Shown here one piece after another: positions 1 through 64,000 of a stretch of DNA of 64,000 nt. The stretch's first letter is position 1; the number at the start of each line of letters is the position of its first letter. Position numbers and translations under genes: made by a program. The notes beneath the pieces are model-generated. The model worked only from the letters and a program-made list of their open reading frames with translations. It was not told the DNA's origin and searched no databases. Source of the stretch: Thraustochytrium sp. TN22 (lineage: Eukaryota; Sar; Bigyra; Thraustochytrida; Thraustochytriidae); contig JABLUY010000163.1 of NCBI GenBank assembly GCA_013306675.1, positions 25,459 to 89,458 on the forward strand. The letters run 5' to 3'.

Positions 1-1
1 G

Positions 2-1324
2 CTGCAGCAAGTGCCCCAGGGCAACACGGACCACCTCCGCGTTCGCGTCGCGCCGCAGAGCGCGTGCGGGGGCCAGCTGTCGCCAGACGAGTCCCACGAG
101 GCGCACTCGGGGCAAGACGAGCCTTCCAGCTCGGCGACGGGCTTTGCGGGCGAGCGCGCCGAGTTTCTGGGCTACACGGTGCGCAACCAGTGGGTCGCGA
201 CCGTGCTGTTCCTGATCTTGTTCGCCTCGCTGCTGGTGGTCTTTGCGGCCATCTTCCAGGCGCTGGAGGGCGCGGCGGAGCGGGAGCGCAACGAAGGCTT
301 CGTAGCGCTCATGGCAAGCATCAAGATGCAGGTGCCGCCGGACCAGTACGCCGAGCTGGTCGCGTACGTGGGCGTGGACGACGTGCGCGGCACGGAGAAC
401 TTCGTCTCGTACGACGAGGCGACTGGCTCTTGGGAGACCTTTACGTCGCACTCGTTTTCGTCGGCCTTTTATTTCGCCTTTATGCTGGCGACCACCATCG
501 GCTACGGCGACATCGTGACGGAGACCGAGGGCGGCAAGCTGCTGACGTGCCTGGCGGTCCTGACGATGCTGCCGATCGCCATTGTGACATACACTCGCGT
601 GGCGGACGTGATTTCCAATGCGGTGATGCAGCTGGCGCTCAAGCAGAGCCACGAGTTCCAGGCGGTCATGCGCAAGTACGACCAGGACAACTCAGGCACC
701 TTGGACGCGGATGAGCTCGTGCATGCGTTCAGGGACTTGGGGCTGCACCTGCGGCCGGACGAGGTCGTGGATATCATCCGCGAGTACGACACGAACGGCG
801 ATGAGATGCTGGACGTCGCGGAGTTCGCGAGCGCAGCAGCGCGACTCAACGTGTCGGTGGGCGAGCTGGGCCGGCAGATGTTCAAGCTGCGCTTTTCGCT
901 GGCTTGCCTCACGCTCTTCACCATTGCCTTTTGCTGCATTGTTTCCTTTAGCCTGGAGACTGGCGCGGTGGACACAATCTACTTCACGGTGGTGACCATG
1001 ACGACTGTGGGTCTAGGCGACATCACGCCTTACGCCGCCAATGCTCGCGCGGGCCTGACGATACCGATCTTCGTGCAGCTTGGCCTTGTGGCCTTGGTTG
1101 TGGACGCCGCGACCTCGCGACTCCGAGCAGCTTCGGAGGCGCCATCGCCTGCATCGCACCCCGCGCATCAGCACGGCTCCACCAAGAAGGTCGTGCGCCA
1201 GCCGGAGACGGCGTCGCCGGACGGCACGGCGTCGACCTCGTCCTCGTCCTCCTCGTCCTCCTCGTCCTCGTCCTCGACTTCCCCTCCCGCAGCTGTAGCG
1301 CTTGGGTCAGGGCACGACAGCTGA
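2..1324 (+). CDS. Two-pore-domain K+ channel with EF-hands between the two pores (5' partial)
   Basis: Probable Ca2+-sensing potassium channel of the tandem-pore (TPK/K2P) type. Counting residues from the GTG at 11, the first membrane helix is about 60-83, pore filter 1 (TIGYGD) about 162-167 and helix 2 about 175-197. Two EF-hand loops follow at about 224-235 (DQDNSGTLDADE, canonical) and 260-271 (DTNGDEMLDVAE, Gly6 replaced by Glu). Helix 3 is about 295-315, filter 2 (TVGLGD) about 332-337 and helix 4 about 346-367. A Ser-rich tail encoded by a TCC/TCG repeat ends the protein. The frame is open to the left edge and its first ATG lies beyond helix 1, so the true start is outside the window. 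In plant TPK channels the EF-hands are C-terminal; here they link the two halves. Channel identity is secure from both filters. Subcellular membrane and ion selectivity are inferred. Confidence 0.9.
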   Translation: MQQVPQGNTDHLRVRVAPQSACGGQLSPDESHEAHSGQDEPSSSATGFAGERAEFLGYTVRNQWVATVLFLILFASLLVVFAAIFQALEGAAERERNEGFVALMASIKMQVPPDQYAELVAYVGVDDVRGTENFVSYDEATGSWETFTSHSFSSAFYFAFMLATTIGYGDIVTETEGGKLLTCLAVLTMLPIAIVTYTRVADVISNAVMQLALKQSHEFQAVMRKYDQDNSGTLDADELVHAFRDLGLHLRPDEVVDIIREYDTNGDEMLDVAEFASAAARLNVSVGELGRQMFKLRFSLACLTLFTIAFCCIVSFSLETGAVDTIYFTVVTMTTVGLGDITPYAANARAGLTIPIFVQLGLVALVVDAATSRLRAASEAPSPASHPAHQHGSTKKVVRQPETASPDGTASTSSSSSSSSSSSSSTSPPAAVALGSGHDS

Positions 1325-1486
1325 AGCGCCGCTGAGAGCTTGGCAGTGAGTGGGTAAGCTGTGTGGTACCATGAACGAATGCACGAATTGACATGTCATT
1401 GTATGGCGCAGTGAAAGAAAGATATCTTACTGGTACTGAGGCCTAGGGCTACACGGTGAGGTTCCTCCACGCAGCGCAGAGCTTTA

Positions 1487-2008
1487 CTATGGCGCACTGC
1501 CAGGGCCAAACAGAGTAAAAGGTCGCTGCTTGCGGCGCTGCTTGACAGAAAGGCGACGGTGGGAGGGCTCATCGAGTCGCGCGAGACGCGCGAGCAGTCG
1601 CGAGGCCTGCTGGTCGGTCTTGGCGAATACCTTCTTGCCAGTATTGGACAAGGTCGCGTTGATGGCCTCGTAGTCGGTGGCGCTCTTGTCCAAGAAGCCC
1701 TCGTACTCGCGCAAGAAGGCCTCGTTGGCCATCTTGCGGCGCTGCGCTTTGGACACGTTCTTGTCGGTCCTGGCCAGCCGCTTCGCCCTCTCCCTCTTGC
1801 TCTCCTGCTCCTCCCCAAACTCCTCCGCGCGCCTGCGCGTCTCCTCCCCTTGCTCCTGCCTCCTCTTCCTCTTCTTCTTCCCCTCGCCGCCCTCCTTGCC
1901 GCGCCGCCTCTCCTCGCGCGCCGCGTCCCTCGCCGCGTCCCGCTCCACCTCCCGCTGCAGCTCGTCCTGCTGCCGCGCCAGGTGCTCGCGCACCAGCCGC
2001 GCCGACAT
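1487..2008 (-). CDS. Small basic charged protein, unknown function
   Basis: A 173-residue Lys/Arg/Glu-rich protein. It begins with a helical stretch (MSARLVREHLARQQDEL), has a Lys/Arg cluster near residues 40-55 and continues with a charged, helical C-terminal half (AQRRKMANEAFLREYEGFL). The ATG at 2008 is the first in frame; further upstream the frame continues only through GC-rich repeat that gives low-complexity Arg/Ala/Gly. It is tail-to-tail with the K+ channel, with about 160 bp between stops, and head-to-head with EF-3. The basic patches suggest a nuclear or nucleolar protein, but I do not recognise a family. Confidence 0.55.
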   Translation of the reverse strand: MSARLVREHLARQQDELQREVERDAARDAAREERRRGKEGGEGKKKRKRRQEQGEETRRRAEEFGEEQESKRERAKRLARTDKNVSKAQRRKMANEAFLREYEGFLDKSATDYEAINATLSNTGKKVFAKTDQQASRLLARLARLDEPSHRRLSVKQRRKQRPFTLFGPGSAP

Positions 2009-2715
2009 CGCCTCGCTCGCCGCGTCGCCGCCGCGCTCTGCCGCGCCCGCTCTGCCGCGCCGCGCCGCGCCGCGCCGCGCCCGCGCCGCGCGCCGCCACC
2101 GCCGCCCGGCGCACGCCCGGCGCACCCCTGGCGCACCCCTGGCGCACCCCCACCCGGGCGCACCCGGGCGCACCGGTGGCCGCGCAGGCCGTGACTAGTC
2201 ACGAGATACGAGCGCCAGCCAGCCAGCCGCGGCCAGTCATCATCAGAAGATGTCTCGGAGCGAATCAGTGCTCTCGCTCGGCTGCCGGTGGTGACGCCTC
2301 GGGTCCGAGGCGGCGGCCCAGAGGCGGGCACCGGGCACTGCAGAGCTTGGCAGTTTAGCTTCACTTTTTTCATTGCTGGCAGGCACTGGCAGCGCCAGAC
2401 TGCCAGTGGTGGCAGCGGTGGGCGCGTGGAAGCGCGGCGTCATCGTCGGCGCCGCCAACTGCCATCACCAGTGGCAGCAGCGCCTGGCGCAGGCGGCGAG
2501 GCAGAGGCGGCAGACTGCCAGACCCGGAGCGAGCGCTCTCGCTGGCGAGGCGAGGCGCGAGGCGAGGCGAGGCGAGGCGCGAGGCGAGGCGGCCCGTGCA
2601 GGCCGGCTTGAGTGAGGCGGCGAGGCGGAGCAGCGAGCAGCGCAGAGCAGCGCAGCGCAGCGCAGAGCAGCGCGGCGAGCAGCGCAGCGAGGAGCGGGCC
2701 TGCGAGCGGGGGACC
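2009..2715. promoter_or_regulatory. Divergent promoter region between the basic protein and EF-3
   Basis: About 700 bp between two divergent start codons. It holds short tandem GGCGCACCCCT-like repeats near 2110-2150. It has copies of the recurrent intergenic motif at 2384-2391 (CACTGGCA) and 2401-2408 (TGCCAGTG), with a related ACCAGTGGCA at 2468. Next to EF-3 lies a GCGAG/GCAGC pentamer array. Two divergent transcription units are inferred; no TATA box is evident. Confidence 0.45.
2544..2700 (+). repeat. GCGAG / GCAGC pentamer array in the EF-3 5' region
   Basis: Pentamer-periodic sequence, first GCGAG then GCAGC units, ends 15 bp before the EF-3 ATG. The purine-rich strand is the coding strand. 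Similar arrays precede several other genes in the window. Confidence 0.8.
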
Positions 2716-5700
2716 ATGGGCAAGAAGAAGGCGACGGGCGGCAAGGCGGAGGCGGCGCCGAGGTGCCCCGTGGATGGGTGCAAGAACAGGCTGCAGGGCG
2801 ACAAGCTGGCCAAGTGCGAGTCGTGCGGCATGGCGGTCTGCACGCTGCACAAGTACCCGAATGACCACACGTGCAAGTCCGCGGCGCCGGTGGCGCCCAA
2901 GAGCAGCGGCGGGCTGACGGTGGTGGGCAACAAGAACAAGAAGAGCGAGAAGGCGACGGAGGAGGAGAAGCGCAAGGCGGAGGCGCGCGAAGAGGCGCTG
3001 CTGAGCGAACTGGTGGCGACGAGCAGCGCCGACCTGCTGGCCGAGCTCATGTCGTTTGGCGCGGCGTCGGCGCGGTACGAGTCGTCCGTGGCGGTGCAGG
3101 CGCTCTCCTCGGAGTCCAAGCCGATCCAGAAGGCGCTGAGCGGCGCCGTGGGCCAGGGCCTGGTGGAGACGGCGCAGAGCGAGGGCAAGCTGGAGAAGCT
3201 GGCGGCCGCGCTGGCCGCGCACCTGCGCGAGGTGGCCGGCAAGAGCAAGCTGAGCAGCTCGGAGGAGCAGCGCGCCGTGGGCGTGGCGTCGCTGTACGGG
3301 CTGGTGCTGGGCGGGGGCGATGGCTCGCTGGCGGGCTCGGACGAGGCGCTGCAGCTGGGCCTCGAGGGCTCGCGCGCCGCGCACGAGAAGGTGGCCAAGG
3401 CGTGCGCGGGCGAGGTGCTCAAGCGCGCCGCCGCGGCGCGCTGGTCCGAGGGCCGTGACTTCGAGGCCGGGTGCTGGCCCGTGCTGGGCGGCCTGGTGGA
3501 CGAGGTGCTGGGCCTGCCGGAGGACGCGGATGCGCTGCGCAACGGGCTGTCGCAGGCCGTGGCGGCCATCGCGGGCGGCTGCGGCGAGCAGGCGGCGGGC
3601 GAGCCGCTCATGAGCGGCAAGCTGGCGCCGCTGCTGGATGCGCCCAAGGACACGGCGGCGGTGCTGAGCTGCATGCGCGTCGTGACGGCGCTGTGCAAGG
3701 AGTGGGGCACGGGCATCTTGCCGTACGCCATGCCGGTGGACTTCATGCCCAAGGCGCTCTTTGATGTGTACGACAACTCGGCGGCGAACGGGCGCAGCGC
3801 GACCAAGAAGGCGATCCTGCAGCTGGTGGACAAGATGGGCCCGCGCGGCGTGCGCCTGTGCGTGCCGGTCTTCATGGAGGGCCTGGAGCACGCGTCCTGG
3901 CGCGTCAAGGCCATGTCGCTGCAGTGCCTGGGCGCGCTGGGCAAGCGCAAGGTGTCGCAGCTGTACCGCGACCTGCCGATCCTCATCCCGGCCGTCATGG
4001 AGTGCGCGCGCGACACCAAGAAGCAGGTGAGCGACGCCGCGTGCGACGCCCTCGACGCGCTCGGCGAGCTGGTGAGCAACGCGGAGACCATCAAGCTGCT
4101 CAAGTGGCTGCTGGACGCGCTAAAGGACCCGGAGCAGGTGGACCCGTGCCTGGACGAGCTCATGGACACGACGTTCGTTAACTCGATCGACGCGCAGTCG
4201 CTGGCCTTTATCATCCCGGTGGTGCTGCGCGGCCTGCGTGAGGGCAACGCGGACGTCAAGCTCAAGGCGTCCATCACGGCCGGCAATGTGTGCTCGCTGG
4301 TGGCGGACGTGCATGACATGCGGCCGTACTACACGCTGCTCCTGCCGGAGCTCAAGAAGCTGCAGGACCACTCGCGGCCGCGCGTGCGCGAGATGGCGCT
4401 GCGCGCCAAGCAATCGCTGCAGGAGGACCTGAGCATGACGCGGCGCCGCAGCTCGCAGAGCAGCGGGCGCGCCGCGAGCGGCGGCGCCTCGGCGGCCGCG
4501 GCCGCGGCCGTGGCGGCCGTGGGCGTGGGCGGCTCGGGCCTGGACCCGTCGGACGCCGCGCAGGACGCGCAGGCCGGCGAGGTGCTGGCCAGCAAGCTGC
4601 GCGAGCTGGGCCTCGAGGAGGTTCTGGGCGCCGTGGCCTTTGAGTACGTGACGGCGACCTGCCGCATGATCATGTTCGACCTGCTGGAGGACGTGGACCA
4701 GGACCTGCCGCGCTCGCTGGCCACCAAGCTGGCGCGCGCCCAGGTGGACGAGGGCGTCTCTCCGTTCCTGGGCAAGCGCAGCGAGCGCCGCGACGAGCTG
4801 CTGGAGGGCGCCACGTCGGCCGTGGTGGACGCGCTCTGGGTCGCCCAGGGCAAGGCGGCGCACGAGGACGGCGACGGCGCCGACGGCGAGAAGGACTACA
4901 TCGTGTACATCCCGAGCATTATCCTGGCGTTTGCGTCGCGCGTCCTGCTCAAGCGCGCCGGCCTCTTTTTGGAGCGCGGCCACCGCTACTCGGTGGTGGG
5001 TCTGAACGGCACGGGCAAGTCCACGCTGCTGACGCGCGTGGCGGCGCGCGACATTGACGGCTTCCCGGACGACATCACTGTTTACTTTGTGGAGCACGAG
5101 ATCGTTGATGACGAGCAGCAGCTCAGCGTGCTGGACTACATGCAGCGCGACATCCAGGAGTCGGTGTCCAGCAAGAAGAGCAAGAAGATCAAGGGCGGCA
5201 AGAAGATTGAGGAGATTTACGATCTGAGCATGGAGCACCTGCTGGAGGTTCTCAAGGAGGTCGGCTTTACCGAGCAGCTGCAGCAGCAGCGCGTGTCGGC
5301 GCTCTCCGGTGGCTGGAAGATGCGCCTGGCCATCGCCCGCTCGATGCTGTACATGCCGGACCTCCTGCTGCTGGATGAGCCCACCAACCACCTGGACGCC
5401 GCGGCCCTGGACTGGCTGCAAAAGTACCTGGCCGGCCTCAAGGACACGACCATCGTCCTGGTCTCGCATGACTACGACTTTGTTGACTACGTGGCGACCG
5501 ACATCATCCACCTGGCGGACCAAAAGCTGCAGTACTACCCGTTCGGCTTCTCGCGCTTCCAGCAGGAGCGGCCCGAGATCGTGGCGGCGCTGCCCAAGAA
5601 GGACGATAACAACAAGGACAAGGCTGGCGCCGGCGCGGAGAACGGCGACGCGCCACAGGCGCTCTCGGCCATCGAGCTCATGGCCAAGGCCGCCACGGAC

Positions 5701-6717
5701 GAGAACGCCGCGGCGCTCACGGCCGGCATCAAGCCGATTCGCTTCCCGGAGGGCTCCAAGCTTGAGGGCGTCACCCACCGCGGCAAGCCGATCGTGTCCA
5801 TGGACAAGGTCACCTTTGGCTATCCGGGCACCAACAAGATGATCTTCCACGACGTGAGCATCAAGCTCACGCTCAACAGCCGCGTGGCCATCCTCGGCGC
5901 CAACGGCGCCGGCAAGAGCACGCTGCTCAAGCTGCTGGTCGGCGAGCTCCAGCTCGACGAGAACGAGGGCCACTCGGGCAAGTTCTGGAAGCATCACAAC
6001 CTGCGCACCGCTTACATCAGCCAGCACTCGCTGCACCACCTCGAGGGCCATCTCGAGGCCACGCCGTGCCAGTACATTCAGGACCGCTTCTTCGAGGGCC
6101 GCGACAAGGAGGCCTCCAAGATGATCACCGTCAAGCTCACCGCCGAGGACAAGGAGGCAATGGAGCAGTCCGGCGAGATCTCCGAGATCATCTCGCGCGT
6201 CGTGCGCTCCAAGAAGCTCTACTACGAGGTGCGCAAGAACGGCCGCGCCGAGAAGGGGATGAACCGCGACATGCGTTCGCTCGAGGAGCTCGAGCGCATG
6301 AGCAAGGACAAGCCCCACGTCATGAAGCTCGTTCGCCTCTTTGATGAGCAACTCAAGTTCGCTGCCTCCGGCGCCGATCTCCGCCCCGTTACCACGCCCG
6401 AGTTCATCAAGCACCTCGCCGAGTTCGGCATTGACTCCGAAATCGCCCAGCGCAAGGTGCGCTGGATGTCCGGCGGTCAGCGCGCCCGCCTTGTGCTTGC
6501 CGCCGCCATGTGGACTTGCCCCCACATGATCATTCTCGACGAGCCCACCAACTATCTCGACCAAGACACTGTTGCTGCGCTTACCTACGCGCTCAAGACC
6601 TTTCGCGGTTCCGTCGTCCTCATTTCGCATCACGCCGGCTTCGTCGACGCCGTTGCCAACGAGCTCTGGCACCTCAAGGACGGCATCGTCCGTGTCGAGT
6701 CGCTCAAGGGCAAGTGA
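2716..6717 (+). CDS. Elongation factor 3 (EF-3) with N-terminal AN1-type zinc finger
   Basis: Ribosome-associated ABC-F ATPase that, in fungi, helps release E-site tRNA during elongation. The 1333-residue product starts at ATG 2716 (GGGACCATGG context). Residues 17-53 form a C-x4-C-x11-C-x2-C-x4-C-x2-H-x5-H-x-C finger, matching the AN1 spacing of ZFAND2 proteins. HEAT-like repeats follow. ABC domain 1 has Walker A GLNGTGKST (about 763), signature LSGGW and Walker B LLLLDEPTNHLD. ABC domain 2 has Walker A GANGAGKST (about 1061), an insertion of the chromodomain-like type typical of EF-3, signature MSGGQ (about 1250) and Walker B MIILDEPTNYLD. Fungal EF-3 is about 1040 residues, so the extra length is N-terminal. 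EF-3 also occurs in oomycetes and several algae. All ATPase motifs are intact, so it is probably active. The role of the zinc finger is unknown; binding to ribosome-linked ubiquitin or partner proteins is only a guess. Confidence 0.95.
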   Translation: MGKKKATGGKAEAAPRCPVDGCKNRLQGDKLAKCESCGMAVCTLHKYPNDHTCKSAAPVAPKSSGGLTVVGNKNKKSEKATEEEKRKAEAREEALLSELVATSSADLLAELMSFGAASARYESSVAVQALSSESKPIQKALSGAVGQGLVETAQSEGKLEKLAAALAAHLREVAGKSKLSSSEEQRAVGVASLYGLVLGGGDGSLAGSDEALQLGLEGSRAAHEKVAKACAGEVLKRAAAARWSEGRDFEAGCWPVLGGLVDEVLGLPEDADALRNGLSQAVAAIAGGCGEQAAGEPLMSGKLAPLLDAPKDTAAVLSCMRVVTALCKEWGTGILPYAMPVDFMPKALFDVYDNSAANGRSATKKAILQLVDKMGPRGVRLCVPVFMEGLEHASWRVKAMSLQCLGALGKRKVSQLYRDLPILIPAVMECARDTKKQVSDAACDALDALGELVSNAETIKLLKWLLDALKDPEQVDPCLDELMDTTFVNSIDAQSLAFIIPVVLRGLREGNADVKLKASITAGNVCSLVADVHDMRPYYTLLLPELKKLQDHSRPRVREMALRAKQSLQEDLSMTRRRSSQSSGRAASGGASAAAAAAVAAVGVGGSGLDPSDAAQDAQAGEVLASKLRELGLEEVLGAVAFEYVTATCRMIMFDLLEDVDQDLPRSLATKLARAQVDEGVSPFLGKRSERRDELLEGATSAVVDALWVAQGKAAHEDGDGADGEKDYIVYIPSIILAFASRVLLKRAGLFLERGHRYSVVGLNGTGKSTLLTRVAARDIDGFPDDITVYFVEHEIVDDEQQLSVLDYMQRDIQESVSSKKSKKIKGGKKIEEIYDLSMEHLLEVLKEVGFTEQLQQQRVSALSGGWKMRLAIARSMLYMPDLLLLDEPTNHLDAAALDWLQKYLAGLKDTTIVLVSHDYDFVDYVATDIIHLADQKLQYYPFGFSRFQQERPEIVAALPKKDDNNKDKAGAGAENGDAPQALSAIELMAKAATDENAAALTAGIKPIRFPEGSKLEGVTHRGKPIVSMDKVTFGYPGTNKMIFHDVSIKLTLNSRVAILGANGAGKSTLLKLLVGELQLDENEGHSGKFWKHHNLRTAYISQHSLHHLEGHLEATPCQYIQDRFFEGRDKEASKMITVKLTAEDKEAMEQSGEISEIISRVVRSKKLYYEVRKNGRAEKGMNRDMRSLEELERMSKDKPHVMKLVRLFDEQLKFAASGADLRPVTTPEFIKHLAEFGIDSEIAQRKVRWMSGGQRARLVLAAAMWTCPHMIILDEPTNYLDQDTVAALTYALKTFRGSVVLISHHAGFVDAVANELWHLKDGIVRVESLKGK

Positions 6718-6957
6718 AGGGATGGGGAGAGTCCAGAACCGCGGTGTCAGTCCAGTCGATGATTCTCGCATCATCTTCAACGATGACAACGACGCCCGCA
6801 GCAGCAATCGTAAGAACAACAACAACAATACCTTTGTAGTAGCAGCAAAAGCAAAAGAGCAAACCAAACGCAATGCAAGAAGAGAGGTAACTAGAGAGGG
6901 GGAAAAAGAGCAAGGCTAGCTAGAGACCGCCGCACCAACCAAAGATGCTGTTGTCAA

Positions 6958-6963
6958 AATAAA
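6958..6963 (+). terminator. AATAAA poly(A) signal, EF-3
   Basis: AATAAA about 240 bp after the EF-3 stop, between two convergent genes. Function inferred from position and consensus. Confidence 0.45.
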
Positions 6964-7044
6964 CGGAAACGAGACGTGCAATTTCATCCGGACAGGGCGG
7001 CTGCCCAAAAAGGGCTTGGGCGTTTATGTATCACAAAGGGGTAT

Positions 7045-7321
7045 TCACCTGCTGATGGCGCTGGCGCAAAAGTTGTTGCCATGCTGCATGGAGACACCAA
7101 AATGCTGGAGCAGGGAATGAAGCGCGGAATCCTGAGGGAGCTGCTGCTGTTGTTGCTGCTGCTGCTGCTGCGGCGGCAGGGCTTGAGGGATCTGCTGGCC
7201 ACCGTGCTGTGCCAGGAGTCGCTCCATAGAGGAAAGGCTCTGCTGCTGCTGCTGCTGCTGCTGCGGCGAAGGCAGACTGGTGGCCTGCGAGCCGAAGGAG
7301 TGCGAGAGCAGGGTCGAGGAC

Positions 7322-7357
<36 letters not shown>

Positions 7358-8873
7358 CCGCCAAGCATAGCCTGAAGCTTGAAGCGTAGCTGGCGCGGGT
7401 CCATCGAGGAAGGCAGCTCGTGCTGCGGCTGCTCCGGCTGCTGCGGCTGCTGCTGAGGCTTACCAAAAATGGAGAGCAGACGAAAGCCCTGCGGCGACTG
7501 CGGCTGGGCACCGTTAGTAAAGTCGTGGTGCTGGAGAAGGTGAAGGTGCGAAGCGGAGGTGGGAGACTGAGCGGCGGACAACGCAGACAGAGGCTCGCGC
7601 TTCAAATAGGAGGCCAAGAGGGCGTCGTTGTTGGTGCCGGTGCTGGCCGCGGCGGAGAAGGAGGAAGACGCGGAGAGTGAGCCGAGCGGCGTGGTGGCCG
7701 TGGAGGAGAGCGCGGCGCTGGGCGATGGCACCGCGGCGGTGAGCGCGGTGGATGAAGCCGGCGAGCTCGGGCCCGCCGTCCGCTTGGCGAGGATGTTTTG
7801 GAGCGCAGCCGCGAGCGCGGATGCGCGCTGATCAGCGGCGAGCGCGGGCGACTGCGGCTCCTGCGTCGGTAGCGGCTGCGCGGAAGCCGAGGCAGAACGG
7901 CCGAACTGCGAGAGAAGGAGTTGTGCGGTCAAGGAGGACGGGCTCGCAGCGGCGGCCACAGCAGGCGAAGCCGGGCGCGAGAGCGCGAGGCGCAGCGCGT
8001 CAGCCTGGAGCTGCGGCTGCTGGATCGCCGTGGCGCTGAGATCGTCGCTAGAATTTCTCGAGACGACAGGTCTGGCGTTGTTGCGCTGTTGCTGTTGCTG
8101 CTGCTGTTGCTGTTGCTGCTGCTGCTGCTCGGCGCCCGAGGAGGACACAACAGAGCGGCTGCAGCAGCCGCCCTCGACGCCGAAGCAACGGTCGCAGGCG
8201 TCCTTGCAGACGGAGTGGCGCGTGTCGATGCCAATGTCGCGCGCGACGCGGTTGCGGCTCTGCGAATAGCCCACGGACTCAAGCGTGATGAGGTCGCCGA
8301 CGTGGAAAATGGTGTCGCGGTAGGCCTCGGGCGGCTTGTAGAAGCCGTTGTCGGCCGGGTTGGTCGGGTTGGTGAGAAAGACGGCGAGCTTCTCGCCCCA
8401 CTTGGCGACGCGGGTGACCTTGTAGGCGATGTGCTGCTTGAGCCGCTTCATGTCGCGCGGCGGGCACTTGCCGACGCTCACGGTGGAGATGGGCGAGGAG
8501 GCCACGGCGGCGGCGGCGCCGCCGCCGCCGCCGCCGCCGTCGTGGGAGGCACGAGCGGCGCTGTGGCGGCGGCAGCCGCCGCCCCCGCGGTGGCCGCCTC
8601 CGAGCGCGCCTTCTTGAGCCTCTCGATGATGACGTCGCCGGAGCTGCTGCTGGACGCGTCACTGTCAGCGAAGTTGCCCAGCTTGCGCTTGGCGCCGTGC
8701 GCCGTGCTCTTGATGGCCTCCTCGAGCTGTTGTAGCTGGTGCAGGCCGACCGCTGACGACGTCTCGGTCCTGTCACTACGTGCCTCCGGCGAGGGCGGCA
8801 GCTTCATGCGCACCGACAGGAGCGCCGCGGCCTCCTCCTCCGCGCATGAGGCCGCGCCTCCGTTCTCGCGCTC

Positions 8874-8907
<34 letters not shown>

Positions 8908-8954
8908 ATGCTCGGCACGGGCGCGCCGGCCGCGGCGGCGCTCACGGGCACCAT
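7045..8954 (-). CDS. Polyglutamine-rich protein, probable nuclear regulator; frame broken in a CGG/GCC repeat
   Basis: Two frames on this strand form one likely protein. The upstream frame runs from ATG 8954 to a TGA at 8478. It encodes an early Gln run, a basic segment (AHGAKRKL) and an Ala/Pro run. The downstream frame from about 8505 to 7045 encodes a compact ~100-residue conserved-looking block (KQHIAYKVTRVAKWGEK, then HVGDLITLES) followed by a Cys-rich stretch (CKDACDRCFGVEGGCC). After that comes a long Gln/Ser/Pro tail with at least four CAG-encoded Gln runs. The switch falls in a CGG/GCC triplet tract at 8506-8539 and needs one extra base. A phase-0 intron of about 80 nt with a weak GTGCCT donor is possible but less likely. 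I do not recognise the block. The polyQ tail suggests a transcription-related protein; this is inference. Confidence 0.6.
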
Positions 8955-11900
8955 CCCCTTCGCGACTGTGTCTGTCGGGCTCGTGCCGCGCCGCGCGAAA
9001 CGAAAGCGGCGTGCGCCTGGTGTCTCTCTCTCCCACTCGCTCGTCCGCGCAGCGAAGCGCCCGCTTTGCTTCGCTACTACCTTCCGCCCTGGCCCTGCCT
9101 GTCGCTCGCTAGCGTCGGCTCGGCGCCTTGGCTGGAGCCCGGCACGCGACTCGCCTCGCCTCGCCTCGCCTCGCCTCGCCTCGCGTCGCCTCGCCTCGCC
9201 TCGCGTCGCCTCGCGTAGCTCGCTCCCGGCGCGCACGCGACCGCGCGCACCGCGCAGGTGCCGGCGAGCCGCCGCTTGGCGCTCTGCTGCCGCCGCTGGC
9301 GCCGCCGCGGCCGGGGGGCTGCCTGGCGCTGCCGCGAGCGAGCCGCGCTGCCGGCCGTGCACGGGCCGCCTGGCCACTCCTCGCACGCCGGCTGCCGGCA
9401 CTGCACTTTTGCGGCGCCGGGCCCGCGCCAACCTCCTGCACCTGCACGCCGCAGCGCCGCGCGCGGAGGCGGCCGCCTCGGCTCGGAGCGCCTCGGGTGT
9501 GGCCGCCGCGGCGCGCTCAGGCGAGGCGAGGCGAGGCCAGGCTCGGAGCCGCCACGCCGCCGGCGAGGGCGGGGGCGGGGGCGGGGGCGGGGGCGCGGGC
9601 GCGGGCGCGGGCGCGGCTGAGGCCGGCTCTGGCCGCTGGGCCCGCTGGACGAAAAGCCGCGACGATCCCGCGGACTCTCTCGTCGAGGCGGCCACGGACG
9701 GGTTTTGCAGCGAGAAGAACGTGGCTGGGCTGGGCTGGGCTGGGCTGGGCTTGGCTCGGGCGCGGCGCGCGGTGATCGGCGGCGCGGCGACGACGCAGCC
9801 TCGCGCTAGCTCGCTCGCTCGCTCGCTAGCTAGTCCCTGCCGCCTCCACAGGCTCCTCGTTGGAGCTTGCGGCTGTCGACGACCGGGTGCGGGGCCTTCG
9901 TTGCACGAGGAGCGCCACCTGCCTGCTCGCTGTGAGAGCACACTCCGAGTCCTCCAGCAGCCAGCCAGCACAACTCGCGCGCGGCGGCTTGCACGGCTTG
10001 GCTCGGCTCCCGTGCACGCTCGCCCAGGCTGGCACCCGACTCGAGTCAGGGTCCGAGGTCGACGCTTGGCTACACGCACGACGACGACGCCCGTCTGGCG
10101 GCAAGCGAGCCGAGCCGAGCCGAGTCGAGTCGAGACGAGTCGATAGCGCGGGCGTCGCCGAGCTGGCTGCTTGGCTAGACCGTGCGCTCCACGCACCTCG
10201 TTTCGTTTCGATTCGGTCGTGGCGATCGGTTCGACGCCACGCGGCGTCTGAGGCACGCCCAGCGAGCGAGGCGTAGCGGGGCTCACTAGCAGCACCGCAC
10301 TCGCCCCGGTCCCGCGCGGCGCGGCCCCCCCCTTGGCTTGCGCGAAGCCTGAGCTGGAGCTCCGACTCACTGTCAGAGAGAAAGAAAGAAGTCCTGTGGC
10401 GGCTGCTCGGTCGCGCCAACTACTACCGTTAGCGACTTTTCGCTTGATGACCGAGCGAGCGGCGAGCGCAACCAAACCAGCGGCAAGCGACCACGGCCTC
10501 GCTCTGCGCGCGCTGCCGGAGGCGCGGAAGCGAGGCTGTGTCGCCGGCCCGACGCCAATCGGGTCGCCGATCGCGCGCGCGCGCAGACCTAGCTCGCTAA
10601 GCGGAAGGCCGCCGGATGGACGTACCGCAAGGCTCGACGCCGCTCCGGTTCAGGGACGAGGCTGAAAGCACCTCCCGAGCGTGCTTTGAGCGCGCAACCA
10701 CGACGCCGCTGCTGGCCGCCCGCTGTCGTCGCGCCGCACTGGCACCGCCGCCGCCGCCGCCAAGCGAGCGCGCGCGCGAGCGAGCGAGCGAGCGGGGCGG
10801 GCGACCGCGGTTTTGAATTTGCCTCGCTCGTCTCAGTCAGCATCAGCTCGCCTTCGTGCCAGCCAGCCAGCCACGCGGCGTCGCCGCCACGCCTGCCGCT
10901 GAGCCGGCCTGCACGCAAGCAAGCACGCACGCACGCACGCCAGCGGCAGGCCGCCCGCGCCGCTGCGGTGCCACGAGGCCAGGCGCCCCGGCCACGCGCT
11001 GCAATCGGCGGCGGTGGGAGCGCGGGCGGTCCCGCCCCCGGCGCCTCACTGCTCCACGCGACCCGCTGCACGCGGCCGCCGTGGCCGCGCGAGGCTCGAG
11101 GCCGAGCCGCCTGGTCGCCATCGCGGCTCCCTTGCGCGGCGACGCGCGCGGCGATGCCGTCGCGCTGCACGCGCCGGCGCGACGACTCGGACCGCAGCCG
11201 CAGCCGCAGCGGCGGCGCCAGGGCGCGCTCGTTGACCCTGGCTGCAGGCAGGCAGGCAGGCAGGCTTCGTTCTTCAAGGCTAGCTGGCGGCGCGCGCGCG
11301 GCGGCGCAGTGCTTCAGGTCGTACGGCATCGCTGCAGCAAACGCCAGGTCTCAGCGCGCCGCGTCAGGCTGGCTGGCCACCGAGCACCGTGGCAGCCTGG
11401 CAGGCTGCCAGTGGCCCAGAAAGACGCCAACGACCTCTGGCTGGCCCGTGCTTGGCGATGGCTTGTGACCGCGGGCTGTGTGCGTGCGCGGCGCCGCGGA
11501 CGCACGGGCGCGGCGCCGTGAACGAGGCCGCGCAGCGCGTGAAGCCGCGTGGATGGCCGCGTGGCGAGGCCGAGATGCAGGGGCGCCAAGCTCGCTCACG
11601 GCCGCGAGCGAGCAAGCTCGGCGCGAGCCTGAGGAGCAAAACTCCCCAGTCGCACGGGCGCGTCCCTGTCCATGCATCATGACGAGATGGATGAGGTGCG
11701 CTCTGCTCTACCTAACTTAAGAGTTACGGCCCGACCAGGCCTGCGGCCACTTTAGCCGAAATCAAAAGAAAGCAAAGCGCTGGAGTGCAAAGGCAAAGCC
11801 AAAGCTGCCAGTGGGCCACTGCAGCCTGTGCCTTGCCTCGCCACAGAGCTCGACGCCGCGTGACTGACTACAGCGCGAGCGAGCGAACTAACGTCAAGCG

Positions 11901-13527
11901 CCACCTCGCGAGAAGAAAAGGAGGAAAGGATCGTCTGCGGATTCCGGCGAGTCGTCGCGGCCCGCTCCGGCGCGTGAGAAGTCAAGTCGTCACCTTCTAC
12001 TTGCTGGGTCTTGCTCGCCGATGATCGGGCGGCAAGGAAACGATCGCTTTTAGCGGTGCGGAGCGGAAGCTCTCCTGCCAGTGGTGCCAACGGTGGTGCT
12101 GGAGCGAGATCATCAGCCTCGTCTCCGCACCCAGCTCGCCCGCCTCCTGCTGCATTGGCACGATTGGCACTGGCACGGCGGCACGGCGCGCAATGACGCT
12201 GCACTGCAGCGCAGTGCTGAGTGCGCCGCCGCGCGCGCTGCGCTGCACCCGGGACCGCGACGAGACTCACACTAGACGGCGAGACGGGCCGGGACGAGCG
12301 CGCCGCGGGGCCGAGTCCGTGGCCCCGCCTTACAAGTGGCGCGGTCGGCCACGCGGCCAAGGGCCTGGAGCGGTGGAGCCTCGTGTCCTGTCATGTCGTG
12401 TCGTGTCGTGTGTTGAGGAGCAGCACTGCCAGTGGTGATGGCCGGCCTGGCCAGACTCGGAAAAGAAAAGCTCCAAGGCCTAGCTCTAGCTAGAGCTAGC
12501 TAGCTAGCTAAGGAGAGCCCGGCCGCCGGAGGCACGGAGGCGCCTGGTGCGGGGCCTGCCCAGCAGCCATCGACCGACGTGGCCCACTGCGGCGGCCCAG
12601 CAATCTACACGCGAACAAGTACTTATCTTAGGCAAGCAAACAAGCAAGGCACGTCCGCCACTCCCTGACTGACCGCCGACCACTCGGAGTGCAGGCTCTT
12701 TCAGCTTGCCTGGCTGCTGCAGATGCTCTGGCCGCCCAAGCAGCCAGCTGGTCGCGCCGACAGCTCCAGCACTGACGTGCAGTAACTTAGCTCGCGGGGA
12801 GCGGGGTCCGTCCTTGACCGCTCGCAAAGTAACAAAGCAATCCGGCCTCGCTGCTCACGGACCGAACCCACCGTCCAAGTGTGCCGCGCGTCGCAACCAC
12901 GCGCGTCGGAGGATTCTGCAGTGGAGAAAACAGTGGTAACTGCGTGCAGCCAGAGCGCAGACTCACCTCAGGCAGGCTCGCGCCGCGGCGGCTGGCGAGT
13001 GCCGCACGGCGCGCTCCGAGTCCGAGTCGCGGCGCGCGCGCCGGTCCGCCGGCACGTGGAAATCGGCCACCATGGGCGCAGCCGCACTGCAGTGAGTGTG
13101 GCTGGCAGCTGGCTGGCCGGCGAGCGCCGAGTCAGCCGAGTCACGCTGGCGGTACGTTCTGCAGGCCTATAGCTGCTGCGGCACGTGCAGTTTGCGCAAC
13201 GCACAAGGCGCGGTGCGCGAACGCAAGTACACATCGGCGCTTGGGACACGCGAACATAATGAGGACAGCGTCCGCGTAAGTCCGCGTTTTAGCGCACAAC
13301 GACGCACACCAGCCCGCGCCCGTGGTGATGGCCGCCCATGACCACGCATGCACAGTGCGGCGCCGGCGGGCTCGCAAAGGCTCGGCCGCTCACCATCAGC
13401 CGGCCGCTCACCATCAGGCTCGCGGCCGCTCGAGCTCACTCGAGCTCGCTCGCGCTCACCTGCGCCGAGCGCGCCCCTCGGCAAGGTGACCACCGCTCGC
13501 GGCCCGCGCCGGGCCCGGCCCGCCGCC
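8955..13527. other. 4.6 kb gene-free, repeat-rich interval
   Basis: No credible gene on either strand; long open frames here are Arg/Ala/Pro low-complexity products of high GC. It contains CGCCT pentamers (9148-9220), GGGCT repeats (about 9724-9755), CTCGCTCGCTAGCTAG repeats (about 9807-9835), GAGCC/GAGTC pentamers (about 10107-10142), ACGC/AAGC repeats (about 10913-10940), CAGG repeats (about 11244-11265) and a GCTA-type palindromic run (about 12477-12511). Five copies of TGCCAGTG lie at 11406, 11806, 12076, 12168 (reverse) and 12427. It separates two divergent genes, so it must hold both promoters. A spliced or non-coding RNA cannot be excluded. Confidence 0.55.
9148..9220 (-). repeat. CGCCT pentamer array upstream of the polyQ gene
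   Basis: About 14 near-perfect pentamers, CGCCT with some CGTCG variants on the + strand. On the strand of the polyQ gene they read as GCGAG, the same unit and orientation as before EF-3. The array lies about 200-270 bp upstream of ATG 8954. Confidence 0.8.
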
Positions 13528-16500
13528 ATGGCGCGGGCCGGCGCCGCTGCCGCCAACGTGAAGGTGCTCGCCGGCGTGGGCCACGTTCAGGGTTGGCTGC
13601 TGGTGGACGCGGACGAGGCGGGCGCGTGGACGCCGGCCTGGGCGGTGTTCGACCCGGACGTGCCGCTGCTGCTCTTGCAGGCTGGCCATCGCCACCGCAC
13701 GGAGGATGGTCCACTCGTGACGCTCCAGCTCGACCGCCGGCATTCGCATGTCCTTCAGCTGCGCCACCGAGGCCAGACCTCCAGGGGTGGGGAGCCCTTC
13801 GCGTTCCGCGTCACCGTGCGTAGCGGCGTGGCGGTGCGCCTGGCTGCAAGATCTGCCGAGGCCGCCGATGTCTGGGTGGGCGCCATCCGGGACGCCCTCA
13901 AGGGGCGTGCCAAGGCGCCCAGGCCCGTCGCCGGCCTTGACCCGCCGAGCTGGTGCCCGCGAGCTCGTACACCGCTCAAGGCGCTCAGCCACGCGCACTA
14001 CTACGAGTACTTTACGCCGCACCGCGCGCGGCCCGCCGATGCGGGGCTCGCACGCGCGCTCCGTGATGCCGGCCTTGGCCTCGCGCTCGAAGCCGGTCTG
14101 GACCAGTGGTACGCCGTAGCGCGCGGCGAACCAGCCTTTGCAGCCACTGCGCTGCAAGCCGTGGCGCGCGGCTTCCTGGCGCGCCGCCGCCTGCGTCGCC
14201 GCCGCCTCCAACGCGCGCTTCGCCATCGCCTGCGCCTGGAGGAGCGCGCCCGCGGCCCGCACGACGCCTTCCCGCACGTGCGCAAGCTCATGCTACTTGC
14301 GCCGCGCTTTGCGGCCAAAAACGCCACTCGACTCCAGGCATGGTACCGTGCGACGTGTGAGCGCAGGCCCTATCTGGCGTTGCGTCGCGCCCTCTGCGCG
14401 CTCCAGCACCGCTGGACCGCCTGGCTCCGCCGCCGCTCCCGAGCCGTGCTCCGCTTACAGTGCTTCTGGCGGCGCCTGCAGGCGCAGCGCGAGCGCCTCG
14501 CGCGGGCCACTGTCCGGGAGCGCGCCGTCCGCGCCGCCTCTGTCGACCTGCTCCACGGTCAGCTCCTGCGCGCCCTGGCTGGCCGCATCCGCGCGGCGCG
14601 GGCCGTGCAAGCCTGGCTACGCCGCCGCCGTGCGCTTCGTCGCCTGCGACAGGTCCAGGCCCACGTGCGTGGCGCACTCGTCCGTCTTGGCCAAGCTCGC
14701 AAGACCCGTGCAGCCTGTCTTTTGCAGGCCGCATGGCGCGGTAGCACGGCGCGCCGGACCTATCGTCGCAGACTCTGCCTCTGCAAGCGCGTGCGCGACA
14801 TCATCCTCACGCATTTAGCGCGCAAGGGCTTTGTGCGCGTGCGGCGCGCCTCCACGCTCACGGCTGCCCGCTTCCGTGGCCGCACCGAGGTGCGGACCTA
14901 TCACCGCCAGCGCTGGGCCGCGGGCCTCCTGCAGCGCGTCGTGCGTATCTGGATGCAGCTGCGCAGGGCGCGCGCGCACCTGCGGGCGCTCACACGGACG
15001 CAGCAGGTTGCCCGCGGCTGGCTCGCTCGCCATCGACTCGCGTGCCAGCGTGCCTCAGCCGCCCGCATCCAGGCCTTCGCGAGGACCTTCGCCTCGGCGC
15101 GCCCTGCGTATCAGCGCAAGCGCCGCGCTGCCATTCTGCTCGCAGCCAACACGCGTCGCCACCTCGCTCAACGGCGTCTGCACCGCGAGATCGCCGCACG
15201 CTCCATCCAGGCCTGGTGGCGTGGGTCGCGCTTCCACCGCGTCTTCAAGGCCATCTTTGCCGCAGCGCGCCGCGCGGCCGTCGCGCTCCAGGCCCTTTGG
15301 CGCGCCTATCGCCTGCGCGCCGCGCGCTGTGCCCACACCGAGGAGGTCCTCGTTCTCCAGCGCCGCAGCGAGCTCCCACCGTGGGCCGCTGCGCCCAGCG
15401 TCTCTGCAGAGGCCGAGGCGGCGCTGCGCCTCTCCGGGGCCGCCTGTGGCGCACTCGGCGCCCAGCGCGCCATTCTCCATGGCTCTGTCCGCGAGCACCA
15501 CCGCACCGCGCTCGAGGCTGTCTTGCGCGCCGCCGACCGGAGCGATTACGCTGCCACGCTCAGCGCACGCATGCACTGCATGCACTGGCTCCAGGACGCC
15601 ATTGCAAACGTGCAGTGGCGCCTTCCGGGCGTCGGCCCGCGCATCGTCTACGCTGCGGCCGCGCTGCAGACGCTCGCTGCCACGGGTCGCGCACAGACGC
15701 TCGTCGACGTCATCGCGCGCCACGCGCTGGACCGCCTGCTGTGCGTCCAGGGCCCAGCCGTCCCGCTCGGCAGTCTCGACGCGGCGCTGTCGCCGGCGCA
15801 GGTCGTCGCCCGCGTCGACGCGGCGCAGGATCGCCTCGAGGCCGCCTACGCGCAGGCTCACGCCGACCTCGAGGCCTTGGCGATTGCCGCCAGCGAAGCC
15901 GCGTCGCGCGCCGAGCGTCACGGCAAGCAGCTCGTCGACGACACCGAGCGCGCCGACCGCAAGCTCCTTGCGCTTCAAGAGGCCGCCGAGCCCGCACGCC
16001 GGGCCCTGCACGAAGCCGAGTGCGTCCTCGAGCACCTGCGACGGAGACCGGTTCCTGCCTGCACGGTAGACCAGGCTCGCGCGGATCTCGCGGCGGCCCG
16101 CCGCGCGCGGTGCGAGCGCCAGCTCGCGCTCGCCGAGACGCCCCTGCGCGCCGCGGCGGCCCTGCGTGACGCCATCCAGCGTTGCAAGCACCGCCTGGAG
16201 CTGCGCTTCGCCGAGACCGGCGACCTGCGCGAGCGCCTCGCGACGGCCCAGGACTGGGCGCCCATGGTCTTCGAGCTTGCCGTCGCTGAAATGCACGGCC
16301 CTTCTGGTCCTCTGCGCGACGCGGCGCTACGGCTTCAAGGCCTCCACGATGACCTCGCGCGCGCCGACCAGGGCCTCGCGGCGGCGCGCGCCGCCGCCTG
16401 CCTCCACTGCGCCGACCGACGCCACGATGTGGGCTCCATGCACCATCGTCAACGCCAGGCGCGCGGACGCTTCGACCGCGGCCTCGTCGCCTTTGCAGCT

Positions 16501-17565
16501 GCCCTTGGGCTGCACGCCGCCAGCCTGCCCTTTGTGGACCATCTTCTGGACCTCGCCAAGATGCACTTGGCGGAGCTGGCCGCGGAGACACATCTCTGGG
16601 CCGAGGAGCTCGCCAGCGTACTCGCCGCGCACCATGCGGACCGTGCCGCGCTCGCAAAGGCGATCCCTCGGGCCGCTGCGGAGGCAGCAGTCGCCGAAGC
16701 CGTCGCCGCGGAGCGCGACTGCCGCGCAGCGCGCGACCTCGCCGAGAGCGACCCGCACAACTTCGCGTGGAGCCGCTTCATCGGCCTGCACGTGACGCCT
16801 ACAGCGATCCGGGCGGAACGCGCGCGTGTCGCAGCGCTCTCCTTGGTCCGCGTGATGGCCTTCAAACGCGACGACTTGGACGCTGCTGACTCCACAGACC
16901 TGGACGACAGCGATCTCGACGAGGAGGCTCTGAACGAGACCGACGAGGATCTCGAGACGTCCTCGGTGGCGGAGACGCTTTCGACGTGCTCCTGCAATTC
17001 GTGTGCGCGCAAACGCTTCGGCATGGCGGAGCCGGGCTTCTTCGACGCGCTTCTCGAGGCCAAGCTTGCCAAGAAGGAGGAGCCACCCGCGCAGCCGGAT
17101 GCGAAGCGGGGTTCGCGCGCCTTGCGGCCGCGGCGGTCCACGATCGCGCTTGCAGTTCGCGCCACGATCTTCCCCCAGGCAGAGCGCGCACGCCGCGCCA
17201 ACGAGGCCGCAGTCACCGTGCAGTGTGCTGCACGGACATGGGCCGCCGCACGTGAGCTGAGGCGCCGGCGCGAAGACATGGCGGAGCGTGCCACCGTCTT
17301 CCACGCAGCGTCGCTTCTGCAAGCCATGTACCGGCGCGCGTACCCGGCGCGCGACCGCCTTTGTCAGGCGCTCGCGGCCCGATACACCAAGCACCGGCAT
17401 GAGAACCTCGACATTTGCTACTACACGGACCGCCTCACGGGCGAGGCATCCTGGGATCGGCCGGCCATCATGGCGCGCTTTTTGATCGACATCCCTGTGG
17501 AGGAGGCAGCTGGCGCCCAGGGCAACTCCGCGGTGCCTAACCCGCCCTCGCTGGAGACCTTGTAG
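13528..17565 (+). CDS. Large PH-domain / multi-IQ / WW-like calmodulin-binding scaffold
   Basis: The start is taken at ATG 13528 (GCCGCCATGG, ideal Kozak), giving 1345 residues; an in-frame ATG at 13348 would add 60 Arg/Ser-rich residues. Residues about 10-130 resemble a PH domain (VGHVQGWLLVDADEAG to DVWVGAIRDAL). From about 200 to 610 there are roughly thirteen IQ-like motifs (for example ALQAVARGFLARRRL and RIQAFARTFASARP), with two more near the C-terminus. Long charged helices likely to be coiled coil follow (about 780-1090), then an acidic Asp/Ser stretch with a CSCNSC cluster. The end resembles the second half of a WW domain (YYTDRLTGEASWDRP). No myosin motor precedes the IQ array. IQ motifs bind calmodulin-like proteins, so this is probably a Ca2+-regulated membrane or cytoskeletal scaffold. 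The domain order is not one I can name. Confidence 0.8.
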   Translation: MARAGAAAANVKVLAGVGHVQGWLLVDADEAGAWTPAWAVFDPDVPLLLLQAGHRHRTEDGPLVTLQLDRRHSHVLQLRHRGQTSRGGEPFAFRVTVRSGVAVRLAARSAEAADVWVGAIRDALKGRAKAPRPVAGLDPPSWCPRARTPLKALSHAHYYEYFTPHRARPADAGLARALRDAGLGLALEAGLDQWYAVARGEPAFAATALQAVARGFLARRRLRRRRLQRALRHRLRLEERARGPHDAFPHVRKLMLLAPRFAAKNATRLQAWYRATCERRPYLALRRALCALQHRWTAWLRRRSRAVLRLQCFWRRLQAQRERLARATVRERAVRAASVDLLHGQLLRALAGRIRAARAVQAWLRRRRALRRLRQVQAHVRGALVRLGQARKTRAACLLQAAWRGSTARRTYRRRLCLCKRVRDIILTHLARKGFVRVRRASTLTAARFRGRTEVRTYHRQRWAAGLLQRVVRIWMQLRRARAHLRALTRTQQVARGWLARHRLACQRASAARIQAFARTFASARPAYQRKRRAAILLAANTRRHLAQRRLHREIAARSIQAWWRGSRFHRVFKAIFAAARRAAVALQALWRAYRLRAARCAHTEEVLVLQRRSELPPWAAAPSVSAEAEAALRLSGAACGALGAQRAILHGSVREHHRTALEAVLRAADRSDYAATLSARMHCMHWLQDAIANVQWRLPGVGPRIVYAAAALQTLAATGRAQTLVDVIARHALDRLLCVQGPAVPLGSLDAALSPAQVVARVDAAQDRLEAAYAQAHADLEALAIAASEAASRAERHGKQLVDDTERADRKLLALQEAAEPARRALHEAECVLEHLRRRPVPACTVDQARADLAAARRARCERQLALAETPLRAAAALRDAIQRCKHRLELRFAETGDLRERLATAQDWAPMVFELAVAEMHGPSGPLRDAALRLQGLHDDLARADQGLAAARAAACLHCADRRHDVGSMHHRQRQARGRFDRGLVAFAAALGLHAASLPFVDHLLDLAKMHLAELAAETHLWAEELASVLAAHHADRAALAKAIPRAAAEAAVAEAVAAERDCRAARDLAESDPHNFAWSRFIGLHVTPTAIRAERARVAALSLVRVMAFKRDDLDAADSTDLDDSDLDEEALNETDEDLETSSVAETLSTCSCNSCARKRFGMAEPGFFDALLEAKLAKKEEPPAQPDAKRGSRALRPRRSTIALAVRATIFPQAERARRANEAAVTVQCAARTWAAARELRRRREDMAERATVFHAASLLQAMYRRAYPARDRLCQALAARYTKHRHENLDICYYTDRLTGEASWDRPAIMARFLIDIPVEEAAGAQGNSAVPNPPSLETL

Positions 17566-17649
17566 TTTCAGAAAAGAAAGGGGGAAAAAAACCTGCTTTG
17601 TACATTTGTAAGGAAAAGTACCACCACCACGTCGTGGCTGCTCGTTGGC

Positions 17650-18291
17650 TCACATGCTGCTGGTGCTCCCGAGGAGCGAGAGCGCCAAGCCGTAGAGACG
17701 CGCATCCACGACGACCTTGGGCCGGCCACGCACGAGCGAGGCCGGATCCTGCAGAATGCCAAGGAGGTCCTCGATGGCAACCACGTGAACCTGAATGTGC
17801 TCGCCATCGTCCGGGTTCGCCTTGGGCGCCTGGTTCTCCGCAGCGTCCATGTCCACGTCCACGCACACGTACTGCATCGAGTCCGCCGAGACGCCAGGGT
17901 CCGACAGCACAACGGGCGAGACGTGTGTCACGCGCGAGACCACCAGACCGGTCTCCTCGCGAAGCTCTCGCACCGCGGCCTGCTCCGCTGTCTCGCCCTC
18001 GTCCACCAAGCCGGCCGGAACCTCCAGCACGTAGGCGCCCGTCGGCGGCCGGAACTGCGACACCAGCACCGTCTTGGGCTTCTCGTCGCGCTTCAGCAGC
18101 CTGCACACGACCGCCACGCCGTCCGAGTCCCCCTTGCGCGTGCTGCGCTCCGCCATCTCCCACTCGCGCTCCTTGCCATCCTCATCCCGAAACCGCAGTT
18201 TCGCCAGCCGCAGCCACCGGAAGCCCTCTGGCTGCACCTGCTGCTTCTCCACCACCTCCGCGTTGCGCTCCTCCTCCTCCTTGTCCGCCAT
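17650..18291 (-). CDS. Nudix hydrolase, ADP-sugar pyrophosphatase type
   Basis: A 213-residue Nudix enzyme that probably hydrolyses ADP-ribose or related nucleoside-diphosphate sugars (NUDT5-like). The Nudix box G-x5-E-x7-REL-x-EE-x-GL is perfect at residues 94-116, with metal-binding Glu112 and Glu113. The preceding SQFRPPTGAYVLEVPAG and the helix after the box match the ADP-sugar pyrophosphatase subfamily. Start at ATG 18291; upstream in-frame codons are non-ATG and run into the tandem duplication at 18.4-18.7 kb. It is tail-to-tail with the IQ scaffold, only about 85 bp between stops. The fold is certain, the substrate inferred. Confidence 0.9.
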   Translation of the reverse strand: MADKEEEERNAEVVEKQQVQPEGFRWLRLAKLRFRDEDGKEREWEMAERSTRKGDSDGVAVVCRLLKRDEKPKTVLVSQFRPPTGAYVLEVPAGLVDEGETAEQAAVRELREETGLVVSRVTHVSPVVLSDPGVSADSMQYVCVDVDMDAAENQAPKANPDDGEHIQVHVVAIEDLLGILQDPASLVRGRPKVVVDARLYGLALSLLGSTSSM

Positions 18292-18390
18292 CCTGCCCAG
18301 CGTGGCGCGGCGCAGGCCGTGCTGTGACTCCTTCTTTGCTGCTGCTTGCGCTTGCGCCGCCTGTGCGAGGCCCAGACATCCAAGCAGGAT

Positions 18391-18712
18391 GCGCCTGCCT
18401 GCACCGTCATCAAGAGCAAGATCTTGGAGGAGAAGGACCAGACGAAACAAGAAGCCGACCGCGGCACTCTTTCTTCATCGCCTCGATGCAATGCAATGAT
18501 CTGCGTCCAATGAGATGAGTCAAGGCAAGTCGTCGCCTGCCTGCAGATTGCAGACGCCAAGCACCTACCTGCCTGCACCGATGCAAGATCTTGGAGGAGA
18601 AGGACCAGACGAAACAAGAAGCCGAGCGCGGCACTCTTGCTTCATCGCCTTGATGCAATGATCTGCGTCCAATGAGATGAGTCAAGGCAAGTCTTCGCCT
18701 GCCTGCAGATTG
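18391..18712. repeat. Tandem duplication, unit about 170 bp
   Basis: Two adjacent copies (about 18391-18551 and 18567-18712) share GATCTTGGAGGAGAAGGACC, GAAACAAGAAGCCGA and GATCTGCGTCCAATGAGATG with few changes. They lie in the divergent interval between the Nudix gene and the nuclease/kinase gene, so any promoter there is partly duplicated. Confidence 0.9.
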
Positions 18713-18738
18713 CGAAGCAGCCAGCTGCCAGGTCCTCG

Positions 18739-21617
<2,879 letters not shown>

Positions 21618-21666
21618 TTAGTTGTCTCATTCGTTTTTGGTTGGGTTTTACTTGGACGGGAAGAAG

Positions 21667-22179
21667 TTAGGCATGGGACGGGAAGAAGTTAGGCATGGTG
21701 CGGTTCTCCGCCGTCTTCTTCTGGGTTGGGGCACCACCGGCCTCCATCTTCTGCTTGTACATGCGATTTCCGGCCATAACCACTTGCCTGTCTTTCTCAA
21801 AGTAGACGTTAACGCCGCAGAACCTGGTGTTTGCATGTCCGGAGTTGGTCGTCGCTGCCAAGTACCTCCCCGGCTTCGGAGGATCTTCGCCGTTGTTCAT
21901 CTGACGGTAGTGCTGTGCCACCATCTTGCCAATCGCCGCGTCCTCGCCCTGACGAAGCGTGCGGCCCAGTTCCTCGCGTGCCAAAGCCATGATGTCCAGG
22001 GAAGTCATGTTCCCGTCGTCTACATCCATATTAGCTTGACCACGGTTCGCCGTGTCCACTCTGGACGCTTCGAGCACCCGGTTCATCAGTAACGCTTCCA
22101 CGACCAAATCATTGGATGACTTGGGATTCATAAACTGCCTCATAGCCTGCACTCTCTCGGCTAGTTCGAGCTCCTTCAA
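21667..22179 (-). CDS. Orphan open frame in a lower-GC patch
   Basis: About 170 codons open; the first ATG is at 22143. The product is soluble-looking and not low-complexity (for example TRFCGVNVYFEKDRQVVM) and shows no membrane segment or motif I recognise. A 20 bp direct repeat (GGGAAGAAGTTAGGCATG twice, 21658-21698) covers its C-terminal codons, repeating the NFFPS residues. Base composition is visibly more balanced than in flanking genes. It shares frame with the fragment upstream (22228-22730), separated by a stop about 16 codons away. It may be a decayed single gene, possibly acquired; origin unknown. Confidence 0.4.
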   Translation of the reverse strand: MKELELAERVQAMRQFMNPKSSNDLVVEALLMNRVLEASRVDTANRGQANMDVDDGNMTSLDIMALAREELGRTLRQGEDAAIGKMVAQHYRQMNNGEDPPKPGRYLAATTNSGHANTRFCGVNVYFEKDRQVVMAGNRMYKQKMEAGGAPTQKKTAENRTMPNFFPSHA

Positions 22180-22227
22180 CCGTGCCAGATGCGAAATTTG
22201 ATTTTCGTTTTACGAGCGTAGAGTTGC

Positions 22228-22730
22228 CTAGTCGGTCTCCTCGGGCACGTTGAAGTCGTACCAGGCCTCCAGCTTGTCAAAGAACGCCGCAAACCGCGCA
22301 CGAAGCGGGCTCTCCACTGTCACGAGCACGTGCATCGCGAAGAAGGGAGTAAACAGCGTCTGCGGGCCCATGACGTCGTTCGACCGCGGGACGTAAACGA
22401 GCTTCGTGTTGAGTCCCGGGACTTTCATCTCTCTAAACTTCTTCGCGTCGGCTTCGTCTACCTCCTCGCTGCCGTCCAGCTTGATGTAATCAAGTGCGCG
22501 CCAACCGGCCGATGTCGCCTCTGACACGTAGCTTTCAATGGCGTGGTCGTCGCCGATTGGGATGCCGGCCATCAGCGCAAGTGAGAGGCCCGGGATGGAG
22601 AAGTGCTTGAACCTGGAGCAGGAGTACGACGCGTCTTCATCGAGAAACGATTGCTCAAAGAGGTGGATCATCGTGGTGTGGCACACTTTCTCCTCGTTCG
22701 GGTCGTAAGAAGGCTCGCTCGACCCTGGAC
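22228..22730 (-). pseudogene. Gene fragment lacking a usable start, in frame with the orphan downstream
   Basis: An open stretch of about 165 codons begins right after an in-frame TGA near 22731. It encodes normal-looking protein (PSYDPNEEKVCHTT, FSIPGLSLALMAGIPIGDD, TLFTPFFAMHVLVTVESPL) but has no ATG until about 17 residues in. This looks like the 3' part of a larger gene whose 5' end is lost. Only the TAG near 22228 and a short spacer separate it from the next open frame in the same register. The family is not recognised. Coordinates at the 3' end may be off by a base. Confidence 0.4.
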
Positions 22731-23157
22731 CTCAGTTATTTATCTCGCGCAGCAAGGCGTCTTGCAAATCAACTTGCAGAGTGCTCGCTGCCTTTCCGTG
22801 AGAGCGATTCCCGCCTCGTCACTCCTTTACGCTGCATTCTCACAGCCAGAGCTTCTGCGGCAGATCAGCTCCAAGCCGACGGCGACCTCCACTGGTTACC
22901 CGCCTCCAGTCCGTGGCCATCGCCTCCACGGCCACTGGCACCATTCGTGGACATCGCTCCTCCCCTCCCAAGGCTCGGGCTTGCGTTGCGCAAATAGGCC
23001 GCACCGCCGCGATAGGCCGCGCGCCGCGCCGCGGCCGGGCGGCCTCGCCTTCTGCGTCCACCCATTTATTTGAATCAAATGCAAATCAATTCGTACGGCG
23101 GCGGCGGCGCCACCAGACCCCCTTCTTCTTCTTCTTCGTCTTCTTGATCGGCGGCGG

Positions 23158-23205
23158 CGTCGCGGCGCGGCGCGGCGCGGCGCGGCGCGGCGCCCCGCGC
23201 GCGGC
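23158..23205 (+). repeat. GCGGC pentamer array before the ARID gene
   Basis: About eight GCGGC units end 20-25 bp before ATG 23225, again on the coding strand next to a start codon. Confidence 0.8.
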
Positions 23206-23224
23206 CCGGCCGCAGGCCATCGTC

Positions 23225-24358
23225 ATGGCCGGGCCGGTGCTGACGCCGTTCCTGGCGGCCAGCGCCGCGGCGGCGGCCGACCAGGCCGCGGACTTCGCGC
23301 GGGGCCGCGCGGGCGAGGGCGAGGACGGCTTCGCGGCCTTCCACGCACAGCAGGGCCGCGAGCTCGGGCTGTCCGAGTTCGTCAACAGCTTCTGCCTGCC
23401 CGTGTACGCCGTGCCGCTGCCGGCGCAGGCGCAGCAGGCGGACGCGCGCGCCAAGGGGGCCAAGGCCGCCTCTCCAGCGCCCAAGGCCGCGACGCAAACC
23501 GCGCAGACCAAGGCGCAGACCAAGGCGGCGGCGCAGGCCGCGCAGGCGCAGCGCCGCACCAAGCGCGGCGCGCGCGTGGTGCCGCCGCGAGAGGCCGGCG
23601 CGGCGCGGACAACCGTCAAGCGCGAGCTGTCTAGCGGTCGACAGCAGCACCAGCGCCAGCAGGCCGCGGCGGCCGCCGACGCGGACGGGGAGGAGGTCGA
23701 GTACACAACACGCTCGGGCCGCCAGACCAAGAAGCGCGTTGTGCACGGCGTGGTCGAGGAGGTGCGCGACGACGCGTCCTTTGTGGATACGGGCGAGCCG
23801 CTCGACGCCCTCGACGATGTCCTGCCGGCAACCACAGAGGCGCCGCGACGCAAGAAGCGGCGCACGAACGCGCAGAGCGCCGCTGCGCAGTACCGGTACT
23901 CTGTGGCCTTCGCGGACAAGGTCGGCACCTACAAGTTCACCGCGCACGTGGTCCTGCCGGCCGAGCGCCTGAGCGGCATTCGTGTGGACGGCGCGGGCCG
24001 TGTCGTGGCGGCTGGCGGCGACGCCCAGCTGCGCGAGGGCGACCAGCTCGTGATGGACGATGCAGCAGCCCGATCATCAGTGTCGCCGCAGGAGTATCTG
24101 GACTCGTCCATTGTGACGGGTCGGCCAGGTCGCTTTGTGGGCGAGCGCGAGAAGCACATCTCCAAGCTCACCGGGCTCAAGGGCGAGCTCATTCACCCGA
24201 CGCAGTTGCACAACGTGGTCTCGGCGCTCGGCGGCTACGACGCCGTCGTGACCAAGCAGCTCTGGCAGAAGGTGAGGCGCAAGCTCAATCTGCCCAACAC
24301 CAGCTCCAGCGGCTTTGTGTTGCGGAGGACCTACGAGGAGTACTTTTTGCGGGATTGA
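23225..24358 (+). CDS. ARID/BRIGHT-domain DNA-binding protein
   Basis: 377 residues from ATG 23225. Residues about 310-377 match the core of an ARID domain: LHNVVSALGGYDAVV, then KQLWQKVRRKLNLP and LRRTYEEYFL, the conserved GGY, W and LR-x-x-Y positions. ARID domains bind DNA, often in chromatin-remodelling complexes. The middle has Ala/Gln/Lys-rich linker (about 60-150) and a Lys/Arg cluster (RRKKRRTN) likely to be a nuclear localisation signal. The ARID lies at the extreme C-terminus and ends close after the last helix. A chromatin or transcription role is inferred from the domain. Downstream lies the 4 kb non-coding G-tract locus. Confidence 0.75.
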   Translation: MAGPVLTPFLAASAAAAADQAADFARGRAGEGEDGFAAFHAQQGRELGLSEFVNSFCLPVYAVPLPAQAQQADARAKGAKAASPAPKAATQTAQTKAQTKAAAQAAQAQRRTKRGARVVPPREAGAARTTVKRELSSGRQQHQRQQAAAAADADGEEVEYTTRSGRQTKKRVVHGVVEEVRDDASFVDTGEPLDALDDVLPATTEAPRRKKRRTNAQSAAAQYRYSVAFADKVGTYKFTAHVVLPAERLSGIRVDGAGRVVAAGGDAQLREGDQLVMDDAAARSSVSPQEYLDSSIVTGRPGRFVGEREKHISKLTGLKGELIHPTQLHNVVSALGGYDAVVTKQLWQKVRRKLNLPNTSSSGFVLRRTYEEYFLRD

Positions 24359-25442
24359 CGACTAGGTACGTGGCATTCGGCGCGTGAGCTGGCGCCTGGC
24401 AGTGAAGAAGGCCCAATCCATGGGTTGACAATACGCACCGAAGGTGTTCCCGTGTTTGGGGCGCCGACTCCGTGACGTTAAACTTTCATGCACCACCAAC
24501 CGAGCCAAATTGGCGCCAGCGCGAGAGGGTGGGTGGGTGAGTGGCGAGAAGTGTGAAGACGAGGTGACTGACAGGTTGGCTGAGCAGATTGTACACAGTA
24601 AGTGGATGAGACGCGCGGCGGTTGCCGGCCGCTCCCAATCTCGCGCGCGCGTTCCGCCCGGTGGTCGAGCCAGCCGATGATTACAACACATATACCGTTT
24701 ACCCGGCCGAATGGGGGTCGCTCCCCGTAAATCGTGTGGATAAACTATGCTGTGGTTTCCATGATGGCTTCGGCTCGCATCGAGGGCACGCGGCGCGGCA
24801 TGGTGGGCGGCTGTGCCTTCCTGCACCCTGGCGCGAGGGACTCGAGCTGACAGCGAGCTCGCACTTCTTCAACCCAGTTGACATACCTGTATGAGTACGT
24901 GCTAGTGGATGCGAATTTGGCGGGTCGGGACGAGGGGAGGCGAGGCGCGCGGGTTTCGACGAGCATGGGGATGAAGAAACTATGGATTCCCCTGCTGATG
25001 TTGGCTCTTCGGGGCCACTGCGTGAGGATTATCCCTACGCTCATTTGTCTGACCCATGTTCGCTGGCAGAGCGAGGGAGGGTAGAGGAGGAGAGGTGCGA
25101 CGACACGCGGCACTTTGGGCAATGATCACTTCGTTAATCAGACGGGTAGCTCGGGACACCAACCCACTTATGGCGATGACCACCAGGTCCGCAAGGATCA
25201 CCACCCATAACCTGAGCCCAGGTGCAGCGTGTCGTGTGACGGTGGGAGAGAGAGAGAGGACGGAACGTCAACGGCGAAGGCGATCAGGAGGCTAACCCGA
25301 GCGCGACACCCAGACATCACGGAGACCTTTACAACAACATCCCTTTTTCGACTTGGTGACGACACGGTGGCGGGGCGGGCGGGCGGGCAGAGCCGACGAG
25401 AGCACGCGAGCGAGAGGATGCTTCATTTCATTATCTACATTC

Positions 25443-25860
25443 TCTGACGGTTCCGTGAAGTCAGCTTTGACGCTGATCGCTCGCGGCTGGCGAGCTGAGA
25501 GGGGGAAGCGGGGGGGGGGGGGGTGTCGGGTTGGGGCGTTGAGCTCTGCGCGACGAGAGGATGTTGTTGCTCTTTTGAGTGATTTCACATTTCCTGAGCA
25601 AACCGTGCTGCCAGCATTGTATTCACACGCTGATCGCTCGCGGCGGGTGGGCGAGTGAGTCGTGGCGCCGCTGGGCGCTCGACTCCTCGTCTGGTCGGTG
25701 TGTGGCGTGGGCTGGGGATTTGTTGGGACAGGCGGGGCGCCTGTCGTGTGGGAGGGTGGGTGGGTGGGTGAAGAGGCTGCAGCGAGAAGATGCACAAATT
25801 TTAACCTGAACTATTCTGAGCAAACCGTGCTGCAGAACGTATTCACACTGGCTGATCGCT
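25443..25860 (+). repeat. Three related blocks ending in CTGATCGCT
   Basis: Blocks at 25594-25638 and 25816-25860 share CTGAGCAAACCGTGCTGC exactly, then GTATTCACAC and GCTGATCGCT with small indels. A third at 25443-25480 keeps CTGA, GGTTCCGTG and GACGCTGATCGCTCGCGGC. Spacings are about 151 and 222 bp. Confidence 0.85.
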
Positions 25861-27890
25861 ATCTACACTGCAGGTACGTGGACTCGAGGGCGCGCGGGTG
25901 GCGGTGGCGGTGGCGGCGGCTCGGAGATGAAGAACTATTTATGAACCCAGCTCGCTTCGAGGACTTTGTTCCGTTGAAGAAGAACATCGTTCTCAGCTCA
26001 CTATACGATTGTCGGATCCGAGCCCCGCGGCCGCGCCCGCGAGCATGACGAGTGGTGGGTGGAAAGGCGTGATCGACTGACGCATGCATACGCACAGATG
26101 AAGAGTACTCCAAATAGGGACATCGGAGCACCGTCACCAAAGAGTGGCGGCTGCGGTGCCGAGGAAATGGAATTGGGAATCTCTCTGATGCAACAAGGAC
26201 GACGATCTGGGGTGGTGCGCGAGCAAGTGGGATGGGTGATGGCATGGTGTGTTGGTGTTGGCTGCGCTGAGATAGTGCATTCGAGGAGCCCGCCTCCCGT
26301 CTGTATTCAATTTGTACAGCGCGACAGAGCTGGAAGCGCTCTTAGAGTCGGTCGGCAGCGCTTTTTGGTCTTTGTCGATCGCTATGCGCCCGTACACTTC
26401 ATCGCGTGGTGGTCGTTGGGTGGGCGGTTGGGCGTGTGGGAGAGTCGGTGCGAGGAGAGTGGAGCTCGCGCGGGGTGAAGAAACTGCTCGTCTCGAGCAT
26501 GACGCCGAGTCAAACGCGGCGGGCAGTCTTTGCTCACCGCAGGCGCTGAGGCACCAAATTGTCATAGTTACACTGACCGCTACAAGACGGCGAGCGAGCG
26601 ATGGGTGACAACAGGTAGGTTCGCGCGCGCGCCAGTCGAGTCGATTGTGGTTGTCGTCGGTTGTGCCGAGAAGGATGTGCGGTGGCAGGCAGGGCGGTGG
26701 GTTGCGTGGGTCTCCGATGATGCGAACATGACATTCAACGCTCAACATGGTCTCGGCCATTTGAGGATTTGATCAACCGAGCTTTTTAAGTCTGAGGAGG
26801 AGCTCATGCTCGCATTCGGCGGATGTGGGTCGTGTGGTGGGTGTGGTGCGGTGGCGACCGGAGGTGATGTTCTCAACCAGCTACTCTGAAGCGCTTTAGT
26901 CTGTGCTTTTCACCGTGTGGTCGCTGAATATATCCTACTAGATGGACTGATCCGAGTAGGCCGGGTGGGTGGGTGGGTGGACGGACACGTGTCGCGTGTG
27001 GCGGGGAAGACGACATCGTTGTACAATTATACCATCTTTCGGATCTGATGACCCGTGAGCGATAGCTAGCGACATATCGGACCCGACGCGGCGCGTGTAG
27101 AGAGGGGCACGGGCAGTGGGGGGGGTGGACGGCGGCGGCGGCGACGACGACAACCCGACTCTGACTTTTCGGATTCTCGTGTCGAGGCCTCGTGACTAAC
27201 GGTAGGTTGCGCACACAGAGAGAGTAGCGAAGAGTGGTTCTCGACAAGGGACTGCACGGCGGTAAACACGGATCAAGGTTGCTGGCCCTCCCTGAACAAG
27301 AGGCGCTGGCGGTCGCGTCGAAAGAGCACGCCTACGCACCTATGTGCACGTTGTGAGGTATATGTGCCGACATCGATCCAAGAAAAATTCCGCGGCGTGT
27401 CTGACCGGTTGCATCGAGCCTCGCGAGTTGAGGTCTTCGCGGCTTCCTCGTGAGGTTCTGTTGCCGGTCAGGCTGTCGTTTGCGTCTCCACGCAGAGTCC
27501 CGCCGAGGCAATTTGCCCATAACGGGGGGGCAAACCAAGGGCGCAGAAATCCAACAACATGGATGGTGGGTGGGTGGGTGGTCGAGGAAGGACTTGGACG
27601 AGACACATGGCGGACCTATACCTGATATCCCGGGCGGCGATTTCCCAGCCGTCCGAGACAACTCATCCGCCAGAGAGCATCCGCCGGGCGATTTCGTCCG
27701 GCAGCAGCAGACAAACTGTAGGCGCTGAGTCCACGGCGCGTGCCCGGGATTCCACGGGCACCTGTCACTATATGCGGCGTCATATCCAACAGCGAGAGAA
27801 GGAGAGGGAGGGGAGGACCGGGGCGGCGAGCCAGGTTCCGTGGAGGGGTTTGTGTGTGGGCAGGGCGAGTGAGTGGGCATGTCTCGAGCG

Positions 27891-28157
27891 TGAAGATGAA
27901 GAGAACTCGTTTGATACGCCAGCTCTGCTTCTGAACTGCGTGGTGACGATCGTCAAACGTTAATCGGATCCTGATTCATCATCGAGATTTGGGTGAGAGA
28001 GGGAGGGAGGGAGGGAGGTGATGGTGCGTGAGAGAGAGGGATTGAGGGAGGGAGGTGGTGGTGCGAGCCTGAAGATGAAGAGAACTCGTTTGATACGCCA
28101 GCTCTGCTTCTGAACTGCGTGGTGACGATCGTCAAACGTTAATCGGATCCTGATTCA
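27891..28157 (+). repeat. Perfect 88-bp direct repeat, period 179 bp
   Basis: 27891-27978 and 28070-28157 are identical over 88 bp, starting TGAAGATGAAGAGAACTCG and ending CGGATCCTGATTCA. A GGGAGGGAGGG tract lies between them. Perfect identity inside an otherwise diverged array indicates a recent duplication. Confidence 0.95.
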
Positions 28158-28551
28158 AGAGCTTCACCAAAACGTGTGAAATGGAGGTTGTGGTTGGGTG
28201 AGTGTGGGGTGGGTGGGCGGGTGGTGTTTTGTATGTTTTCCAGCAGGTGATGAGATCCAGCAAATTCTGACACCTCTTGTTTGAGGCTGCGTAGCAGTCA
28301 GTGAACGGAACGTGCTTGCTAAGATTCTCTGATGCTTTCTATCTTGCGGCGCATGCCGCGTGCCCTGAGGGGATCTACGCTTATAGTTAATTTTAAAACT
28401 GCTCTGCACCCCCGCAAGGTGATTTTCCCTTCTCTCTTTGCTCAGGCTGTTCACACAAAAACATTGTCACAATCAGTCGGTCGGCCTCGCGCCCGCCGAC
28501 CCAGCTAGAAACATCTACCAAGGCTACGTACGGATCGACGCAAAAGAGTCA

Positions 28552-31500
28552 TCAACTTGGCGCGTCCGTCTGCTGCTGATGCATGCGCAGAGCGGGCGGC
28601 GCGAGCCTGTCGATGGCGCCCATGAACCAGCGTGCCGGAGTCAGTCCTCCGGCCCCGCTGCCGGCGCCGCCCCTGGAACCCTGAGCGGGCTCTTCGGTCG
28701 TTGGAGTGGTTGTTGCGCTGGCCGCCTCGGCCTGGCTGTGTGCTGTCGACCTCGGGGTCAAGACGACCCCGGCGTCGACGGGAGACGCGTCGCAAGTCTC
28801 CTCCTCGTCGGACGCCTTGGGGTCCTTGGTGTACGTGGTGACGGACGGGCGTCGAGGCGTGGATGCGGCAGACTTGACGCCGCTGGATGCCCTGTGCGGG
28901 CTCGTGGACAGCCTGAGCGGACTGCCAGGCCTGCGCGGACTGGTCCGCTTGCGAGGAGATCCGGCGGTTCGCGGACTCCCAGCATGCGAGGGCGAACCAA
29001 CCATGCCGCCACGCACAGGCTTGATGACTCGTGGCTTGACCTCGATGAGCGCCGGAATAGAGCTGTCAGACGCCAACGAGACGGCGTCCTCATCGGCAGC
29101 CTCGATGCGATCGAAGGCGAGCTTGTAGCCAGCGAGCTCGGCGTTGAGACGGTCGAGCTGCGATTGGTAGTCCTCGACGTGGGACTTGAAGGTGGACTGG
29201 TAGTCGTGGAGCGCGGCCTCGAGGAAGCTGATCTGCGCGCCGCGGTTGTCAAGCTTGAGCTGCCACATGATCTCGTTCTCACGTGCAATCTCCAGCTGCG
29301 CGGACTGCGTGCGCAGGCGCGCGCTAAGTTGGCGGTTGTGCTCGCGCTCGGACCGCAGCGTGTCGGTGAGCTCGCGCAGATCCTTGTTGTCCGTGGCGGA
29401 AAGCAGCTCCTGCGCCTCGATGTGCTCCAGGCGTAGCTGGATGTACTTCTCGGTGATGTGCATGAGATCGCTCTTGAGCAGCGCTTCCTGCTGTGACAAA
29501 TGCACAGGCAGATCCTGCAGGCTCAGGGAGCGCCGACGGCCGTCGCGGCCCTTGTCCTTCTTCTGCTTCTTCTTCTGCTTCTGTTGCTTGCTCTTGCTGC
29601 CCTCGGCGGTCGGCGACATGACCGAACCCGCGTCGCTGGCCAGGTCAAGGCTCCGAGTCGACAGACTCTGGCGGCGCGAGCCGGCGGCCTTGGATGGCGA
29701 CGACTTTGCGCTCGCCAAACCGTCGTCGTCGTCGCCGCCGCCGCCTCCGTCCTCCCCTGCGTTTTCAGCCTGTGCCCTGGACCGCATGCGGACCTGCGGA
29801 AACGGACCGTCCTCTTCGCCGCAGCCAAGATGCTGCTTGAGCACGTTGTTCTCTTCCTGGAGCCCACGCAAGGTGAGCTTGGTCTCGAGCTCCTTGTACT
29901 CGGCCTGCTGCTGGAAGAGCTGTAGGTGGGCGACACGCTGGATGAGATCGGCCTGGGCCTTGGATGAGGCGACCAGGTCCTCCTCGAGCTGCAGGTTACG
30001 CGCGCGCTCGCCCTCGAGCGCCTCGTTGGCCACCTCCGCCTCGGCCCGGGCCTCGTCCAGCTGGGCGCGCAGAGCGTCCACCTTTTCCAGTGCCTTGGTC
30101 AGTGCTTCCTCGGCGCGGACCAGCACGGCGCTGTTCTCGCGCGACGCGCGGCGCGCGGCACGGGCCTTACGCAGGCGAGCGGCGCGCTCGCTATCCTCAT
30201 TGTCACCCCCCTCGCCGAGGCCGGCGTCATGCTCGGTGTCCGACGCCTTGCGTGGCGACGAGTCCTTGCCCTCTTCCGTGACGCGGTCTTCCTCCTCGTC
30301 ATCCTGCTCCGCCGGGCTGGTCCGCTCAATGACAACGTTGTGGGCGGCCGGCCCGTCCATCGCGGGCTCCTTGGGCGGCATCGAGGGCCTGGCGGCGACC
30401 GGAGTGGGCGCCGCAGGCAGGACGGCATCCCCGTCAATCGAAGTGCTGGCGCGGCGACGGTGGTGGTCCTGGTCCTCGTACTCTTCGTCGTCGTCGCCGT
30501 CGTTTTCCTCGCCATCCAACCCCTCGTCGATGGCGGCGGTGGTGTCGATGGAGGGTGCCTCAGGCCGACTGCGGCGCTCGTTGTCCTGCTCGTGATGGTG
30601 CCTGAGCTCGCGCTGGAGCGCGGAAGTGGAGATGGTGTAGTTGCCATTGGACTTGAGCTCCCGGACCGGGGACTCCTCCGTGTCGATGCCGAGGTCGCTC
30701 TCGAGCGAGCGCGTGTAATGCACGAGCATGCGGAGCGACTCGCGCGTCTGAGCAACCATTGCCTTGTACTCTGCGACGGAGAACTCCTGGTTGACCTTGG
30801 GCTTGTTCTTGATGCGCTTGGCGCGCGTGCCGAAGCGCAGCGTGGACAGCGTCTCGGCGGCATTGTACGAGAAGCCGGAGCACGTAATGATGAGCGAAGT
30901 CTTGGAGTTGCCGCCGAGGGAGTCCTGCAGGCAGCGCGTGAGCTTGCTGTCTCGGTACGGCACGTGCTTGGCGCCCTCGACGAGCGCCTTGATGACGTTG
31001 CCAAGCGCCGACAGCGAGCGATTGATGGTCTTGGCCTCCTCCAGGACGCCGTCCGTGGCGCCGGTCTTCTTGACCATCTCGCTGCCGGCGAGATCGACCA
31101 AAATCAGCTTGCCTGTCCTGCTGAGCGCCGTGCGCGTCTGGCGCTGCGACACCGTGATCATGAAGACCGAGTGGCTGCGACTCGAGTCCTGGTTCATGCG
31201 CGTCGACGCGATGGCGCGGCTCGCGTTGCCCTTGGCGGCCACCTTGAGAAGCTCCTTGGCTGAGCCCACGTAGACCTCCTCCGCGCCCTCCAGCTGCACG
31301 CCGCGGCCCTTGACGTCTCGCACGCGCAAGTTCTGGTTGCGCGCGCTCGGGTTGAGTAGGTCGCGGATACGCTCCATGTAAATCTCCACAAAGGACACCT
31401 TGACCATGAACTCCGTGTCGGCCGCGGCTGATCCCATGGCGCGGAAGACATCCTCCGCGATGCGCGGCACCACGCCGCGCAGGTCCGCGGCGCCCGCCTC

Positions 31501-32109
31501 GCCCACCTTGCCGCCTTCGGGCCCCATCATCGTGTGCGTCTTGCCGGACCCGGTCTGCCCGTACGCGAAGATCGTGCAGTTGTAGCCTGCCAGCACATCC
31601 GCCACCAGCGGCTTGGCGCAGTACCCATACACCTCATCCTGCGCCGAGTGCTCCGAGAAGACGCGGTCGAAGGTGAACTTGGTCTCCTCCTTGCCAGGCT
31701 CCATGCCGTCCAGCGTCACCGAGGCCCCATCCTCGCCCAGGTCCACGCACTGCGTGGCGCCCTGCCGCCGCTCCACGCTGTTCGCCGGCCGGAACCTGCA
31801 GCACACGCGCACGTTCGTCGATGAGCCGGCCGCGCTGGGCAGCGTCGATCCGCCCGCCGAGAGCGGCGCCGTCATGGCCGACTTGGACGAGGTCCCCGAC
31901 GCCGACGAAAGCCGCTTGGCCTCCACGGCGCCCGCGGACGCGCTGCTACTGCGCGTGCCGCGCGCCGCCTCCTCGCGCACTGTTGTCTCCTGCGCCGTGC
32001 TCGCGCGCTCCCGCTGTGGCTCCTCTTCGGAAGGTCGCGGCGGTGGCGACCCGGGCGGCGGCAACGGGCTCTGGCCCCCGCCCGCGCCGTCCGTGCCGCC
32101 CTCCTTCAT
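28552..32109 (-). CDS. N-terminal-motor kinesin, kinesin-1-like
   Basis: Plus-end-directed microtubule motor with long coiled-coil stalk, 1185 residues from ATG 32109. A Ser/Pro/Glu-rich extension of about 100 residues precedes the motor (NVRVCCRFRP). P-loop AYGQTGSGKTHTM is near residue 180; switch I contains NQDSSRSH, switch II DLAGSE. The motor ends DSLGGNSKTSLIITCS and FGTRAKRIKNK, typical of kinesin-1. Predicted coiled coils and acidic linkers follow, then a Ser/Pro/Arg tail rich in SPR motifs, candidate phosphorylation sites. The segment at 30320-30393 recurs at 18727-18802. The motor is complete and should be active. Cargo and exact subfamily are not shown by the sequence; a kinesin-1 assignment rests on motor-domain resemblance. 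Confidence 0.93.
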   Translation of the reverse strand: MKEGGTDGAGGGQSPLPPPGSPPPRPSEEEPQRERASTAQETTVREEAARGTRSSSASAGAVEAKRLSSASGTSSKSAMTAPLSAGGSTLPSAAGSSTNVRVCCRFRPANSVERRQGATQCVDLGEDGASVTLDGMEPGKEETKFTFDRVFSEHSAQDEVYGYCAKPLVADVLAGYNCTIFAYGQTGSGKTHTMMGPEGGKVGEAGAADLRGVVPRIAEDVFRAMGSAAADTEFMVKVSFVEIYMERIRDLLNPSARNQNLRVRDVKGRGVQLEGAEEVYVGSAKELLKVAAKGNASRAIASTRMNQDSSRSHSVFMITVSQRQTRTALSRTGKLILVDLAGSEMVKKTGATDGVLEEAKTINRSLSALGNVIKALVEGAKHVPYRDSKLTRCLQDSLGGNSKTSLIITCSGFSYNAAETLSTLRFGTRAKRIKNKPKVNQEFSVAEYKAMVAQTRESLRMLVHYTRSLESDLGIDTEESPVRELKSNGNYTISTSALQRELRHHHEQDNERRSRPEAPSIDTTAAIDEGLDGEENDGDDDEEYEDQDHHRRRASTSIDGDAVLPAAPTPVAARPSMPPKEPAMDGPAAHNVVIERTSPAEQDDEEEDRVTEEGKDSSPRKASDTEHDAGLGEGGDNEDSERAARLRKARAARRASRENSAVLVRAEEALTKALEKVDALRAQLDEARAEAEVANEALEGERARNLQLEEDLVASSKAQADLIQRVAHLQLFQQQAEYKELETKLTLRGLQEENNVLKQHLGCGEEDGPFPQVRMRSRAQAENAGEDGGGGGDDDDGLASAKSSPSKAAGSRRQSLSTRSLDLASDAGSVMSPTAEGSKSKQQKQKKKQKKDKGRDGRRRSLSLQDLPVHLSQQEALLKSDLMHITEKYIQLRLEHIEAQELLSATDNKDLRELTDTLRSEREHNRQLSARLRTQSAQLEIARENEIMWQLKLDNRGAQISFLEAALHDYQSTFKSHVEDYQSQLDRLNAELAGYKLAFDRIEAADEDAVSLASDSSIPALIEVKPRVIKPVRGGMVGSPSHAGSPRTAGSPRKRTSPRRPGSPLRLSTSPHRASSGVKSAASTPRRPSVTTYTKDPKASDEEETCDASPVDAGVVLTPRSTAHSQAEAASATTTPTTEEPAQGSRGGAGSGAGGLTPARWFMGAIDRLAPPALRMHQQQTDAPS

Positions 32110-32733
32110 CCTGTCTTGGGCGGCCGGCTCGCGCTCGTTCCTGCCCGCGTCCTCCTCGTCCACCGGTAACACGTTCGCCACCGCGCCGGCCTGCACCGCT
32201 CAGTCCGCGCGTGCGGCGCCGAGGACGCGCGGGGCGGTCAGCGGCTCGCTGCCGCCGCCCGTCGCGCGCTCGCCGCGCCCGCTGCGCCAGGCGGCGTCGG
32301 AGTCGCCTCGGCCGAGGTGGGCCGGGCTGCGTCGCGCCTGCTGTGCTTCGCCGGCCAGGTCCTGCGCTCCCGCCGCCGCCGCCGCCGCCGCCGTGCCTGC
32401 CGTCGCGCGGCGAGGCGTCGCGCGCGCCGCGCAGGCCTGCCCTCGCCCGCGCCGCGCCCCCGCCCGCGCGCGCCGATCGCGGTCTGCGGTCTGCGAGCGG
32501 CGAGCGGCGCGGCGCGGCGCGGCGAGGCGAGGCGAGCACGGCACGGGACAGCTCGCAGGACGAGGGGAAGGAGAAAGAGTGTTATCGGCCCCCGCGGGAG
32601 CGCGGCCCGGCGCGCGCCGGGCGGCTGCCCGAGAGCAAGTCGAAGGGGCAGGAGGTGCTGAGGAGCGGGAGCTGGGAGCTGCTCTAGCTAGCTCGCTAGC
32701 TGCTCGCTCACTGTCAGGAGTCATTGCAGGGAT
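32110..32733. promoter_or_regulatory. Kinesin upstream region
   Basis: About 620 bp between the kinesin start and the ALKBH1 stop. It holds GCGGC/GCGAG pentamers on the + strand (about 32508-32535) and a CTAGCTAGCTCGCTAGCTGC-type run near 32686. Here the purine-rich pentamer strand is opposite to the kinesin coding strand, an exception to the general pattern. No gene is seen. Confidence 0.4.
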
Positions 32734-33918
32734 TCACTTTACGACGCGCCGGAGCGCGGACATGACTAGCTGGGCGGGCCGCGCGCCAGAGGACGCCGCT
32801 TCAGGGGGCCGGGCGCTCGCCTTGACCTGGCGCACGTTCACGTTGATGCGGCCGCCGAGCATGTAGGTGGCCACGGCAGGGGGAAGGTGCGGGAGCAGGC
32901 GACGGGGCATGGTGTCCTGGAGCATGGCCGGGACGCCGTGGATGTTCATGCGCGAGGGCCCGCCGAGGATGACGACGTCGCCGTTGCGCACCAGGAGCGG
33001 CACAGGGCCTGGCGGGCGGTCGTCGTGCTGGTCGTCGCCGCCCAGCACGTAAACGCCGGCGTTGCCGAAGGAGATGGAGACCACGGGCGCCTCGTCGGTC
33101 CACTCGGCGTCGTCTTTGTGGCCGCCCATGGTGGTGTCGCCGCGATAGTAGTTGATGATGGCAGTCTCGGGGGTGAGCGGCATGCCGAAGGGCCTGGCGA
33201 GCGTCTCTGAGAGGCGCGCGAGCGCTGGCGGAAACGGGCTCTTGCGGTCCTCCGTGTAGCGGCGCGCGTCCCAGTCGTAGTGGTAGCCGAGCGTGGCCCA
33301 GCGCAGGCGCTCGCCGAGCGCGCTGGTCATGCCGTCGGGCGTCACGTTGCGCTCGCTCAGGTCGCCGTCGGCGTACTCGACGGCCAGGCGCTCCGCCCAG
33401 CGCGCCTCGGCCTCCGCGGACACGAACGGGTTGGGCACGAAGAAGAACCCGGGTCGGCCCTCCAGCCCGTACGCGCGCGTCACGCGCACATCTTCGTCCT
33501 CCCCGCCCGCCCCCTCGTCTTCCGGCAGCTGCACCTCGCGCACGAGGTCCAGCAGGTGCTGCGGGCTCTTGTCCAGGTTGGCGAAGTCGAGCAGGTCGAC
33601 GCCCTCCTCCACGAGCCTCTGGCCCTGGCGCTCCCACTCCCTGCGCTGCTTCTCGCTGGCCTCGTCCGGCGCGCGCCTGCGCTTGCGCGCGCCGCCGGCC
33701 TGCGCCTCCTCGCGCGCGCCCGCCGCGCCCAGGCCGTCCACCCGCCGCACGTACGCCGCCAGCGGCCGCCGCTGCCGCTTGAACTGCTTCCACGCGCCGC
33801 GGAACACCTCCTCGCGCCGCCCCTCCTCGCGCGCGCCCGCGCCGCGCGCCGCCGCGCCCACCGCCGCGCCCGCCGCCGCGCCCGCCGCCGCGCCCGCGCC
33901 CGCGCCCGCGCGCTCCAT
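32734..33918 (-). CDS. ALKBH1: AlkB homologue 1 (ALKBH1-like Fe(II)/2-oxoglutarate dioxygenase)
   Basis: A 394-residue nucleic-acid demethylase of the AlkB family; ALKBH1 proteins act on tRNA and DNA methyl marks in nucleus and mitochondria. The catalytic domain has LRWATLGYHYDWDARRYTED, NYYRGDTTMGGHKDD with the iron-binding H-x-D near residue 265, SISFGNAGVYVLGG, GDVVILGGPSR, the distal His in IHGVPAML near 325, and a 2-oxoglutarate-binding RINVNVRQV. These residues and spacing match ALKBH1 rather than other AlkB groups. Start at ATG 33918; the N-terminal ~120 residues are Ala/Gly/Arg-rich and might include a mitochondrial signal. It is divergent from the SET-domain gene. All catalytic residues are present, so activity is expected. 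Substrate is inferred from the family. Confidence 0.93.
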   Translation of the reverse strand: MERAGAGAGAAAGAAAGAAVGAAARGAGAREEGRREEVFRGAWKQFKRQRRPLAAYVRRVDGLGAAGAREEAQAGGARKRRRAPDEASEKQRREWERQGQRLVEEGVDLLDFANLDKSPQHLLDLVREVQLPEDEGAGGEDEDVRVTRAYGLEGRPGFFFVPNPFVSAEAEARWAERLAVEYADGDLSERNVTPDGMTSALGERLRWATLGYHYDWDARRYTEDRKSPFPPALARLSETLARPFGMPLTPETAIINYYRGDTTMGGHKDDAEWTDEAPVVSISFGNAGVYVLGGDDQHDDRPPGPVPLLVRNGDVVILGGPSRMNIHGVPAMLQDTMPRRLLPHLPPAVATYMLGGRINVNVRQVKASARPPEAASSGARPAQLVMSALRRVVK

Positions 33919-34307
33919 GCCGCGCGCCCAGAGATCCCGCTCTGCCGCGCGCGCCGCCGCCAACAGCCCCAGCCACGCAGGCCGCGCGCAGCCGCGCGGC
34001 CGCGCCCGGGCGGCGGCGGCGGCGCGGCGCGGCCTGCGCTGCGCTGCGCTGCGCTGCGCTGCGCTGCGCCGCGCGCGGCGCGGCCGCCCGCGCGCAGAGC
34101 GAGCGGTCTGCGCGCCGCTGCGCGGCCGGCATGGCAAGGATGCGCCATGGCAGAACTCCAACGTCGGGCGGGCGGGCGGCGGGCGCCGCGCGCGCGGCGA
34201 GCGGCGGCGGCGCGCGGCGCGGGCGCGGGCGCGGGCGCGCGGAGTGGAGCGGAGCGAAGCGAAGCGCTGCGGCCCGCGAGCTGCGGCGGCGGGACGGCGG
34301 CGGCTGG
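33919..34307. promoter_or_regulatory. Shared divergent promoter, ALKBH1 / SET protein
   Basis: 389 bp between divergent ATGs. It contains CTGCG pentamers at about 34035-34075 (CGCAG on the ALKBH1 strand) and GCGGGC repeats near 34205-34235. It also includes an upstream ATG at 34131, in frame with the SET gene. Confidence 0.45.
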
Positions 34308-36947
34308 ATGAGGATGAGGATGGCGCCCGGCAGACGGTTGGGACGCGCGCGCGCGACGGCCGCGCTCGGGCTGCTGGGGCTCGGGCTGGGCCTGGGGCTG
34401 GCGGCGGCGGCGGAGCAAGGGCAGCTGGCGGCCGCGGAGAACGTGGCGGAGGAGGTGCTGACGTGCGACGAGCCCGTGGAAGCGACGGAGGATGAGGAGG
34501 CCTTCCTGGCGTGGTTCCGGGCGAGGGGCGGCGAGGCGCACGGCGTGGGCCTGGGCGACTTTGCGCAGCTGGGTCGCGGCGTGCTGGCGGAGGACGCCGT
34601 GGCGGAGGGGCAGGAGCTGCTCGAGGTGCCGGTGGACAGCATCGTGTGGTCGCGGACCGTGGCCAAGGCGGGCAAGGGCGGAGCGCGGCTGGCGTCCACG
34701 CTGGCGGGCAAGTCCGACAAGATGGTGGCTGCCTTCCTGCTGCTGGAGCGCGCCAAGGGCGAGACGTCCGCGTGGGCGCCGTACCTGCGCGTCCTGCCGG
34801 CGGAGGTGCCGGCCGCGTGGCAGGCGGCGCCAGGCGCGCTCGCGGAGCTCAGCGACCCATACCTGGAGGGCCGCCTGCGCAACCTACGGCGCATCCTGGA
34901 CGCCGAGCACGCGCAGGTCGCCAAGGCGCTGGCGCTGGCGCTGGACGAGGACGAGGTGGCCGCCGGCGCCGCGCGCGACGACGCGCTCTCGCTCGAGGCG
35001 TACCGCTGGGCCATGACGGTGGTGGACTCTCGCGCGCTAACGCTGAACGGCGAGAAGCTGCTCGTCCCCTTCGCGGACATGTTCAACTACCGCGCGCACC
35101 CGCGTCCGCGGCGCGGTGGCAACGGCGACTTCTTCGTGCGGCATCACCAGCTCTCACGCGAGAGCATGCGCGTCTTTGCGGACCGCGCGGCACCGCGCGG
35201 CACGCAGGTCTTCATGGACTATGGCGACAACACGAACGAGATCTACCTGACGCACCACGGCTTCGTTCCAGAGCACAATCCGTTCGACTGTGCCAACGTC
35301 GAGGTGCGGCTACCTGCTTCGCTGGAGGGCGAGGCGCGCGAGCGGCGCGAGGCGCTCCTCGACACGCTGCGCGTCGGCCGAGTGGCGCGCGACTGCTGGC
35401 GTTGGAACCGCATTGACCGCCAGTGGCCCTCGAGCCAGGCGTGCATTCTGGATCGCGTCGCGCAGCTGGCGGACGCCGAGGTGGACGCTTGCCAAAGGGC
35501 CCTGGAGGCCACGTCGGGCCAGCGCGAGTTCGGCCAGGCCGCGCGCAGCTGCCTGGAGCCGCACGCGTGCCGCCGCGACATCTTGCTTGAGCACGTGCGC
35601 GCGGCTCTGGCACAGCGCGAGAATGCTAGGTCCGGCGAGTCGGTGGACCCGCTCACGGCGTTGGCCGCGCGCTACCGGGAAGCACAGATCGTGGTGCTCC
35701 AAGACCTCCTGGCGCATCAAGAAAACAAGACGGTGCCGCGGCACCCGGAGGTGGCCTCGATTGACGAGGCGGCCAGCGCACTGGCCGCGTACGGTCTGCC
35801 GGAGGCGGACTCCGTGGCGCGCGAGGCGGCGCTCAGCTTAGAGGCGCGCGTGGACCGGCTCAACGCTTTCGTCGAGGAGCGTGGCTTTCCGCTCGTCAAG
35901 GTGCGCGCGGCAGCCGTCCCGGACCTGCGCGTCGGCACACTGGCCACGGAGTCGCTGGCGGCGGAGGACCCGTACCTGGTGGTGCCGCCGTCAGCCGTCA
36001 TGGACACGCGGACGGCGGCCCACAGCAAGGTGTACCCGTTTCTCTTCCACCTGGCGGAGAACCTGGAGCGGCCCGATGACTTCCACGAGCTCCTGCTCTT
36101 TGTGCTCTTCGAGTTCTTCGTCGAGGGCCCGCGGTCGGCGTGGTGGCCCTACCTCTCGTTGCTGCCGCGACCGGAGGAGTTCATGGCGCCCTCGTATTAC
36201 TCGCCGGACGAGCTCGCGCTATTAAAAGGCCACCGCGTGCTGCAGGAGGCGGTTCAGAACCGCGACGAGGTGCGGTCCAAATTCCAGCGCGTGGCGTCCT
36301 TTCTGCGGTCCGAGGGCGTCGAGCGCATCATTCCGGCGTCCGTCTTCACGGAGGACAACTACTTTTGGGTGCATGCCATCCTCGACTCGCGCAGCATCTG
36401 GTGGGACGGCGAGCGCCACCTGGTACCTCTGCTGGACATGGTGAACTGCCGAGGTGGCGGCGCACGCCCGCACGCGACGGACCTGAACATGACGCTCGGC
36501 GGCGCCGTGACGCGGTCCGCCCAGGCCTACGCGGCGGGCGACCAGCTCTTCGAGGACTACGGCCAGCCGAACCACATCTACTTCCTCTACCACGGCTTCT
36601 CGCTGGACAACAACGCCTACGACTGCTTCCGTATCACCTTGGACCTGAACGAGCGCCAGCGCCGCGCTCTGGCCGACGCTCAGTACCGCGGGGACCTTCG
36701 CCGCATCCGGCCCGGGCCTCAGCCGTTTTGCGTAAAGGCGCCGCTTGCCTCGGCCAACCCAGTGCTGGCCAAGGTGCTGGGAACCTCTGCCGCCTCTTTG
36801 GAGCCCGTCACGCGTCAGCTTGAAGCCGGGCTCGCCGCGCTACGTGGTGACGACGAAGAAGGTGCCTTGGACGACTCGCCCCGCGCGGCGTCGGCCCGCG
36901 CCTTTATCGCGCGCGAGAAGCAGCTGTTGCGCGCGCTCCTCGCCTAA
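34308..36947 (+). CDS. Secreted or ER-lumenal protein with two SET domains
   Basis: 879 residues from ATG 34308, chosen because it places a good signal peptide at the N-terminus (Arg-rich start, then ALGLLGLGLGLGLAAAA). An in-frame ATG at 34131 would bury it behind 59 basic residues. Two Rubisco-LSMT/SETD3-type SET domains follow. The first has VPFADMFNYR near 260 and DYGDNTNEIYLTHHGF near 300. The second, after a helical linker of about 180 residues, has VPLLDMVNCRGG near 710 and EDYGQPNHIYFLYHGF near 755. The usual N-H of the cofactor-binding motif is N-Y and N-C here, so methyltransferase activity is uncertain. Relatives methylate cytosolic, nuclear or plastid proteins. A lumenal double-SET protein is unusual; a bipartite plastid signal is another reading if the host has a secondary plastid. 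Confidence 0.85.
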   Translation: MRMRMAPGRRLGRARATAALGLLGLGLGLGLAAAAEQGQLAAAENVAEEVLTCDEPVEATEDEEAFLAWFRARGGEAHGVGLGDFAQLGRGVLAEDAVAEGQELLEVPVDSIVWSRTVAKAGKGGARLASTLAGKSDKMVAAFLLLERAKGETSAWAPYLRVLPAEVPAAWQAAPGALAELSDPYLEGRLRNLRRILDAEHAQVAKALALALDEDEVAAGAARDDALSLEAYRWAMTVVDSRALTLNGEKLLVPFADMFNYRAHPRPRRGGNGDFFVRHHQLSRESMRVFADRAAPRGTQVFMDYGDNTNEIYLTHHGFVPEHNPFDCANVEVRLPASLEGEARERREALLDTLRVGRVARDCWRWNRIDRQWPSSQACILDRVAQLADAEVDACQRALEATSGQREFGQAARSCLEPHACRRDILLEHVRAALAQRENARSGESVDPLTALAARYREAQIVVLQDLLAHQENKTVPRHPEVASIDEAASALAAYGLPEADSVAREAALSLEARVDRLNAFVEERGFPLVKVRAAAVPDLRVGTLATESLAAEDPYLVVPPSAVMDTRTAAHSKVYPFLFHLAENLERPDDFHELLLFVLFEFFVEGPRSAWWPYLSLLPRPEEFMAPSYYSPDELALLKGHRVLQEAVQNRDEVRSKFQRVASFLRSEGVERIIPASVFTEDNYFWVHAILDSRSIWWDGERHLVPLLDMVNCRGGGARPHATDLNMTLGGAVTRSAQAYAAGDQLFEDYGQPNHIYFLYHGFSLDNNAYDCFRITLDLNERQRRALADAQYRGDLRRIRPGPQPFCVKAPLASANPVLAKVLGTSAASLEPVTRQLEAGLAALRGDDEEGALDDSPRAASARAFIAREKQLLRALLA

Positions 36948-37195
36948 TTACTGATGGAAAGGAATGGAAAGGAAATTGATCAAGACAAAGGAAGCTCGAG
37001 CATTTGCGCCTGATGTGCTTTTCCAATCTGAAAAGAACCGGGGCTTTGAGATTGAGCCTTGGTTGCGAGTCATTGGATGACCCAGAGCTGAGTGACCTGT
37101 CCGCGCGCGTCACACCAAACGGCTCGCGACTACAGGCGTCGCGGTCACCACTGCACTGCAAGCGTGAATCGGCGCCTCAAAGTAGGCTCCTCGCC

Positions 37196-38959
37196 ATGGC
37201 AGCCACGGCGGCGGCGGCGGTGGCGGTCACAGGCGACGCGGACGCCGCCGCGGCGCTGCTGGAGCGCCTGCAGTCCGGCGCAGCGCAGATTTATGTGCTG
37301 CAGCGGAGCGGGCCGACCTCATATTTGGTCAAGGAGGAAGGTCGCGAGGCCAAACTCAAGGTGCTGCTCGGCAGCCCGAACACATGCGCGTGCGGAGATC
37401 CGACGCGCGGCCGCATGTGCATCCACCTGCTCTTCATCTTGGTCAAGGTCTTGCGCGTTCCGGCAGAGAGTTCGCTGGCATGGCAGCTCTCCCTTGGTGA
37501 GCGCGAGGTGCTCGAGGTGCTCGCATACACGCAGCGGCGGAGCAGCGCTGCGAGCGGCGTGGCCTCAGGCGTAGCTCCAAAGCGGTCCTTTCTCCGAAAA
37601 CGCAGCGGAGAACGCAGGCTCGAGGCGCGGGGCGCGCCCTTGGAGCTCGCCGGCGACGAGCACGACAGCGGTCGCGCGGAGGTGCAGCGCAAGCCCATCG
37701 AGGAGGGCGAGGTGTGCCCGATCTGCCAGGACGACCTGCCGAGCGAAGAGCCGGCACAGGGCGCAAACCTCGCGTTCTGCCGTTTCGGATGCGGCAACTC
37801 TGTTCACGTCAAGTGCATGAAGGTGTGGGCGGAGCACCGATCCAGCATCGGCGACGAGGTGACGTGCCCGCTGTGCCGCGTCTCGTGGGGACCGCTCGAG
37901 CTCGCGGACTTGCGCAAGCGCGATCTCCAGCGGCGCTGCCAGGCGTCTCTGCAGCGACCGCGTACTTCGCACTACGGGGTGCGCTGCCACGGGTGTCAAG
38001 CAGCCCCGATCGTGCGCGAGCGCTACCGCTGCCTCCAGTGCCGGCGCGGTGTGGACCTATGCCGCTCATGCTACACGCAGCGGCACAAGTTCCGCTGCTT
38101 TGAGCGGCGGCACGCATTCGTGGTCAAGTCCGCCGTGGGCGAAACGTGGCGCGCCGCAGAGCCTCGGCCGCAGGCCGCGCCTCGCGCGCCCCTGCAGTGG
38201 GCGCTAGACCTGCAGACGCGCGAGTTCACGGCGCAGGACTATGACGCGCTATTGGCCCTTGACGACCCCTTCCGACGCCAGGACGAGGTGCAAGCGCGCA
38301 CGCTCGCGGAGCTGCTCACCAAGCACATGGCGGACGCGTCACTCTCGTGCCAGGGCGATTGTGGGCTTTGCGAGAAGCCCCTGGCGTCGCAACAGGGCGC
38401 CAACAAGCGTCTCTTTTGCTGTGAGCGTGCCGTGCACGAGGCCTGCGCACTCGATATGAGCAACGACACATTGCAGTGCCCACTGTGCTCCTGTGCGCTG
38501 TTTCCCGGACTTGAGGGCGACGAGTCGAAACAGCGGTGCAAGCGGAAGGAAACGAAGCCGACGATTGCGATTCTGAGCAAAACAGCAGCACCCGATAGTC
38601 TAGACCTCGCTCTCGCCGGAACCGGGTGCGCGGACACCACGAGTGCGATGGAAATGTCGCTACACGCGATTCAGCGCAGGCCGGTGGCCTCGAAGCGACC
38701 CTCTGTCTTGGCCGGTGCAGCCCAGCGCACCATGTCGGGCAGTGGCAGTCAAGCGCTGTCCATCGCGCCAGTGCGCAGCACAAGGCTGGTCAGCAGCAAA
38801 GGGCTGCAGCAGCGGCCAGGCCCAAAGAGGACCACCAAGCTCCAGCTGGGACGCGCCGCGTTGGCCGAAGGCGCCGGGCGGCGCCTAGGCACGGATGGCT
38901 TTGGATTAGCGGTGGTGGGCCTTGGGTCGACCGGCTATGACGATGACAGAATAGAGTAG
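37196..38959 (+). CDS. ZSWIM2-like E3 ubiquitin ligase (SWIM-RING-ZZ-RING)
   Basis: 587 residues from ATG 37196 (GCCATGG). Domains in order: a SWIM zinc finger (CACGDPTRGRMCIH, C-x-C-xn-C-x-H) near residue 63; a RING finger from CPICQDDLP to CPLCRVSWG (about 170-225); a ZZ finger from GVRCHGCQ to CRSCYTQRHKFRCF (about 260-310); and a second RING-like finger from CGLCEKPL to CPLC (about 390-440). This order is that of vertebrate ZSWIM2, an E3 ligase of testis and apoptosis. The Ser/Arg-rich C-terminal tail has no recognised domain. Ubiquitin ligase activity is inferred from the domains; substrates are unknown. It follows the SET gene in the same direction with about 250 bp between. Confidence 0.85.
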   Translation: MAATAAAAVAVTGDADAAAALLERLQSGAAQIYVLQRSGPTSYLVKEEGREAKLKVLLGSPNTCACGDPTRGRMCIHLLFILVKVLRVPAESSLAWQLSLGEREVLEVLAYTQRRSSAASGVASGVAPKRSFLRKRSGERRLEARGAPLELAGDEHDSGRAEVQRKPIEEGEVCPICQDDLPSEEPAQGANLAFCRFGCGNSVHVKCMKVWAEHRSSIGDEVTCPLCRVSWGPLELADLRKRDLQRRCQASLQRPRTSHYGVRCHGCQAAPIVRERYRCLQCRRGVDLCRSCYTQRHKFRCFERRHAFVVKSAVGETWRAAEPRPQAAPRAPLQWALDLQTREFTAQDYDALLALDDPFRRQDEVQARTLAELLTKHMADASLSCQGDCGLCEKPLASQQGANKRLFCCERAVHEACALDMSNDTLQCPLCSCALFPGLEGDESKQRCKRKETKPTIAILSKTAAPDSLDLALAGTGCADTTSAMEMSLHAIQRRPVASKRPSVLAGAAQRTMSGSGSQALSIAPVRSTRLVSSKGLQQRPGPKRTTKLQLGRAALAEGAGRRLGTDGFGLAVVGLGSTGYDDDRIE

Positions 38960-39034
38960 TAATCAAGGGAGTCGGTGCGGTCCATGTCGATCCCTACGCA
39001 TAAAAAGTGCCGGTCCATGTCGAACAAATGCTTA

Positions 39035-39997
39035 TTACTTCACAGGCACGCCGCCAAAGAGGAGGTCGAGGCGGGCGCGCTGCTTGACATCAAGGCTCTG
39101 GCGCGCCCGAGCAATGAGGTCGGCGGGCCCCGTGGCGTCCGCGGCGTGGTGCTGCAGCGCACGCTTCCAGGCGTCAAGGACGTCCGGGTCGTTAAGGCGA
39201 TCAAAGTCCGGCGCGCAGGAGCGCACGAGACTGTCGAGGCGCGAGGTGGCCTGCTGCAGGTCGTGACTGCGCTGCTGCGTCTCGGGCTCCTGGTGGCGCA
39301 GCATTTCGTCCATCTCGGCCATGGCCCCGGAGAGCTCGTCGCGAACGGCCTGCACCGGGTCGCCATGGTCTGGAACGGGCTGCACGCTGAGAGACTGGAG
39401 GAGGTCGGCCTGGCGCATGCAGGCTGCGGCGGAGTTCTCGGCACGGACATCACTCTCCTCGTTTGTGGCGCGGCCTGCGGGAGCGGCAGGGCGTAGGGAC
39501 CGCTTGAGGTTCTCGCGCGCGGCGCGGCCGAGGCGCTGCAGCTCGAGACTGCTCTCGCGCACGGCAGCCTGGAGCTCCTGCTCGGTTTCCTGCGCGGCCT
39601 GGAGCTCCTCGAGCTTGGTCTGCGCGGCGCGCAGCGAGTCGCGCAGCGCGGTGGCCTCGCGACGCTCGCGCACGGCGTCGTTGACAGAGGATTCGAGCCC
39701 GGCGCCAAGCTCCACGAGCTCGTCATCGAGGCGGGCCACCTGGTCGCGCAGCGTGCGCAGGAGCTCCTCCCGGTGCGCGCGCACGGCCTCGGCGACGTGG
39801 GCCGACGCAATGAAGGGCTTGCCGTTCCCGGTGGCGGCCTTGGTCATCTCGTCGACGTCGGCGGCAGGACCATTGGAGATGGCCGCGAGCTCATCTTCGT
39901 GTGGCAGCCGGTCCCTCTGGGCGGCCACGAGGGAGCGCAGCATTGCACAGGACTTGGCCAGGTTCGTGGCAGCCTGCGCGAAGCCCTGCTGCTCCAT
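39035..39997 (-). CDS. Coiled-coil protein, unknown function
   Basis: 320 residues from ATG 39997. It is almost wholly helical, with heptad-like runs rich in Glu, Ala, Leu, Arg and Gln (for example REELLRTLRDQVARLDDEL and TKLEELQAAQETEQEL). A second coiled coil (residues about 215-265) precedes a helical C-terminus ending RARLDLLFGGVPVK. No catalytic motif or membrane segment. It is tail-to-tail with the ZSWIM2-like gene (about 75 bp) and head-to-head with the TTL-like gene. A structural or cytoskeletal role is plausible from neighbours and composition, but no family is recognised. Confidence 0.7.
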   Translation of the reverse strand: MEQQGFAQAATNLAKSCAMLRSLVAAQRDRLPHEDELAAISNGPAADVDEMTKAATGNGKPFIASAHVAEAVRAHREELLRTLRDQVARLDDELVELGAGLESSVNDAVRERREATALRDSLRAAQTKLEELQAAQETEQELQAAVRESSLELQRLGRAARENLKRSLRPAAPAGRATNEESDVRAENSAAACMRQADLLQSLSVQPVPDHGDPVQAVRDELSGAMAEMDEMLRHQEPETQQRSHDLQQATSRLDSLVRSCAPDFDRLNDPDVLDAWKRALQHHAADATGPADLIARARQSLDVKQRARLDLLFGGVPVK

Positions 39998-40695
39998 GGT
40001 GGCGTCGTTGATCAATCACTGCGCGAGCAAGTTAGCTACACGTTGCGCTGCGCCACGCCACGCCACGCCACCCCGCGCCGCGCCGCGCAGCGCAGCGCCG
40101 CGCTTTGCTGCTGCGCTGTGCGCTACGTCGAGCTGCGCTGCGAACAAGCGAGCCTGTGTCGCGAGCGAGAATACTCGAGCGGCGGTTTGCCAACTTGAGT
40201 CAAGCCCATCTGCGCAAGCCGAGTGGCCTGTCGGCGCGCACGCAAACCGCGAACGCGGGAATGTAAACCGTTGAGGGCACACCGTGTTGCACGGGGAAGA
40301 GAAAGCGAAACAACAAGGTTGCGAGCGATACGGCGTTGGTTGAAGAAGAGAGAGAACGAGTACGCGGCGAGCAAGCCAGCCTACGTAGCCAAGTCCAAAT
40401 GTAGACGTTAGTGAACTGGCTGGGGTGGGCCCCATCGTTGCATTTGGTTGAAACTCGACCTCAACTTGAAGTCCACCATCAAAAGACGCGACGAAGCAAG
40501 GCATCACGAAACCGTCGCGCGGCCTGGTGCAGCGCGGCGACCAAGCCAGACTGCGAACGAAGAGGAGCGGAGCATCGGCGAGGAGCAAGGCAGCGCAGCG
40601 CAGCGCGGCGCGGCGCGGCACGGCGTGCGGCAGTGCAGCGTAGCGCAGTGCAGTGCAGCGCAGCGCAGCGCGGCGTAGCCCGAGGCCAAGGCAAG
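39998..40695. promoter_or_regulatory. Shared divergent promoter with two pentamer arrays
   Basis: About 700 bp between divergent ATGs. On the left (about 40041-40120) GCGTG/GCGGC/GCGCA pentamers read on the minus strand toward the coiled-coil gene. On the right (about 40586-40680) GCAGC/GCGGC pentamers read on the plus strand up to the TTL-like ATG. Each array is on the coding strand of the gene it adjoins. Confidence 0.55.
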
Positions 40696-41997
40696 ATGGC
40701 GATGACTCCGCGCGGACTGAAGAGCAAGATGAAGAAGTGTGATCCGACGGAGTTCACGATCCACGACTTCCTGGGCGAGTGCAAGACGGGCGACGCGGCC
40801 GACTCGCGGTTCGAGGAGCGTGGCGAGAAGGAGGGCCCGCGGTACATGGTGGCAGGCGTGGCAGAGGGCAAGCTGGGCAACCTGTACGCGCAGGTTGGCG
40901 AGCTGGTGGCCGGGGAGAAGGGGTGGAAGAAGAAGACGGACACGAGCGGACGCTTCCACTTCATCCTGGGCGGCAAGGGCGGCGCGGGCATCCCGTTCAA
41001 GCGGTTTGCGCAGCTTTTCAAGTGGGACTACGGCATCACGCCGCACTGCAACTATTTCCGTGGGCATGTGTGGCTGACGCAGAAGGTGAAGCTGATTCAG
41101 ACTCTGCGGCAGGCCGGCCTGGAGCACGTGACGCCGGAGGCCTTTCTGTTCTTCCCGTCGTCCTCGGATGACAACGAGACGGAGCAGCTGCGCATCGCGT
41201 CGGAGAGCGGCAGCAAGCGCGCCGCTGCGGCCGGCAACACGTGGATCTGCAAGGCGTCTGACGCGACGCGAGGCGAGCGCACCTTCGTGTCGGACGATTA
41301 CGATCACATCGTGTCGCACCTGGAGGCGCAGGACAAGACGAGCGCGCCGTGGTGCGTGCAGCGGTACGTGACGAGCCCGCTGCTCCTTCCGGGTCAGCGC
41401 AAGTTTGACCTGCGCTTTCTGGTCCTGGTGGACAAGGACCTGGACGCCTGGGTCTGCGCGCAGCCCATCGTCAAGACGTGCGCCGCGCCCTTCTCCATGG
41501 CGGATCTCGAGGACAAGATGGCGCACCTGAGCACGGCCGCCGTGCAGGGCCGCGACGCAACGCAGCCGAGCGAGATGCCCTCTGAGCAGCTCGCCAAGTG
41601 GCTCTCTTCGGAGCACGGCGCTAGCCTCGAGGCTGACATCGCCGAGCCGGCTCGCGCCGTCATCGCCGACGTCCTCGCGGCGGCTCGGGATAAGCTCGAG
41701 AACGTCGAGCACGCCGACTTCACTTCCTTCCAGGTCTTCGCCTTTGACTTTGCCGTCGATGCCAGCCTGAAGCCCTGGCTTCTCGAGGTCAGCGCCCCTA
41801 CGGACTTTCCCACGGACATGGTCTCCGACCTTGCCCAGGACGTGGTCGCCCTTGCCGTTGACCCTGTCTTTGGCGACGCTCGTGCCAAGCCGTCCTCTGG
41901 CCGTCTGCTCCTGCCCCTGCCTGGCCGCGCCGCCGTCAAGAGCAGCAACAACCAGCTCAGCCCGTCCGTCCAGCAGAGCAGCCACCGCAAGAAGTGA
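40696..41997 (+). CDS. Tubulin-tyrosine-ligase-like (TTL) family ligase
   Basis: 433 residues from ATG 40696. The fold is the ATP-grasp TTL domain: GNTWICKASDATRG with the ATP-binding Lys near residue 180, a hinge/strand stretch WCVQRYVTSPLLLPGQRKFD, LRFLVLVDKDLDAWVC, and a C-terminal FQVFAFDFAVD to PWLLEVSAPTDF, whose D and E residues bind metal. TTL-family enzymes add Tyr, Glu or Gly to tubulin tails or other proteins. The kinase-like central motifs match TTL itself more than the long polyglutamylases, but I cannot assign the added residue. With the kinesin nearby it supports a microtubule-rich, probably flagellated cell. Downstream 600 bp carries GAAGAAG/GCTAGC-rich sequence. Confidence 0.85.
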   Translation: MAMTPRGLKSKMKKCDPTEFTIHDFLGECKTGDAADSRFEERGEKEGPRYMVAGVAEGKLGNLYAQVGELVAGEKGWKKKTDTSGRFHFILGGKGGAGIPFKRFAQLFKWDYGITPHCNYFRGHVWLTQKVKLIQTLRQAGLEHVTPEAFLFFPSSSDDNETEQLRIASESGSKRAAAAGNTWICKASDATRGERTFVSDDYDHIVSHLEAQDKTSAPWCVQRYVTSPLLLPGQRKFDLRFLVLVDKDLDAWVCAQPIVKTCAAPFSMADLEDKMAHLSTAAVQGRDATQPSEMPSEQLAKWLSSEHGASLEADIAEPARAVIADVLAAARDKLENVEHADFTSFQVFAFDFAVDASLKPWLLEVSAPTDFPTDMVSDLAQDVVALAVDPVFGDARAKPSSGRLLLPLPGRAAVKSSNNQLSPSVQQSSHRKK

Positions 41998-42618
41998 GTC
42001 AAGCTGACCTCGTAAAGAAACCGAGGAAGAAAACGAACAAGATGAAGAAGTCAGAGAGAAGTTAGAAGAAGAAGCTAGCTAGAAGAAGAAGAAATGGAGC
42101 GCACCTGCAATCTTATTTGGCGCGGCGATGGCAACTCGACCGCAAGAAGAACGAGAGGTCACTCACTGTTTGGGAGAAGAAAACCAACTAGAATCTCGTG
42201 CAAGGCGCAGCGCCATCGAACTCGGCGACCCAGCTGATCGACATGGGAGCCCTGCGCTGCTGCGAGGCTAGATCGCCAGAGAGGCCCTTTTCTTACAGGA
42301 GGTGAGGCGGAGGTGACACCCTCCCACCCCCAAAGCTACGTTGCACTGATCGCGCAACTATAAGGTCCCGCAATACTTTGGCGCAGCTAACTTACTTTGC
42401 AACCTGCTTGGCGTTGTGGCGCCCACAGACCAGCTTTTCGTCCATGAAATCCCTGCCCGTCTCCCCCTCCCCCCTTGGGCGGTTGTCTATTTGCGCCAGC
42501 CAAGATCGCGACACATGTTGCATGCGTGGCTTACATGCATGGAAAATGGAAAGAAGCATGGAAAGATCAAGTCTGCTGCGCTACAAATTGAAAGTGCCTA
42601 GCGGCGCGCGGCGCAAGG
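41998..42618. other. Convergent intergenic region
   Basis: 620 bp between two stops. AAG-rich with a GCTAGCTAG motif near 42073; no gene or clear element seen. Confidence 0.4.
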
Positions 42619-43683
42619 CTACTCGAGGTCCGTAGAGGCAGCCACCTCCTCAATGGAGTAGACGGACATGCGGCAGGCGTAGTCCTCACGGATGGAGGCG
42701 GTGGCCTGGGTGGTGCGCTTGTACGTGTAGCCGGCGGCGACCTCGGAGAGCTGGGTGGGGCAGCTGCGGATCTTGGAGAGGGCGGAGTCGTCGGCGAACA
42801 TGGTGATGGCAAAGCGCTTGGGGCGAAAGGCGCGGAGCGTCTTGGTGATGAGGTCGGTGTAGTCGGGCACCTCAAGGTTGGTCTCGAAGGACGCGTAGCT
42901 GTACTCCGGCTCCGGGGTGACATGGAGCGTGTAAAAGGCCTCGCCCTGCAGCGCGTTGAGCGAATAGCCGCAGGGCTCGAACATGCGGTCGTCGACGAGG
43001 GCGTCCGGGCCGCAGAGCTCGGCGATGTTGGCGACCTCGTAGGCAGCGCGATTGGCGTCGGCGCGCAGGTCGAGCTGCGGCTGGCGGTAAAAGCCCTTGC
43101 AAACGTCGAGGTCGAGGTCGTACATCATGATGTTGACGTTGCGCTCGTTGCTCTGGTTCTCGTCGCAATAGTCGGCCACGTAGACGTACCAGTGGTCGTT
43201 GAGAAGATCGCCGAGAATGTAGGCGCCACCGTTGAGCGGGTCGCCCTTGGGGCCGAAGCACTTCTTGGTGTAGGCGATCTCCTGCGCGAAGGACGAGTGC
43301 GGGAACTCCTGGACTTCGGGGAAGATGAAGTTCTTGCGCGTGTAGCCAATCCACTGGAGCTCGAGACCGAGCTTCTCGCCCTCCTCGAGGAGAACCGGCA
43401 GGCACCGCAGCAGCGTGGTGGTCCCGCACGTCTTGATAAAGACCTTGTGGCTGTACACGAAAAGGCTGCTCTCGCTCAGGACGTATGCGTCCATGTAGTC
43501 GTTGGACATCTTGCTGAGGATCTGGCACCGCGCCAGCTCTAGGATGTTGTCCCAGACCTCGCGTTCCAGCTCGCGCAGCGACTGGCCGACGTTGGGCTTA
43601 AAGTCGATCTCCAGGATCTTCTCCGGCCCCTCGAAGCCAGCGCCCTCCACCTCGGTCACCACGGCGTTCGACGTGTCCGACAT
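42619..43683 (-). CDS. S-adenosylmethionine decarboxylase proenzyme
   Basis: Pyruvoyl-dependent decarboxylase that makes decarboxylated AdoMet, the aminopropyl donor for spermidine and spermine. 354 residues from ATG 43683. The self-cleavage site is YVLSESSLFVY at residues 67-77: Glu71/Ser72 by homology, the Ser becoming the pyruvoyl group. The catalytic Cys is in FIKTCGTT (Cys86). FEGPEKILEIDF near 18-28 and EPCGYSLNALQGEAFYTLHVTPE are the other conserved family blocks. Length matches eukaryotic enzymes (about 330-360). An in-frame upstream extension through Ser/Gly repeats lacks ATG. Polyamine control through upstream ORFs is usual in this family, but none is established here. Confidence 0.96.
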   Translation of the reverse strand: MSDTSNAVVTEVEGAGFEGPEKILEIDFKPNVGQSLRELEREVWDNILELARCQILSKMSNDYMDAYVLSESSLFVYSHKVFIKTCGTTTLLRCLPVLLEEGEKLGLELQWIGYTRKNFIFPEVQEFPHSSFAQEIAYTKKCFGPKGDPLNGGAYILGDLLNDHWYVYVADYCDENQSNERNVNIMMYDLDLDVCKGFYRQPQLDLRADANRAAYEVANIAELCGPDALVDDRMFEPCGYSLNALQGEAFYTLHVTPEPEYSYASFETNLEVPDYTDLITKTLRAFRPKRFAITMFADDSALSKIRSCPTQLSEVAAGYTYKRTTQATASIREDYACRMSVYSIEEVAASTDLE

Positions 43684-44416
43684 GCTGCCGGCGCTGCCGC
43701 TGCGGCTGCCGCGGCTGCCGGCGCTGCCGGCGCTGCCGCTGCCGGAGGAGTTGGAGGAGTAAATCTTGACGGCGAAGCTCACAGCCAGCTAGTTTGCTAG
43801 CTAGCTCGTAGCTAGTAGATACTAAGTAAGCAGGCAGGCAGGCAGGCGACCTCGCCCGCCTCGCTCGCTCTGCTCGACACCGCGCAGGCTGGCCTCTAAG
43901 GCGTCCTCCGCGCGCGCCCTCGCTCGCCCGCCCGCGCGCGCTCCCTGGCTGGCTGGCTGGCTGGCCGCGCTTCGCCGGCCGGGCCTGGGTGGCTTGGCTT
44001 GGCTTGGCAGGCCCTGGCTGGCCGCCGCTCGATTCCTGGCGGCGCCGCGTGCGGCGCCGCGCGGGCCGTCAGCTCGTGGTCGCGACTGTGATGCGCCGCC
44101 GCGCGCGCCGCGGGACGCGCAGCGCCGTCGCTCGCCCTCTCCCGCGCGCGCTCCTGCCCGTCGGCCCCGACTACATGCGCGATTGGGCTTTGCGTCCCGT
44201 CGCAGCCGCACATTGGGCCTGCGCCACGCCCGCACCGGACCCGGCCGCGCGCGCGCTCCCTGCCCCTTCGCGCGCCGGGTCCGCTGCGGCCGGCGCGCGC
44301 GCCGAGTGGCTGGCCTCCGGGCTGCCCGTGCTCGTCGTCGCCGCCGCCGCCGCCACCGCCCGCTCGCGCTCGGGCTGCGGCGCTGCTCCTGCGCTCAGCG
44401 GGCGGCTCTCGGCCTC

Positions 44417-44459
<43 letters not shown>

Positions 44460-45707
44460 GGCTGCCGCGGCTCCGGCCGCGCGGCGGCGGTGGCGGCGGT
44501 GGAGGGTGGCGACCGCGGCTACAAAGGCAGCAAGCAGAGCAGGTCCTTCACCGAGGCCTACATGGCTACGTCGCCTAACTAGCTAGCGAACGAAGCCCGG
44601 GGAAGGAGGAAGGCGAGCGAGCGACGGCGCAGCGACTTCACCGCCTCACGCGCAAGCGTTGCCGGTGCCAGCGGGCGTGCACTGTCCTCGGTGAGCCGAG
44701 TCCGAGTCCGAGTCGGTCGTGCAGGGCAGGTGATGGCTGTCGATGATGCGTGGGATGATGAGATGAGGTACAAGACAAGACAAGACCACCGAGGTGGGCT
44801 CGTGCCGCGGCATTATCGGCGTTACGCTGGAGACTCCGGCGGCCACCATGGCCACTGCCAGTGCCATGACCACCGCCGAGCGCACGGACGCCCGCCACTG
44901 GCGCGCGTGACGCGGCCTCCGCGGCGCTGGCAACAGCGTCAAGGCCGAGTCGGAGTCGTGGGCGATGCACATCACTCCGAGCGACAACAGTCACGCCGCC
45001 ACCCACTGGCAGCCAGGCAGGCAAGGCGGCCGACAACGGTTGGCTGCGCCGCCGGGCCGCGAGCTGCTCCGCAACGCAACTCCAGCCCGATTGTGCCTGT
45101 GCCGCCACCGTGCTGCCGCTTCCAGCCGCCGGCACGCGGGCCCGGCTCAGCGCGCAAGGACTTGTAGCAGGACTTTGCTCGGCACGACCCGATCGATGCC
45201 AGGCAGGCCTTCGCTGGCACTGCCTGGCACTGCCTGCGCAGCCTGGCCGCGTGGCCGCGGCGCGGCTTGCCGTGCGGCTGCGGCTCATGATGACCACCGC
45301 CGCCACACAGCGGCAGCAGCCTGCCTTCCTGCAGTGGTGATCATGGTGAATGACGCTCTGAGCCTCGTGCAGTGCCTGCCGCCACGAAGCCCGACAGTGC
45401 GGCCGGAGCCGCCATAACGATCGGGATCGCACGATTGCGAGGCCTCTCCGGGCCTCTCCGAGCCCCTCGCCAACGACACCAACTCGTCGATCGTGATGGC
45501 GGCACGGCCTGAGCCTTGATGGACAGCCTGACATGGCATCGCCTGCCAGTGAGGGAGGCTCGCGCCCGGTCTGGCGACGGGGTGGCCCTGGAGCGCGCAC
45601 CTCCCGACCGCAGCGGGTGGCCAGGCGGCGGCCACCGTGACCACCGCGCGCCTGGACGCCACGCCAAACTGAGCGCGCTCAGCTTGGGCTGCAGTGCGCG
45701 GACGAGC
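43684..45707. other. 2 kb intergenic region between AdoMetDC and BCD1
   Basis: Divergent promoter region. It contains GCTAGCTAGCTC runs (43790-43815, 44578), CAGG and CTGG repeats (43830-43970), a CTG tract (44415-44458), and motif copies at 44856, 45004 (reverse) and 45544. A possible small frame is listed separately. Nothing else supportable is seen. Confidence 0.45.
44175..44582 (+). CDS. Doubtful small frame containing a CTG tract
   Basis: About 135 residues from ATG 44175 (MRDWALRPVAAAHW), then Ala-rich sequence and a Cys run from a CTG repeat, ending SFTEAYMATSPN. The tract is equally open in another frame as poly-Leu, so coding is not established. It could be a 5' UTR or spurious. Confidence 0.15.
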
Positions 45708-46553
45708 ATGCGCGCGGAGACCGCCGGCGGACCGGCAACGCCGCCGGTCGAGGCTGGCGCAGACCCGGCGGCGATGGACCCGTCCGAGGCGGCGCAGGCA
45801 CCTGCGCCGACGGCACCTGCCGCCGCCGACCTCGCGACGGTGGAGCGCTGCGCCGTCTGCGAGGAGAAGGAGAGCAAGTACAGGTGCCCAGGGTGCGAAC
45901 GGCGCACGTGCAGCCTGGAGTGCGTCAAGGCGCACAAGGAGCAGTTTGCGTGCGACGGCAAGCGCGACAGGACGGCCTTCGTGGCGACCAAGGCCTTCTC
46001 GGACCGGCAGCTGCGCAGCGACCTGCGGTTCCTCGAGGAGGTGGGCCGCGAGGCAGGCAGCGCCGAGCGCAAACGACGCCGGCTCGAGGGCACCGAGACT
46101 GCGCCAGGCCAGCCGCAGCAGCACCAGCCGTCGAACAACCCGCACAAGCGGCGGCAACGCCAGACGGACGAGGCCGAGCCCTCGCGCTTGCCCAAAGCCG
46201 TCAAGCAGCTCGTGGACGCGGCCAAGCAGCGCGAGACAGAGCTGCTTGTGATGCCACGCGGCATGACGCGCCGCGAAGAGAACTCCTCGCACTTTAATTA
46301 CCGCAAGAAGGAGATCATCTGGCGCGTCGTCTGGCACCTGCCCCACGACAAATTCGCGGACCGGGCCGTGGCGGAGTCGACGCCGCTACTCGACGCGCTG
46401 CGCCGCAAGGTGCCGACGTGCGCGCCGACCAAGGTCTGGCTGCGCGTGTGGGGCGGCTCGCGGGTCGAGGTGGCCCTGGACGTGGCGCTGCGGGATGCCC
46501 TCAAGGGTCACAAGATCCTCGAGTACCCAGAGTTCGACGTTGAGCTGGAGTGA
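45708..46553 (+). CDS. Box C/D snoRNP assembly factor BCD1 (ZNHIT6-like)
   Basis: A HIT-type zinc-finger protein of about 281 residues, start at ATG 45708 (in-frame ATGs at 45519 and 45774 are alternatives). The finger CAVCEEKESKYRCPGCERRTCSLECVKAHK is directly followed by the BCD1-specific DRTAFVATKAFSDRQL and LRSDLRFLEEVGR. A Lys/Arg-rich stretch (RRQR and KRRRLEG) suggests nuclear targeting. The C-terminal part, from NSSHFNYRKKEIIWRVVWHL to the end, fits the BCD1 C-terminal domain. BCD1 cooperates with R2TP and NUFIP-type factors to build box C/D snoRNPs for rRNA methylation. It is tail-to-tail with the C5orf34-like gene, only 70 bp apart. Confidence 0.88.
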   Translation: MRAETAGGPATPPVEAGADPAAMDPSEAAQAPAPTAPAAADLATVERCAVCEEKESKYRCPGCERRTCSLECVKAHKEQFACDGKRDRTAFVATKAFSDRQLRSDLRFLEEVGREAGSAERKRRRLEGTETAPGQPQQHQPSNNPHKRRQRQTDEAEPSRLPKAVKQLVDAAKQRETELLVMPRGMTRREENSSHFNYRKKEIIWRVVWHLPHDKFADRAVAESTPLLDALRRKVPTCAPTKVWLRVWGGSRVEVALDVALRDALKGHKILEYPEFDVELE

Positions 46554-46623
46554 ATGTCATATATCCTATCATCAGCAAGTGTACATTGTGTGTGAAAAAA
46601 GGGGGTCGGGCGCGAACATTGCG

Positions 46624-48222
46624 CTAGCGTGCGGTCTGCAGCAGCGAGAGGCGCTCCAGATGCATTTGCACGTGAAGGCGCTGCGCACGCAGCGCGTGAA
46701 GCGCCGTGTCGAGGTGCGCGCGCACGCCCGGGTCCGGATCCTCGAAGCGGGCAGGCGCGCCGGGCTCCCGCGCGTGCCTTGCCCACTGCAGAAACTGCTC
46801 CGCCTTGCGCACGTACTTGGCCGCGGAGCAGGGCGTGCGGGTGTTCACCACCTGCAAAGTGGCGTCCGCGCCCGAAATGACCTCGCACTGATGGAAGCCG
46901 GCGTCAGATGAGAGCACTGTCCGGTCCGCGAAGACGACCTTGACGCTGTCGTCCGACAGGTATGTGAAGCGGCCCACGCCCTTGACGTCCTGCACTTCCA
47001 GCAGCCGGAGCGGCGCCGCCTGCGTCAGCGCTTGCGACGCAGGAGGTGTCTCGGCGCGCGTCTCCTGCTTCTCCTGGGCATGCCGCCCCCAGTAGGTCTC
47101 ATTGATGCGCTGCGCCACGTCCGCGAGCGGCTGCAGCTCGTACGGCGCCACGCCCCGCCGGCAGCGCACCACGCGCGGCACACCGTCCGGCGCGTACCAG
47201 CGGTCCTCGGCCGCCTCGGCTTCCAACTCTTCGCTGTCGCTATCGCTCTTGCTGTCGCTGTCGCTGTCGCTGCCGCTGCCGCTGCCGCTGCCCGCCCGGA
47301 ACTCGTGGTGGAGATAGCCGTGGCGGTCCAGGGTCAGCATTGACGCGTCGGCCGCCACGCTGATCTGCAACGCCCGCCGCGCCGCACTCCAACGGAAGGA
47401 GGCCTCCGGCGACCATGCGAACCGCACGCGGTCGCGCGTCGGCACCGCCGTCTCCATGCCTGCACAGAGCTCCAGGATGAGCTCCTTCACGGCGGCCGGG
47501 TCCGCCCACGCCGGCTCGTGCGCCTCAAAGGGCGTGCGCGGCAAATCCTCACTCACGTACGGGAGCAGGACGCCCTCCTCATCGCCGCGACGCAGTCTGC
47601 CCTGCACCACAGCCAGCGCGCGCCGGTACGCCGCCGGCGCCTCGTCGCAAAAGAAGGTCTGCCGCAGCGACGTGTAGCGCACCGGCCCATGTCGATCGCG
47701 GGTGCCGCACGTTGGCAGCGGCGAGAGCGTCTCCACCGAGAACATCTCACTCTCTGGCGCCGCCGTCAGCACCGCGGCGCCCTCCAGCGAATGCAGGCAC
47801 CGCAGGCCGCCCTCGTCACCCGCCACATTCTCCACCGCCGTCGCCGCCAGCGGCCAGCGCACCGTGCTAACCCGGTGATCCAGCTCCACGATGGCGTCCG
47901 CGTCCGCCAGTTCCGCGCACACGTACGGCTGCAGCACCACGCGGTTGCGAAAGGTCAGCACCTCGCGCACCGGCCCGCGCAGCCGCTGGCCGACGAAGCG
48001 CGTCAGCTCACGCCGCACGCGTCCGTCGCCGCCCAGACTGTACGTCAGCGAACCGCCGTTCGCCTCGAGCACGACCACCAGCCGTTCCGCGCCGTCTTCC
48101 TCCCTGCTGCTCCCCGCCGCCACGAAGCACCCGGCCGCGCGCCCTGACTCCAGCAGGATGAGGCGCCGGCAGCGCCATGCCGGCGCCCCTCTCCGCCCTC
48201 CGCTTCGGCTCTGGCTCGCCAT
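46624..48222 (-). CDS. C5orf34-like protein
   Basis: 532 residues from ATG 48222. The C-terminal block (VKGVGRFTYLSDDSVKVVFADRTVLS, then a Cys/Val-rich strand set and VRKAEQFLQWAR) and the N-terminal block (RVSTVRWPLAATAVENVAGDE) resemble the conserved ends of animal C5orf34. Length also fits (human about 640). The repeat-like beta-strand pattern near both ends could be two copies of one small domain. The middle has an Asp/Ser low-complexity run. Function is not established; related proteins are found in ciliated eukaryotes, consistent with other flagellate-type genes here. Assignment rests on pattern resemblance, not on a search. Confidence 0.55.
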   Translation of the reverse strand: MASQSRSGGRRGAPAWRCRRLILLESGRAAGCFVAAGSSREEDGAERLVVVLEANGGSLTYSLGGDGRVRRELTRFVGQRLRGPVREVLTFRNRVVLQPYVCAELADADAIVELDHRVSTVRWPLAATAVENVAGDEGGLRCLHSLEGAAVLTAAPESEMFSVETLSPLPTCGTRDRHGPVRYTSLRQTFFCDEAPAAYRRALAVVQGRLRRGDEEGVLLPYVSEDLPRTPFEAHEPAWADPAAVKELILELCAGMETAVPTRDRVRFAWSPEASFRWSAARRALQISVAADASMLTLDRHGYLHHEFRAGSGSGSGSDSDSDSKSDSDSEELEAEAAEDRWYAPDGVPRVVRCRRGVAPYELQPLADVAQRINETYWGRHAQEKQETRAETPPASQALTQAAPLRLLEVQDVKGVGRFTYLSDDSVKVVFADRTVLSSDAGFHQCEVISGADATLQVVNTRTPCSAAKYVRKAEQFLQWARHAREPGAPARFEDPDPGVRAHLDTALHALRAQRLHVQMHLERLSLLQTAR

Positions 48223-48623
48223 GAGCAGTCCGGGGAGTTCAGTCTGCACGTACGCAAGCGCGCGCGCGTTGCCGCCGGCCCCGCGCTCGCTCTGCCCACG
48301 CCGCGCCCAAGAGCGTCTGCGCCGCGCCGCCCCGCGCCGTGCTGTGCAGCTCCCACGCCGTGGCGGTTTTTCCCTCGCCTCACAACTTGACCCTGCCAGC
48401 CCTTGGCGGGAAAAAACAGGCGCCGCCGTTAGGCAGGCTTCAGACTTCGCAGCCGCGCCGCGCTGCTTGACGGCGCCCCCGCTCACGTCGAGCCGCGAGT
48501 CTGGCTAGCTAGCTAGCGCTCGCAAAAAGCACGAGCGCCTCCCTTCGGCCAGCGCGACGCCGAGCTCGCAAGCTTGCGTGGCTGCCGCCGCCACGACGTG
48601 GCGAGGCCAGGCAAGGCAAGGCG

Positions 48624-48633
48624 AAAAAAAAAA
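48624..48633 (-). terminator. RNA polymerase III oligo-T terminator
   Basis: Ten T residues on the minus strand directly after the 3' end of the first tRNA-Ser gene. Confidence 0.9.
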
Positions 48634-48714
48634 CGATTCGGAGGTGATTCGAACACCTGCAGCTGACGCTAATCGATTTCTAGTCGATCCCCTTAACCGC
48701 TCGGGCACCGAACC
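48634..48714 (-). tRNA. tRNA-Ser(AGA)
   Basis: 81 nt, no intron. Acceptor GGTTCGG pairs with CCGAATC (one G-U). The anticodon stem ATCGA/TCGAT holds loop CTAGAAA with anticodon AGA. A long variable arm (serine class) precedes T-loop TTCGAAT flanked by AGGTG/CACCT. The internal B box GTTCGAATC is intact. Confidence 0.95.
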
Positions 48715-49054
48715 GAGTGAGTTTCCTGTGTTTCCTCTCGGATGGGACACGTCGCCAATGACCTCGCACCACGCCGCGACGGCGGCACCGAGCGTGAGCG
48801 CGCGGAGTCCTCCACGGCGCTCCCTGTCACTGCGTCGCCGCACGCTGCGTTTCACCGCAAAACCGCCGCGCCGGCCGTCGCGCGCAGGCATGCACGTGAA
48901 AGTCTCTCGCCAAAGCCTGCTCGGCGTCGCTGCCGCCGGATTTCGCGACAAAAAGAAAGAAAGCGCGGCTTGATGTGATCCACCTCACAGTCAACTTGAA
49001 GCGAAAACAAAAAGAGGCCGAAGCATCAATAGCCCACTTCTCAGTCTGCTCCAG

Positions 49055-49062
49055 AAAAAAAA
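49055..49062 (-). terminator. RNA polymerase III oligo-T terminator
   Basis: Eight T residues on the minus strand two bases after the second tRNA-Ser gene. Confidence 0.85.
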
Positions 49063-49064
49063 TT

Positions 49065-49145
49065 CGATTCGGAGGTGATTCGAACACCTGCAGCTGACGC
49101 TAATCGATTTCTAGTCGATCCCCTTAACCGCTCGGGCACCGAACC
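49065..49145 (-). tRNA. tRNA-Ser(AGA), identical second copy
   Basis: Identical over all 81 nt to the copy at 48634-48714, same strand, 351 bp away. The sequence between them is unrelated, so only the gene, with very short flanks, was copied or homogenised. Confidence 0.95.
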
Positions 49146-49503
49146 GAATGAGCTGGGCAGAAACGTGTGCTCCGCCCGCTGATGGAAGCCAGTGTCACCA
49201 CGCGCATATAACCTCTATGGATCGCGCGCTCACCCGGGACCGGCGGGCCGGCGGCGGCCAAGATGAGGCGAGGGCGGAAACCTTGGCGAGCTCGGGTCGT
49301 CAGGTCGCCAGTCTGAGCGAGACGCGGCGGAGGCCGCTGGCATGCGCGAGCCGCGTCGACCCGTCCGGTCGAGCCCCGGCCTTGCAGGTTTGCGGAGGCA
49401 CCACTGCCTGCCAGTACTCTGATGATGCTGATTCTGGTTCGTGCAAAAGCATGCAAAACGTGAACAACGGCGGCCCCGACGCCGCCGCAGCGCCGAGAGC
49501 GAG

Positions 49504-51159
49504 ATGAAGCGCGCGGCGGCGCTGGCCTGGACGGCGGCGGCCTGGGCGGCGGCCGTGTCGGCGGGCCCAGCGACGGCGGCGGCGGAGGAGGCGGAGGCCG
49601 GCGGTGCCGCGTGCGAGGCGGAGCCCGCGCCGCGATGGGCCCTGGCGCGGGACGCCGAGCCGGGCGCGGCGGAGGTGCTGCTCGAGTCGGCGTGGGCCAG
49701 CGACGAGGAGAGCGCGGCGCGCGACGGCCTGTGCGCGGCGTACGGCGGCGCGCAGGAGGACCTGGAGCCCTTCGCGGCCAGCAATGCATCGGAGGTCTGG
49801 GTCGGGCTGAACGGGCAGAGCAAGGGCGTGCGGCTGGTGCTGGAGGGCGGCGAGAACTGCCTGGGGACCCTGGCGGAGGCCGCTGTGGCGGCGCTCATGC
49901 CGGGCGGGCCGACGAGCTCGGTGCACGAGCCGAAGCGGCTACTGACGGCGCTGGGCGAGCCGGTGCGTTCGTGGGAGGACGTGCTGGCGGCTGGCCAGGT
50001 GCTGCATGTGCTTCTGGACCGCGAGGCGTGGGTGTGGCCGGGCGTGCGCATCGGCTTCACGCGACGCGTGGCAGGCGTGGACCTCGTGACGGTGTCCATG
50101 ACGCCGCGCATCCTGGTGGCCAAGGACTTCGTGTCCGACGCGGACGCGGGCGCCATCATTGAATCCGGCTCGCGGAAGCTCTTTCGGTCCCCGGAGCACC
50201 ACTACAGCGACGACCCCAAGTTCAAAAACTACCGCACCAGCGAGACGGGTAATCTGAACGACCTGGACCCGCCATCGTACCGCGTGCGCCGCCACGCCCG
50301 GCAGGTGCTACGACTCGAGAACCTCGACATGGTCGAGCACCTGCAGCTGCTGCGGTATACGCCGGGCAAGTGGTACAAGGAGCACTACGACGTCTTCCAT
50401 AACGTGCGCGGGCTCACGCAGGAGCAGGAGCTAGAGCGCTTCGAGAGCATGCCGGCCTCGCTGCTGCGCTGGGCCGTGCAGATGCGCTTCGTGCTCTGGT
50501 GCGTCTACCACAGGCCGGACGCGCTCGCCGGCCCGGCCGACGGCCCGCTGCGCGCGCGTCTGCGTGCGCTCTACGTGCGGCCGCAGGACCCCTGGTTTCC
50601 GAGTCTGGAGAACAGCCCCTTTGCAAGATCCGTCGCAGCTGCCTACGGTCAGCGCGAGATCCGCCTTGTCTCTTCTAGCGCGGACGAGGTGGACGCGCAC
50701 ATTGCATGGCTGCGTGGTGCGGTCTGCGACGACGCGGACGTGGCGCATCAGGATGCCTGCGTGGTCGAAACGGCCGAGAAGCTAGACGCTGTGCTCGCAC
50801 GCTTTCCGGACCGGCCGCCCGCTGCAGCGCTCCAGCGCAACCGGCATGTGACCATGCTGCCCTACCTGACCGAGGTTGACGAGGGCGGCGAAACGGTCTT
50901 TCCCTATGCCCGCGGCGAGAGTCTCTATGGCACATCGAGTGGGCTCTCGCGCGACGGCATGGTAGAGTGCTCGCGTGGCGTTTTCGTGCCGCCCATCAAA
51001 GGCGCCGCTGCCATCTTTTACCACCTCAAGCCAGACATGCGCGGCATCGATGACCTATCCATGCACGGTGGGTGTCCGCCGGTGCGCGGGGTCAAGTATG
51101 CCATTAACATCTTCTGCTGGAATCTGCCCAGCAAGCGCGGACTTGCCCTGATTCCCTAA
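49504..51159 (+). CDS. Prolyl 4-hydroxylase alpha-like, secretory, with an insertion in the catalytic core
   Basis: Fe(II)/2-oxoglutarate dioxygenase that hydroxylates Pro in secreted or cell-wall proteins. 551 residues from ATG 49504, which opens with a signal peptide (AAALAWTAAAWAAAVSAG). The iron-binding H-x-D is in KEHYDVFHN near residue 294. The distal His is in SMHGGCPPVRGVKYAINIF near 520, with the 2-oxoglutarate Lys in GVKY. The usual TEVDEGGETVFP follows. The distance between the two iron-ligand sites is about 225 residues, versus roughly 50-65 in ordinary enzymes. The extra ~140 residues (about 300-440) sit between core strands and contain no recognised domain. All ligands are kept, so activity is likely. 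Confidence 0.88.
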   Translation: MKRAAALAWTAAAWAAAVSAGPATAAAEEAEAGGAACEAEPAPRWALARDAEPGAAEVLLESAWASDEESAARDGLCAAYGGAQEDLEPFAASNASEVWVGLNGQSKGVRLVLEGGENCLGTLAEAAVAALMPGGPTSSVHEPKRLLTALGEPVRSWEDVLAAGQVLHVLLDREAWVWPGVRIGFTRRVAGVDLVTVSMTPRILVAKDFVSDADAGAIIESGSRKLFRSPEHHYSDDPKFKNYRTSETGNLNDLDPPSYRVRRHARQVLRLENLDMVEHLQLLRYTPGKWYKEHYDVFHNVRGLTQEQELERFESMPASLLRWAVQMRFVLWCVYHRPDALAGPADGPLRARLRALYVRPQDPWFPSLENSPFARSVAAAYGQREIRLVSSSADEVDAHIAWLRGAVCDDADVAHQDACVVETAEKLDAVLARFPDRPPAAALQRNRHVTMLPYLTEVDEGGETVFPYARGESLYGTSSGLSRDGMVECSRGVFVPPIKGAAAIFYHLKPDMRGIDDLSMHGGCPPVRGVKYAINIFCWNLPSKRGLALIP

Positions 51160-51239
51160 CTAAAAGATGTAGAGATGCACCTCTCCTGGCGAGTACCATA
51201 CCATACCATGATACAAGTTTTCTCTTCTTTTCCTTTTTC

Positions 51240-52184
51240 TCAGCACGCCGCGACACGCCTGCGCTTGCGCTCCAGTGCGCGCTGCCGAGCCTGTTCAAGC
51301 TCTTGTGCCGTGATGCGCAGCACGCCAGACCTTGGCGGCTCCGCCGACTCTGCGTTTTGCTGGTTTTGCTCGTGCTGTCGCTGCTCATCCTGCGGCTGGC
51401 CTTGCTGCTGGTCGTCTTGACGAAGCTCCTCTTCGTCGTTCCGGAGCCTCTGGCCGGCTCGATCAGGCTGCTGGTCGTCTTGATGAAGCCTATTCGAGCT
51501 TTGCGCGGCGGCGCTCGAGGCAGTCTCGCCGACGGACGTGGATGGCTGTGTGCTCTCGCGCGGCGCCGCGGGCTCAAAGAGGAACGAGCGGTTGAAAGCA
51601 CCTAGGTTGTGTGAGGGCGCCTGCTCTTCGTCCTTTCGCGCCTGCTCCTCCTCCCAGCGCTGACGCTCCTTGAGCTTTTCCTTGTAGGCGCTCGTGACGA
51701 AGACCTCAGCAGGAGCGCCGAGGTCCGCATTCTCCTCTTCGATCCCCTTGCGAATGAGCTTCTCGCGGGCGCGCTCGTGCTGCATCTCGCGCTGCTTGGC
51801 GGTCTCCAGCAGCTGGCTAATGTAGCGGCTCTCCTTCTCCTGGCCCTCGGCGGCCGCGCGCGCCTCCTCGGCACGTCGGCGCTGCTCGTCGAGCGCCGCG
51901 TCGAGCTCCGCCGCCGCGGCGGCGGCCGGCGCCGCACCCTGCTCCGCGGCGCGGCTCGCATTGAGCTCGTTCACGGCCTTCAGCCTCGCGTTGGCGGCCT
52001 GCCGCTCGCGCTTCGCGCGCTCAACCGCGCTCAGGCCGGCCGCGCCGCCAGCGCCGACGTCCTGCTCATCATCGTCCTCGGCGCCGCCGAAGGGGTCATT
52101 GTCGCGGTCGCTCGGGCTGCCGTCGCCGGCGCCGGCCGCCGCGCCGCCGCGCCGTCGCCGGAGCACCAGCTGCGTCTTCTTCAT
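51240..52184 (-). CDS. NSRP1 / CCDC55-like splicing regulator
   Basis: 314 residues from ATG 52184 (an in-frame ATG at 52283 would add 33 residues). The conserved DUF2040 block is clear: KESRYISQLLETAKQRE, HERAREKLIRKGIEEE, and EVFVTSAYKEKLKERQ, as in human nuclear speckle splicing regulatory protein 1. A Gln/Asp/Glu-rich tail and a final basic segment (RKRRRVAAC) follow. NSRP1 influences alternative splice-site choice in animals. Its presence with a Prp16-like helicase fits an organism that keeps spliceosomal introns even though few are visible here. Confidence 0.88.
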   Translation of the reverse strand: MKKTQLVLRRRRGGAAAGAGDGSPSDRDNDPFGGAEDDDEQDVGAGGAAGLSAVERAKRERQAANARLKAVNELNASRAAEQGAAPAAAAAAELDAALDEQRRRAEEARAAAEGQEKESRYISQLLETAKQREMQHERAREKLIRKGIEEENADLGAPAEVFVTSAYKEKLKERQRWEEEQARKDEEQAPSHNLGAFNRSFLFEPAAPRESTQPSTSVGETASSAAAQSSNRLHQDDQQPDRAGQRLRNDEEELRQDDQQQGQPQDEQRQHEQNQQNAESAEPPRSGVLRITAQELEQARQRALERKRRRVAAC

Positions 52185-52420
52185 GCGCTGCGACGGACTT
52201 GGCGCTCTGCAGCGAAGGCGACTCCAGGTCCACGCAGCGTGGTTGGAGCTCGGCGTTCGCAACGTGCAGCTCGTGCTGGCCATGGGTCAAGGCAGCAAGG
52301 CGTGCGCCCACTGGCACTGCAAGTCGCGGCAAGGACGTGCTCATCGATTGATCATTGATATGCATTTCATGATTCGGTGCTGCTGCCAGCAGTGCTCGCT
52401 CAATTGACTCGGACTGGTCT

Positions 52421-52786
52421 TCAGAAGTCTGCCGGGTTCGTGCGCGGCTCGTACGGCTGCTGCTGCTGCTGCAGGATGTAGGCTTCGTGCCAGTGCGGCA
52501 CACCCTCCATGTAGCACTGGCCAGTCGCAATGTCGTAAAAGGGGAGCTCGTCGACTGCGTTCTGGCGCTGCAGCGGCTTGCCAGACGGCGGCATCGCCGC
52601 CGGGGGCGCTCGCTCAGCAAGCACTTGCTGCCGCCATGCGTTGATGTCGCCGCCGTTGTGCGTCGCCAGCATCTGCGCAAATGACTCCTCCCAGTCCTCC
52701 AGCACAGGCTCGGCAGCCGTCTGTGGCTGCTGCTGCTCCTCCTGCTCCTGCTCCTGCTCGGGCTGCTGCTGCTTCTGGCTAGACAT
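52421..52786 (-). CDS. Small Gln/Glu-rich protein, unknown
   Basis: 121 residues from ATG 52786: a Gln/Glu-rich start, a middle helix (EDWEESFAQMLATHNGG) and a tail of normal composition (FYDIATGQCYMEGVPHWHE) before a Gln run. It is transcribed in the same direction as NSRP1 about 235 bp away. Not recognised. The tail makes chance coding less likely. Confidence 0.5.
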   Translation of the reverse strand: MSSQKQQQPEQEQEQEEQQQPQTAAEPVLEDWEESFAQMLATHNGGDINAWRQQVLAERAPPAAMPPSGKPLQRQNAVDELPFYDIATGQCYMEGVPHWHEAYILQQQQQPYEPRTNPADF

Positions 52787-54393
52787 GGTCTGTCTCTTTG
52801 CAGGAACGACCGCTTCTGCCGCTCTACAGTTTCGGGTCTGCAGCCCCGTGCCTCGATCGCGCTGTGCTGCGAGCCTGGACTGGACGCGGCTTTTGCAGGT
52901 CTCGTCAGGTCGCAATGCGAACGATCCACATAGGGGATTCACAAGGGCTCGTTAGAGCCAACAAAGTTCTTGTTGGCGGGCCGTTTTAGGTTGGGAAGCC
53001 CCTGCAGCCATCCACGTTGCGGGTTAGGAAGCTCCCTGCAGCCAGTCCATCGATCGTAGCCGCTGGCGCATGTTGGCTGCCATCGGCCATCCAGAACGAC
53101 CGCCGCTCCCGGGTGTTCATTGGCTCTGCGAAGCCCCGACTTGGTGAGCGGAGCGTATCGCGTCACCCGCCGCCGCAGGCCATCTGTCCAGGGCCGCGCC
53201 CGGCAACCGCCGCACGGGACTTTGGCTGGCTTCGTCGGCCGTCGCCTCGCCGCGTCTCGCTGCGTCTCGCGGCGCCTTGCCTGGCCAGCCAGGACTCGGT
53301 AGGGACTAGGATGGCGTATGGCCCGCGTCGCAGGCACCCGCCGTGGCGCGCCCGACCCCCTCGAACGCCGCCCCCACCTTCCCCTCCATCGCGCTCCTGT
53401 GATCCCCGTGCAGCTCTCGCTAGCTCGCTCGCGGGCGGGAACTCCGTTCGGGGCTCTGGGTCTTTCACCTGCGGCGTCGCCGCTCAGGTCTTTCGCCCGC
53501 GACGCCTAAAAAAGAGGTTGGGTCGCGCGACCCGAGTTCGCCACGGGGGCTGCCAGACAGAACCTGGCAGGCCCGGGCAAGGCTCGGGCTGGCGAGTCGC
53601 TGAGCGGGCTGCTCGTTGAGCGGGCTGCTCCGTATGATAAGATGTAACAGTGGAAGGTTCGATAAGATTGATACGCGAGGAGGAGGTGAAATCCAGGCTC
53701 CGCCCCCGCCAAAACGGCCAACGGGACCTGAAGGGCCCTGAAGGTGTCCAACAGACCGCCCCACCCGCCCTCGCAATTTCTGTGCTCGCACGAGCCGGAG
53801 GCGCGGTGAGGAAAGCCTGAGTCGGGGCGGATTTCTCCACAGCTAGTGCCTGAGTCTAGAGGCTAGACCTAGCTAGTCAAATGAGTTCTTCCGACTCGGA
53901 ACCGCCACTGGCAGGCCGCGCCAGCATGCCGCGCCAGGCCGCGGTAAACGTCGTTCTTGCAGCCTGGAGGTCTCGTAAGGGCATGCGCCTGGTTTGCCGA
54001 TTGGTCGCTACTTTCACGAGCCTGGAAGTTAAGTGGCTGTGAGGGCAAGGACGCACTGCATGAAGGCCAAGTCGGTTGACCCCTACTTCCAGCTTCGCTC
54101 AGGCCCAGGAGTACATGTGGGTGAGCCAAAGGGCAGCCGGACAGACAGCTGCGCTTGACAGATGCTCCCGAACGAAATGCCAGCTGGCTTGCAGATTGCG
54201 AAAACAAAGGGAGGGGGGGCATGGGCAACATGACTTTGTGGAGTGGTCGCTACGCTACTAAAAGGCACGCGGGTGAGTGAGTCGAACGTGGCAGCTGGGC
54301 TCGGCAGCTGGGCATTTGCTTCGCTGTACCTCGCTCGTCTGCTGCGCGTCGCCTCGCTCCGCACTCACCTACCTCTAGATCGACACCAAGGCT
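52787..54393. other. 1.6 kb intergenic region
   Basis: No supportable gene. It holds a short imperfect duplication near 52988-53045 (GGAAGCCCCTGCAGCCA and GGAAGCTCCCTGCAGCCA), CGCTAGCTCGCTCGC near 53420, a GCTAGACCTAGCTAG run near 53863 and CACTGGCA at 53906. Confidence 0.45.
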
Positions 54394-55924
54394 CTAGGCC
54401 TTGGCCTTGTAGGTGGTGCCCTCGCCGTGCTTGTCGATCCAGGCGGAGTTGTCAAAGGGAGCGCCGATCCAGGCCTTCTGGTAGGAGGACTGCTTGATGC
54501 GCTGGGCGTTCTCGGGGCCGGCCTCGGCGCGCTCAGCGAGGTGCTCGTGGTAGTTCTTGATGAGGCCCTGCACGGGCCAGGCGGCGGCGTCGCCGAGGGC
54601 GCAGATGGTGTGGCCCTCGATCTGGCGCGAGATCTCCTCGAGCATGGGGACCTCGCGAGCGTCGGCCTCGCCACCCTCCATGCGCTTGAGGATATCCTCC
54701 ATCCAGGTGGTGCCCTCGCGGCAGGGCGTGCACTGGCCGCAGGACTCGTGGGAGTAAAAGTGGGCGAGACGGCGGATGCCGGCCACCATGTCGAAGCTCT
54801 TGTCGAAGACGGTCACGGCGGCAGTGCCGAGGCCGGAGCCGGCGGCCTTGAGGCCGTCAAAGTCCATGTGAAGGTCGCCAATGTCGTCGACGGCCTTCTT
54901 GGTGAGGAGCGGGACGGAGGAGCCGCCCGGGATGACGGCCTGGAAGTTGTCCCAGCCGCCGCGCACACCGTGGCAGTGGCGGTCGATGAGGTCCTTGAAG
55001 GGAATGCTCATCTCCTCCTCGACGCAGATCGGGTTGTTGACGTGGCCCGAGACAATGAAAAGCTTGGTGCCGGCGTTGCCCTTGCGGCCGAGGCCGTTGA
55101 ACCAGGACGCGCCGCGCCGCAGGATTGTTGGGCTCACCGCAATGGTCTCCACGTTTGTTACAGTCGTCGGGCAGCCCCAGAGGCCGGTGTCCGCCGGGAA
55201 AGGCGGCTTGAGCCGGGGCTTGCCCTGGCGGCCCTCGAGCGACTCAATTGTGGCCGTCTCCTCGCCGCAAATGTAGGCGCCGGCGCCGCGGTGCAGGTAG
55301 ACATCGAAGTCGTACCCGCTCCCGGCCGCGTTCTTGCCGAGCAGGCCCTTCTCGTACGCCTCGAAGATGGCCTTGTCCAGGGTAATGGCCTCGTTGAAGA
55401 ACTCGCCGCGGATGTAAATGTAGGCGGCGCGCGCACGCATCGCGAAGCCCGCCAGCAGGCAGCCCTCGATCAGCTTGTGCGGCTCCTTGCGCATGATCTC
55501 GCGGTCCTTGCACGTGCCGGGCTCCGACTCGTCCGCGTTGATGAGGAGAAAGTTGGGCCGGCCGTCCGTGGCCTTGGGCATGAAGCTCCACTTGAGGCCG
55601 CTGGGGAAGCCAGCGCCGCCGCGGCCGCGCAGCCCACTGTCCTTAATCTCCTGCACGATCCAGTCCGGGCCCATCCACATGAGCTCCTTCGTCTGGTACC
55701 AGTCGCCGCGCTTCTGCGCCGCGCCCACCGACCAGTCCTCCTCACCGTACAGGTTCTGAAAGATCCGGTCCTGGTCGCTCAGGCCGCCGTACGTGCGCGT
55801 GAGCGGCACCTCCTCCGCCGCCGACGACAGCGCGCGCGCCGTCGCGCCGCCGCTGCCGCGCGCCGCCGCCGCCGCCGCCGCCGCCGCGCCGCCGCGCGCC
55901 GGCGCCCGCGCGCAGCATCATCAT
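54394..55924 (-). CDS. NDUFV1: NADH dehydrogenase flavoprotein 1 (complex I 51 kDa), presequence frameshifted
   Basis: Complex I subunit that binds NADH and FMN and carries the N3 iron-sulphur cluster, on the mitochondrial matrix arm. The mature part (54394 to about 55830) is complete: [41 protein letters not shown], and cluster ligands in [10 protein letters not shown] with the fourth Cys in TICALGD. No in-frame ATG precedes it. Three consecutive ATGs at 55924, 55921 and 55918 open a typical mitochondrial targeting peptide ([12 protein letters not shown]) in another frame. The frames meet in a GGC/GCG tract at about 55858-55892, and removing one base would join them. There is no GT dinucleotide between the ATG and the junction, which argues against a GT-AG intron. 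Confidence 0.93.
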
Positions 55925-57660
55925 CCTCCGCCGCCGCGCCGCGCCGCGCTCCAGCCACAGCCGCCGCCGACCGCCTCCGCGCAGGCGCTCCTCCCGCGCC
56001 GAGCGCCGCCGCCGCCGCCCGCCCGCGGCCGCCCGCCCGCGCGCTTTCGAACTGCGCCCGCGCGCGCGCCGCTCGCCCTTCTTTCTCTCTCTCGCGCCGC
56101 CTCGCCGCCGCCCGCGCTGCAGCGCGCGTTCCAGACTGGCCGCGCCGCGCCCGCTCCGCCGCCAGCCGCCGCGCGGCATGCCTGGAACCGCGGCCGAGGA
56201 TAGGGACGTTCTGGGAACGCCGCGTTCTTGCGTTCCGGCCGCTGTTCTCGCGGCGCCGCGGCGCGGTGCGGCGACCTGCAGCGGCTCCTGTGGATGGACG
56301 ACTCGCATCAGAGGACGGAGACCGGGAGCGGAGCGGAGGCGGCCAGGGAGCTGGAGGCCGGGTGCGAGGCTCCAGGCTCGCTTGTGTTCGTTCGTTCGTT
56401 TGCTGGGCTGGCCGGTGACTGCCAGTGTGTTGATTGAGGGCGAAGACGCTGTGATGAGTGGTGATCGTGCGGGAGGGCAAGACGATGCCGAGCCGGCCGT
56501 TCGCGGTGGATTCGGGACCTTGGAAGCAGGGTGGTACCATGGTACCCGAACACCGTGCTCATGATCGCGAGAAGCGTGCTTTGGAAGACCGTGACGGTGG
56601 GCCTTGGTTGCTCGGATTGCCTGGAAAAGAGGCGAGTGTGAGGTAATCTTGTGCTTCTATGAGACCGAATCGGAGCCGCTACAATACTTCGTGGTGAGTG
56701 GGTCGGCAGCAAGCTCTGCCTGCATCCAGGGAGCAGAACCCGGCCCTGTGCATCCTCTGCCCAGGTGTTCATTCCTTGAAGCTTGTCAAGCTCACACCCG
56801 AGATAGGAACGAATGCTTGAGACGAAATGCAAGCGATGCATGTAATCAGCTCCACGTATTTCGAAGCTCTCGCTCCCCCAAGTCGTTGCTTCAAAGTTAC
56901 GCTGGGACAGGTCCGCAACCCATCGTGACCGCACACGCGCGTGGTGTACGAAGCTCTCGCTCCCCCAAGTCGTGACCGCACACGCGCGTGGTGTACATCC
57001 TAGATGATACCGACAGGATTGGGTCCGCCAGCGAGACAGGGTCTGAGGAGATAGTTGTGCCGTGGGCCCAACATGTTGTTGGCGCCCCAGCTCTGGACGA
57101 ATTCCATCGCCAAAAGCGCGCACGAATCCGAGTACCCAGTCGCGACGGCGACGGCAAAGTCGATATGCCCGCACCTTCGTGGCCAGCTGAAGGTCCTCAG
57201 AACCCGATGAGCTTGCAATGGTTGTCATCGCCCCAGTACACAGCGCCTTGACCCGGAACCCGTCGTGTTTCTTGCATGTGCAAGAGCGACGGTCTGCGCG
57301 TGTCGTTGTCGTCGAGCAGTATGGCGATGTGCCATCGATGAGACAAGACTGCTTTAGCTCTGGCAACAACTGAGAGGTTGAGATACTTTCGCGCGGTATC
57401 CTGATCGTGGCGACTGCGTGCTGTCGTGGTCTGCGCTCAGGACGGCCCGGGGCAGGATGGGAAAAACGTATGGCACGACGACGAACGAAGCAGTTCTCGC
57501 GCGCGGAGAGTGAGTGGTACCGTGGCCGCGGCGGCGGCGGCGGCGACGGCGGCGGGCGGCGGCGGGCGGCGTGCTGCTGACGCGCTGCCGACGCAGGCCC
57601 CGCCTGCGCCCCGCTTGCAGAGAGCGTGAACAGTGGCCGGGCTTGTACGCGGCGGCGCAC
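55925..57660. other. 1.7 kb divergent intergenic region with a low-GC island
   Basis: The first part (55925-56640) is GC-rich promoter sequence with TGCCAGTG at 56420. From about 56640 to 57430 composition is clearly lower in GC. It holds two interleaved duplications: GAAGCTCTCGCTCCCCCAAG twice (56863 and 56950) and a 26-bp CGTGACCGCACACGC-type unit twice (56924-56949, 56971-56996). A possible gene remnant lies at 57000-57436. Confidence 0.5.
57000..57436 (-). pseudogene. Possible frameshifted gene remnant in the low-GC island
   Basis: On the minus strand, 57436-57197 is open for about 80 codons with protein-like, non-repetitive composition (QDTARKYLNLSVVARAK, HIAILLDDNDTRRPSL, VYWGDDNHCKLIGF) and then a stop. 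The adjoining 57218-57000 is open in another frame (GHIDFAVAVATGYSD, LLAMEFVQSWGANNMLG). Neither has a good start. Together they look like a decayed coding sequence. No family recognised. Confidence 0.3.
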
Positions 57661-57971
57661 ATGGGCGAGGCCCTGGATGCCGCGGCGGCGGCCTTCGCGC
57701 GCGTGGCGGGCGGCGATAGCGCGGACTGGCGCGGCATTGCGGCGCAGCTCGTGGAGACGGCGCGCGCGTGCCCGTCCGTGGACGCTTTTGCGGCCGAGGC
57801 GGCCAAGTTTGCCCGGGGCTTCGCCGAGGAGCCGCGTGACACGCTCGTGCAGCTGTGGCGCCAGGCCGTGGGCGGCCGCGACGAGGACGACGCCACGACG
57901 CAGCTGGGCAGCCTGGCGGCAAGCACCGTGGATTTCGAGCGCTCCTACTACGATGACGCGGGCGGCGGCGA

Positions 57972-58002
<31 letters not shown>

Positions 58003-60795
58003 GACCCGTTTCTTGGCGACGAGGCCAAGTGGCGAGAGCGGGAGCAGCGGCTGCAGCGAAACCAGCAGCAGGACGAGCCGCGCAAGACGCTGGCGGCGCG
58101 CCTGCACGCGGAGGACCGCGCGCGGCACCAGTCGGCCTGGGAGGACGCTCTCATGTACCGGAGCGGCGTCAAGCGCGGACGCACCTACGACCCGAGTGCG
58201 CAGACCGAGACCGAGGAGCGCGTCGTGGTGCTCGTGCGCAACGTGCGACCCCGCTTTTTGCGCGAGGGCGACCTCGTGCGCAGCCTCGAGGCGGCAGCGC
58301 CCTCCGCGCAGGTCGTGGTCGACGAGAAATGCGACATGGCACAGGCGGCCAGCCACGGGTCGTCGGCCGTCAAGCGCTTGCGCGAGCAGCTCGCGCGTAC
58401 GCGCATGACGCACAAATTCTGGGAGCTGGGCGGCTCCAAGATGGGAGCCGTCATTGGCGAGACCAAGGAGGCCGACTACGGCCAGGACCAGGAGGAAGCG
58501 GCTGACTTTGACCTTGCGAAGCTGCGCGAGGAGGACGAGGCCGCGGCGAAGGCCAAAGCGGACGTCGGTCCGGGCCCGTCTGCTCCCTCGAAATCCTCGT
58601 CGGCAACTCCTCCCTCTTCCTCCTCCTCTTCCTCCTCATCATCCTCTTCGCGGGACGAGATCCGCCGCGTGCGCGAGAGCCTGCCGGTCCGCGGCGTCCG
58701 CGACGAGCTGCTGCGCGTGGTGCGGAGCAACCAAGTCACGGTCGTGGTGGGCGAGACCGGCAGCGGCAAGACAACGCAGCTCACCCAGTACCTGCGCGAG
58801 GACGGCTTCACGCGTGCGCCCGGGGAGGGCGGGCGGCGGCTCATCGCGTGCACGCAACCGCGGCGCGTGGCGGCCATGAGTGTGGCCAAGCGCGTGGCGG
58901 ACGAGGTGGGCTGCCCTGTAGGCGCAGCTGTAGGCTACGCCATACGCTTTGAGGACTGCACGTCGCCCGAGACCGAGATCAAGTACATGACAGACGGCGT
59001 GCTGATGCGGGAGACGCTCAGCAGCCCAGATCTGGACAAGTACGCCTGCGTCGTCATGGACGAGGCGCACGAGCGGTCGCTCTTCACGGACGTGCTCTTT
59101 GGCGTGTTGCGCGGCGTCGTGCAACGCCGCCTCGACTTTCGCTTAATCGTCACGTCCGCCACCATGGACGCCGAGAAGTTCTCGCGCTTCTTCGGTGGGT
59201 GCGCCACCTTCCACATCCCCGGGCGCACCTTCGAAGTGGAGACTTACTTTGCCAAGTCGGTCGTCTCGGATTATGTGGAGGCGGCGGTCAAGCAGGCACT
59301 CGAGGTGCACCTGGCGTCGCCGCCGGGCGACATCCTCATCTTCATGACGGGCCAGGAGGACATCACGGCCACCTGCCAGCTTCTTGCGGACCGCATCGGC
59401 AGCCTGGGTGACGGCGTGCCTGAGCTCTTGCTGCTCCCCATGTACTCGCAGCTGCCGGCGGACCTGCAGTCCAAAATTTTTGATCGTGCGCGCCCGGGCC
59501 AGCGCAAGTGCATTGTGTCCACCAACATTGCCGAGACCTCGCTCACGGTGGACGGCATCCGCTACGTCATCGACTCCGGCATGTGCAAGCTCAAGGTCTT
59601 CAACTCACGCGTCGGCATGGACTCGCTGCGCATCACGCCCATCTCCCAGGCTAACGCGAACCAGCGCGCGGGCCGCGCCGGCCGCACGGCCCGCGGCTAC
59701 TGCTGGCGCATGTTCACCGAGAATCAGTTCGTGCACGAGCTCCTTCCGGCGCAGGTCCCGGAGATCCAGCGCACCAATCTCGGCAATGTGGTGCTGCTGC
59801 TCAAGTCCATCGGCGTCGCCGACCTCCTTTCCTTCGACTTTATGGACCCGCCGCCGCGCGACAACATCGTCGACTCCATGTACCAGCTCTGGGTGCTGGG
59901 CGCCCTGGACGACATGGCCAACCTCACGCCGCTGGGCGAGCAGATGGCCAAGTACCCCCTCGATCCGCCGCTCGCCAAGATGCTCATCTCGGCGCGCGAC
60001 CTCGGCTGCACCGAAGACACGCTCACTGTGGTCTCCATGCTCTCTGTGCCGGAGGTGTTTTACCGGCCGGCCGAGCGCGCCGAGGAGTCCGACCAGGCGC
60101 GCGAGCGCTTCTTCGTGCCGGAGTCCGACCACCTCACGCTCTGCAACGTCTACAACCTGTGCAAGCGCCACCACTTCAATGCGGCGTGGTGCGCCAAGCA
60201 CTTCATCCATCGCAAGGCCGTGCAAAAGGCGCACGAGGTGCGCGAGCAGTTGCAGACCATGCTACCGCCCGCGCCACCCGGCGTGCGCGCCATCGCCGGC
60301 ACACAGGCCTGGGACCTTGTGCGCAAGGCCATTTGCTCCGCGTACTTTGTGCATGCGGCGCGACTCAAGTCCATCACCGAGTACGTTAACCTGCTCACCG
60401 GCACGCCCGCCAGCCTGCATCCGTCCTCTGCCATTTGCGGCATCGGCGAGACCCCAGACTACGTCGTCTACCACGAACTCGTCCTGACCTCTAAAGAGTA
60501 CATGCGCACCGTGACGGCCATCGACCCGCTATGGCTTGCGGAGCTGGGCCCTATGTTCTTCTCCATCAAAGGTCACGAGCAGCTCTCTCGCCACCACGAG
60601 CACGAGGCGGACGCAGCGCAGGCAGCCGCCGCCACGTCCTCCTCCTCCTCCTCCTCCTCCTCCTCCTTCTCCATGTCGCTGAGTAGCTCTAGCGCCGCCA
60701 CGGCAACGGTCCGCGCTGCACCGGGCCAGGACCAGGTGCAGCTGGGAGGCCGCCCGGCCAAGCGCAGTCGCAAGAAGAAGCGCTTCGGCTTGTGA
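57661..60795 (+). CDS. DHX38: Pre-mRNA splicing DEAH-box ATPase Prp16/DHX38
   Basis: 1044 residues from ATG 57661. Prp16 remodels the spliceosome after the first catalytic step. The pre-helicase signature FWELGGSKMGAVIG is diagnostic of Prp16/DHX38. Helicase motifs: I GETGSGKTT near residue 363, Ia TQPRRVAAMSVAKRV, II DEAH near 466, III SAT, V NIAETSLTVDGI and VI QRAGRAGR. The winged-helix, ratchet and OB-fold region ends with HPSSAICGIGETPDYVVYHE. The N-terminal part is shorter than in animals and contains Gly and Ser runs encoded by triplet repeats (57960-58000, 58605-58650), as does the C-terminal Ser run (60637-60670). All ATPase motifs are intact. Confidence 0.96.
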
Positions 60796-60818
60796 TGAAA
60801 ACAAACTTGGAAAACAAA

Positions 60819-60824
60819 AATAAA
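60819..60824 (+). terminator. AATAAA poly(A) signal, DHX38
   Basis: AATAAA 23 bp after the DHX38 stop, in the 70 bp between two convergent stops. Confidence 0.6.
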
Positions 60825-60865
60825 TGGAAGCACCAAACACGCGGCCGTATGATGATCTTCTTACA

Positions 60866-62209
60866 TCAGCGGAGGACGGCTTGGATGAGCGTAAACGCCC
60901 GGTCGTAGTGGCCAGGGCAAGGGTTGCTGTTGGTCAGGCGGTACTGCTTGGTGGCATCCGAGCAGTTCGAGGGCAGCGTGGCGTGGCCCGTAGCGTAAAG
61001 AAAGTCAGGCGTACACTCTGGCGTCAGCGTGACGCCTGTGATGAGGTGGGTGACGTCGCCGTTAGCATCGAAGAGAAGCTTGGGACGCTCGCGCTTGGAG
61101 AAGAGGACGGTGCCGTGCGGGCCGGCAAACTCAATCTCACTGCCAGTCGCGGCAGTCTGGGCCTTGCGCCACGTGTGGCCGTCGGCCGAGTACGAGTGCT
61201 TAATGGAGCCTCGAGGGTGGTCGAACGGCTCCGCGTGCACGAGGCAGTGGAAGTGGCCGCGCTTGTCCACGTACAGGAAAGGGTCCTCCCCGCCGTTGCA
61301 GGAGCCCTTGCTGCGCAGGCGGTACGGACCGCGCCAGTCCGGGCCGACCGACTCGGCCATGGCGAACTCGGAGCGGAAGAGGACGAGCACAGTCCCGTTG
61401 GGGAGGACGACCGGCGACGGGTTGGCGTTGTCACCCACATCAAAGTCCACCTCCGCCTCGAAGAGCTTCCAAGGACCCTCCAGGGTCGGCGAGAAGTGCA
61501 TGGGAAAGGTCCAGCGCGCTGCCGGGTTCCCATCGAGCTGGCGGCGGCTGCGGCGCTGGCGGCTGCGGCGGCGTTCCACGGCCAAAAGATCTGCCACGAC
61601 GCCGCAAGGCGTCGTGCCAGCCTCACAGGAGGCGCCGGCACCGGGTGGTGCTTGGCCCGTGCCGATGTGAAAGAGCAGGAAGCCGTCATGAACCCTTACA
61701 ACCTGCGGGTTGTGCGCCCAGACCGGCACGACCTCCTGCACGCGTGTGTACGGGCCGACAACGTCGTCATCCGCGACGGCGCGTACGATGCGACTGTTGT
61801 GCTGCCACGTCTTGAGCCCGCAATGTTTGACCATCTCCGCCACGAACAGGTGGTGACGCGTCGTGCCGTTGTCGAGGCGTTCACTGAGCACATTTCCGCC
61901 CCAGGTCGCCGTGTCCTGGACGCGCAGCCCAGCGTCCACGCGCGCGGGCGCCAGCGCCAGCTGCCCGCACGCGGGCCCGCTCCAGCCGGCGTCGCACCGA
62001 CACGCGCCCTCCGCGCAGACGCCGTTGAGCTCGCAGTCCAGGTCGCTCGCGCACGCAGCCACGCCCAGGCCCAGGCCCAGGCCCAGGCCCAGGCCCAGGC
62101 CCGCATCCACGCCCAGGCCGAGGCGCAGGGCCGCGACGGCGGCCGCGGCGGCCAGCAGCCGCCGCCAGCCGCGCGCGGCCGCGCCCGCGTGCCTCGGAGG
62201 CGCCGCCAT
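60866..62209 (-). CDS. Secreted EGF-like / five-bladed beta-propeller (GH43-fold) protein
   Basis: 447 residues from ATG 62209. A signal peptide is followed by a Gly-Leu run encoded by a GGGCCT hexamer repeat (62063-62102). One EGF-like module follows (CASDLDCELNGVCAEGACRC, ending WSGPAC). The rest resembles GH43-type five-bladed propellers of protist secreted proteins: TWGGNVLSERLDN, HLFVAEMVKHCGLKTW, VWAHNPQVVRVHDGFLLFHIG, NPSPVVLPNGTVLVLFRS, GGEDPFLYVDKRGHFHCLVH. Blades carry conserved Asp/Asn/Glu residues, but I cannot place the catalytic acid and base with confidence. It probably acts outside the cell on a polysaccharide or as a cell-surface protein. The ends of this gene and DHX38 are 70 bp apart. 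Confidence 0.8.
   Translation of the reverse strand: MAAPPRHAGAAARGWRRLLAAAAAVAALRLGLGVDAGLGLGLGLGLGLGVAACASDLDCELNGVCAEGACRCDAGWSGPACGQLALAPARVDAGLRVQDTATWGGNVLSERLDNGTTRHHLFVAEMVKHCGLKTWQHNSRIVRAVADDDVVGPYTRVQEVVPVWAHNPQVVRVHDGFLLFHIGTGQAPPGAGASCEAGTTPCGVVADLLAVERRRSRQRRSRRQLDGNPAARWTFPMHFSPTLEGPWKLFEAEVDFDVGDNANPSPVVLPNGTVLVLFRSEFAMAESVGPDWRGPYRLRSKGSCNGGEDPFLYVDKRGHFHCLVHAEPFDHPRGSIKHSYSADGHTWRKAQTAATGSEIEFAGPHGTVLFSKRERPKLLFDANGDVTHLITGVTLTPECTPDFLYATGHATLPSNCSDATKQYRLTNSNPCPGHYDRAFTLIQAVLR
62063..62102 (-). repeat. (CCCAGG)n hexamer, signal-peptide Gly-Leu run
   Basis: Nearly seven perfect units inside the coding sequence, encoding alternating Gly-Leu in the signal-peptide region. Confidence 0.9.
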
Positions 62210-62384
62210 CGGGCGCGGCAGCGAGGAAGAGCTTCGGCGTCTGCTGCTGGAGCTGGCTGGTGCTCATCGGCAGGAAGCGCCGCAGTGCCACAACTGCTCG
62301 AACTCCGCGGGTCGGCTCCGTCGCGCGGGCGTCGGCTGCAGGCGCGGGGGTGGGCGGGCGGCGCGGCCGGCGGCGCTCGCCGCC
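62210..62384. promoter_or_regulatory. 175-bp bidirectional promoter
   Basis: The only sequence between the divergent start codons of the EGF/propeller gene and the carrier gene, so both promoters must fit within or overlap it. No TATA box is evident. Confidence 0.55.
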
Positions 62385-63971
62385 ATGCTGTTCCTGGCGG
62401 CGCTCGAGGCGGCCCTTGTGGCCGACCTCAAGATCGTGTGCCTGGTTCTCATTGGCGTGGCGCTCACGTACTCGGGCCACATGGACCAGCGCGGCGTGTC
62501 AGATCTGGGCGCCATTGGCTACTACGTGGCGCTGCCAAGCCTGATCTTCACCAACGTGGGCGCCAGCCTGACGGCAGAGGACCTCAGCACGCTCTACGTG
62601 TTCCCGCTGTCCGCGGTGGTCTACGTGATGGCAGGCTACGCGCTCGCATGGGTGCTCTGCAAGGTGCTGGCCGTGCCGACGGACGAGCGCAGCGCCGTCG
62701 CGGCCGCCATGATGTTTGGCAACACCGGCAGTCTCGCCATCGCGCTACTGTCGGCGCTCAGCTTCGCAAGCGCACCTGAAGACGAAGCCATCGACATGCA
62801 GCGCAAGGCCATCTCCTACTGCGCTCTCTTCATCGTCGGCCAGAACCTCATCATGTTCTCCTGGGGCGAGGCGCTGCTGCGCACGCAGGGCTCGGATGGC
62901 AGCAAGTCTTCCTCCTCGTCGTCGTCGTCGTCCTCGGCCTTGGCCGGCGCGGGCCACGGCAGCGGCTCTGGGCACGGCGCAGGCGGCTTCGCCAGCATTC
63001 CGGAGGAGGAGGAGCCCATGCTGGGCGCGCCCAAGCCCTCGTTGAGCTCCGCGCCGCCGCGGGCGCCCGCGCTGCACGCTACCTCACCGCGCCTCAGCGC
63101 CTCGCAGCCCAACCTCGACACGCTCTCGCGGTACGGGTCGTCCGTCACGCCTGCGCCGCGCCTCCGCTCGCGCTCGCAGAGCGCCATTACTCAGCGCCAG
63201 CGCATCCACCTGCGCCGCGCCGCGCAGCTCTCCCGCGAGGACGTGCAGCGCCTCTTCTCGCGCATGCCCTTCTTCAGCTCCGCCTTCGCCGATGTGGAGA
63301 GCGTGGCCAGCTCGGACAATGACGACGACGACGACGACGACTCCTCAGACGACGAAGCACGCCTCGAGACGGGCCGCGGCCGCAAGGCAGCCACCGCGGC
63401 GCGCCGCGGGGCTCGCCGTGCCCTGGGCGGCCTCCGCGCCGCCTCCCTTGTCGTCATGCGCGCGCTGCGCAGCCCGCCGCTCGTCGCGGCCGTGCTCGGC
63501 GTCATCGTCGCGCTCGTCAGGCCGCTCCACGAGCTCTTCTTTGCCTCGCACGCCCTCTTTGGCCCACTCACGCAGGCGCTGCAGAGCTGCGGCCGCATGC
63601 AGGTGCCCTCGAGCATGATCATGCTCTCGGGCGCCGGCACAATTCGCATCATGGAGGAGCTCCACGCAGACAGCTTCTCCTTTTCCTCCAGCGCACGCGC
63701 CATCATGCTTCTTGGGCGCTCTATGCTCATGGGCTTGGTGGGCCTCGCCTGGGTTCTCCTCTGCGTGCACACCGGCCTCTCGCCCCCGACCGGTCTCGTG
63801 CCCTTTACCCTTTTGGTCGAGGCCATTGTCCCGTCCGCACAGAACGTTGTCATGCTTCTCCTCGTGCATGGCAATGCTGCCCAGGGTCGCGCCATGGCGA
63901 TGGCCATTCTTCAGCAATACGCTGTCGCCATTCCTTTCGTCACGGCTTATATCCCAATCCCATCGCCCTAG
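62385..63971 (+). CDS. Auxin-efflux-carrier family transporter (PIN-LIKES type)
   Basis: 528 residues from ATG 62385 (GCCATGC). Two hydrophobic halves flank a long hydrophilic loop. The N-terminal half (residues 1-165) has about five membrane helices including IGYYVALPSLIFTNVG and the family motif MMFGNTGSLAIALLSAL. The loop (about 165-360) is Ser-, Gly- and Asp-rich with acidic and basic clusters. The C-terminal half (about 360-528) has helices such as AAVLGVIVALVRPL, MIMLSGAGTIRI and VEAIVPSAQNVVMLLLV. This is the membrane transport protein family PF03547. In algae and plants the short-loop PILS members act at the ER on auxin-like compounds. Substrate here is not shown. Confidence 0.88.
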   Translation: MLFLAALEAALVADLKIVCLVLIGVALTYSGHMDQRGVSDLGAIGYYVALPSLIFTNVGASLTAEDLSTLYVFPLSAVVYVMAGYALAWVLCKVLAVPTDERSAVAAAMMFGNTGSLAIALLSALSFASAPEDEAIDMQRKAISYCALFIVGQNLIMFSWGEALLRTQGSDGSKSSSSSSSSSSALAGAGHGSGSGHGAGGFASIPEEEEPMLGAPKPSLSSAPPRAPALHATSPRLSASQPNLDTLSRYGSSVTPAPRLRSRSQSAITQRQRIHLRRAAQLSREDVQRLFSRMPFFSSAFADVESVASSDNDDDDDDDSSDDEARLETGRGRKAATAARRGARRALGGLRAASLVVMRALRSPPLVAAVLGVIVALVRPLHELFFASHALFGPLTQALQSCGRMQVPSSMIMLSGAGTIRIMEELHADSFSFSSSARAIMLLGRSMLMGLVGLAWVLLCVHTGLSPPTGLVPFTLLVEAIVPSAQNVVMLLLVHGNAAQGRAMAMAILQQYAVAIPFVTAYIPIPSP

Positions 63972-64000
63972 ACGGAGTTTAATCAGGATAGCCATATTAT

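Follow-up and report, generated by a model that had tools for sequence, protein, structure and literature searches.

The window analysed here, a 64,000-nucleotide stretch of contig JABLUY010000163.1 from Thraustochytrium sp. TN22, contains an uninterrupted ORF for a protein (hereafter, the window protein) that combines a zinc finger with the domains of an elongation factor 3-type ATPase (Table 1). An ion-channel gene lies directly 5' of this eEF3-like gene, at 311-1324 (+); its product has EF hands and two Ion_trans_2 stretches.

Table 1. Features of the window protein gene and its upstream region. C283 is a contig of the same genome that carries another eEF3 gene; L030 is a relative from a contig filed as viral.
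Feature	Positions	Strand	Details
Previous in-frame stop to ATG of the window protein	2357..2715	+	ATG-free stretch
Whole ORF	2716..6717	+	1333 aa; AN1 finger, eEF3-type HEAT and two ABC cassettes
AN1 zinc finger	2764..2883	+	Residues 17-56; ligand core 2764-2874; Pfam zf-AN1 and C6H2 ligands
Basic low-confidence linker	2875..2991	+	Residues 54-92; net charge +4; pLDDT mostly <60 in 580-residue model
Helical extension N-terminal to yeast eEF3 start	3118..3465	+	Residues 135-250; five predicted helices
eEF3-type HEAT domain	3463..4446	+	Residues 250-577
ABC1 cassette	4918..5580	+	About residues 735-955; motifs present
Lysine-rich insert in ABC1	5170..5223	+	18 residues, 819-836; without counterpart in C283, L030 and yeast eEF3
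ABC2 cassette	5728..6696	+	About residues 1005-1327; motifs present
Divergent chromodomain region within ABC2	6073..6390	+	About residues 1120-1225

Pfam recognised HEAT_EF3_N (86.7 bits, cut-off 32) and HEAT_EF3_GNC1 (71.7 bits, cut-off 27) in the window protein, and ABC_tran matched two stretches. Walker A, signature, Walker B and H-loop patterns were found in both cassettes, as expected from the original prediction that all ABC motifs are intact. The ABC1 insert falls between the Walker A and signature motifs, presumably near the Arm site of other ABC-F proteins; eEF3-type proteins are not known to carry such an Arm. The chromodomain region is an insert that can be aligned, with 26% identity to yeast eEF3 over 90 positions and 43% to L030 over 95; Pfam Chromo, which is found in the C283 protein, is missing from the 25 families (of 42) listed for the window protein. 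The protein stops with ABC2, without a basic C-terminal tail, whereas those of C283 and L030 continue beyond this cassette. In a 580-residue model, the helical extension has a pLDDT of about 61-83 from residue 141, and it shows no sequence similarity to the organism's own Gcn1.

Translation and sequence of the finger

The finger, the HEAT domain and the ABC domains share a single frame, which opens with an ATG in the context ACCATGG; both the common frame and the good start context had been predicted. The preceding in-frame stop is at 2356, and there are no ATG starts within 2251-2715. Third-codon-position GC is 0.90-0.98 along the frame and 0.978 for residues 1-92, and these 92 residues scored +0.56 bits per codon in frame, versus -0.17 to -3.08 in the five other frames, using a codon table derived from residues 276-1333 of the window protein plus the C283 eEF3. 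Such codon usage favours the first ATG as the translation start. Alternatively, translation could start at M112 or another downstream Met, the upstream frame being open by chance, so that the finger would be absent from the mature protein; indeed, this GC-rich DNA makes long wrong-strand ORFs, with 649 and 884 aa opposite the window protein gene itself. We nevertheless consider a downstream start very improbable, given the codon bias of residues 1-92, the good context of the first ATG with no other ATG start in 2251-2715, an AN1 match that exceeds the cut-off in the first 95 aa, and the position of M112, which sits within GAGCTCATGT. As far as can be told from sequence, the predicted fusion of an AN1 finger to an EF-3-type ATPase is real and lies in one intact ORF.

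All eight C6H2 ligands named in the original prediction of a complete finger (C17, C22, C34, C37, C42, H45, H51 and C53) are present and in AN1 order, and the Pfam match agrees. The zf-AN1 profile scored 32.5 bits on the first 95 aa alone (cut-off 27.9), 33.7 bits in the genome scan and 27.3 bits, slightly below the cut-off, when the whole protein was scanned. The spacing, thought to be as in ZFAND2, proved to be so only approximately: the closest PDB sequence match is 1x4v (E 5e-4), which we take to be ZFAND2B, and two gaps are needed in the C22-C34 loop to align both sequences. In addition, Val41 occupies the position before the fifth Cys, where an aromatic residue is expected and where most AN1 domains have a nearly invariant Phe (PMC5035049). 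The finger is best described as a divergent AN1 domain. It shares the C6H2 ligands with ZFAND2A/B (AIRAP, AIRAP-L), ZFAND1 and Cuz1, but differs from them in V41, in its fusion to an ATPase and in the absence of the LDFLP (or RDFLP) motif after the first Cys pair, where the loop reads KNRLQGDKLAK, which leaves it outside the LDFLP-type (ZFAND2/Cuz1) AN1 subfamily. Likewise, we saw no second finger, UBL or known p97 motif in the window protein. Single-sequence structure prediction of residues 1-85 gave a mean pLDDT of 62.9 and no fold match; with this weak model, VIA-align retrieved none among 8 chains and Foldseek four matches, all with E >5. In the 580-residue model, pLDDT was <50 for residues 1-80. 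The net charge of residues 1-92 is +9.

Searching the 37.9 Mb genome in all six frames retrieved just three AN1 domains, including that of the window protein, so chance is an unlikely cause of the finger. One of the other two shares its protein with AAA_12 and R3H domains, the second belongs to an A20/AN1 protein, and there is no ZFAND1/ZFAND2/Cuz1-type protein among the three; the search disregards introns, so that split domains may escape it. Within the window, the six frames together contain a single instance of an AN1 spacing pattern.

Placement within the eEF3 family

Three genes in the genome score above the HEAT_EF3_N cut-off: the window gene, a Gcn1-like gene on contig C312 and the gene on C283. 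The latter encodes a 1061-aa protein aligned with residues 5-1043 of yeast eEF3A at 743 bits, with a Pfam Chromo domain and a lysine-rich, basic C-tail, and no AN1 was seen in it. The window protein aligned with yeast eEF3A in three pieces at 421 bits, and is 36% identical to the C283 protein in the ABC part. It resembles eEF3 (yeast eEF3A and C283) in its HEAT-ABC order and HEAT fold, and differs from it in belonging to a separate branch, in the AN1 finger, the longer N-terminus and the ABC1 insert, and in lacking the basic C-tail. We also noted that the ABC1 Walker A of the C283 eEF3 (L014:1776-4961) reads AAKSAGKT, versus GPNGCGKS in yeast, with loss of the first Gly of the motif, and that EF-1alpha has one genomic match above cut-off, at C385.

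The relative L030 is a 1240-aa protein encoded at one end of a 54.5 kb record, IMGVR_UViG_3300050343_000299, which is filed as viral. The first 8.5 kb contain this eEF3L-type gene together with an mRNA capping enzyme, a queuine tRNA-ribosyltransferase and a PfkB kinase; because of these neighbours, we regard the record as part of a eukaryotic chromosome, with a green alga as a guess at its source. In the ABC part, L030 and the window protein are 51% identical, and L030 keeps a basic C-tail. Whether AN1 domains are routine in related eEF3 proteins was tried on L030 alone: its 54.5 kb record contains no AN1, but the ORF begins at the first base of the record, and a finger could precede the sequenced part.

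Searches for relatives also covered phage, viral and prokaryote collections. In a tblastn search of a phage collection, 190 records matched, and the 20 matches listed cover the ABC part only. None of the 20 pattern matches from a single-protein scan of viral contigs was a relative; two alignment scans gave relatives in 155 of 193 and 146 of 174 stretches; among the best 80 of each, one contig (L030, identical to L114) matches the HEAT part too. Prokaryote genome contigs yielded no relatives among 185 pattern matches in a first scan, and four among 51 in a second, all of them bacterial and in the ABC part.

In a seven-row tree of ABC cores, New1 not being among them, the eEF3 group including the window protein is apart from other ABC-F proteins (100/99); within it, the C283 protein and yeast eEF3 form one pair (100/99), the window protein and L030 another (98/96). 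From the six ABC candidates of the same genome (L021-L026), one entered the tree and L026 was left out; three candidates in which a single DEPTN motif was found, and one with none, were dropped. The HEAT domain preceding two intact cassettes and the tree identify the window protein as a member of the eEF3/New1/eEF3L branch of ABC-F ATPases. We rejected its assignment to eEF3 proper, because it branches with L030 and is devoid of the basic C-terminal extension; hence, it is not the standard EF-3 of the original prediction, since the canonical eEF3, which groups with yeast and has no finger, is that on C283. The window protein is a probable member of the published eEF3L clade, an assignment that goes through L030, itself placed there by inference. 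Judging from the sequences, this genome holds a yeast-branch eEF3 and an eEF3L-type paralogue, and only the latter of these two bears the finger.

eEF3L proteins were reported from heterokonts, haptophytes, green algae and other groups (PMC6723617) and, like the window protein, they have a HEAT domain, two ABC cassettes and a chromodomain region, the last being divergent in the window protein and lacking a listed Pfam Chromo match there. The N-terminal finger sets the window protein apart, as neither AN1 nor zinc finger occurs in the main text of PMC6723617; moreover, it lacks the eEF3-like C-terminal extension that the same source gives as common in eEF3L. Yeast New1 also has an N-terminal addition, in this case a Q/N-rich, prion-like region instead of a zinc finger, which is restricted to some yeasts according to parts of PMC6723617 and PMC7145556. 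The eEF3-like HEAT region is shared with Gcn1, the organism's own Gcn1 being 33% identical over 253 HEAT positions of the window protein, but Gcn1, here a separate gene, has no ABC cassettes. We found no relevant paper on an AN1 domain fused or linked to eEF3 or elongation factor 3 in the open-licence PubMed Central literature; in PMC7409359 and PMC4108028, the terms AN1 and eEF3 occur apart and are not joined.

Possible role of the finger

N-terminal additions vary across the eEF3 family, as with the New1 region, and their roles are little understood; through the AN1 domain, an ATPase that works on ribosomes may gain a new docking partner. We somewhat favour the view that the window protein is a second, eEF3L-type ribosomal ABC-F ATPase, whose N-terminal finger acts as a docking module on a basic, probably flexible arm. 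Both eEF3 and New1 bridge the 60S central protuberance and the 40S head, on which the HEAT domain sits (passages of PMC7957392 and PMC7145556). By homology, the window protein would bind this same site, which its HEAT fold and cassettes make likely, with the caution that only 5/16 of the reported yeast ribosome-contact residues are identical in it, versus 10/16 in C283, so that the binding site may differ. The count for L030 is likewise 5/16, indicating that low contact conservation is a feature of the branch, unconnected with the finger. The C283 eEF3 would do the bulk of elongation, and the window protein would use ATP on the E-site side in a subset of ribosomal states. Because the N-terminus of the eEF3 HEAT domain lies at the 40S head, the finger could, more tentatively, project from that side on its basic arm as an auxiliary docking module. 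There, it would most economically grip rRNA or a ribosomal protein, replacing lost HEAT lysines, or else recruit a partner; the proteasome or Cdc48 machinery would be the bolder guess. Loss of the basic C-terminal tail suggests that the window protein does not bind eEF1A in the manner of eEF3. The comparison with L030 would speak against our favoured reading, in that this nearest relative in the analysis retains the basic C-tail, as would, for the docking role, the lack of a fold match to the model of residues 1-85.

It is rather doubtful that the window protein is merely a second elongation factor 3, redundant with that of C283, and the finger a functionless passenger. The intact ATPase motifs and the divergence of the finger, with its V41, would fit such redundancy, as would the confinement of the New1 prion-like region to some yeasts in what PMC6723617 and PMC7145556 report. 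However, the finger retains 8/8 zinc ligands, and both proteins lie on separate branches and differ in tails and inserts, which suggests different work for each. Less probable still is that the finger connects the ATPase with ubiquitin, p97 or the proteasome, and thereby stalled-ribosome clearing with protein quality control, as the original prediction proposed from the name of the domain. This coupling is possible but found no support: besides the missing LDFLP motif, simple VIM, SHP and UIM-like patterns had no matches in the window protein. Cuz1, in passages of PMC5035049, binds Cdc48 via its UBL, and its AN1 domain is necessary, although not sufficient, for the proteasome. An extension of this idea, which we hold to be equally unlikely, is a stalled-ribosome ATPase whose long solenoid and AN1 domain would reach the 40S head or a collided neighbour and recruit the ubiquitin-proteasome system, uniting E-site clearing and quality control. 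Gcn1 does reach across collided ribosomes (sections of PMC8040806), and a structural match at background level is what suggests a similar reach for the window protein model, with no backing from the sequence. Because an eEF3 proper and an AN1-bearing eEF3L-type copy coexist in this organism, their division of work is directly testable, as is whether ribosomes or the degradation machinery can be the target to which an AN1 domain steers a translation ATPase.

Other elements in the window

The window also contains two inverted copies of an 86-base element, 88% identical, at 18730-18815 (+) and 30305-30390 (-), the only two places that scored in a DNA search of the whole genome. The first copy opens a frame (18739-21081) with a KQAS tetrapeptide repeat, and the second lies inside a frame (28552-32109, -) named by eye as kinesin-like.
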